Positions 1 through 38,338 of a stretch of 38,338 nucleotides of DNA are shown here, in pieces (within the stretch, counting starts at the first letter, position 1; the number at the start of each line of letters is the position of its first letter). This stretch comes from a virus. The notes beneath the pieces were generated by a model. It made no database searches and was not told the origin of the DNA. It worked only from the letters and a program-made list of their open reading frames with translations. The DNA is taken from positions 1 through 38,338 of the IMG/VR virus record IMGVR_UViG_3300044949_001953. The stretch is one strand, 5' to 3'. The translations under genes and the position numbers were made by a program.

Positions 1-2
1 TA

Positions 3-21
3 AGATGTGCTGCGCACATCT
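3..21. other. Perfect 8-bp inverted repeat (hairpin)
   Basis: Arms AGATGTGC and GCACATCT are separated by the 3-nt loop TGC. On the plus strand a T-rich stretch (GTTGTTTT) follows, so it could act as a weak rightward terminator. The window edge prevents judging the other side. Confidence 0.5.
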
Positions 22-105
22 GTTGTTTTCGCTATCGCTCAACAACAGTTTATTTGAAACACAAGAGCGAAGCGATTTAATACTCATCTAGATTAATCGG
101 TCACA

Positions 106-126
106 CTTTGCCCGCACAGGGCAAAG
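106..126. other. Perfect 8-bp inverted repeat (hairpin)
   Basis: Arms CTTTGCCC and GGGCAAAG flank the 5-nt loop GCACA. No T-tract follows on either strand, so it is not a standard intrinsic terminator. It is more likely part of a structured RNA or a processing signal. Confidence 0.5.
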
Positions 127-220
127 AATGTTCTCATCTGAGTGGCACAGTCACTAGCATTGGGGTGTTTTGCAGAGGCGGTTGTCCGATACCTCCATCC
201 CCGTTCTTATCACAACGGCG

Positions 221-254
221 TTTATACTCCCAAATGCTAGCTTGGGCGTATAAA
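221..254. other. Long imperfect hairpin
   Basis: TTTATAC plus CCCAA pairs with TTGGG plus GTATAAA across one T/C mismatch. The loop is ATGCTAGC, itself containing the palindrome GCTAGC. It ends only two bases before the terminator-like hairpin at 257-280. Confidence 0.5.
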
Positions 255-256
255 GT

Positions 257-280
257 GTAGCATCGCTGCTACGTCTTTTT
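257..280 (+). terminator. Candidate intrinsic terminator (rightward)
   Basis: A 6-bp stem (GTAGCA / TGCTAC) with the tetraloop TCGC is followed by GTC and five T's at 276-280, the classical rho-independent layout for plus-strand transcription. The stem is short. No rightward gene lies between the window edge and this site, so if real it would end transcription of something to the left or of a non-coding RNA in this segment. Confidence 0.35.
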
Positions 281-435
281 AGCTCTACGAATTCTGTTCA
301 AACAATCAAATGGCGGCATTTGCCATCGTCGTCCTGTCAAGGATAGTGATTGAGTGCTCGCTAGCGCGGCGAGGCTTCCACTCCCTGTGATCCGAGATCC
401 AGGTCTAGGGCACACGATGTTGGCTTGTGCTGGCC

Positions 436-870
436 TTAACTGCTTAATTTGTCTTTGATATGACTACCATGAACACGCACCTGAATGTGCCCGTTGTAGT
501 AGTCGGCTGATTCTAATACACGTCTGGAAAATTGTTCTCTTGCTTCAATATAGCTGCACTCTGATTTTGATCGACAGTAATAAAGTATTTCTCGTTGAAA
601 ATTGTCTTTGCCCAGGAGTTCTACGTCACGGGTGAGTTCGGGGCTTGAACCATAATAGTCTCGCCAGTCTGAGTCCACCTTGGTGCGAATTTTTTTCTTG
701 CGTTTGTTGCCGTTTTTGAGTTTGACTGTTTTCTGAGTTGTCTTTGAGAACTTGGCTAATTTTTTGCCTATGTATTTGCGATTGTTTGTAGTGTTGGTAA
801 TCAAGTAGACAAAGCCCACACAATCTTCTGGGAGAGTTTCCACTGGTTGATTGTTGTATAGCCATGTCAT
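436..870 (-). CDS. GIY-YIG domain protein
   Basis: A 144-aa protein with an N-terminal GIY-YIG nuclease core. The block FVYLITN (residues 20-26) stands for GIY, and KYIGKK (about 32-37) for YIG. A lysine-rich insert follows (about 45-63). Next comes the DWRDYYGSS block carrying the expected arginine, and a glutamate-bearing helix near IEAREQF. The catalytic Tyr, Tyr, Arg and Glu candidates are therefore all present. GIY-YIG enzymes are single-domain endonucleases seen in phage homing elements and in DNA repair. No DNA-binding tail typical of a homing endonuclease is evident, so the role (homing, repair or structural) is open. It is the last gene of the leftward operon, 10 bases after the radical SAM gene. 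The ATG at 870 is preceded by a close AAAGG. Confidence 0.7.
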   Translation of the reverse strand: MTWLYNNQPVETLPEDCVGFVYLITNTTNNRKYIGKKLAKFSKTTQKTVKLKNGNKRKKKIRTKVDSDWRDYYGSSPELTRDVELLGKDNFQREILYYCRSKSECSYIEAREQFSRRVLESADYYNGHIQVRVHGSHIKDKLSS

Positions 871-880
871 GTGCCTTTAC

Positions 881-1978
881 TTAGTTGGTCAGATACCCAA
901 CAGCGTAGTTTTGGTCGACTAACTCACAATTGCACTTCTGTTCACATTCAACCCAGGCCCTGCTGGGATCATCAAATGTAGAAAACAATTTTTCCCAAAT
1001 TGGATTGTTTAAAACTTGTTCTAGACTGTGTGTTTTTAAATTGAGTTGATCTCTGTATACTTGATGAAAGCTGTCTTTGAAGTCAATGGTTTTTCGATCA
1101 GTTCCTAGCGAAATATATGGAAAACTAACCCAGCTGCAAGGATGCAATACACCGTCTGCACTGACATAGATTCCACGATTTCCGATAGAACACATTGGAG
1201 TTATAAATTTGTTGTGTTGTTGCTTGATTATGTTGTATTGAGTTAAATTTTGAGATAGGTAGTCTTGATTGAGTTGTTGCTTGTTTGATAGTGGTATAAA
1301 ATGTCGTTCGTAGCGATGTGTTGAACTGATGTATTCCTTGCGCGGTTCAAGTGTGTCTTGACTCCCGCCGTATGAATCACCATACTTGCTGCCAAATTTT
1401 GTGCTGTATGTTAATTGTATACCGTCGCAACCGATATCAGTTGCCTGTTGTTTGATACTGTCAAGATGATCTTGATTGAATGAAAACACTATGGATGCCC
1501 AGTAAACATGGGCTGCGCTTTCTTGGCACATGATACGCATACCTGCCATGATAGAATCCCAATCGCTGCCTACTCGATACAGATTATTGGATTGGTTGTC
1601 GTAGCCATCCACACTGAAGTTTATAGTATCGTATTCGTTGGATAGCTTGGCAAACTCTTTCCACCACGACTCTTTTCGATAACTTCCGTTGGTAATGGTG
1701 TATACATGTATTTTTGGGTTTTGTGACTTGATGTAATCAACAATTTCCAAATACTCGCTGGCATAGATCGGATCACCAATGTCACCACACATGGTAATTC
1801 TACGCACTTGTGTTTTCAGTAGTTCAGGACTCAACACACGCTTGAAAAAATTTAAATCAAGCTCTTTGTTCATCCAGGGCACAGGTGCCGTATCATTTCT
1901 GGGACACCGCGGACATTTCAATGTGCACTTGGCGCTTACCTCAAAGTGCCAGTGATACAATTGCCAAGGAAAAGTCAT
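881..1978 (-). CDS. Radical SAM protein with C-terminal cysteine cluster
   Basis: A 365-aa protein. The cluster-binding motif CTLKCPRC gives C18, C22 and C25 in the CX3CX2C spacing of radical SAM enzymes. The CGDIGDP block (residues 64-70) sits where the SAM-binding GGE-type motif is expected. A C-terminal region resembles SPASM/twitch domains: a cysteine before an exposed GNRGIYVSADG strand, a further Cys in HPCSW, and a terminal CEQKCNC cluster that could hold auxiliary iron-sulfur centres. Such enzymes use a 5'-deoxyadenosyl radical to modify peptides, nucleic acids or sugars; the substrate cannot be read from this sequence. The start codon overlaps the stop of the upstream dehydrogenase gene (ATGA), so the two are translationally coupled. 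A second radical SAM protein is encoded in the same array. Confidence 0.8.
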   Translation of the reverse strand: MTFPWQLYHWHFEVSAKCTLKCPRCPRNDTAPVPWMNKELDLNFFKRVLSPELLKTQVRRITMCGDIGDPIYASEYLEIVDYIKSQNPKIHVYTITNGSYRKESWWKEFAKLSNEYDTINFSVDGYDNQSNNLYRVGSDWDSIMAGMRIMCQESAAHVYWASIVFSFNQDHLDSIKQQATDIGCDGIQLTYSTKFGSKYGDSYGGSQDTLEPRKEYISSTHRYERHFIPLSNKQQLNQDYLSQNLTQYNIIKQQHNKFITPMCSIGNRGIYVSADGVLHPCSWVSFPYISLGTDRKTIDFKDSFHQVYRDQLNLKTHSLEQVLNNPIWEKLFSTFDDPSRAWVECEQKCNCELVDQNYAVGYLTN

Positions 1979-2577
1979 GGACTCACCTCGATTGTTTTTA
2001 TAATGGGATCAAACAATACTGACACAATCTTATTTACAGCTTGATCCGCTAGCAAATGTGGATACTGATAGATGTCACTGAATCGGTCAGGATATTTTGC
2101 ATACCGAGTGTGGTTGAAGTTGGTTTTGGTCAGACCCAATCTAATTTCCAACAGACTTACGTTAGGATACTCAACTCGCAACATGTCTCCAAAGTCTGCT
2201 AATGCTTGCTTGCTCAAACTGTAGACCAGATCATTTGGATAGTATCTGTTGTTGTTTGTACTGGTTATGTTGACAATCTTGCAATTTGGATTTTCTTTCA
2301 ACGCTTTTTTTGAAAGCAACATCGGCGAAATCAAGTTCACGTTTAGTATTTTGACAGCATCGTGGTCGCAATGATTTACAAAATCAATCTTGCCACCCAC
2401 ACCGGTGCCAGCGCAGTTGATTAACATATCGTAACAGTCAACACTGTATTCGGCCACTGCAACAGGATCAGATAAATCTAGTTCGTGCCTTGACAGCCCC
2501 ACTACTTGGTGCGTCTGCAACTTGTTGGATAAACTCAACCCTATGCCACTGGTCACGCCAGTAATCAAAATTTTCAT
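1975..2577 (-). CDS. Short-chain dehydrogenase/reductase
   Basis: A compact 200-aa classical-type SDR. The NAD(P)-binding motif TGVTSGIG is at residues 6-13, and NCAG at 54-57 replaces the usual NNAG. The candidate catalytic tetrad is N81, S106 (or T107), Y119 and K123, the last two forming YSLSK. A basic residue after the second strand (SRH, about 29-31) hints at NADP(H). Most SDRs are about 250 aa, so the C-terminal substrate loop is short. The substrate is unknown. It overlaps gp46 upstream and the radical SAM gene downstream by 4 bases each, which argues for co-expression and perhaps a joint pathway with the radical SAM enzyme. Confidence 0.85.
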   Translation of the reverse strand: MKILITGVTSGIGLSLSNKLQTHQVVGLSRHELDLSDPVAVAEYSVDCYDMLINCAGTGVGGKIDFVNHCDHDAVKILNVNLISPMLLSKKALKENPNCKIVNITSTNNNRYYPNDLVYSLSKQALADFGDMLRVEYPNVSLLEIRLGLTKTNFNHTRYAKYPDRFSDIYQYPHLLADQAVNKIVSVLFDPIIKTIEVSP

Positions 2578-4337
2578 GCTATGTCAACATCAGTATTATA
2601 CTGTGTAAATCCGTTTTCTTTGACCACTTTGAGAATGTTCTCAACACGGCCAGCCAGTTCGTCTTTGTGACTCACTAGCCAAATTGACTTGTGGCGCTCA
2701 CGGCTCATCTTCTTCAGCAGAGCTAGGCCGTTTTCCACACCCTGTGTGTCCAGGCCGTTGTCCATGAGTTCGTCAATGAACAGCAGGTTGATGGGATGAT
2801 ACAGGCTTTCCCACACGTCGCGGAATGCCCAGCTCATGCTCAAGATCAGACGTGTTCGTTCACCTCGACTCAAGTTGTCAAAGTCCAGTTCGCGTCCCAG
2901 TTCTTCGATGCTCACAGTCAAATCGTTCTGGAACTTCACAGTGTGTGGCAAACCAATGCGATCCAGGTAGTGTGTGAGTCGTTGATTCAAATAGCTCAAG
3001 TTCTGTTCAATGATCTTCTTACGCACAAAGCTGTCTTTGCTGGTCAACAATTTCAACAAGAAGTCCTGGTGCTCCTGTAGTCTAGTAAGCTCGTTTAGAT
3101 TGTCGTAGCTCACTACCTGCAAGGCCTGACCCTGCATGTCTTCGATCTGCTCACCATAGGGATCAATTTCTGCAGACCTGGCGTCAAGACTCCGGCGTAA
3201 ACTTTCCAAACTGTTGCGATGATTCAGCGCATCTTCTAGTGTGTCATAAAACACTGTGGGGGCTCGGCCCAGTTCGCCCAGTTGTTGCAATGTGTCTTGA
3301 TGTTGTTGTCTCTGAGTATCATTGGCCAGCAACTGTAGTGCAGCTTCCTGCAATGCTGCTTGCTTGGCAGCTCGGATCTCGTCTTGCTTGGTATCATGCA
3401 GCTCTTGTCCACAGGCATAACACTTGTGATCGTCCAGTGATGCAATTTCTTTCTCTAGCTTTTCCACAGTTTTCTGTAGCTTGGCATCATCGGCAGCAAT
3501 TGCACGAATATATTTTTCTGCATCTTCTCGATCTTTGCGCCGCTGATGATAGGAATCAAGATCTCTATGGGACTGTAATTCTTTTTCAATGTCAATGTGC
3601 TCAAGGTCGGCAATGGCCTGTGCAAACTTTGCTACGTCTTCGTCGCGTTTTTTAATCCAAAGAGTCTGTCGTTTGCGCAAGCTTTCAATTTGTTCTTCAA
3701 TGCGCTTGTTGGCTTCTTGCACAGCACGAATACGAAATTCTTCTTGACTGATGGCATCTTTGGTTTCTCGATTCAGCTCTTTGATACGATCAGCACGTTC
3801 TGATAGTTGTGTAATGCCCAACAACTGCTCAATGATGGTTCGTTGTTCGTTGGCCTTCAAACTCAAAAACGGTTCGGTATAGGTATTCAAGGCCAAGATG
3901 TGTTTGAACATGTCATGACTCATGCCCAGAATACGTTCAATAGCATCCTGAGTTTCTCTTGAGTCGCCTTGTGCTTCGTCTGTGGCAGTTTGCTCTTCGT
4001 TGTTGACGTAGAACTTGAGCACATTGGGTTTGCGCCCACGTTCAATTTTGAAATCCTTGCCACCCACGTTAAAATCCAAACTCACCAACATGTGTTTGGC
4101 ATTGGTCTTGTTCACAAGATTGTCTTTGCGAATATTGCTCAGGGCCTGTCCATACAAGGCATAGCTCAAGGCATTGATGATTGTGGTCTTGCCTGTGCCG
4201 TTTCTTGATCCGTCCCCGCCTAGGTCCAAATTTTCGCCCAGCACCAGTGTGAGATCTCTGCGATCAAAATCGATGCCTTGTGTGGCATTGCCCACACTCA
4301 TAAAATTTCGAACAGTTAGTGTTTTAAAGTTAATCAT
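2574..4337 (-). CDS. Recombination endonuclease subunit gp46 (SbcC/Rad50-like ATPase)
   Basis: A 587-aa SMC-type ATPase, near T4 gp46 in length (560 aa). The Walker A motif GSRNGTGKT is at residues 43-51. Two coiled-coil arms (about 165-300 and 310-430) flank a zinc hook CYAC near residue 306. The ABC signature LSRGERTR is near 488 and Walker B NLLFIDEL near 516, with a D-loop-like MDNGLD after it. With gp47 it forms the nuclease complex that resects DNA ends for recombination-dependent replication and host DNA breakdown. The start overlaps the stop of the upstream SGNH-like gene by 8 bases. Unusually, two unrelated genes separate it from gp47. Confidence 0.93.
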   Translation of the reverse strand: MINFKTLTVRNFMSVGNATQGIDFDRRDLTLVLGENLDLGGDGSRNGTGKTTIINALSYALYGQALSNIRKDNLVNKTNAKHMLVSLDFNVGGKDFKIERGRKPNVLKFYVNNEEQTATDEAQGDSRETQDAIERILGMSHDMFKHILALNTYTEPFLSLKANEQRTIIEQLLGITQLSERADRIKELNRETKDAISQEEFRIRAVQEANKRIEEQIESLRKRQTLWIKKRDEDVAKFAQAIADLEHIDIEKELQSHRDLDSYHQRRKDREDAEKYIRAIAADDAKLQKTVEKLEKEIASLDDHKCYACGQELHDTKQDEIRAAKQAALQEAALQLLANDTQRQQHQDTLQQLGELGRAPTVFYDTLEDALNHRNSLESLRRSLDARSAEIDPYGEQIEDMQGQALQVVSYDNLNELTRLQEHQDFLLKLLTSKDSFVRKKIIEQNLSYLNQRLTHYLDRIGLPHTVKFQNDLTVSIEELGRELDFDNLSRGERTRLILSMSWAFRDVWESLYHPINLLFIDELMDNGLDTQGVENGLALLKKMSRERHKSIWLVSHKDELAGRVENILKVVKENGFTQYNTDVDIA

Positions 4338-5091
4338 CTCTTTTAACTATGGCTTCTTTGTATTTTCGATACAGCATATTCTCTACAGCATCGATTTCTC
4401 TGATGTTGCGCCAAGGGAAATCAAATTTTGGAACAATGAATTTTTTGATGAACTCGAACTGAACCAAAGATATTGGTTGCACTAAATTTAGTTTAGCATC
4501 AAGATCTGCATATGTGCTGATCGATCTAAAACTATCCATCCCTTTGAACTGTTCGTGCCAACACCAGTTTGATGTATCCTTTACAGTATTCTCTAGGTAT
4601 CTGCTGTCCACGGTTAAGAAAAATCCATGTTTTGCACTGTGTGCCCTACATAGAAGTGTAGCATAGTCAACAAAAAGTTGCGACCGTAACCGATGTTGTT
4701 GAAGACAAATATACTTTGAATGATATTCTTTTACGTTTAGATTTTGACTACCGCTGGACAGCCAATACTGATCGTTGTTTATGTCAAGCACATTGTTGTT
4801 GTAAACAGGGTCTAGATCAATCTGTTGTTGCCAAACGTCTCGATGTTCCCCTAACACAAGATCAAATCGATTGGGCGCTGCCCACTGTATTAACACAGCA
4901 TCGTGACCGGGCATGTTATTTTTCAAACATTGAGAAATGTATTCGTTGCCTGCACCGTATCTAGATAAGTTCGTTAGTTGGGTGCCTTTGGTCATGAGCT
5001 TGATTATTTCAGGCCATTTGATAAAGTCACAATACCAAACAGGGCCAATCGCACTGTCTCCAAACCCATCGCTGATGGTTAATAATTTCAT
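4330..5091 (-). CDS. SGNH/GDSL-hydrolase-like protein (tentative)
   Basis: About 253 aa from the ATG at 5091. That start makes an ATGA overlap with the upstream stop and is preferred over an in-frame ATG nine codons earlier (5118). The N-terminus MKLLTISDGFGDSAIG resembles the GDS nucleophile block of SGNH hydrolases. A later YGAGNEYI block could supply the Gly/Asn of the oxyanion hole, and VLIQWAAPNRFD matches the strand and NRF element I associate with phage SGNH-like proteins. A clear C-terminal DxxH pair is not obvious, so catalysis is uncertain. SGNH enzymes act on esters, often O-acetyl groups on glycans. It sits between gp47 and gp46 with its neighbour, in tight operon spacing. Confidence 0.45.
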   Translation of the reverse strand: MKLLTISDGFGDSAIGPVWYCDFIKWPEIIKLMTKGTQLTNLSRYGAGNEYISQCLKNNMPGHDAVLIQWAAPNRFDLVLGEHRDVWQQQIDLDPVYNNNVLDINNDQYWLSSGSQNLNVKEYHSKYICLQQHRLRSQLFVDYATLLCRAHSAKHGFFLTVDSRYLENTVKDTSNWCWHEQFKGMDSFRSISTYADLDAKLNLVQPISLVQFEFIKKFIVPKFDFPWRNIREIDAVENMLYRKYKEAIVKRDD

Positions 5092-5876
5092 TTGATGCTG
5101 TTGATCCATTTTTTGCAATGAGTCGAATCAACAAAAAAATTCAAAAAATCATTGTGCGGCACCTCAACACCGTGCTGACACCAAATTTGATAATACACAA
5201 CGGCCTGAGTCCAGATGTCAGTTATACAATCTTGCTGCCCGGATAAAAATTGTTGTGCCTGCAACACGGGTCTAATATACACATCGTTGACTGTTCTCCA
5301 ACTGTTCCAGTAAGATTCAAACTCATCTAGGCCTATGTTGAGTTTTTGTTTGAATGTTTGATAGTTTAACAAATCATCAATCATCAATGCTGATTCGGCA
5401 TTGCTGGGTTTCCATTTGAATCTCAGCGGCGAGTCTCTAAGAAACAAAAAGTATTTTTCTCGTTGAACCCAAGGTTCTTCGCTGTCCCAGTTTGCTAGAT
5501 CTGACAACAAATCCTGCTCAATGGTTGAACATTTTGCCTTGACTATCATTGTGTTTGCAATCACTGGCCAAGTAAAATTGCTGTAGCATATTTTGATAAC
5601 AGTGGCATCGGGGAAGAATTGTTTAAATCTTTTGCCTTCATTGTTGATACCATTGTCCACTAACAAACTGTAATTGAGTGTTGGATCAAAATCAAATTGA
5701 TATTCATCCGGGTCCATCCAGTAAGTGGGTGCCATTAACTCCTGCAAGTGACTGTTACCGTCTTTGGAAAATTTGGGCTGTTTGTTTGGTCTTTTAAACC
5801 CATGCCCGTATAAGTTCAGAACAGAATTTACAAAGTTGCCAAACCCTCCCGACGGATACCAAACACAGTAAATCAT
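5088..5876 (-). CDS. Protein of unknown function with P-loop-like N-terminus
   Basis: A 262-aa protein I cannot assign. It begins with a hydrophobic strand and a glycine-rich turn (VWYPSGGFGNFVNSVL, residues 5-20). This resembles the nucleotide- or PAPS-binding start of sulfotransferase-like proteins but lacks a canonical GKS/T. A FSKDGNSH segment (about 36-43) and a strand ATVIKICYSN (about 91-100) follow, and the rest is rich in Trp, Tyr and Phe. No signal peptide or membrane segment is seen. It overlaps gp47 upstream and the SGNH-like gene downstream by 4 bases each, so it is probably made together with them. A sulfotransferase or other small-group transferase is possible but unproven. Confidence 0.5.
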   Translation of the reverse strand: MIYCVWYPSGGFGNFVNSVLNLYGHGFKRPNKQPKFSKDGNSHLQELMAPTYWMDPDEYQFDFDPTLNYSLLVDNGINNEGKRFKQFFPDATVIKICYSNFTWPVIANTMIVKAKCSTIEQDLLSDLANWDSEEPWVQREKYFLFLRDSPLRFKWKPSNAESALMIDDLLNYQTFKQKLNIGLDEFESYWNSWRTVNDVYIRPVLQAQQFLSGQQDCITDIWTQAVVYYQIWCQHGVEVPHNDFLNFFVDSTHCKKWINSIK

Positions 5877-6886
5877 AAGTTTTGATAAATTTTCAACAAC
5901 AACTTATTGTCGTAGAATTCTGAATCAATGTTTGTGATTTGATCCACTACAATTTGGTCCACTGATTCAAACTTGACTTCACCGGGCGCCATGTCTTCGT
6001 CCACCCCGGCTGTTTTGTTGGGGATCAATGCCATTTCTCGCAATCCATGCTGCTGAATAAATGTTTCTTTGATGAAGTTGGCTTCTTCGTAACTGATCTC
6101 AATGTCTAAATTGACACGCACATGCATTCGGGGTCGAAGAAGAGTTCCAGCATTGTCGATAAGGTTAGCCAATCCGTGAACTCGATAGGTCGGCTGTTCG
6201 GGCCATGCGTGATAACGTGGAGCCATGCCCCACTCCAGGACTGTAAGTCCTCGTTCGTCGTCACCAGCATCTGCATAATTGTGAGGGAATGCGTTACCGA
6301 TATAGGTAATGTTCTTTTTGGTCTGTCGCTTGTGGAAGTGTCCGGTGAATACATGGTCGAATCCTGCTAAATGTTCTCGCTGTATCTCTCCATGGTCCGG
6401 CATTTCCACCATGGCGTTCATCAAGTAACCTGGAAGTTCAAAGTGGCCAAAAAGATATTGACCCTGCATCTTCATGAGTCGCTTATGATCATCACCCACA
6501 AGCCAAGGTGCAATAACCACATTGTCGCGTTGAAACCAATCATTGCAAATCTCAACATTAGGGAGGTGTCTGGCCCACTCAACACTTTGTATATCACGCT
6601 TATCGCGATAGTATAAATCGTGATTGCCAGGAATGAAATAAACACGTTCAAAGTTAGCATTGAGATGCTCCAACGCTCTTAGACTATAATTGAGCGTAAC
6701 AATATTTAAACTAGAACGGTTATTATGCCAATCACCCAAAAACAAACAGGTCTCGCAGCCCTCTTTGCGTGCCTTGGCCGTGGCCCATTTGACAAAAGCC
6801 AAACAGTCTTCGTTGTGCAAGGTGCTGTTTGACTTGAGCCCGAAATGAATGTCAGTGAAGATTGCGGCTTTTTTGAAAAGGTTCAT
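5873..6886 (-). CDS. Recombination endonuclease subunit gp47 (SbcD/Mre11-like nuclease)
   Basis: 337 aa against 339 in T4 gp47. It carries the calcineurin-type metallophosphoesterase motifs of Mre11 nucleases in order: D12-I-H14, GDWHNN (50-55, metal-bridging D51), GNHD (85-88), then GHFE and GHFHKR in the middle third, which provide the distal histidines. It pairs with gp46 to process DNA ends during recombination. A sigma70-like promoter lies just upstream (6909-6938), with AAAGGA between promoter and ATG, so this gene can start its own transcript. The stop overlaps the next gene by four bases. Confidence 0.93.
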   Translation of the reverse strand: MNLFKKAAIFTDIHFGLKSNSTLHNEDCLAFVKWATAKARKEGCETCLFLGDWHNNRSSLNIVTLNYSLRALEHLNANFERVYFIPGNHDLYYRDKRDIQSVEWARHLPNVEICNDWFQRDNVVIAPWLVGDDHKRLMKMQGQYLFGHFELPGYLMNAMVEMPDHGEIQREHLAGFDHVFTGHFHKRQTKKNITYIGNAFPHNYADAGDDERGLTVLEWGMAPRYHAWPEQPTYRVHGLANLIDNAGTLLRPRMHVRVNLDIEISYEEANFIKETFIQQHGLREMALIPNKTAGVDEDMAPGEVKFESVDQIVVDQITNIDSEFYDNKLLLKIYQNL

Positions 6887-6900
6887 AGAGTATTTTGTGA

Positions 6901-6906
6901 TCCTTT
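6901..6906 (-). promoter_or_regulatory. Possible ribosome binding site of gp47
   Basis: The minus strand reads AAAGGA here, 14 bases before the ATG at 6886, longer than the usual spacing. It is the only purine-rich candidate near this start and would lie at the very 5' end of a transcript from the promoter at 6909-6938. Confidence 0.3.
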
Positions 6907-6908
6907 CT

Positions 6909-6938
6909 AGTATATAATAGTTTTGCTCAGCAGGTCAA
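6909..6938 (-). promoter_or_regulatory. Sigma70-type promoter before gp47
   Basis: The minus strand shows TTGACC (6933-6938), an 18-base spacer and TATACT (6909-6914). Transcription would start near 6902, about 16 bases before the gp47 ATG. It occupies the largest gap inside the leftward gene array (48 bases) and overlaps the last bases of the upstream radical SAM gene. It fits an early or middle promoter read by host RNA polymerase. Confidence 0.55.
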
Positions 6939-8443
6939 GGCACTTGGCTCATGGCTTGGAATATTTCTGGATGACTTTGAGCAAAGTTTTGTGCTCTAAT
7001 AGAATCCAATTTGTTCATGTATTCCACAAAGTTTTTACCAGTGTGGGTAGGATCTTCCACTAGACCAGCAGCCAAGTCCCTCAACGATTCATAAGGAGAT
7101 TGAGCAAATTTAGACTTGACCAATCTCACTGCTGCCGGTGTCATACAATCGATGTTGAGAGATTCAGGTTGACGCAGAAACTGCCAGCCAACACCCACAT
7201 TTAACTCTTTGGCATAGTCAAACAATTCGTCGAGATACAAAATGTTTTGAATGTTCACAGTAGGGTTGAGTATTACTTCAAAACGTTCTGGTTGAATTAG
7301 CGCAACATATTTTCTAACATTGGCATCGATTGCTTCCCACACACCACCTCGTTGGATTTCGAATCTTGGACCAACATCGTCGATGCTTATTTGTATTCGA
7401 ACTTTTTGAAACTTTTGTAAAAAGTCGACGATTTTTTGATTCCACACACTGCCATTGGTATTGAACACAATAGTAATATGATTAGAATGTCCAGAATCCA
7501 CAATGTGAGTCAATGCCTCTGTGATACCTTTCATCATCAACGGTTCTCCGCCTAGTATGTGGAGAAACTCCAGATGATCCAAGCAGCCGTTGACTAGTTT
7601 TAAAATGTTGTCATACCCATTTTGAGAACGACGATTTAAGTTTATCTTGAGAGTTGATTTGTAAGTTTTTTGTTGAAGCTCTTCGACTGCAATTGCACTA
7701 CTGCTTCGTGAGTTACAAATTCTGCATTTAAAGTTGCAGATATTAGAAGGAGAAATGCTGAGAAATTGCAATTCAGGATTGTCATATAAAGTTTGATATT
7801 TCAAATCGCTAAACATGTTTGACATTATATGTCTGTGACTGGGTAATCCTTGACGTTCTTTATCCCAACAAACATCACAATCTTTGATGCGATTTCCTTG
7901 TCTAAACTGTTCTCTGATGTTTGCAATAACACCATTGGTAAATGTCTGCATTAAATTTTGGTCGGCAGGCTGAGATATATCTGACACATACTTACAGCAT
8001 GGTCTTACCGCACCGTCGATGTCTACATCGAGACTGTGAAATGGCATCACGCACCTAACATCAACAGGAACAATACTACTGTCAATGATTGTGCCAGTAT
8101 AGTTGAGCGTAACCTGCTGATGTCGCATGACCTGAGCATCAAACCCATACCTCTGGTTAGCAGACTCGAGCTTGGCGGTGATATCCCAAGGAGTGCAAAA
8201 TACAATAAACCAGTTGCTGATATTATGGTCTGAGCCTGCTTTTTGAATGTGATCTAGTAGTTTTTGACTTGGCTCTTCTGAACTGTAGAATATCAGTCTT
8301 TGATTTGGTTGATATTCTTCCTGACAATGTTGTGAAAACAGTTGGTATACTTCACTGTGTCTAGCACCAATATCGGCTAGGTTAGCAAAGCATACCAACT
8401 CATATGTTTGTTCTAGTTCTTGCCTAAGTTCGTGATCAGTCAT
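6935..8443 (-). CDS. Radical SAM/SPASM-like protein
   Basis: A 502-aa protein. The radical SAM cluster motif CNFKCRIC gives C236, C240 and C243 (CX3CX2C). It is followed by a GGEP motif in ILGGEPLMM (about residue 300) for SAM binding and an FNTNGS strand. Ahead of the core, a segment with PCCKYVSD (about 150-157) and DCDVCWDKE (about 190-198) looks like a SPASM/twitch-type auxiliary cluster placed N-terminally. The first 120 residues are not recognised. Proteins of this arrangement occur in phages and in peptide- or glycan-modifying loci; the substrate is unknown. The start overlaps the gp55-like stop by eight bases, so it is co-transcribed with the late sigma factor from the 9362-9389 promoter. 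Confidence 0.8.
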   Translation of the reverse strand: MTDHELRQELEQTYELVCFANLADIGARHSEVYQLFSQHCQEEYQPNQRLIFYSSEEPSQKLLDHIQKAGSDHNISNWFIVFCTPWDITAKLESANQRYGFDAQVMRHQQVTLNYTGTIIDSSIVPVDVRCVMPFHSLDVDIDGAVRPCCKYVSDISQPADQNLMQTFTNGVIANIREQFRQGNRIKDCDVCWDKERQGLPSHRHIMSNMFSDLKYQTLYDNPELQFLSISPSNICNFKCRICNSRSSSAIAVEELQQKTYKSTLKINLNRRSQNGYDNILKLVNGCLDHLEFLHILGGEPLMMKGITEALTHIVDSGHSNHITIVFNTNGSVWNQKIVDFLQKFQKVRIQISIDDVGPRFEIQRGGVWEAIDANVRKYVALIQPERFEVILNPTVNIQNILYLDELFDYAKELNVGVGWQFLRQPESLNIDCMTPAAVRLVKSKFAQSPYESLRDLAAGLVEDPTHTGKNFVEYMNKLDSIRAQNFAQSHPEIFQAMSQVP

Positions 8444-9338
8444 CGTGGGTGGTCACAGCCCCGCTCATTTCTGCCATTGTTTTAGAACCTGCATTTTGGC
8501 GAGTCCAGCTTGGGTTCAGCCCGTTCATTTCCAAGATGTCATCGCGGATGTTCTGCATTTTCTTTTCAATGTTCAGGATACGAGTAAAGCTGTTAGTGAT
8601 AGCGGCAGTATAATACGCAAAAGGGTTCTGCGATTTTGACTCGTCAAACTGGAGTCCAATTTGACTGAGTTGCAGCAGGGCCTGTCCCCGCATTTCTTCG
8701 TTGTAGGTGTATCCACGCCAGTTGCTCCTTGTGGCATAACGCTCGCATAACTTCATAAACATCATGGCCAACTTGCGAGTCATTTCGCCGTGATCTTTGG
8801 AGAATTCTCCAGTGGCCAAATCGCCTCGCCAGTGACTGCGGCCAACTATGAACGGCTGTTTGGCATCGTCCAGCCTGTAGTGTTCAAAGGGCGGAAAGTT
8901 CACACGCATTTTGGTGGTATCCTGTGGAACATCCACCAGTTCAATATCCACATCTTGTTCGGTTTCTATTAGATCTTCAAACTCCAGGATGTCTTCGATC
9001 TTGCGTTTCTTTTGCTGTGACTTGGGAATTTTTTTAGGAGCAGCAGGTATGTGATCCCAACACGTGACTCTAAACACCAGTTCAGTGTGCGCAATTTTTT
9101 TGTCGTTGACTTCTTGTCCAGTTTCTCGTTTGAGTCGGTCTGCACGGTTGCGTCGTGCTTCGGCGATGGTGCGTTGATTGATTTTGCTCAAACTGGGCAC
9201 AATGAGATCATACTGATGATCGTTGACTCGATCTCGAAACCAGCAGTAGGTGTTTTTACTGAAATGTATTTCTTTGAGTATGTCTCTGTTGTTGAGATAA
9301 TTTGTTTTGGCCGGGGTTCTTGTTGGTGTGTCAGACAC
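8436..9338 (-). CDS. gp55-like late-transcription sigma factor with N-terminal extension
   Basis: A 300-aa protein. The stretch from about 205 to 285 (YATRSNWRGYTYNEEM, then SKSQNPFAYYTAAITNSF and an EKKMQNIRDD helix) matches the sigma-like core of T4 gp55, which directs host RNA polymerase to late promoters with an AT-rich -10 element and no -35. T4 gp55 is 185 aa, so about 115 extra residues are present. They include a basic stretch (about 60-75) and a lysine-rich then acidic segment (about 100-135). The start is GTG at 9338, chosen for an AGGAG site seven bases upstream. It is the first gene after a consensus sigma70 promoter and faces a late promoter in the same intergenic gap, consistent with early or middle expression of the late switch. 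Confidence 0.85.
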   Translation of the reverse strand: MSDTPTRTPAKTNYLNNRDILKEIHFSKNTYCWFRDRVNDHQYDLIVPSLSKINQRTIAEARRNRADRLKRETGQEVNDKKIAHTELVFRVTCWDHIPAAPKKIPKSQQKKRKIEDILEFEDLIETEQDVDIELVDVPQDTTKMRVNFPPFEHYRLDDAKQPFIVGRSHWRGDLATGEFSKDHGEMTRKLAMMFMKLCERYATRSNWRGYTYNEEMRGQALLQLSQIGLQFDESKSQNPFAYYTAAITNSFTRILNIEKKMQNIRDDILEMNGLNPSWTRQNAGSKTMAEMSGAVTTHDD

Positions 9339-9345
9339 AGGCAGT

Positions 9346-9350
9346 CTCCT
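9346..9350 (-). promoter_or_regulatory. Ribosome binding site deciding a GTG start
   Basis: The minus strand reads AGGAG followed by seven bases and GTG (9338). No ATG is better placed, so this site fixes the GTG as the start of the gp55-like gene. Confidence 0.75.
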
Positions 9351-9361
9351 ATAGATTACTT

Positions 9362-9389
9362 ATTATAACACAAAAGTGTGAGTTGTCAA
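9362..9389 (-). promoter_or_regulatory. Consensus sigma70 promoter of the leftward array
   Basis: The minus strand carries a perfect TTGACA (9384-9389), a 16-base spacer and a perfect TATAAT (9362-9367). The start site would be near 9355, leaving a short leader with the AGGAG site of the gp55-like gene. The spacer holds a small inverted repeat (ACAC, TTTT, GTGT) that could be an operator. A match this strong suggests early transcription by unmodified host polymerase. Confidence 0.85.
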
Positions 9390-9420
9390 CTCTAAGATAA
9401 ACTGAGTCTATTTTGATTTG

Positions 9421-9428
9421 GGTAAATA
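9421..9428 (+). promoter_or_regulatory. Late promoter (GGTAAATA), leaderless geometry
   Basis: GGTAAATA lies in the divergent gap with its last A six bases before the A of the ATG at 9434. T4 late promoters are TATAAATA centred about 10 bp upstream of the start site, so the predicted first base is the A of the start codon. The same motif recurs before four other rightward genes in this window. Confidence 0.7.
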
Positions 9429-9433
9429 AAGAT

Positions 9434-9820
9434 ATGCAAACCGAATATCAAGAACAGCAAACTTCAACACCTGAGCCCACAGTGATTGGTCCGCCTGCAA
9501 GTGGCCCTCAGCTGCCGTTTAGTGCCCTGGCCCGGGTCAAGAATATTCAGGCTGAAAATATTTTTATCAAAGCATCTTGGATACCCAAAAACATAAAATT
9601 CTACAACAAACGAACCCCAGATGAGCATGTGGTCATACTGGCACAAGGCGAGATTGTGGTCTTTGACAAAGACAACAATGGCATCAGATACATTGCTCCG
9701 GCCAGCACAGTAATCCCGGCCAACACGCGATTTGCAGCTTACACACTGGAAGACTGTGTGTTATACTGTGTGCATGGCACTTTGGAAACTGATCCAGAGG
9801 TGTTGGACAAAACATACTAA
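9434..9820 (+). CDS. Cupin-like small protein, first late gene
   Basis: A 128-aa protein from the ATG at 9434; a TTG-initiated extension from 9413 would read through the promoter motif. After a Pro/Gln-rich 30-residue leader it forms a run of predicted beta strands (FIKASWIP, VVILAQGEIVVFD, YIAPASTVIPANT, CVLYCVHGTL). The glycine turns and strand order are those of a single cupin barrel, but the usual metal-binding histidine set is not evident. The function is unknown; cupin-like proteins of this size occur among phage late genes. A late promoter is fused to the start codon and no Shine-Dalgarno site is seen. Confidence 0.6.
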   Translation: MQTEYQEQQTSTPEPTVIGPPASGPQLPFSALARVKNIQAENIFIKASWIPKNIKFYNKRTPDEHVVILAQGEIVVFDKDNNGIRYIAPASTVIPANTRFAAYTLEDCVLYCVHGTLETDPEVLDKTY

Positions 9821-9835
9821 GAAAAACAAAAAATT

Positions 9836-12800
9836 ATGAGTGGTGAAGGATTTACAATTACCGGTAGCGATTTGTTCTCCGGCGACTTTGCTGTGAGTTC
9901 AGTGACTGATACTGCTGGCGCCGAATACATAACTGGATCGCTTGACCTTGATGTATCTAATTTTGCCAGCAGCTTTGATGTTCCCTACGAGGATTTAGGA
10001 GGCTTCGGCCCCTATCAACAAGCCGGCAGCCTGGCAGGCGACAAGATCTACAACGATTTTTTCAATGCGGGGGGATATATAGACGGCGCCAAAGCAGCGC
10101 AAACACCAGGATATGGATTTCCCGATACGCTGGAAAACTTTGGCCCCCCGGTGCTCAGCCCTGCCGAAGCATCAGCAGCAGCAGCAGCATTTGGTGAAAT
10201 AGGCCCGGGCGCTTTTGGCCCCGAGGTGGTCGACCGTGTGGGAGTGATCACCCCTGGCGAAGTAGCGCGAAACGCAGCGCTAGCATTTGGTGAAATAGGC
10301 CCGGGCAGTGCCGGTTTTAGTCTCACACAATTTGTCTCACAGATTCAAACTGATTTTACAGGATTTCTCAAAGGGGCTCAAGAAGCACAACAGTTTTTGA
10401 ACAGAGCAGCACCAGTGGTCAACTTGGTCAGCGGTATTTTAAGAGTTCCTAATCCATTGGCCCCAATTGCTGGTCTATTGAATCAAGCCACAGCAGTGGC
10501 TCAAGCAGGTAATGCTGTAGCAGGCCTGGCCGGCGACGCCACACGCAGCCTGCGCCCCACAACCGGCGCGCCAGTCCCTGTGCGAGGTGCTGATGGACTA
10601 TTCACAGTAACACTCCCAGCCGATCAAGTTCAGACCGGCGCAGCAACACCAGTTGTGGTAGATGCCCAGACACAGGCCAATTATGACGCTGCTCAAAGAA
10701 CTGTTCGAGAACTAGGCCCGCAGATTCAAATTGCAAGTGATGAACTTTTTAGGCAAGACGTCGATATTCTGAGAAATCAACAAAGAATTGCTGAACTACA
10801 AGCCGAATTGGAAAATCCTGCTGCCGACCTCACCCTAGATGAGCGAGGCACCCGAGAAATAACTATTCAAGCCCTAGAGGCCGAAACTGCTTTGCTCCGA
10901 GATGAACGAGCTGAAACTCTCCGATTGGGCCTGGAGAATGCTAGACAATTCAATGCTGCTGAACAAACCATTGCTACCGTCGATAGATCAGCAATTTCAG
11001 CGCCCCCTGTGCGAGGTGCTGATGGACTATTCACAGTAACACTCCCGGCCAATCAAGTTCAAACCTCTACAGCGACACCAGTTGTGGTAGATGCCCAGAC
11101 ACAGGCCAATTATGATGCTGCTCAAAGAACTGTTCGAGAACTAGGACCGCAACTTCGAATTACAAGTGATGAACTTGTAAGGCAAGACGACAATATTCTG
11201 AGAAATCAACGAAGAATCGACGAGCTACAGGCCGAATTGGAAACTGACGCCGAGCTCAACGAGCTTACCATAGAACAACGAGGCACCCGAGAAATAGAAA
11301 TTCAAGCCCTAGAGGCTGAAACTGCTTTGCTCCGAGACGAACGAGCTGAAACTTTCCGATTGGGCCTGGAGAATGCGAGCCAATTTACTGCTGCTGAACG
11401 AATCATTGCTACCGTCGATAGATCAGCAATTTCGGCGCCCCCTGTGGTTACATCAGCACCGGGTGGTGCACCAGAAGGTGCTTTGGTAGAGTTGAGTGAC
11501 GCTGCATCAACAGATCTTCGTCGTCGCACCATAGACCCCAGACTGGTTCCACTCCCGCCCAATGCACCCCCGCCTGATTATGACGCTGCTCGAAGAACAG
11601 TTCAAGAACTGGCGCCGACGGACCAAATTTTGCGACAACAGGTTGTAGATCAAGGCATACAGATCAAAGATAATAAAGATAGAATTGCCGAACTACAAGC
11701 CGAATTGGATAATGATCTTGAGCTCAGCCAGCTTACTCTAGAACAGCGGGGCACACGAGAAATAGAAATCCAAGCCCTGCAGGCTGAAACTGCTGTGCTC
11801 GAAGAACAACAAGTTGAAACTGCTAGATTGGCTCTTGAGACCTCTAGACAACTGGATGCTGCTCGAGAAGTTATTGCTACCACCGATGCTTCGGCAGTTT
11901 CTTCAGCTGGTGCGGTGCGTGGCACTGGACCTGCACCGTTTAGCACAGTCTACAATCCAACCACAAACACTTGGTCTATTCTGGACACAGCTACTGGCAC
12001 CACAGTGAGCACAGGGCTCACAGAACAACAGGCTAGGGATGCTCAAATAAGACTGGCCATTACTGCTGCATCAATTGCGCTGAAGTCTTTGCCTGGCGCA
12101 GTGGGCGCTCAAGACCCCAGGGTATCGACAGCACTCCAGCTTGCAGCTCAACTGGCACAAGTCAATACCGCTGCAGGCAGCAACATAGTCGCACAACAAA
12201 ATGCCGTTACTGCAGGACTAACAGACGCTGCCAGAAACCAGGCAGCGGTTCGCAGTCTACGAAACAACAAGGCACAGAGCACTGATTGGCGAGTAAGACT
12301 ACGCCTGGCGCCCAACAGTAACTATCTCTACAACGAACCCAGTGTTGGGCCATTCGGTCCAACCAATGGTCCTGGTATATTGGCAGCGTTGAGAGCCACA
12401 GACGGTGTTATTTTTCCTTACACGCCCAGCATCGAAACAGCATACAAGGCCAACTACGAAGCTTACGATTTAACACATTCTAACTATCGTGGTTATTTTT
12501 ATCGAAACAGCTATGTTGATGTCATTAACCTTCGTGCCACATTCACAGCACAGGATACCAATGAAGCCAATTATCTCTTGGCAGTGATACACTTTTTCCG
12601 CAGTGCAACCAAAATGTTCTATGGTCAAGATGCTAGTCTACGAGGTGCGCCACCGCCCCTGGTATACCTCAATGGCTACGGCAACTATCAGTTCAACGAG
12701 CATCCCTGTGTGATCAGTCAGTTCAATTATAATTTGCCACCAGACGTGGATTACATCCGGTGTCAGTCTTGGTTGAACAACAATACCAATCTACAACTGG

Positions 12801-13060
12801 CTCGACTACGTAGTCCAATTGCCAACAACCCCTTGGCATACAGCGTAAATAGATTGCTTAACAGCCGCTTGTTGCCTGGTGCCAAGGACTTTAGACCTTC
12901 TCTTGCCAACAATTTGGCCGATGGCGAACCCACATACGTTCCTACCAAAATGGAAATTTCTATATCATTGCTGCCAATTCAGAGCAGAGCACAAGTAAGC
13001 CAGAACTTCAGTGTCAAAGGATTTGCCGATGGCAACTTGCTCAAAGGAGGATACTGGTAA
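9836..13060 (+). CDS. Large virion protein with repeat coiled coils and candidate gp48-like C-terminus
   Basis: A 1074-aa protein of two parts. The C-terminal 258 residues (from about 817, TDWRVRLRLAP) hold a compact conserved-looking domain: GVIFPYTP, LTHSNYRGYFYRNSYVD, TAQDTNEANYLLAVIHFFRSATKMFYGQD, PPPLVYLNGYG and LPPDVDYIR. I associate this pattern with tail-tube-cap or baseplate proteins of marine T4-like phages, with gp48 the likeliest equivalent. The N-terminal 800 residues are Ala/Gly-rich and low in complexity. They contain three copies of a roughly 140-residue unit rich in Glu, Gln, Leu and Arg (starting near 248, 391 and 579) that should form coiled coils. No Shine-Dalgarno site is seen. 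Its stop overlaps the next ATG (TAATG). Confidence 0.65.
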   Translation: MSGEGFTITGSDLFSGDFAVSSVTDTAGAEYITGSLDLDVSNFASSFDVPYEDLGGFGPYQQAGSLAGDKIYNDFFNAGGYIDGAKAAQTPGYGFPDTLENFGPPVLSPAEASAAAAAFGEIGPGAFGPEVVDRVGVITPGEVARNAALAFGEIGPGSAGFSLTQFVSQIQTDFTGFLKGAQEAQQFLNRAAPVVNLVSGILRVPNPLAPIAGLLNQATAVAQAGNAVAGLAGDATRSLRPTTGAPVPVRGADGLFTVTLPADQVQTGAATPVVVDAQTQANYDAAQRTVRELGPQIQIASDELFRQDVDILRNQQRIAELQAELENPAADLTLDERGTREITIQALEAETALLRDERAETLRLGLENARQFNAAEQTIATVDRSAISAPPVRGADGLFTVTLPANQVQTSTATPVVVDAQTQANYDAAQRTVRELGPQLRITSDELVRQDDNILRNQRRIDELQAELETDAELNELTIEQRGTREIEIQALEAETALLRDERAETFRLGLENASQFTAAERIIATVDRSAISAPPVVTSAPGGAPEGALVELSDAASTDLRRRTIDPRLVPLPPNAPPPDYDAARRTVQELAPTDQILRQQVVDQGIQIKDNKDRIAELQAELDNDLELSQLTLEQRGTREIEIQALQAETAVLEEQQVETARLALETSRQLDAAREVIATTDASAVSSAGAVRGTGPAPFSTVYNPTTNTWSILDTATGTTVSTGLTEQQARDAQIRLAITAASIALKSLPGAVGAQDPRVSTALQLAAQLAQVNTAAGSNIVAQQNAVTAGLTDAARNQAAVRSLRNNKAQSTDWRVRLRLAPNSNYLYNEPSVGPFGPTNGPGILAALRATDGVIFPYTPSIETAYKANYEAYDLTHSNYRGYFYRNSYVDVINLRATFTAQDTNEANYLLAVIHFFRSATKMFYGQDASLRGAPPPLVYLNGYGNYQFNEHPCVISQFNYNLPPDVDYIRCQSWLNNNTNLQLARLRSPIANNPLAYSVNRLLNSRLLPGAKDFRPSLANNLADGEPTYVPTKMEISISLLPIQSRAQVSQNFSVKGFADGNLLKGGYW
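10187..10306 (+). repeat. 24-bp direct repeat pair
   Basis: An identical 24-base sequence occurs at 10187-10210 and 10283-10306, 96 bases apart and in frame. It encodes AFGEIGPG twice. It looks like a recent in-frame duplication or recombination inside the N-terminal part of the 1074-aa protein. Confidence 0.8.
10577..11905 (+). repeat. Three-copy in-frame repeat (about 429 bp unit)
   Basis: Copy 1 (10577-11005) and copy 2 (about 11006-11441) are nearly identical in DNA with a 429-bp period. Copy 3 (about 11569-11905) is more diverged and follows a linker of about 125 bp. Each encodes a YDAAxRTVxEL segment, a RIxELQAEL heptad stretch and a RGTREIxIQALxAET segment, ending in a DxSA(I/V)S motif. 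Confidence 0.85.
13043..13050 (+). promoter_or_regulatory. Strong Shine-Dalgarno site of the gp53-like gene
   Basis: AAAGGAGG lies nine bases before the ATG at 13060, inside the end of the preceding gene. It is the best match to the 16S rRNA tail among the starts checked here and contrasts with the late genes that lack any such site. Confidence 0.75.
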
Positions 13061-13362
13061 TGGCTGCTAACTACGATTCGACCAGTCCTTATTTCAACAC
13101 AGGATACACACAGTTCTATCTGGACGTCATGGTCAACAGACCCATACCCAAGCTTCCTGATGACATCGAGTGGGTGATCACTGAAACTTATCAGTATAGA
13201 CCTGATCTCTTGGCCTACGATCTTTATCAAACCTCCACACTTTGGTGGGTATTTTATCAACGAAATCCCAATACATTGCAGGCTCCGCCCTTGGATTTCA
13301 CAACTGGAACAACAATCTATTTGCCAAGTATTACCACTCTCCAACAAACGTTAGGATTCTAA
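13060..13362 (+). CDS. Baseplate wedge protein gp53-like (short)
   Basis: A 100-aa protein. The centre (residues 30-75) carries IPKLPDDIEWVITETYQYRPDLLAYDLYQTSTLWWVFYQRNP in consecutive blocks, the RPD...AYDLY...LWW...RN pattern of gp53-family baseplate wedge proteins and LysM-like tail proteins. A FTTGTTIYLPS strand ends it. T4 gp53 is 196 aa, so only the core is present. In T4, gp53 joins wedges around the hub. Translation is coupled to the upstream gene by TAATG. Confidence 0.7.
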   Translation: MAANYDSTSPYFNTGYTQFYLDVMVNRPIPKLPDDIEWVITETYQYRPDLLAYDLYQTSTLWWVFYQRNPNTLQAPPLDFTTGTTIYLPSITTLQQTLGF

Positions 13363-13363
13363 C

Positions 13364-16333
13364 ATGTCCGGCTTACGCGATCTTCAGATTGAATATCAAC
13401 GCCTGGTTGCCGAGCGCGAAGCACTGGGCGCTCGTTACCAATCTGGGGAGTTGGGACTGCTGCCACAAATACAAGATCTCGGCACTAGGATTGCAGCTCT
13501 AGTCACACAGATAGAATCATTGCTGTCACGCGACAGTTCAGGTGACGTAGTCCGGGACGATCAGGCCGCCAGGGCCGACCGTGCCAACCCATCAGATCCT
13601 CCGGGCGGAGTTCTTGTATTGCAAAATGGTAGAGTAACGCTACCGCCTGATACTACCACTGGATCCAATGCACAGCAATTCAGTCTTGCTGGCAGCAGAG
13701 ACTCGGGAACCGACAGCAATCTACGACCATTGACTGTCACGCAAGCAATTACTACAAACACCCAAGGAATACCCATCAGGGCCGAAGATGGAACACTGTC
13801 GAATCTTAGAAGAAATCCTGAATCCGGTGATTTATACGCACCTTTGTCTTCGGGTGTTGGTGCAGGCGGCGATGATGCGGGGTCACAAAGACTGATATCA
13901 TCTCTCAATGCCATTGACTGGCAACAAAACATTGTGGCTCAAGACAATGTGCTAGGACAGTATGCCAGTTATTCATATCAGGCCAGTTTCTATCTTATCG
14001 ATCGTTCCAACTATGAACGCATCTTAAACACTGGGTCCAAGGATCTTGGCAATGCTCCACTGCTGATTCAAACCGGCGGTGCCGCACAGGCAGGCCGCAG
14101 TGATTTTTTTAGTTTGGACTATTACATTGACAAAATCGAGTTGAAAAGTTTCTTTGTGGGCAAGGCCACACGTTTGGCACACAATGTCAAAGAAGCCAGA
14201 ATGACTGTGATAGAACCCAATGGCATCAGCTTCATTCAAAATCTCGATGCAGCAGTGCAGCAGTATTTTGGCATTGGCCCCGGCGGTGCTAAAATAAACT
14301 TTGCTAGTCAACTGTTTCTTTTGGTCATAAAGTTCTATGGTTATGATCAGCAGGGCAATTTAGTGCGCGGTGGTCGAAACTCAAATCAACTTACCAATCA
14401 AACCAGCGATCCCAATGCATTTGTGGAAAAATTTTATCCCTTGATCATTACCAAACTTGATTGGAGGATTGCCAGCAAAGCAGTTGAATACGACATACAT
14501 TTCAAAGCTCCTCCATATTACATAAATGCCAGTCAGGGTCGAGGCACTATTCCGTTTCAATTTGAATTCAGCGGAAAAACAGTCAAGGATGTTTTGGCCG
14601 GACCCGACATTTATTCTGCGGGCCAGGCAGCTGTGTCTGCACAGTCTGTTTTGCCACGAGAAACTGGAACCGTTGACCCCAGTGTTGGTAGATTTTTTGG
14701 ACAAATTCCACCAGCCAACGCCAGTGCTGCACCCACAACAAAAGCCACAGTGAGGCCAGGCCTCATGCAAAGATTAAATCGATATCAAGCTGAACTTGAA
14801 CGAGCAGGAGTAATACAATATCAAGATGAATACAATATTGAATTTGCATTAGACACCATTGCCAGTGCTACGATTATCAAGCCGGGACTGAGCAAAGGAA
14901 CCACTTCCATGGCACAACCAGGAACCGCTGCTGATCAAAAGCTGCCCAGCAAGCAAAGCATGGATGTCAACACACAGACCGAATCAGTGTTGGCCGGAAC
15001 GCAGATAGTGCAGTTCATTGATCGGGTTCTCAGAGGCAGCAGTTACATTCGAGATCAGCAAACTGAGATTTTTGACAACAAAACTGGACGTCCGGACCGA
15101 GGCCCTGGCGTAAATTTAAAAAATACCACATGGTATCGCATAGGATTCAAGGCTGTGCCCATGTTGGACAAGTATGACGAAAAGCGCAATGACTATGCCT
15201 ATAAGATTACCTATACGATATCGCCATACTTTATCAATCAACTCAATTCGCCCTATTTCAACCCCCCGGTGTTTAGGGGTGTGCACAAACAATACAAGTA
15301 TTGGTTCACAGGAGAAAACACAGAGGTAATCAGCTACGAAGAAAGTCTGAACAATTTGTATTACATTGCATTGACCAATACCAATCAGGCTGGGGCCACA
15401 AGCTCTGTGCAAGGTGCTATTAGAGTCAACGAACAACTTAAATATCTACCTACCACTGCCAGCGGCCAGAGCACACAGGGTGGCGCCAATCCTAAAACAA
15501 ACGAACCTGCTGCTAACGCCGCAGATCAACTCTACAGTCCCGCCGATCTCAAAGAAGCAAATTTGACCATTGTGGGAGATCCTGCGTGGCTACAACAAGG
15601 TGAAGCTTTTGTTGCATTAAACAAAAGCGATCCCAACTATTTCAAAGCATTTTTGGCCGATGGCACAATCAACTTTGACGCTCAACAAATACTGTTTGAA
15701 ATTGCATTCAATGCACCTAGAGACTATAATCTTGCCACTGGCCTGGCCCAACCTTCAGCAGATCGGCTGAATTCTACCACCCAGTTGGATCAAGTAACCA
15801 GAACACCAGGTGCTGCACAATTCAGCAGAATTTACATTGCCAAAGAGTGCAACAGCGTGTTTGAACGCGGAAAATTTATTCAGCATCTCAAAGGGTCGTT
15901 GATGGTATTTTATCCGCCGGGCAGAAGGGAAGGCCGCCCACTGCCACAAGCTGTTGCACCTGCTCCAACTGCTGCTGCACAAGCAGCACCCACAGTTTCT
16001 AAAGCACCAGCATGGGCTCGACCAACTTCAGTTACAGGACAAACGCCAACAAGTGCGCTGGCAATTGGAACTCAGCAGATATTGAGACCAGCATCGCAAC
16101 TCAGTAATCCAACTCTGGAGCAGTTACGAGGCAGTCCGGTATACATACAAGCTCGACGCCGGAATGTTCCACCAGCAGAGGCATTGGAGCTTGCAAGAGC
16201 AGCATTTGCTGCAGGCACCAACAATTATTCAGGTACCATACTACCTGGATTCAGAGATACATCAGGAACAGCAGTCCCAGGTTCGGGTGCCAATAACACA
16301 CAACCTATTGTCAAAGACGGAAACCCAGGATAA
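13364..16333 (+). CDS. Large virion structural protein, candidate baseplate hub (gp27 position)
   Basis: 989 aa without a confident family match. The N-terminus (residues 1-50) is an amphipathic Leu/Glu/Arg coiled coil. A low-complexity Asp/Ser/Gly linker follows to about 190. Residues 200-390 form a folded-looking region with YSYQASFYLID, FSLDYYIDKIELKSFF, RMTVIEPNGISFIQNL and FLLVIKFYGYD; the EPNGISF block resembles hub proteins that sit on the tail tube end. A second folded part lies at about 545-690 (WYRIGFKAVPM and FRGVHKQYKYWFTGEN). The C-terminal 150 residues are Ala/Pro/Gln-rich. It directly precedes the gp5-like spike gene, where a gp27-type hub partner would be expected. AGGA lies eight bases before the ATG. 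Confidence 0.5.
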   Translation: MSGLRDLQIEYQRLVAEREALGARYQSGELGLLPQIQDLGTRIAALVTQIESLLSRDSSGDVVRDDQAARADRANPSDPPGGVLVLQNGRVTLPPDTTTGSNAQQFSLAGSRDSGTDSNLRPLTVTQAITTNTQGIPIRAEDGTLSNLRRNPESGDLYAPLSSGVGAGGDDAGSQRLISSLNAIDWQQNIVAQDNVLGQYASYSYQASFYLIDRSNYERILNTGSKDLGNAPLLIQTGGAAQAGRSDFFSLDYYIDKIELKSFFVGKATRLAHNVKEARMTVIEPNGISFIQNLDAAVQQYFGIGPGGAKINFASQLFLLVIKFYGYDQQGNLVRGGRNSNQLTNQTSDPNAFVEKFYPLIITKLDWRIASKAVEYDIHFKAPPYYINASQGRGTIPFQFEFSGKTVKDVLAGPDIYSAGQAAVSAQSVLPRETGTVDPSVGRFFGQIPPANASAAPTTKATVRPGLMQRLNRYQAELERAGVIQYQDEYNIEFALDTIASATIIKPGLSKGTTSMAQPGTAADQKLPSKQSMDVNTQTESVLAGTQIVQFIDRVLRGSSYIRDQQTEIFDNKTGRPDRGPGVNLKNTTWYRIGFKAVPMLDKYDEKRNDYAYKITYTISPYFINQLNSPYFNPPVFRGVHKQYKYWFTGENTEVISYEESLNNLYYIALTNTNQAGATSSVQGAIRVNEQLKYLPTTASGQSTQGGANPKTNEPAANAADQLYSPADLKEANLTIVGDPAWLQQGEAFVALNKSDPNYFKAFLADGTINFDAQQILFEIAFNAPRDYNLATGLAQPSADRLNSTTQLDQVTRTPGAAQFSRIYIAKECNSVFERGKFIQHLKGSLMVFYPPGRREGRPLPQAVAPAPTAAAQAAPTVSKAPAWARPTSVTGQTPTSALAIGTQQILRPASQLSNPTLEQLRGSPVYIQARRRNVPPAEALELARAAFAAGTNNYSGTILPGFRDTSGTAVPGSGANNTQPIVKDGNPG

Positions 16334-16336
16334 GAT

Positions 16337-18766
16337 ATGTCAGAAAATTTAGATAGCAGAGGCCGTCCGCCAGAATATAAATTTGATCGTGGCGGCACAC
16401 CCGTGGAAATGGGTCCATTCATCGGCATCGTGGTCAACAATGTCGACAACACACGGGCAGGCCGTTTACAAGTTTGGATTCAGCAGTTTGGATCTACCAA
16501 CTACGATGGAAGTCCCAATCTTGAAGATACGTCATCTTGGCGAACTGTAAAATATTGTTCTCCATTCTATGGCGCAACCAAACAAAGTGGTATCACAGGT
16601 GTGGGATCCTATCCTGGAAATCGCAACAGTTATGGTATGTGGTTCACACCACCAGATCTTGGCACCCGAGTGCTGTGTTTCTTTGTGTCTGGCGATCCCA
16701 CCACAGGAGGATACTATCTTGGGTGCATACCCGAAGACGGTCTCAATCACATGATTCCGGCCATTGGTGCAAGTGCAAACTATGCAACCAATAACCCCAC
16801 TCAGCAACAACTGTTGAGCGACGTTCCCACAGCAGCAGTAACAGAAATCAACGACATTGATCCTGCATTTACCAACAGTCCCAGATTCTTTGATCAGAAA
16901 AAACCTGTGCAGAGCACAGTTGAAGGTATTTTGTTTCAACAAGGACTTGCCAAGGATCCCATTCGTGGACCAATCAAAAGCAGTGCGCAACGCGAGAGTC
17001 CGTCCAACTGTTATGGTATTTCCACACCTGGCAAACCAATTTATCAGGGCGGCTACGATGAAAAAACTTTCAAACAAGCTCTGGAACGTGGCCAAGTAAG
17101 ACTGCAAGACATCGCAGTGATCGGACGTCAAGGCGGTCACACTTTTGTCATGGACGATGGCGACATCGACGGCAAGGACACACTGATACGTATTCGCACA
17201 GCCAAAGGTCATCAAATTACCATGAGTGACGACGGTGATGCATTCTACATCACTCATGCCAATGGTCAGACTTGGATAGAATTTGGAAAATCAGGCACAG
17301 TAGATGTGTATGCAACCAATTCTATCAACCTAAGAAGCGAAGGCGTGTTGAACTTTCACGCCGATCGAGGCATCAACATGTTCAGCGGTGGCTCCATCAG
17401 AATCAAAAGTGCCAAAACAACATTGATCGACAGCGCAGAAAATTTGTTGTTGAACAGCGAAAAAACCACGCTGGTCGCATCCAAACAGTTCTTGGGCATG
17501 CGCAGCGATGGCACACTGGCTCTACAAGGAAGATCTGCTTCAATGAAAAGTGCTTCTCAGTTGAATTTTCAAGCAAGTTTGATCAACCTCAACGGAGGAC
17601 AAGCAACTTCGGTGCCGCAGGCGCCATCGATTCCCAATACAATATTGCCAGACACTGAATTTGTAGCTAGTCGCGGCTGGACATCATTCCCCAACAAATT
17701 GGAAACCATAGTGACTCGCGCCCCCACACACGAACCATTTGTGGGCCACGGTCAAGGAGCCAATGTCAGTGTAAACTTGAATCCTATCACAGTTGAAATA
17801 CCAGATTCACAAAGTGCTGCTGGACAAATTTACACTCAAGTCGAACAACGATCAATAACAGCTCCGGTGACTTTATCACAGGTTGCTGCAGAACCTCTGG
17901 CTGTTGCACCAGCAGGACCGCTGTCACAGCCACAGGTCACTGTGATGACTGCACAAATGGCAGCTGAATATTCCGGCAGATATGGAGCCTACGACAATAA
18001 TGGCAATTTAAATCCAGGGTGGGAACTAGACGAAAGCAACCTTCCAGTGTATCTTGGACCTGAGCTAGGTAGTCCCAGTCGCGGTGTGGGCACTTATGGA
18101 CAAAATGTTGCGGCTCTGGTGGCCAGCGGCCTGGTTAATCCTGCTGCATTGAATTTGATAGCCACTGGTGTGTCTCCAGATACTGTGCTAAAGTCTGCTG
18201 CAACCTGGACTGGACAGTTTGGAACCAACTCAGTCAACGATTACCTTAGCAATAAAACTCTACAAAATGTGGTGCAGGTAGGGTTATTAATTGCTGCATA
18301 CACAGGACTGGTTGATCGCGGAGTGTTAAAAGGAAACGAACCCCCAAGATACACAGCCACATTTGTGCAGCCAGCAACCACTTACGGGGTAGACTCAGTG
18401 ACTCAATGGATAGATGGTTTTGCTGACAGTGCACAGGTTGATGAGTTGTCTACTGCTGCCCGCCAGGGTCAATATGCCATTGACTTTGAAGAGTTCTATG
18501 GAGAAGACTTGAATCTGATAGATACTGTGCCCACTGGACCGTTTGAAGCACAACGAGACACTATTGATCAAGCAGTTGCTGATATTATCGGCAATCCAAA
18601 GGTGCCAGTGCCGCAATACACTGACATTCCTGCAGCAGTGGCCGACGTGGCAAATACCACATCGGTGCTACAACCCGACGGCACCATTGTTCGAGTTCCT
18701 GTGACAGTTGTAAACACAGATGAAAATGGCATTTTCCGCTTTGCGCCTGGTTCTCAATCAAGTTAA
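16337..18766 (+). CDS. gp5-like baseplate hub/central spike protein
   Basis: 809 aa. Residues 15-145 form the gp5/VgrG OB-fold domain: GPFIGIVVNNVDNTRAGRLQVW, then MWFTPPDLGTRVLCFF and GYYLGCIP. Residues 255-425 give the triple-stranded beta-helix spike: TLIRIRTAKGHQITMSDDGD, then short strands repeating about every 8-10 residues (VDVYATNSINLRS, GINMFSGGSIRIKS, TTLIDSAENLLLNS). T4 gp5 has a lysozyme domain between these parts; none is visible here. A C-terminal extension of nearly 390 residues ends with an unidentified domain (about 535-745) containing TWTGQFGTNSVNDYLSN. In T4 this protein pierces the outer envelope. AGGA lies six bases before the ATG. Confidence 0.85.
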   Translation: MSENLDSRGRPPEYKFDRGGTPVEMGPFIGIVVNNVDNTRAGRLQVWIQQFGSTNYDGSPNLEDTSSWRTVKYCSPFYGATKQSGITGVGSYPGNRNSYGMWFTPPDLGTRVLCFFVSGDPTTGGYYLGCIPEDGLNHMIPAIGASANYATNNPTQQQLLSDVPTAAVTEINDIDPAFTNSPRFFDQKKPVQSTVEGILFQQGLAKDPIRGPIKSSAQRESPSNCYGISTPGKPIYQGGYDEKTFKQALERGQVRLQDIAVIGRQGGHTFVMDDGDIDGKDTLIRIRTAKGHQITMSDDGDAFYITHANGQTWIEFGKSGTVDVYATNSINLRSEGVLNFHADRGINMFSGGSIRIKSAKTTLIDSAENLLLNSEKTTLVASKQFLGMRSDGTLALQGRSASMKSASQLNFQASLINLNGGQATSVPQAPSIPNTILPDTEFVASRGWTSFPNKLETIVTRAPTHEPFVGHGQGANVSVNLNPITVEIPDSQSAAGQIYTQVEQRSITAPVTLSQVAAEPLAVAPAGPLSQPQVTVMTAQMAAEYSGRYGAYDNNGNLNPGWELDESNLPVYLGPELGSPSRGVGTYGQNVAALVASGLVNPAALNLIATGVSPDTVLKSAATWTGQFGTNSVNDYLSNKTLQNVVQVGLLIAAYTGLVDRGVLKGNEPPRYTATFVQPATTYGVDSVTQWIDGFADSAQVDELSTAARQGQYAIDFEEFYGEDLNLIDTVPTGPFEAQRDTIDQAVADIIGNPKVPVPQYTDIPAAVADVANTTSVLQPDGTIVRVPVTVVNTDENGIFRFAPGSQSS

Positions 18767-18769
18767 ATA
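18762..18769 (+). promoter_or_regulatory. Late promoter (GTTAAATA), leaderless geometry
   Basis: GTTAAATA overlaps the stop region of the gp5-like gene, its last A six bases before the A of the gp25 ATG (18775). The predicted start site coincides with the start codon, exactly as at 9421-9428. No Shine-Dalgarno site is present. Confidence 0.65.
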
Positions 18770-18774
18770 CAGTT

Positions 18775-19149
18775 ATGCCTGCATTCATTGGATTTAATAC
18801 ACAAGGTCAATTCAAAAAGTTTACATTGACCGATTCAGCATTGATCAAACGTGATTTCTTAAATGCTATCAACATACGTCAAGGTCAGATACCGGGCCGC
18901 CCTCAAGTTGGCACTATCATCTGGGACAACTTGTTTGAAAATCAGTCCGAAGAAACTGATCAAGCCATGATCAACGAACTGCAGAGACTGGCTGGCGGCG
19001 ATCCTCGCATACAGATTTCCAACATTGAAATTTTTCCGCAACAAAACGGAATTCTACTGCAGGTAGAACTGATATTGGTGCCCAGCACAGAACCTCAACG
19101 CCTGGCAATATTCTTCGATCAAAACACACGAACCGCTAGCTACGTTTAA
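18775..19149 (+). CDS. Baseplate wedge subunit gp25
   Basis: 124 aa (T4 gp25 is 132 aa). It shows the gpW/gp25-family pattern: an N-terminal strand with LIKRDFLNAI, a GxRPxxPxxG-type loop written GRPQVGTIIWDNLFE, a helix with EETDQAMINELQRL, then DPRIQISNIEIFPQQNGILLQVELIL. gp25 is a lysozyme-fold-related wedge protein that anchors the sheath-initiating end of the baseplate, conserved across contractile injection systems. It is translated from an apparently leaderless late transcript and lies just ahead of gp6, its structural partner. Confidence 0.9.
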   Translation: MPAFIGFNTQGQFKKFTLTDSALIKRDFLNAINIRQGQIPGRPQVGTIIWDNLFENQSEETDQAMINELQRLAGGDPRIQISNIEIFPQQNGILLQVELILVPSTEPQRLAIFFDQNTRTASYV

Positions 19150-19168
19150 CTACGCCGTTTTTAGTTTC

Positions 19169-19176
19169 CATAAATA
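19169..19176 (+). promoter_or_regulatory. Late promoter (CATAAATA) before gp6
   Basis: CATAAATA lies in the 45-base gap between gp25 and gp6. The predicted start near 19182 leaves a leader of about 13 bases before the ATG at 19195. This is the closest of the five to the T4 consensus TATAAATA. An ATG at 19184 opens only a five-codon frame that stops at TAA, so it is not the gene start. Confidence 0.65.
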
Positions 19177-19194
19177 AAACAATAATGGACTACT

Positions 19195-22100
19195 ATGGCT
19201 AAGACTACTAGACAAACCGCTATATTTGGGGTCGAGGACTGGAAAAGAATCTATCAGACCTATCGCGAAGCAGACTTTCAAAGCTACGATTTTGAAACTC
19301 TGAGAAAAAGTTTTGTTGACTACCTTCGTCTTTACTATCCCGAAACATTCAATGACTACATTGAAAGTTCGGAATTTATTGCTTTGCTGGACATTATTGC
19401 GTTTATGGGCCAAAGTTTGGCTTTCCGCAACGACTTAAACGCCAGAGAAAACTATCTTGACACTGCTGAACGCAGAGACAGCGTTGTGCGCTTGGCCAAC
19501 TTGGTCAGCTATACACCCAAGCGTAACACTTCAGCATCGGGCTATCTCAAGATTTTTTCTGTAACAACAACAGAAAATGTCATAGATGTCAACGGTATTG
19601 ATCTAGCCAACGTTACCATTAACTGGGCAGACCCCACAAACTTCAACTGGCAAGAGCAGTTTGCAGCAGTGATCAATGCCAGCTTGGTCAGCAGTCAGCG
19701 CATTGGACGTCCAGCGAATAGAACAACTATTTTGGGTGTTGATACAGCAGAATACACCGTGAATCTAGTTCCAGGATTTTTGCCAGTGATTCCTTACACT
19801 GCCACAGTGGACGGTATCAGCATGCCGTTTGAAGCTGTCAACGCATCCACCATCAACAGAGACTATGTGTATGAGCCTAGTCCTCAGCCCGATGGCGAAT
19901 TCAATATTTTATTTCGCAACGACAGTCTGGGATTCAACTCTGCCAACACAGGATATTTCTTTTTATTCAAACAAGGTGTGTTGCAGAGTCAGGACTTTAA
20001 TCTTGCTGACCGAGTGAGCAATCGATCAGTGCCCATCAATATTGAAGGCTGCAACAACGACGACCATTGGCTGTATCAGCTTGATGATGTAGGCAACGTG
20101 GCCAGCGAATGGCAATTTGTAGAAAGCGTGTATGCAGCAGCAGCTGAACAAACCGAGCCTGGCGTTCGCAGACTGTATTCTATTACCAGCAGATCCAATG
20201 ATCAGATCACATTGAATTTTGGTGATGGTGTGTTCAGTGCCATCCCGGTGGGCACGTTCCGCACTTATGTGCGTGCTTCCAACGGATTGCAATACATCAT
20301 TAATCCTGAAGAAATGCAAAGCGTCGTGATTCCCATCAGCTACATCAGCAGAACAGGACAGCTAGAAACTATTACATTTACTTGTGGAATCACAACACCT
20401 GTTTCAAATGCACAACCTCGTGAAACCATTGACGAAATCAAGCAACGTGCACCGGCTCGTTACTACACCCAGAACCGCATGGTCAACGGCGAAGACTACA
20501 ACAATTTTCCATTTACTGCCTACAACTCCATTCTCAAGAGCAAGGCATTGAATCGTGCGTCGATTGGCACCAGTAGATATCTTGAGCTGATCGATGGCAC
20601 AGGGAAATATGCATCAACCAATGTGTTTGGCAGCGATGGTGCACTGTATGAAAACTATGGATCTCCCAGCTTTCAATTTACCTATGCCAGCAACAACGAA
20701 GTAGCCAACATCATTGCCAACCAAATTCAGCCATTGTTGCGCAACAGTTTGATGCAGCAGTTTTATTATGCTGAATTTCCCAGACCCAGTCTGATCCCGG
20801 TGAGTGTGAGTTGGAATCAAAGCACCAGTATTTCCAATACCACAACTGGATACTTTAAAAACTCTCTTGGAAATCCAGTGGCCGTTGGAACCGGTAGCAG
20901 CAATACAAAATATATCACTGTTGAAAGTCTTGTGAAATTTGTTCCTCCGGCAGGTTTTTACTTTGATTCCAACAACAGACTCAAAGCAGGAGTTCCTACT
21001 CGTGCCGACGAAAAACTAGTTATCTGGGCCAGCCCCACCAGCATTTACCTCGATGGCACCAATGAAGGTCTGGGCAATTTTGCCAATGGACTAGGGCCAG
21101 TGGCATTGAACAATTTTGTGCCCACCGGAGCAGTTGCTGCTGAAGTTATTCCAATTTTCATAACAGATTTGCCGCTGTCTTTTGAAACACAAATGGCCGA
21201 TCAAATTTTGCTGAATAGAAATTTTGGTATTGGATACGACAGTCAAGGCGACGTAACAGGCACTGCTGGATCTTGGTATCTGATAACATCAACTAACCTG
21301 GCACAAGATCAAGCATTTAGTTTGGCTGATGCTGGAAATACTTCTGGTGCCAATCTTGACGCCAGCTGGTTGGTTCAGTTTGTAACTGACGGTAGCACTT
21401 ACACAGTGACTTCGCGAGCACTTGAATATGTGTTTGCTTCGCTGCTACAAACAAGATTTTTCTACTACGGTGATCAACAGATCTATGACAGTCGCACTGG
21501 CACAGTGATTCAAGACTTTATCAACGTTCTTAAAACAAACAGCAGACCCGACAGTGCATTGCCCTTGGCCGAAGACGCTGTGTTAAACATTGTTGCTCAA
21601 CCAGTGCTCAGTGATGGTTATGTTGACGACTTCCAAGTGTTGGTAAGTTTCAAAGACTCTGACGCGGACGGTGTTCCTGACAATCCTGATTTCTTCAACG
21701 ACATTGTTGCGCCTGCTGTGGATCCAACAACCAAACTGGTATTCTTAGAGAAAACAGTTGACTTTGACAACCTTGAAAGATATTTGTTGGTTGCCAGTGG
21801 TCGAGTAAATTCTGAATACACCAATTTAACTGCCATTGAGTTAGTCAAGGAACAGTATGTCAACGGGCAAATTTTTTATGCCACACAAAGCGAACTGTTT
21901 TATCAATTGGCAGTAAGTCCTGCCACTGGATTGAGAACATTAACTGACGTCAGCAACAGTTGGTTGGCAAGAACTGGTCGTCAGAATTTATATTTCCAAT
22001 ACAGACACAACAGTCCATTGACTTCAAGAATTGATCCAGGGACAACCAACATCATTGATATCTACGTGGTAACCGCACAGTATTACACAGCATATCAGAA

Positions 22101-22620
22101 CTATGTTCGAGATGTTACTGGCACTGTGCCCGAGCCAACACCTCCGACCATAAACGAGTTGACCACTGCATATCAAGGTTTGCAAGATTATAAAATGATT
22201 TCTGACTCTGTGATTTTGAATTCTGTAGAGTTCAAGCCGCTGTTTGGCAACAAAGCCGACGATACACTGAGAGCCACAATCAAAGTAATCAAAGCATTCA
22301 ACAGCACAGCCAGTGTGAGTGAAATTAAAAATCTTGTGGTCACTTACATGAATGAATATTTCAGCATTGACAAGTGGGACTTTGGCGATACTTTCTATTT
22401 TTCAGAACTGGCCTCTTACCTGCATGATCAAATGGGAGGAGTCATCAGCTCGGTGGTGCTGGTGCCATTGGACCCACAAAAGAGTTTTGGCGACTTGTAT
22501 GAAATAAGATCAGCACCTAGCCAAATTTTTGTAAATGCAGCGACAGTAAATAACATTGAAGTGATTGAAGCCTTGACAAGCACCAATATTCGAACAGCCC
22601 CAGGCAGTGGAGTAATTTAA
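19195..22620 (+). CDS. Baseplate wedge subunit gp6
   Basis: 1141 aa against 660 in T4. The first 125 residues match gp6: WKRIYQTYREADFQSYDF, LRKSFVDYLRLYYPETFNDYIESSEF, LLDIIAFMGQSLAFRNDLNARENYLDTAERR and YTPKRNTSASGYL. The middle has a baseplate-J-like section (ITLNFGDGVFSAIPVGT, near 340; RAPARYYTQNRMVNGEDYNNFP, near 420). Residues 821-830 (DSDADGVPDN) form a DxDxDG calcium-binding-type loop. The C-terminal 150 residues (FNSTASVSEIKNLVVTYMN, then the SIDKWDFGDTFYFSELASYLHDQ blocks) resemble the conserved end of gp6. gp6 dimers form the inner iris ring of the baseplate. It has its own late promoter and is followed after one base by the giant gene. Confidence 0.9.
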   Translation: MAKTTRQTAIFGVEDWKRIYQTYREADFQSYDFETLRKSFVDYLRLYYPETFNDYIESSEFIALLDIIAFMGQSLAFRNDLNARENYLDTAERRDSVVRLANLVSYTPKRNTSASGYLKIFSVTTTENVIDVNGIDLANVTINWADPTNFNWQEQFAAVINASLVSSQRIGRPANRTTILGVDTAEYTVNLVPGFLPVIPYTATVDGISMPFEAVNASTINRDYVYEPSPQPDGEFNILFRNDSLGFNSANTGYFFLFKQGVLQSQDFNLADRVSNRSVPINIEGCNNDDHWLYQLDDVGNVASEWQFVESVYAAAAEQTEPGVRRLYSITSRSNDQITLNFGDGVFSAIPVGTFRTYVRASNGLQYIINPEEMQSVVIPISYISRTGQLETITFTCGITTPVSNAQPRETIDEIKQRAPARYYTQNRMVNGEDYNNFPFTAYNSILKSKALNRASIGTSRYLELIDGTGKYASTNVFGSDGALYENYGSPSFQFTYASNNEVANIIANQIQPLLRNSLMQQFYYAEFPRPSLIPVSVSWNQSTSISNTTTGYFKNSLGNPVAVGTGSSNTKYITVESLVKFVPPAGFYFDSNNRLKAGVPTRADEKLVIWASPTSIYLDGTNEGLGNFANGLGPVALNNFVPTGAVAAEVIPIFITDLPLSFETQMADQILLNRNFGIGYDSQGDVTGTAGSWYLITSTNLAQDQAFSLADAGNTSGANLDASWLVQFVTDGSTYTVTSRALEYVFASLLQTRFFYYGDQQIYDSRTGTVIQDFINVLKTNSRPDSALPLAEDAVLNIVAQPVLSDGYVDDFQVLVSFKDSDADGVPDNPDFFNDIVAPAVDPTTKLVFLEKTVDFDNLERYLLVASGRVNSEYTNLTAIELVKEQYVNGQIFYATQSELFYQLAVSPATGLRTLTDVSNSWLARTGRQNLYFQYRHNSPLTSRIDPGTTNIIDIYVVTAQYYTAYQNYVRDVTGTVPEPTPPTINELTTAYQGLQDYKMISDSVILNSVEFKPLFGNKADDTLRATIKVIKAFNSTASVSEIKNLVVTYMNEYFSIDKWDFGDTFYFSELASYLHDQMGGVISSVVLVPLDPQKSFGDLYEIRSAPSQIFVNAATVNNIEVIEALTSTNIRTAPGSGVI
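22545..22552 (+). promoter_or_regulatory. Possible intragenic late promoter for the giant gene
   Basis: AGTAAATA occurs inside the end of gp6, with TAAATA ending 69 bases before the ATG at 22622. The giant gene has no intergenic promoter of its own, only one base after gp6, so this copy could supply extra transcripts. TAAATA also occurs by chance within genes (for example at 12846), so the call is weak. Confidence 0.2.
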
Positions 22621-22621
22621 T

Positions 22622-25600
22622 ATGGCGAGAGTTAGAACAGTAGAATTTTTACCTGAGATTTTTCAAACTTCTACAAACAAACAGTTTCTTTCAGCTACGC
22701 TGGATCAACTAGTTCAAGAGCCTGCCTTCACAACCATTCAAGGCTTTGTGGGACGTAGAGTAGGTCCTGGTGTAAATCCCAACGACGAATACATCAAAGA
22801 AACCACCAACGTCAGAACAAATTATCAACTTGAACCGGGTGTGATATTGAAAAAATATGACACCAATCAAGTTCAAGACGCCATCACATATCCAGGTATA
22901 ACCGATGCTGTGGGACTAGCAGGCGGGTACACCAACAACTCAGATCGTTTGTATACCAGCGATTACTACACCTGGGATCCGTTTATTGACCTAGACAAAT
23001 TTGCAAACTTCAGTCAATACTACTGGTTACCTGCTGGGCCTGATTCTGTTAATGTGTTTTCAGGGGACATTCCGCTGACTGACACATTCACTGTGACACG
23101 AGAAAACGGAGTCTATACTTTCAGCGAACAAACAGGCAATAACCCTGTGATTCGTTTGGTTCGCGGAGGAACCTATAAGTTTGACGTTGCACAAAACGCC
23201 AAAGAAACAGTAAATTTTCGTGTCAGCAGCAAAGGTATCAGTGCATTTGTAATTGATTATCAAGACAATCCCAATTTAAAACTGGTGCGAGGAAATACCT
23301 ATGTGTTCACACTGGTTAGAAATGAATACAAGTTCTTTATCAAGACAGAACCAACACTGGGAACTACCAATCAATACACTGACGGTGTAACCAACAATGG
23401 TGCCGTGACTGGAAAAATCACTTTTACTGTGCCACAAGACGCTCCGGATGTGCTGTATTACTGCAACGATTTGCAGAGAAACATGGTAGGCAACATAGAA
23501 ATTGTGGATGCTGTGCCGGGCACTGGGCCAGGATTTTGGATACAGGTTGATCCCGGTGTTGACGGGAAGTTGATTGCCACACCAAACATCAGCAGTCGAG
23601 ATGTATTGGGAGTGGTCAACAACGGTGAAGACCTTGGCACAGTGACCTTCAATGTTCCTTTGACCACAGCACAGGATTTTTACTATAATCTTGCCCCTAT
23701 AACGTTTGCCAGTGGCAAAGTAGATTTAATATGTAATTTACAGTTTGATCAACTAAACAATGTTTTTGTAGATGAATTTTTCAAACAGTTTCCATCGGGC
23801 ATTGATGGAATAACAAATCTAAATGGTCGAACTTTGGTATTCACTGAAACCAACACCGACCCCGAGGGTGGTGGCTGGGAAGCCACTACACAATATGATC
23901 CATTAATTCGAACCGCTCCGCCTTCAGTACCGGTAATTGGTGGCCCGGGATCGTATGATAGTATACTATTTGATCAAACCACTTCAATAACCGATGTTAG
24001 CGTCCAGCGCAGTGTATGGCAAGTGCAGTATGTTAATACCGAAGGCGGGGGTCAGTATATACAGTTAACAAGTGTCTATAACATAGAAAATTTGCAAAAA
24101 TTCAACATACAGTTTGGCACAACTTATTCCAGCACTCAGTGGTTCAAGAATTCAAGTTCTGAGTTTGAACAGATTCCGTTGCTGTCTGCTGTCAAATCTG
24201 TGTTGTATTATCAAGACGGAACTGATCCTGAAATTTTTGGTCGAATCGAACTGGTCGATCAAACAAATCAAGGACAGCTCAACGTCAATGAGATCATTGA
24301 CAAAAAGAACTATATTAGCCCCAACGGTGTGACATTCACCAATGGATTAAAAGTAACATTTGTAGGCGATATTGTTCCTGAAACCTACGCCAACAACAGT
24401 TACTACATCGAAGGCGTCGGCACTGCAATCAAATTGCTGCCAGTGAGCGAGTTTGTTACGCCAGAAACATACACACAAAGTGCCACAGTTCCATACGATA
24501 GCACACCTTATGATGTAGGAAACTTTGATGCAAGTTTAAATCAACCACTGGTTCCTGATTATTTGACCATAAACAGAGCAAGTCTAGACTCCAATGCCTG
24601 GTCTAGATCAAATCGTTGGTTTCACATTGACGTTATCAATGCCAGCGCAGAGTACAACAACACTGTGGCGGTGTTAGACAACAATTTTCGAGCCAAGCGA
24701 CCCATCATTGAATTCAGAGCCAACACACATCTTTACAATTTTGGAACCCAGGGTAAAGCACCAGTTGATATCATTGATTTCAATGCCACAGACGCATTGA
24801 GCACTATTAATGGCACCATTGGTTACAGTGTGGATGGATACTCTTTTATCAACGGCAGTCGAGTGATCTTCGCCGCCGACGTTGATCCTAACGTTAGAAA
24901 CAAAATTTATCAGGTTGAATTCATTGTTCCTGACACGGTGTCACCCTTGATAGCACAACCAATCATTAATCTGGTTCCAGCCAGCGACGCTACAGTTTTG
25001 TTCAATCAAACAGTGGTATGTTTGTCGGGTGCGCTTCAACAAGGCAAATCTTTTTACTTTGATGGAGTAACATGGTTTGCTGGACAACAAAAAACACAAA
25101 CTAATCAAGCACCGTTGTTTGATGTGTATGATACCGCTGGCATAAGCCTTAGCGACAGACTTAAATATCCATCCACAAACTTTGCGGGTAGTAAATTGTT
25201 TTCTTATGCAGTGGGAACAGGCACAGATGACACTGTGTTGAGATTTCCGTTGAAGTATCTTAGCCTTAGCAATGTGGGCGATATTGTATTTGAAAACAAT
25301 TTGTATACTGATTCTTTTGTGTATACCAAAGACAGCGTATCTACCACTGAAATGATCAGCACTGGCTATGTTCGTCAATATCGCACACGAACAGATTTTA
25401 TCAAAGAAATTGGTTGGCAACCTGCTGCTGACAAGAGCGTAGTGAGACAACAATTTAGTTTTGTGTATGATGGATCGCCATTGGTATTGGATGTTCCTGT
25501 TGATACCACATCTGTGTTTCCTGCGGTTCAACTATACATATCTGGAATTTTTATCGATCCAACCGATTACACACTAGCAGTTTCTGGAGATACCACAACA

Positions 25601-28600
25601 ATTACATTGAACAACATCAATCGCATTGATGGCATTGGATCAGTGATCGAAGTCGACGCACTCAGCAGCAAAGTCAGCAAGTTTGGTTTTTATCAAGTTC
25701 CGGATAACCTTGAAAACAATCCGTTGAATGGAAACAGTCAAACATTCACGCTGGGAACCATAAGATCTCATTATCAATCCATTGGTCAAAATCTTAAAAA
25801 TCTTGTTGGGCCAATCAACGGTGCCAACAACATCAGAGACCTTGGCAATGTAATTCCTTACGGACAAAATATTCTCCAACAGAGTTCGCCGATGACTCTG
25901 GCTGGTTATTTCATGCGCAGCAACGAATACAATATATTCAATGCTCTATCATACAACAGTCGCGAATATGAAAAATTCAAAGCACAATTGTTGGACACAG
26001 TAACTCGTAACGACTATACAAATTACACGATTCCCGACATGTTGACCGCAGCTATCAACGATATCAATTCGGGAAAAACTGAAGCATCGCCATTTTATTG
26101 GTCGGACATGTTGCCTGCCAGCTCGATATTCAGTCAGCGAACAAGCAAAATAACACCAATCAGCACCAATGTGTTTGATCTGTCTACTACCTATACTTTT
26201 ACCAGTTCAAACTATCAAGGCCTGCTGGTATATCTCAACAACGTGTTGTTGATGATCAACAAAGATTACACTGTATCTTCGGACGGTCCACGACTTACCA
26301 TCACTGTTCCTCTGGCTGTGGGCGACACTGTGATCATCAGAGAGTATGCTACAACATACGGTAACTATGTCCCAAATACTCCAACCAAGCTTGGACTGTA
26401 TCCTGCATTTAGACCTCGAATCTATGTGGACACCAACTATGTGACACCTCAGCTGATGATTGAGGGTCACGACGGTAGCCTTACCACTGCATTTGGCGAC
26501 TTTCGCGACGAGTTGTTGTTGGAATTTGAAACAAGAATTTTCAACAACTTAAAAATCAAAAGCATTATTCCGTTGACAGCACAAGATGTAATTCCAGGAC
26601 AGTTTAGAACCACTGATTATACACTGTCCGAAATCAATCAAATTTTGAGTGCTGACTTCTTGAGTTGGATTGGTTGGAACAAACTCAATTATCAAGAACA
26701 AGATTACAATGCCAACAATCAATTTACATGGAACTACATTTCGTCTGGCAACAAGATAACTGGCCCCAACGAAAGTCCCATGCCTGTGGGCGCCTGGCGC
26801 GGCCTGTATCGCTGGTTCTATGATACCACCAGTCCCAATACCACCCCCTGGGAAATGTTGGGCTTCAGCATAGAGCCATCGTGGTGGCAAGACGTTTACG
26901 GCGCTGCACCATATACCAGCGACAACTTGGTGTTATGGGACGATCTTGCTGCTGGTAAAGTAGCAGACCCTGCAGGCGAATATTATCTTCCGCAGTATGC
27001 TCGTCCCAAGTTAACTGAGATTATTCCCAATGGCACCGAAGGAGAATTGCTGAGCCCATTCAATTGTGTGGTTGGTTTCTACGATGCCAGTCAGTTTCAA
27101 AAGAGTTGGGTGTTTGGAGACTGCGGTCCAGTGGAATACTCTTGGACTAGAAGTTCCAGCTATCCTTTTGCTGTAATGCGTTTGCTGGCACTGACACGAC
27201 CAGCAGAATTCTTCTCGTTGTTTGCTGATCGAGATCTTTACAAATTTGACACAGACTACGACCAGTATCTTTACAACGGTCGCTATCGTCTGGACGCCAA
27301 TGGTATCCAAGTCTACGGCAACGGCACCAGCAAAGCCAGCTTCATTGACTGGATCATTGATTACAATCAACAGGCCGGTATCAACAGCAGCGACCGTCTC
27401 GCAAAAGATTTACAAAGTCTAGATGTTAGACTTTGCTACAGACTTGGCGCGTTCACAGACAAGCAATATCTTAAAATTTACACAGAAAAGTCCAGCCCCA
27501 ACAGCTTGAATTCTAGTTTGTTGCTGCCCGACGAAAGCTACAATTTATTGTTGTATAAAAACCAACCATTTGAACAAATTAACTATACCTCGGTAATTGT
27601 TCAAGTAGTCGAGGGTGGATATACAGTGTATGGATACAGTATAACAAATCCATATTTTGAAATTCTAACCAGCAAACCTTACGGAACTACCAAAACTATT
27701 TTTGCCGGCGGCGAAAGCATATCTGTTCCCAATCAATACACTGACCAAGTTGTAAAAATTCCCTATGGATATGTATTCACCAACAAGAGCGTGGTGCTTG
27801 ACTTTTTACTGAGTTACGGAGCATTGCTGTCCAGCCGCGGACTGTTGTTCACTGACAGACAAAATGGTTATGATCTAAACTGGGATCAAATGGCCCAGGA
27901 GTTTTTATACTATGCCAATCAGAATTGGGAACCAGGTTCGATAATAAACTTGAACCCGTCGGCGTTCAGTATCACTGCATTTCGAGATCAAGCCATCATA
28001 GACAGTATTGTGGCGCAGACCCCGGAAAACAATATCCTTGATCAAAATAGAACTACTGTGTCTGTGCGTGACCTGGTCGTTGATCGATTTGAGAATATTT
28101 TTAAAATTTCTTCGCTGACCGAACAAACCATCAGCTATCTCAATCTCAAGTTCACCTCTTACGAAAGCTTGGTTGTATTAGACAATGTCAGTGTGTTCAA
28201 CGACTTGATTTACGACCCAGTGACAGGTGCAAGACAGAGTAGAGTCAATGTTACCGCGGTGATAAATTCTGACTGGAACGGACAGTTAGATGCACAAGGA
28301 TTCATCTACAACAATGATGCAACAGTTGAAAACTGGAGTCCCGATAAAAAATATGCCAAGGGCGAAATTGTTATCTACAAAAACAACTATTGGTCTGCAC
28401 AAACCATTGTTCAGCCCAAGATTGAATTTGATTATGGCGATTGGGTCAAGAGCGACTATACAAAGATTCAACGGGGCCTGCTGCAAAACTTGCCCAATTT
28501 CAGCAACCAGCTGGCCAACAGTTATAGCATAAACGATGCAAACCTTGAAACAGACCAGGATTTAGTGGCCTATGGACTGATCGGATTCAGACCAAGACAA

Positions 28601-31600
28601 TACATGTCTGCTTTGAATCTTAATGACATTAGTCAGGTCAATGTATATCAACAGTTCCTCAAGGACAAAGGAACCATCAGATCCGTTCAATTAATCGGCA
28701 ATGCTAAAACCAACAAAGAAGTTGCCGAATACGATCTCTACGAAAATTGGGCTATTCTTCAGGGCACCTATGGCGCAAATGCCAACAAGAGTTTTGTTGA
28801 ACTAAGACTCAACGAAGCTGATTTGAACGCAGATCCTGCCACAGTGCAAATTGTAAATGTAGGTGAAGTCAGTGAAGCCGATCAACAGATTTTATACACC
28901 AACTTTTGGCGTCAAAGCTACAAAATTACCAGTCCCGATGTGTTCCCAACAACCACAACATCAATTCAAGATGCTGCGTTGCCCACTGCTGGTTATGTGA
29001 GTCTGGACGATGTTGATATTACTGTGTTTTCATTGGATGCCAGATTGGGATTTGCACCAGGTGTGTTAGACACTGTGGGCATTGGAACAACCATTTGGTC
29101 AGCCAAAGTCAATGCCTACGACTGGGGTGTATTTCGTTGTCAGGGTGTGCCTGGCAATGTGCAACTAATAACTACCAATCTAAACAGCACCAGTGTGGTG
29201 CAATTCAGTCAGAAACACGGCCTGGTCACAGGCAACGTTATCATAATTAGAAACTTTGATGACGCAGTTGATGGAGTGTATAGAATATTGGCAACTCCAA
29301 CGGCCAACACAGCAGTAATTCAATTGTCAGTGACCAGAGACATTGTTGGACAAGGAGTAGCAGTGGTGCTACGCACCATGCGAGTATCGCAGGCCAGCGA
29401 TGTAATCAATCTCAGTTATGCCAACGAATTAACAGCAGGTGCTCGAGCCTGGGTTGACAACAATGGTGCAGGACTGTGGACTGTTTTAGAAAAACAAACA
29501 CCGTTTACACAAATACAGTCAAAAAATATTCCGCAAGGAACTCCCGTATATCAAAGCCAACTTGGCTACAGTGTTGCTCAGGGCACCAATAATATTATTG
29601 CTGTTGCAGGCGCACCTGGATACAGAATTTCTGACAATGCTCCAGCCATTGGTGCTGTATATTCATATATCAAAGATGTTGAAAATCAATACGCCGAAAA
29701 CGCTTTCTTGAATTTGGGAACCACAGGAACGTTGGGATATGGCAATGCTGTGGACATAGGCAATCAAAGTTGGATTGCTGCAGGTGCCAGCGCATCAAAT
29801 TCCAACATGGGATATGCTGCTGCAATATTCAGAGCCGAAGACAGTAATGCATTTGAACAACGTCAATTGCTGGTGGCACCCGACCAAGATTTTGGAACTG
29901 GTGAATTTGGATACTCTGTGTCTGTCAGCAAAGACGAACGTTGGATGTTTGTTGGAGCTCCTGGAAACAACAAAGTTTATGCTTTTGCACGACAAGATGT
30001 AGAGCTTCAACAAATTCGTTATACCACAGACGGCATAAACAAAATTTATCCCTATAATCAATCTATAGAAATTGATCCAGCACAGCCTGAGCAACTCAGT
30101 GTGGTCTACAACAACAAATTGTTGAGCTATCCCACAGATTACACTGTTAATGCAACCAGTGTGATATTGGTAAACTTGCCCCCAGAAGGACAGTCAATAT
30201 TCATACAGAGAAAGCAGGCTCAACTGCTAGATTCTACAACATTCTATGAAGTTGTTCAAAACAGCACATCGGGGTCTGGTGTAGGGGCTAAGTTTACAGT
30301 AACCAACACCCGTGGTCAATATTTTGCTTCAGTGACAACTGCTGGCACAGGTTATGCAATCGGTAACACTGTTACCATCAACGGCAACTTGTTGGCCAAC
30401 GACAATTCTTTACCAACCAGTCCCACTGCGCCGGCCAACAACTTGGTTATCACAATCACAGATATCGACGGCTCGGGCGGAATTGAAGATTTTACCATCA
30501 GCGGAAGTGGTATTTCCAACAACTACATATTCCCGGTTGATCCTTATCTTTACACTGTTGAAAACATTTGGAATATTTCTGTTTCTGTGGATGGCATTCT
30601 GCAACGACCATTTATTGATTACGACTTTCAAAACGACAGTGCTTTTGCCAACGACATTGTGTTTAACACCATACCAGCAGCTGGTGCAAGCATTGTTGTC
30701 AGCGCCAAAACACAATTCGAATACATTGATACATTGGAAGTTGCTGCACCCGGAGGAAGATTTGGTTCCAGCATTGCACAAACAGACAATGCTCGAATGA
30801 TTGTAATTGGTGCCAAGCTTGCTGACTCTGGAACAGGTAGCTACAGCGGAATGACCTATGCGTTTGATCGAGGCGTGATCAAATATATCATCAGTAGCAC
30901 CTCACAGAACACATTTACGTTACCAGTTGGATTTGCCGAACCTGTTGCTGTAACTGTAAACGGTCAATACCTTACAAATTCAGCTGAATTTATTAACGGT
31001 CAATTCAGCGTGTCTGGGTCGGTTGTGACTGTTGATGTTTCATTGAATATCGGCGACGTTGTAGAAATTGAAAACAACATTTTCACATTGACTCAATCAA
31101 TAGAGGCTCAAAATCCATTTGATCAAGCAGAGTTTGGTGCTACACTGGATATCTGTCCAACCAATTGCAGTTTGTATATTGGTTCTCCCAACGACGGATC
31201 AGTTCAGACACAGGTTGGTTCAGTTCAGCGCATGATAAACCAGTCAAGATTGTTTGGCGTAATCACGTCTCTCAATGCAAACCCTGTTCTCACAGCTGGA
31301 GACAACATTCGAATCAACAATCAGTTGGTGGCTGTTCCAGCAGTTCCCAACAACACTGTGCAGGGACTGAGCAGTGCTATCAATCAATCAGGCATACCCA
31401 ATGTTGTTTCTTCTGTGGTCAATGGGCTCTTGACAGTTAATATTATTGATCTTGAGGCTGCCACTGAGTTTGATAAACTGTCAGTTCTGCCTGGCACAGT
31501 AGGATCTGCGTTTGAAGATCTAGGGTTTGATGTGTATGCCTATGCTCAGACCATCACAAGTCCATACCCAACAGAGGGTGCCAAGTTTGGATCTTCTTTG

Positions 31601-34600
31601 TCAGTATCGTCAGACTCTACAACATTGATTGTTGGTGCACCTGGGGCCGATCTTGTTGAACCCACAACGTTCGACGCCGGCACCACATATTTTGATGATC
31701 GAAGCACAACCTTTTCAAACTTTGAAAATAATTCGGGTGTGGTATACTCATATGACTTCCTGCCCAGCGCAGAATCTTCTGTCAGCAATCCAGGCAAGTT
31801 CGTGTTTGGTCAACAAATCTATGACAACAGTGTTGCACCACTGGATCAATGGGGCAGCTCTGTTAGCTATGTGAGTGGTAGACTGTTGGTTGGATCACCA
31901 GGCAGTGACCTGGGCGACAGTGCAGTAAACTTTGGTCGTGTGGCGGTGTTTGAAAATACAACAAATAGACCAGCTTGGTATCCCATACATGTGCAAGTTC
32001 CGGTTGCTGATTCAAGACTGTTTAACAGTGTGTTCATGTATAACCAGCTACAGTCTAGCAAAACATACTTCTTTGACTTTATAAACCCTTTGCAGGGCAA
32101 AATTTTGGGATCAGCTCGACAAAACATTGATTTTATTGGGTCTGATGATCCAGCAAGATACAATGCTGGACCAATCAACAACAAAGGAAACTTCTGGGCC
32201 AATGACAGAGTTGGTGAAATCTGGTGGGATATCAGCAGTGTGCGTTTTATTGATCCATTGCAAAATGATATAACATACATCAGTCGACGATGGGCACAAA
32301 CTTTCCCTGGAAGTCGCGTAGACATTTATCAGTGGACAGAAAGCTCGGTCCCCCCGGCACAATACACCGGACCTGGCACTCCCAAAGACACTGTCAGCTA
32401 CACAGTGAGAGCAGTGCTGAATCAACAAGGCGTTTTTGAAACCAGGTATTACTACTGGATAACCGGAATTGATACCATCAACACTAATGCTGGAAAAACT
32501 CTCAGCACAGTTGGAATTGCAAGATACATTGAAAACCCCAGAAGCTCGGGTATTCCTTACATTGCTCCTATTGATGCCAGCACTGTTGCAATCTACAACG
32601 GTTTAGAGTATCTAAGTGCATCGGACACTGTGATTCATATCGGCTACGACCGAGAATTCAACGATGACAACATTCACACCGAATATGAATTGATCGCTCA
32701 AGACAAGCCTGACAGTTTCTTGAGTGCAAATTTGTACCGCAAGCTACAAGACAGTTTCTGCGGAGTAAACACCACAGGTGCTGCTGTTCCTGATGTGTCA
32801 TTGAGTATTGCTGAACGCTATGGTGTGCAGTATCGTCCTCGACAGAGCATGTTCGTCGACAGATTTATTGCGTTGGAAAATTATCTAACCTACGCTAATT
32901 CTATTTTGTTGACATTGCCTATATCAGAGAGTCGCACATTTATCTTATTGAACAGTGCTGAGCCAGAACCCACTGCTGCCAGCGGCGAGTGGAATATGAG
33001 ATTGGCAAATATACAAGAGCTTGGGTATCAAGATCTCAACGAAGTTCCTTTGGGATATCGATATTTGGTTGCTACCGACAGCACCAACGATGGTCTTTGG
33101 AGCATCTACCAAGTTCTACAGACAACCGAAGTTCTTGGTGGGCAAAGATACACACAGCTATCAAGAGTTCAAAACTATGACACTCGTAAGTATTGGAATT
33201 ATGTCAATTGGTATGCGGTTGGATACAACAGCAGCATAGTTCCCTTGTTTGAAGTTTCTAACTATGCTGCATTGGCCACAGTGGAATTTTCAACCCCGGT
33301 GGGTGGCAGTGTCAAAGTCACTGCCAATGCTCAGGGCAAATTTGAAATATATCAAAGAACTATTTTGGGTTGGGACAGAGTGGGACTAGAAGACGGAACT
33401 ATTCAGTTCAAAGAAGAGTTGTGGGACTACAGTCTGGGAAGATTTGGATTTGACGTTGAAGTATTTGATGCACAGTATTTTGATGCTGAGCCAGTGATTG
33501 AAACTAGAAAAATCGTTCAAGCCATCAACGAAGAACTGTTCATTGACGATTTGGCAATTTACAGAAACCGTGCATTGATTTTGATGTTCAACTTTATTTT
33601 AAGCGAGCTTCAGGCACCAGAATGGTTGATGAAAACCAGCTTGATCGATGTGAATCATAAAATTCGTGAACTGCTGCCATTCCAGATTTTCCGTCAGGAT
33701 AATCAAGACTTTGTGTTGGATTATATTCAAGAAGTCAAACCTTATCACGTTCAAATTCGAGAATTTAATCTAGCATACAATGGTCAAGATCAATATGGTG
33801 GCGATTTGACCGACTTTGATTCTCCGACATATTACAATAGATTGCTGGATATTCCTCAATATGTCAACCCTGTATTACTGCCATACGCAAAGAGCTCTGC
33901 TGTGGGCACAGGAACTCCTAATAGCATTGCTGACACACCTGCAGATGCAGAAATTTGGACCCAATGGCCTTGGAGCAACTGGTTTAACAATTATCTACTC
34001 AGCGTAGAAGAGGTCAGTATTATTGATGGTGGCGAGGGATACACAGAACCACCGATTGTCACAGTTACCGGTGATGCCTTGGTTCCTGCTGTGTTAGCAG
34101 CAGTGATCAACAGTGCAGGAAAAGTAGTTGCTATTGATGTAATTGACCCAGGATCTGGTTATTCAACCACAGCAGTGATTACCATCGAACAAGGCAACGG
34201 TGTAGGGGCCAGAGCCTATGCAGTGATGGGCAATTCGCTGGTTCGATCAATTCGAACCACAATCAAATACGACAGATTTGAATATAATTCAGATATTGTC
34301 GACTGGACTGCGGGAACTCAGTATACGCAAGGAACCCAGGTCAGATACAACAACCGAGTGTGGAGTGCAGACAGCACTGTTCAGAGCACAGAGTTTGATC
34401 CTGAGCAATGGACATTGGTTCCTGCTTCTACACTCAGTGGTGTAAACAGAACCATGGGATTCTATACACCCACTGTGAATGAGCCAGGACTACAGTTGCC
34501 ATTGTTGGTTGATGGTGTAGAGTATCCTGGAGTTCAGGTTGCTGGTGTAGGCTTCAACCAAGACACTGGTTTTGATGTTGGAAATTTTGATATCAATCCC

Positions 34601-36820
34601 TATGACAACATCAGCTTTGGACCCGAAGGACGCCCCACATACGATCCTGCCATCTTGGATGCAATCTACGAAAGCCCATATCTAGATCCTTTCTTGGGCA
34701 CAAGACCTACTGATATTAATGTAGACGGTGGTGCATACATAGACACTTATTCTAGTTTTGCACCTGAAGAATTGGTTCCTGGATCAGAATTTGATACTTT
34801 GGATTTTCGTGTATACACTCGCCCGGGGTCAGATTGGGCATTCAACGGGCACGGATTTAAGAGTTACAGTCTCGGCGTTGACATAGGAAGTTTGCCTTAT
34901 GTCTATGACTTCTCAGTATGGTTTGATCAAGTGCCTTATTTGGTAACAGGTTTGTTGTCAAACCAAACCACTGGCATTGAACTTGTCGAAGGAGTCAATT
35001 ACACCACTGACTGGAACGCCAAAACGTTCACAATTACATCGGGCTGCAACGTTGGCGACACAGTGATTGGCATTGCCTACGGGGTGGGTGGTGGTAATCA
35101 GTTGTATCGACAGAATTATGCCGGTAACCAAATTGTCAACAATCAGATCACTGTGCCTGTGCTGTATGCACAGATACAAGAAGTTGATGCATGGGTCAAT
35201 GGTGTGCCTTACACTGGTGTAAGTTATGTTGCCAGTGGTAGCAACACAGTGGTATCATTTAATGATACATTTACTATCAACGACTATGTGGTTGTTTATG
35301 TGCTTGGACCAACCACAATTGATTCTACCCTGGTGAACTACAGCTGGAGCTCCCCGGTTACTCAAAATATCATTGGCGACGGATCTACCACGCTATTTGA
35401 ACTCGACAACAGCCTTGAATACACAAATCCTGCCAACTTAATTGTGTTGGCCAATGGCCGACGTTTAAGAACTGCTGCAGGTGTTGAATACTATGCCGAC
35501 GGCAGTTCAGCATATCTGCTGCCAGATCGCTTGGGATTCAGTCAAGCCCTGATTGCCGACAACGAAGTTCTTGTCTATATCAATGACATTCCTCAGATCT
35601 TGGGGGTTGATTTCACAGTGGAACCTTACACTGGAGATCATCGACATGTTGTGTTCGCTTCTATCCCAGCCGCCGGCGAAAGAATTCTGATATCTGTGAC
35701 CACTAATACACAAGCCAAAGTTACCGGAGGTCAATATCTGTTTATAGATACCAGTCAAGGATATGTACCAATTCTGGGAGATGTAATTCAAGTCATCACC
35801 TGGAATGATACTCGTCAGCAGAATATTCTTACCAGTGTGTATGTTGGCCCAGTTTCTTCGGGAACAGTGGTCAGTGAGGGATACGATGACACTGATTTTG
35901 ATGCTGCTACAGTACCCAACACACCCGGAAGTTTTGATTATACTGTGGGAATAACAGTTGAAAACAACAATCTATTCTTGACTCGACCAACTTTTACCCC
36001 GGACAAATTATGGGTAACACTGAATGGTCAGCGTTTGTTCTACGGAGAGAATTTTACTATTGTCAACGACGAAATTATACTTTCCATAGGCACACTACAA
36101 CCCAATGATGTTGTAATCATAACTGAGTTTACCAACAGTGTTGTTCCGGAAGCCATGGCGTTCCGTATTTTCCAAGACATGAGAGGAGTGCAGGCCACCT
36201 ACAGAATTACAGAAAACTCTACTACTGTGTTGACACAACAACTTGACAGTTACGACGACGTGATTTATGTAACCGATGTTTCTAAATTAGACGAACCCGA
36301 TATTAATAAAAATATTTGGGGAGTTCTGACTGTCAATGGTGAGAGAATCATGTATCGTAACAGAGACGTTGTCAATAACACAGTGAGCAGTCTACGCCGG
36401 GGAACAGCTGGCACAGCAGTTGCGGAGCACTCTCCAGGATCATATGTCTATGCTCTGGGCCGCGGAGAAATTTTACCTGCTGAATTTCAAGACTATATCG
36501 ACAGCAATTATTTCACCGCCAACGGAACAACCGTCAATTTTGAAGCTACCAATATTGTGTTTGACGACAGCGACAGCGCATTGGAAACTGAAGCAGTTGA
36601 AGTATATGTGGGCGGAACCAGAGTCACAGAAGGCTACACATTGACCAGTAGTTCGCCAGTTACAGTGTTGTTTAATGTTGCACCAACTGCTGGACTGGGG
36701 ATTACAATTTTGGTAAGACGTGGTGTCACTTGGTATGCTCCGGGCGCAGGAACACCCAGCGATGGTGTCGCGCTACAAGATACCGAAACTCAGGCTGCAA
36801 GGTTCTTGAGGGGTATGTAA
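22622..36820 (+). CDS. Giant multidomain virion structural protein (gp7 position)
   Basis: One uninterrupted 4732-aa frame. Residues 1-145 (LPEIFQTSTNKQFLSATLDQ, VGRRVGPG, YQLEPGV) look like the start of very large marine T4-like baseplate proteins; it occupies the gp7 slot after gp6. Other parts: cupredoxin-like beta domains (155-345), seven FG-GAP motifs (2314-3113), two CBM5/12-like modules (1905-1944, 3895-3934), a conserved-looking block PEWLMKTSLIDVNHKIREL plus EVKPYHVQIREFNL (3666-3720), GxGY repeats (3795-3880), at least ten copies of a strand-turn-strand VNG...DYT module, five of them in the last 650 residues, and a VNGERIMYRNRD...SLRRGTAGT unit (4567-4600). No signal peptide is seen. 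The ATG has GGAG nine bases upstream. It is probably a baseplate wedge or peripheral fibre/adhesin component; T4 gp7 is only 1032 aa. Confidence 0.75.
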   Translation: MARVRTVEFLPEIFQTSTNKQFLSATLDQLVQEPAFTTIQGFVGRRVGPGVNPNDEYIKETTNVRTNYQLEPGVILKKYDTNQVQDAITYPGITDAVGLAGGYTNNSDRLYTSDYYTWDPFIDLDKFANFSQYYWLPAGPDSVNVFSGDIPLTDTFTVTRENGVYTFSEQTGNNPVIRLVRGGTYKFDVAQNAKETVNFRVSSKGISAFVIDYQDNPNLKLVRGNTYVFTLVRNEYKFFIKTEPTLGTTNQYTDGVTNNGAVTGKITFTVPQDAPDVLYYCNDLQRNMVGNIEIVDAVPGTGPGFWIQVDPGVDGKLIATPNISSRDVLGVVNNGEDLGTVTFNVPLTTAQDFYYNLAPITFASGKVDLICNLQFDQLNNVFVDEFFKQFPSGIDGITNLNGRTLVFTETNTDPEGGGWEATTQYDPLIRTAPPSVPVIGGPGSYDSILFDQTTSITDVSVQRSVWQVQYVNTEGGGQYIQLTSVYNIENLQKFNIQFGTTYSSTQWFKNSSSEFEQIPLLSAVKSVLYYQDGTDPEIFGRIELVDQTNQGQLNVNEIIDKKNYISPNGVTFTNGLKVTFVGDIVPETYANNSYYIEGVGTAIKLLPVSEFVTPETYTQSATVPYDSTPYDVGNFDASLNQPLVPDYLTINRASLDSNAWSRSNRWFHIDVINASAEYNNTVAVLDNNFRAKRPIIEFRANTHLYNFGTQGKAPVDIIDFNATDALSTINGTIGYSVDGYSFINGSRVIFAADVDPNVRNKIYQVEFIVPDTVSPLIAQPIINLVPASDATVLFNQTVVCLSGALQQGKSFYFDGVTWFAGQQKTQTNQAPLFDVYDTAGISLSDRLKYPSTNFAGSKLFSYAVGTGTDDTVLRFPLKYLSLSNVGDIVFENNLYTDSFVYTKDSVSTTEMISTGYVRQYRTRTDFIKEIGWQPAADKSVVRQQFSFVYDGSPLVLDVPVDTTSVFPAVQLYISGIFIDPTDYTLAVSGDTTTITLNNINRIDGIGSVIEVDALSSKVSKFGFYQVPDNLENNPLNGNSQTFTLGTIRSHYQSIGQNLKNLVGPINGANNIRDLGNVIPYGQNILQQSSPMTLAGYFMRSNEYNIFNALSYNSREYEKFKAQLLDTVTRNDYTNYTIPDMLTAAINDINSGKTEASPFYWSDMLPASSIFSQRTSKITPISTNVFDLSTTYTFTSSNYQGLLVYLNNVLLMINKDYTVSSDGPRLTITVPLAVGDTVIIREYATTYGNYVPNTPTKLGLYPAFRPRIYVDTNYVTPQLMIEGHDGSLTTAFGDFRDELLLEFETRIFNNLKIKSIIPLTAQDVIPGQFRTTDYTLSEINQILSADFLSWIGWNKLNYQEQDYNANNQFTWNYISSGNKITGPNESPMPVGAWRGLYRWFYDTTSPNTTPWEMLGFSIEPSWWQDVYGAAPYTSDNLVLWDDLAAGKVADPAGEYYLPQYARPKLTEIIPNGTEGELLSPFNCVVGFYDASQFQKSWVFGDCGPVEYSWTRSSSYPFAVMRLLALTRPAEFFSLFADRDLYKFDTDYDQYLYNGRYRLDANGIQVYGNGTSKASFIDWIIDYNQQAGINSSDRLAKDLQSLDVRLCYRLGAFTDKQYLKIYTEKSSPNSLNSSLLLPDESYNLLLYKNQPFEQINYTSVIVQVVEGGYTVYGYSITNPYFEILTSKPYGTTKTIFAGGESISVPNQYTDQVVKIPYGYVFTNKSVVLDFLLSYGALLSSRGLLFTDRQNGYDLNWDQMAQEFLYYANQNWEPGSIINLNPSAFSITAFRDQAIIDSIVAQTPENNILDQNRTTVSVRDLVVDRFENIFKISSLTEQTISYLNLKFTSYESLVVLDNVSVFNDLIYDPVTGARQSRVNVTAVINSDWNGQLDAQGFIYNNDATVENWSPDKKYAKGEIVIYKNNYWSAQTIVQPKIEFDYGDWVKSDYTKIQRGLLQNLPNFSNQLANSYSINDANLETDQDLVAYGLIGFRPRQYMSALNLNDISQVNVYQQFLKDKGTIRSVQLIGNAKTNKEVAEYDLYENWAILQGTYGANANKSFVELRLNEADLNADPATVQIVNVGEVSEADQQILYTNFWRQSYKITSPDVFPTTTTSIQDAALPTAGYVSLDDVDITVFSLDARLGFAPGVLDTVGIGTTIWSAKVNAYDWGVFRCQGVPGNVQLITTNLNSTSVVQFSQKHGLVTGNVIIIRNFDDAVDGVYRILATPTANTAVIQLSVTRDIVGQGVAVVLRTMRVSQASDVINLSYANELTAGARAWVDNNGAGLWTVLEKQTPFTQIQSKNIPQGTPVYQSQLGYSVAQGTNNIIAVAGAPGYRISDNAPAIGAVYSYIKDVENQYAENAFLNLGTTGTLGYGNAVDIGNQSWIAAGASASNSNMGYAAAIFRAEDSNAFEQRQLLVAPDQDFGTGEFGYSVSVSKDERWMFVGAPGNNKVYAFARQDVELQQIRYTTDGINKIYPYNQSIEIDPAQPEQLSVVYNNKLLSYPTDYTVNATSVILVNLPPEGQSIFIQRKQAQLLDSTTFYEVVQNSTSGSGVGAKFTVTNTRGQYFASVTTAGTGYAIGNTVTINGNLLANDNSLPTSPTAPANNLVITITDIDGSGGIEDFTISGSGISNNYIFPVDPYLYTVENIWNISVSVDGILQRPFIDYDFQNDSAFANDIVFNTIPAAGASIVVSAKTQFEYIDTLEVAAPGGRFGSSIAQTDNARMIVIGAKLADSGTGSYSGMTYAFDRGVIKYIISSTSQNTFTLPVGFAEPVAVTVNGQYLTNSAEFINGQFSVSGSVVTVDVSLNIGDVVEIENNIFTLTQSIEAQNPFDQAEFGATLDICPTNCSLYIGSPNDGSVQTQVGSVQRMINQSRLFGVITSLNANPVLTAGDNIRINNQLVAVPAVPNNTVQGLSSAINQSGIPNVVSSVVNGLLTVNIIDLEAATEFDKLSVLPGTVGSAFEDLGFDVYAYAQTITSPYPTEGAKFGSSLSVSSDSTTLIVGAPGADLVEPTTFDAGTTYFDDRSTTFSNFENNSGVVYSYDFLPSAESSVSNPGKFVFGQQIYDNSVAPLDQWGSSVSYVSGRLLVGSPGSDLGDSAVNFGRVAVFENTTNRPAWYPIHVQVPVADSRLFNSVFMYNQLQSSKTYFFDFINPLQGKILGSARQNIDFIGSDDPARYNAGPINNKGNFWANDRVGEIWWDISSVRFIDPLQNDITYISRRWAQTFPGSRVDIYQWTESSVPPAQYTGPGTPKDTVSYTVRAVLNQQGVFETRYYYWITGIDTINTNAGKTLSTVGIARYIENPRSSGIPYIAPIDASTVAIYNGLEYLSASDTVIHIGYDREFNDDNIHTEYELIAQDKPDSFLSANLYRKLQDSFCGVNTTGAAVPDVSLSIAERYGVQYRPRQSMFVDRFIALENYLTYANSILLTLPISESRTFILLNSAEPEPTAASGEWNMRLANIQELGYQDLNEVPLGYRYLVATDSTNDGLWSIYQVLQTTEVLGGQRYTQLSRVQNYDTRKYWNYVNWYAVGYNSSIVPLFEVSNYAALATVEFSTPVGGSVKVTANAQGKFEIYQRTILGWDRVGLEDGTIQFKEELWDYSLGRFGFDVEVFDAQYFDAEPVIETRKIVQAINEELFIDDLAIYRNRALILMFNFILSELQAPEWLMKTSLIDVNHKIRELLPFQIFRQDNQDFVLDYIQEVKPYHVQIREFNLAYNGQDQYGGDLTDFDSPTYYNRLLDIPQYVNPVLLPYAKSSAVGTGTPNSIADTPADAEIWTQWPWSNWFNNYLLSVEEVSIIDGGEGYTEPPIVTVTGDALVPAVLAAVINSAGKVVAIDVIDPGSGYSTTAVITIEQGNGVGARAYAVMGNSLVRSIRTTIKYDRFEYNSDIVDWTAGTQYTQGTQVRYNNRVWSADSTVQSTEFDPEQWTLVPASTLSGVNRTMGFYTPTVNEPGLQLPLLVDGVEYPGVQVAGVGFNQDTGFDVGNFDINPYDNISFGPEGRPTYDPAILDAIYESPYLDPFLGTRPTDINVDGGAYIDTYSSFAPEELVPGSEFDTLDFRVYTRPGSDWAFNGHGFKSYSLGVDIGSLPYVYDFSVWFDQVPYLVTGLLSNQTTGIELVEGVNYTTDWNAKTFTITSGCNVGDTVIGIAYGVGGGNQLYRQNYAGNQIVNNQITVPVLYAQIQEVDAWVNGVPYTGVSYVASGSNTVVSFNDTFTINDYVVVYVLGPTTIDSTLVNYSWSSPVTQNIIGDGSTTLFELDNSLEYTNPANLIVLANGRRLRTAAGVEYYADGSSAYLLPDRLGFSQALIADNEVLVYINDIPQILGVDFTVEPYTGDHRHVVFASIPAAGERILISVTTNTQAKVTGGQYLFIDTSQGYVPILGDVIQVITWNDTRQQNILTSVYVGPVSSGTVVSEGYDDTDFDAATVPNTPGSFDYTVGITVENNNLFLTRPTFTPDKLWVTLNGQRLFYGENFTIVNDEIILSIGTLQPNDVVIITEFTNSVVPEAMAFRIFQDMRGVQATYRITENSTTVLTQQLDSYDDVIYVTDVSKLDEPDINKNIWGVLTVNGERIMYRNRDVVNNTVSSLRRGTAGTAVAEHSPGSYVYALGRGEILPAEFQDYIDSNYFTANGTTVNFEATNIVFDDSDSALETEAVEVYVGGTRVTEGYTLTSSSPVTVLFNVAPTAGLGITILVRRGVTWYAPGAGTPSDGVALQDTETQAARFLRGM
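29561..31960 (+). repeat. Seven FG-GAP (integrin-type propeller) motifs inside the giant gene
   Basis: The protein pattern aromatic-G-x-S/A-(V/I/L) followed by a strand and (V/I)GAPG, IGSP or VGSPG occurs seven times, starting at residues 2314, 2373, 2429, 2714, 2838, 2989 and 3077. Seven is the blade number of integrin-alpha propellers. The first three are close together (about 57 residues apart). The later blades are separated by inserted modules of 86-258 residues. Confidence 0.65.
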
Positions 36821-36825
36821 AACAA

Positions 36826-36833
36826 GGTAAATA
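36826..36833 (+). promoter_or_regulatory. Late promoter (GGTAAATA), near-leaderless geometry
   Basis: GGTAAATA ends five bases before the ATG at 36838, so the expected start site lies within one base of the start codon. It fills most of the 17-base gap after the giant gene. AAGG overlaps the motif but would lie upstream of the transcript. Confidence 0.65.
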
Positions 36834-36837
36834 AGTC

Positions 36838-36996
36838 ATGAATCAAACCAACGAGCAAAAGCCAACAACTCAAACACAAACGGGACAAACACAACAGCCC
36901 CGTCGCCCCAATGAAACGGGCAGTATCAGTGTTGAAGGATTTGTTCGAATTTTTGACCCTAACACCAAAGAGAAATTTGTGGAGAAACGAGCATGA
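36838..36996 (+). CDS. 52-aa protein related to the start of the next gene
   Basis: A small frame between the giant gene and the 201-aa gene. Residues 1-27 are a Gln/Thr/Pro-rich tail. Residues 28-52 (GSISVEGFVRIFDP then NTKEKFVEKRA) align with the N-terminus of the following protein (LAKIEGFVKIHDP then NSGEILVDKKNA), with shared VEGF/IEGF and DPN positions. It has its own late promoter, and its stop overlaps the next ATG (ATGA), which supports it being real and co-translated. It may be a duplicated N-terminal assembly domain or a minor virion component. The function is unknown. Confidence 0.65.
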   Translation: MNQTNEQKPTTQTQTGQTQQPRRPNETGSISVEGFVRIFDPNTKEKFVEKRA

Positions 36997-37598
36997 TCCA
37001 GCCGGGACTGGCCAAAATTGAAGGATTTGTAAAAATACATGATCCCAACAGCGGCGAAATTTTAGTTGATAAGAAAAACGCCATTCACTACGAGAATATT
37101 TCCATAGCCATGGCACAAACTCTCAGCAACAGAGATTTGGGTTGGATCTATCTCATGGCATTTGGCAACGGTGGAAGCTCGGTGGATCCCACTGGTGTTA
37201 TTACGTATTTGCCCCCGAATACCACCGGGCAAAATGCAGACTTATACAACGAAACATATGCCAAAGTAGTTGACGACAACAGTTCGGCCAACACTGATGC
37301 CAACAACAACAAAATGACAGTGTTGCACACCACTGGCAAAGTATATACGGATATTCTTGTCACTTGTTTGTTGGATTATGGCGAACCTCCAGGACAACAA
37401 GCGTTTGACAATTCTACCAATTTTAACGGAGAGTATGTGTTCGATGAACTGGGATTAAAGTGCTGGAATGGCAGCGCCACTGATCTTCGTTTGATTACTC
37501 ACGTTATTTTTCACCCGGTGCAAAAAAGTTTGAATCGTCAAATTCAAATTGATTACACACTGAGAATTCAAACTCTGACTAATTTGAGTCAGGCATAA
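36993..37598 (+). CDS. Virion structural protein, unknown role
   Basis: A 201-aa late protein. The N-terminal GLAKIEGFVKIHDPN segment is shared with the upstream 52-aa product. A helix with MAQTLSNRDLGWIYLMAFGNGG follows, then a beta-rich C-terminal half (VYTDILVTCLLDYGEP, GEYVFDELGLKCW, LITHVIFHPV, IQIDYTLRIQTL) typical of small phage neck, baseplate or fibre-attachment proteins. No known catalytic motif is seen. GGAG lies eight bases before the ATG. By position among baseplate and fibre genes it is probably a baseplate-peripheral or fibre-adaptor protein. Confidence 0.6.
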   Translation: MIQPGLAKIEGFVKIHDPNSGEILVDKKNAIHYENISIAMAQTLSNRDLGWIYLMAFGNGGSSVDPTGVITYLPPNTTGQNADLYNETYAKVVDDNSSANTDANNNKMTVLHTTGKVYTDILVTCLLDYGEPPGQQAFDNSTNFNGEYVFDELGLKCWNGSATDLRLITHVIFHPVQKSLNRQIQIDYTLRIQTLTNLSQA

Positions 37599-37613
37599 TA
37601 TGAATAGATTAAC

Positions 37614-37625
37614 GGTAAATAAATA
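37614..37625 (+). promoter_or_regulatory. Late promoter, double overlapping TAAATA
   Basis: GGTAAATA (37614-37621) overlaps a second TAAATA (37620-37625). A start site near 37627-37631 leaves a leader of about 20 bases containing GGAG (37638-37641) before the ATG at 37650. Unlike the leaderless cases, this one carries a proper ribosome binding site. Confidence 0.65.
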
Positions 37626-37649
37626 AAGTTAGGACACGGAGCAACCCAA

Positions 37650-38338
37650 ATGGCATATACAATTAACCTTACAGATGGATCAATTTTTGCTACTATTGCA
37701 GATGGTACCATTAACACCTCGAGCTCAATGACGCTGGTTGGTAAAAACTACGCTGGTTATGGTGAATTTCTCGACGAGAACTTTATTCACCTGTTGGAAA
37801 ATAGTTCCAACACCACTGCGCCAGGTGCACCATTGACTGGACAGATTTGGTGGGATTCAGGCGCCGGTATTCTCAATGTCTACAACGGCACAGCATGGAA
37901 GCGAATTGGTGGAGCCACAGCCAGTGCGTCAGCACCCAGTGGTGCGACCAGCGAAATTGGAGACCTTTGGTATGACACTACTAACGCACAGTTAAAAGTA
38001 TACACAGGTTCTGCTTGGTTATTGGTGGGTCCTGCATTTACTTCTGGCACAGGAACAACTGGCGCCATTGTTGACACTATCGTCGACAACACAGCGGTCA
38101 GTCACGTTGTGATCAAATTCTTTGTGGAAGACAGTATTGTTGCTATCATGAGCAAGGACGCAACTTTCACACCACAGAGTTCCATCAGTGGGTTCACAAC
38201 AGTTCGTCCAGGTATGACCATGGCCACATCAGTTGGCGGCCAGACGCCTCTTTTCCAGGGTACTGCAACCGACAGTCAATTGTTGGATGGTATCGACAGC
38301 ACTGGCTTTATTCAACGAAACGTTAACCAGACCACTTC
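37650..38338 (+). CDS. Tail-fibre-like structural protein (truncated by window edge)
   Basis: At least 229 codons, still open at the right edge. The N-terminus MAYTINLTDGSIFATIADGT with a GKNYAGYGEFLDENFIHLLEN block matches the start I know from large fibre or structural proteins of T4-like aquatic phages. Two copies of a G(Q/D)(I/L)W(W/Y)D...L(N/K)VY(N/T)G(T/S)AW unit follow (residues about 67-86 and 106-125). A segment with TATDSQLLDGIDSTGFI appears near residue 215; this LDGxDSxxF pattern is typical of trimeric fibre shafts. It is probably host-recognition machinery. GGAG lies eight bases upstream. Confidence 0.75.
   Translation, partial: MAYTINLTDGSIFATIADGTINTSSSMTLVGKNYAGYGEFLDENFIHLLENSSNTTAPGAPLTGQIWWDSGAGILNVYNGTAWKRIGGATASASAPSGATSEIGDLWYDTTNAQLKVYTGSAWLLVGPAFTSGTGTTGAIVDTIVDNTAVSHVVIKFFVEDSIVAIMSKDATFTPQSSISGFTTVRPGMTMATSVGGQTPLFQGTATDSQLLDGIDSTGFIQRNVNQTT

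Follow-up and report, generated by a model that had tools for sequence, protein, structure and literature searches.

The hairpin-rich stretch at the left end of an uncultured viral contig is one folded RNA of about 430 bases, read from the minus strand, which is shared in two main forms by more than two hundred uncultured viral contigs. Only the first third of the form described here had been catalogued before, as the Rfam family RF01718 (Polynucleobacter-1). The sequence analysed, hereafter called the window, is the whole stretch of 38,338 bases of the IMG/VR record IMGVR_UViG_3300044949_001953, and the RNA runs within it from position 435 (5′ end) to about position 3 (3′ end), both ends being uncertain by about 10 nt. 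The RNA is best read as a stand-alone “ornate” phage RNA acting in trans, comparable to GOLLD and ROOL but without a match to their models; this role is inferred from sequence alone and is held with a probability of roughly 0.55.

An earlier note on the sequence had described positions 1-435 as a noncoding region with eight or more inverted repeats, several of them with perfect 8-bp arms, a hairpin followed by a T-tract, and two mutually exclusive pairings (21-47 versus 30-74). This observation is confirmed, and the element proved larger than had been described. Ten inverted pairs are found in 1-600, and eight of them lie wholly inside 1-435, including perfect 8-nt arms at 3-10/14-21, 20-27/41-48, and 106-113/119-126. 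The region folds better than dinucleotide shuffles on both strands (z −3.74 on the plus strand and −2.53 on the minus strand). Five terminator-like sites occur against a mean of 0.9 in shuffles of 1-900, and four of them are on the plus strand; the T-tract hairpin (255-274, followed by CTTTTT) is one of these, whereas the RNA is on the minus strand. The two exclusive pairings exist in the window. However, over 66 aligned relatives a run of five or more complementary bases is found at the place of the 20-48 helix in 59, whereas a run of seven or more is found at the place of the competing 30-74 pairing in only 8. Although the two tests use different stretches and cut-offs, an intrinsic switch does not look conserved.

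The interpretation given in that note, namely, a phage small RNA, a terminator cluster, or a replication-linked element, is supported only in part. A phage RNA is right in kind, but the element is one large RNA on the minus strand and not a set of small hairpins. A terminator cluster does not explain 102 mostly covarying pairs and four pseudoknots, and in 31 relatives inspected by eye no long T-tract follows the last hairpin. Nothing found supports a replication element, although none of the analyses addressed it directly. Three outcomes that had been named beforehand as refuting the observation were not encountered: covariation is strong over the whole stretch, no ORF of 60 aa or more overlaps 1-435, and there is no tRNA in the window. 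Short ORFs of 51-125 aa, of varying length and place, do overlap the 3′ part of the RNA on the opposite strand in many relatives, whereas no ORF on the strand of the RNA recurs there.

The first identification was provided by a covariance-model search. Positions 435-300 of the minus strand match RF01718 over its full model (1-141 of 141) at 118 bits against a gathering cut-off of 37. A pattern scan of viral contigs returned at least 119 stretches, on contigs of up to 355 kb. One of them (L018; stretches and loci are designated here by L and records by G) is a chance match in a coding region and was dropped, and the other 118 match the RNA profile. In 56 nonredundant loci the sequence stays conserved for about 300 nt beyond the Rfam part, up to a terminal hairpin, and the profile matches the window from 435 to 5. 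As the pattern scans were limited in the number of rows returned, the sample is biased, and as the window stops about two bases after the RNA, its 3′ flank is not seen there.

Mutual-information analysis of 106 unique full-length sequences (mean identity 0.62) shows helices over the whole length, several of them crossing. These were written as a structure of 102 pairs, which was counted on a separate MAFFT alignment of 66 sequences, each below 85% identity to the others in the first alignment. Standard pairs are formed in 91.6% of cells, against 76.4% after shuffling and 36-39% after sliding. Changes on both sides are seen in 77 of the 102 pairs, against 57.7 in shuffled and at most 45 in slid controls, and cells with double changes number 982, against 294 and at most 203, respectively. 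No shuffle of 500 reached any of the five values counted. Since the structure was read from largely the same sequences, the slid control leans in its favor, and the number of double changes is the stronger argument. Folding energy alone favored the plus strand; however, the Rfam match and the excess of G-U over A-C cells (439 to 139) fix the strand as minus.

The 5′ domain (300-435) begins with PK1, in which 433-435 pairs with 422-424 inside the loop of P1 (410-414/426-430), an H-type pseudoknot within 422-435 which is not drawn in the Rfam structure line. It is followed by P2 with its closing pairs P2a (378-409; 408-409/378-379 and 396-403/384-392), by the P3 hairpin (356-375), and by P4 (347-352/303-308), which encloses P5 (330-346) and P6 (310-326). 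In PK2 the P6 loop (315-317) pairs with 282-284; 83% of cells are paired, and the window itself forms two of the three pairs. P7 (257-272) is the T-tract hairpin mentioned above seen from the other strand. P8 (221-254) is a long hairpin whose lower part is among the weakest elements (79% of cells, against 95% for its other helix), and its loop (235-240) kisses 154-159 in PK3. In the pseudoknotted core (162-215), P9 (212-215/182-185) crosses P10 (198-202/162-166), of which the window forms four of five pairs; the core also contains P11 (192-195/175-178) and holds the conserved GGTA..GG.C.ACCGCC. The four supported crossings are, thus, PK1, PK2, PK3, and P9 across P10. P12 (136-139/90-93) hardly varies and is therefore weak evidence. 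P13 is a hairpin at 106-126 (CTTTGCCC/GGGCAAAG), P15 (42-47/21-26) is supported by only 62% of cells in a loose alignment, and the terminal hairpin P16 (4-20) often carries a c(GYA)g triloop.

A large pseudoknotted RNA beside a homing-type GIY-YIG gene, with many invariant columns, also recalls a self-processing ribozyme or an intron remnant, as group I introns have such neighbors. This reading is very doubtful. No Rfam intron or ribozyme model was matched up to E 10 in window 1-900 or up to E 1 in nine other loci, and by inspection of gene clusters the flanking genes do not look like halves of one gene.

The RNA is phage-borne, and all copies come from uncultured viral contigs. With the Rfam model, 49 of 50 searched records, of up to 355 kb, have exactly one match each, two of them cut by a contig end, the 50th record being that of L018. 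Low-stringency blastn of 50,697 isolate phage records found no convincing copy: the SegE-plus-RNA sequence of the window gave eight records with short matches of at most 58 nt and E 0.02 or worse, whereas one RNA of this form (type A) and one of a second form (type B, described below) gave none at E 0.1. One type A query gave none in 72,556 plasmids. Two strict patterns of the type A 5′ domain found no true copy in GTDB genome contigs; the first returned none, and the second returned 16 stretches, none with an RF01718 or profile match. The family was tabled in 2010 under “Burkholderiales, fresh water/estuary” and as probably cis-regulatory, without a phage named in that row (PMC2864571). One carrier phage of 342 kb (record G032; L352:15923-16365 and L351:18874-19125, L352:5694-12737) holds 28 tRNA genes and a permuted, betaproteobacterial-type tmRNA with the tag ANDSQFALAA, so that a betaproteobacterial host is likely for it. 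In the open-access literature, apart from subscription papers and preprints, searches for the family returned nothing or only the 2010 paper, and searches joining GIY-YIG with structured or guide RNA gave papers whose listings do not describe this element, although an existing description cannot be excluded.

Directly 5′ of the RNA lies an ORF of 144 aa (436-870, minus strand), whose stop codon abuts the RNA. It contains a SegE-type GIY-YIG domain (PF19835, 7.3e-35, residues 3-129 of 144) and matches phrog_447 (1.1e-39), a family often annotated as “NAD synthetase” in public phage records, whereas Pfam calls it SegE GIY-YIG. It is preceded in the same direction by radical-SAM, SDR-like, and SbcC genes. 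Radical-SAM genes lie at 881-1978, beside SegE, and farther upstream at 6935-8443 (both minus strand), and the genes between SbcC and SegE vary from phage to phage. Elsewhere in the window, a single ORF of 4732 aa (22622-36820, plus strand) fills more than a third of the sequence.

Of the 118 loci found by the pattern, 12 are cut too short upstream; of the other 106, 100 have SegE on the same strand within 2.5 kb upstream. SegE is the nearest upstream ORF in 120 and the second in 7 of 137 oriented loci, other genes lying in between in these 7, and the nearest upstream gene, on the same strand, ends mostly −6 to 30 nt and up to 50 nt from the RNA. Starting instead from SegE, 69 of 71 loci with enough 3′ flank have the RNA (8 more are too short), and the two without it, L184 and L188, run straight into a gene. 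SegE homologues in isolates, matched in 494 records and at most 52% identical, have no such RNA in the 10 regions read. SbcC relatives lie within five upstream ORFs in 98 of 137 loci. The nearest downstream ORF of 70 aa or more, mechanically chosen, is convergent in 76, in the same direction in 52, and missing in 9 of 137 loci, and a 5′-leader role is therefore not general.

The association with SegE is strong but not strict. In L047 a 172-aa ORF 10 nt before the RNA, a PDDEXK endonuclease (PF24608, 3e-28; phrog_244, RusA-like), takes the place of SegE, and by clustering the same applies to L093, L118, and L110. L083 has a 172-aa ORF of unassigned family there. In L014, and in L094 with the same RNA, no SegE lies beside the RNA and the flanking genes are others, though a different GIY-YIG ORF, homing-endonuclease-like, lies about 4 kb upstream in L014. 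In L046 a second ORF of 243 aa (phrog_314 homing endonuclease, 9e-15; no Pfam match at 0.05) lies between SegE and the RNA, and its C-terminus ends HGSHIRNKI like SegE, as if it had invaded the SegE 3′ end.

A moving cassette was also considered. SegE and RNA of L123 and the window share 96.7% identity, with unrelated sequence from 2 nt before the SegE start codon, and several other pairs break near the same place. However, synteny with SbcC relatives and the single copy per searched record speak for a resident element whose neighbors change, and true empty sites were not found.

The position of the RNA also allows a cis-acting 3′ element of the SbcC-SegE gene run, which would stabilize or end the mRNA, block read-through into the convergent operon, or let SegE control its own message. 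Its strand, its short distance to the upstream gene, its stable terminal hairpin, and the frequent convergent ORF agree with this view. Nevertheless, it appears unlikely, as far more structure is conserved than termination or stability needs, the upstream gene changes, in L014 no ORF of 60 aa or more on the strand of the RNA ends within 370 nt upstream, and no SegE residue clearly tracks the variable letters of the repeats described below. A sigma-70 promoter scan gave nothing beyond chance. The T4 late promoter word TATAAATA is absent from the window, but it lies right after the terminal hairpin in L011, L033, L046, and L103.

Many SegE loci carry an RNA whose 3′ domain matches the profile but whose 5′ domain does not. 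A scan for a motif of this type B gave at least 120 viral stretches, 119 of them with a profile match to the 3′ domain, and SegE lies upstream in 96 of 101 testable loci (18 are too short; some contigs are shared with the SegE search). Type B has its own covarying helices (47 unique sequences) and no Rfam match in the loci scanned. In type A the loop of P8 contacts a strand after the core (PK3), whereas in type B another hairpin loop covaries with the corresponding strand (columns 266-271 with 478-484), as if the contact were kept while the module changed. A third type (L134 and others) was also seen.

The strangest feature is a pair of repeats, A-CTC-RGAURAN-G and A-TCT-RGAURAN-A, which lie 59-60 alignment columns apart (50 nt in the window). 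In the window, copy 1 (133-142) reads CTC-AGATGAG and copy 2 (83-92) reads TCT-AGATGAG, and P12 partly overlaps them. The variable letters +3, +7, and +9 agree between copies in 130, 132, and 132 of 132 unique RNAs (111 of type A and 21 others). The fixed letters were part of the search pattern, which 168 of 192 regions matched, and carry no weight; the count leaves out the 24 other regions. In the unfiltered alignment of 106 type A sequences the agreement is 105, 106, and 106, and in type B alone it is 46 of 47 and 47 of 47 for the first two letters. On a tree built without these columns (FastTree, midpoint root), the joint changes number at least 18, 7, and 10. The letters in front differ between the copies in all 66 sequences of the alignment (CTC against TCT), which speaks against simple gene conversion. 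Equal letters, free to change together, are what a common partner of both copies would impose, or an exchange in which one copy must stand in for the other.

No such partner was found inside the RNA, near the loci, in three large genomes, or in SegE, and the repeats are unexplained. The 7-mer and its complement are not enriched near the loci (forward 77 against 93 expected, complement 58 against 52), no third alignment column explains the letters, and there is no other site for a 10-letter complement in three large genomes. SegE columns reach at most 6 SD with the repeat letters, while other RNA-SegE column pairs reach about 10 SD. RNAalifold pairs RGAU of copy 1 with AUCU of copy 2, which does not require equal letters; A in copy 1 with G in copy 2, the fully Watson-Crick choice there, is seen in 0 of 106 sequences.

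The proximity of a small nuclease gene suggests, as a further possibility, a guide or scaffold RNA in an OMEGA-like system, in which an enzyme with little beyond the catalytic domain would borrow targeting from the RNA. The precedent is the orphan RAGATH-18 RNA, which lies downstream of IS607 TnpB and proved to be its guide RNA (PMC11061315). As in that system, a structured RNA lies directly 3′ of a small nuclease gene; however, the nuclease is of the GIY-YIG kind instead of a RuvC or HNH nuclease of the TnpB/IscB kind, no guide was recognized, and one resident copy at a syntenic site is seen per searched record. In two of three large genomes the RNA has no more matches elsewhere in its own genome than control RNAs; in the third (G009) one 16-nt match exceeds its two control RNAs, though it falls inside the conserved 5′ stem region, and targets may lie elsewhere. 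As RNA and nuclease also occur apart, this explanation is considered improbable. Equally speculative is a new class of phage RNA machine, in which a conserved catalytic or scaffolding 3′ body with interchangeable 5′ domains would carry a duplicated, drifting but mutually identical 7-10-nt tag, addressing one common nucleic-acid or protein partner, and would work with the adjacent minimal nuclease as a double-tagged RNA-directed endonuclease.

The closest known RNAs are GOLLD and ROOL (PMC12286853), which are also large, phage-encoded, of unknown function, and rich in pseudoknots. As described for GOLLD, a conserved 3′ region occurs under a variable 5′ region. However, there is no Rfam match to either up to E 10, so the RNA is not a member, and it is shorter. 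GOLLD and ROOL often lie near tRNA islands; in G032, the one tRNA-rich genome looked at, the tRNAs are at 118.9-132.7 kb and the RNA is at 214.4 kb, about 80 kb away. With respect to Polynucleobacter-1, the RNA is about three times longer than the family and phage-borne, and in most loci that have a next gene it is convergent to it (76 of 128).

The analysis itself establishes one continuous, pseudoknotted, modular RNA of about 430 nt on the minus strand, present in one copy per searched phage record, usually at the 3′ end of an SbcC-to-SegE gene run and often facing a convergent operon. The remainder is inference, made without transcript evidence of any kind. In this view, the RNA is transcribed with that gene run, or from a promoter near it, during infection and acts in trans, alone or with protein. 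It would fold into a compact body whose 3′ domain (the crossed helices P9/P10, the loop contact PK3, and the terminal hairpin) is the working part, while 5′ domains are exchangeable, and its two RGAURAN tags would be read by one common partner, a dimeric protein or a repeated nucleic-acid site, since they match each other. SegE is more likely a neighbor that settled beside a conserved sequence than an obligatory partner. Conversely, SegE sits next to nearly all copies, which a mere neighbor need not do; L014, the best stand-alone case, has the other GIY-YIG ORF upstream; and a cis-acting role is not excluded.

An orphan Rfam entry thus turns out to be the first third of an elaborate phage RNA, which is present in more than two hundred uncultured viral contigs and was not found by blastn in the isolate records searched. 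Large phage RNAs of unknown function, such as GOLLD and ROOL, are an open question, and a further, modular class with many sequences, a mapped fold, and a known gene neighborhood makes that question testable by comparison. The identity-locked repeats are, in addition, an unusual kind of constraint.
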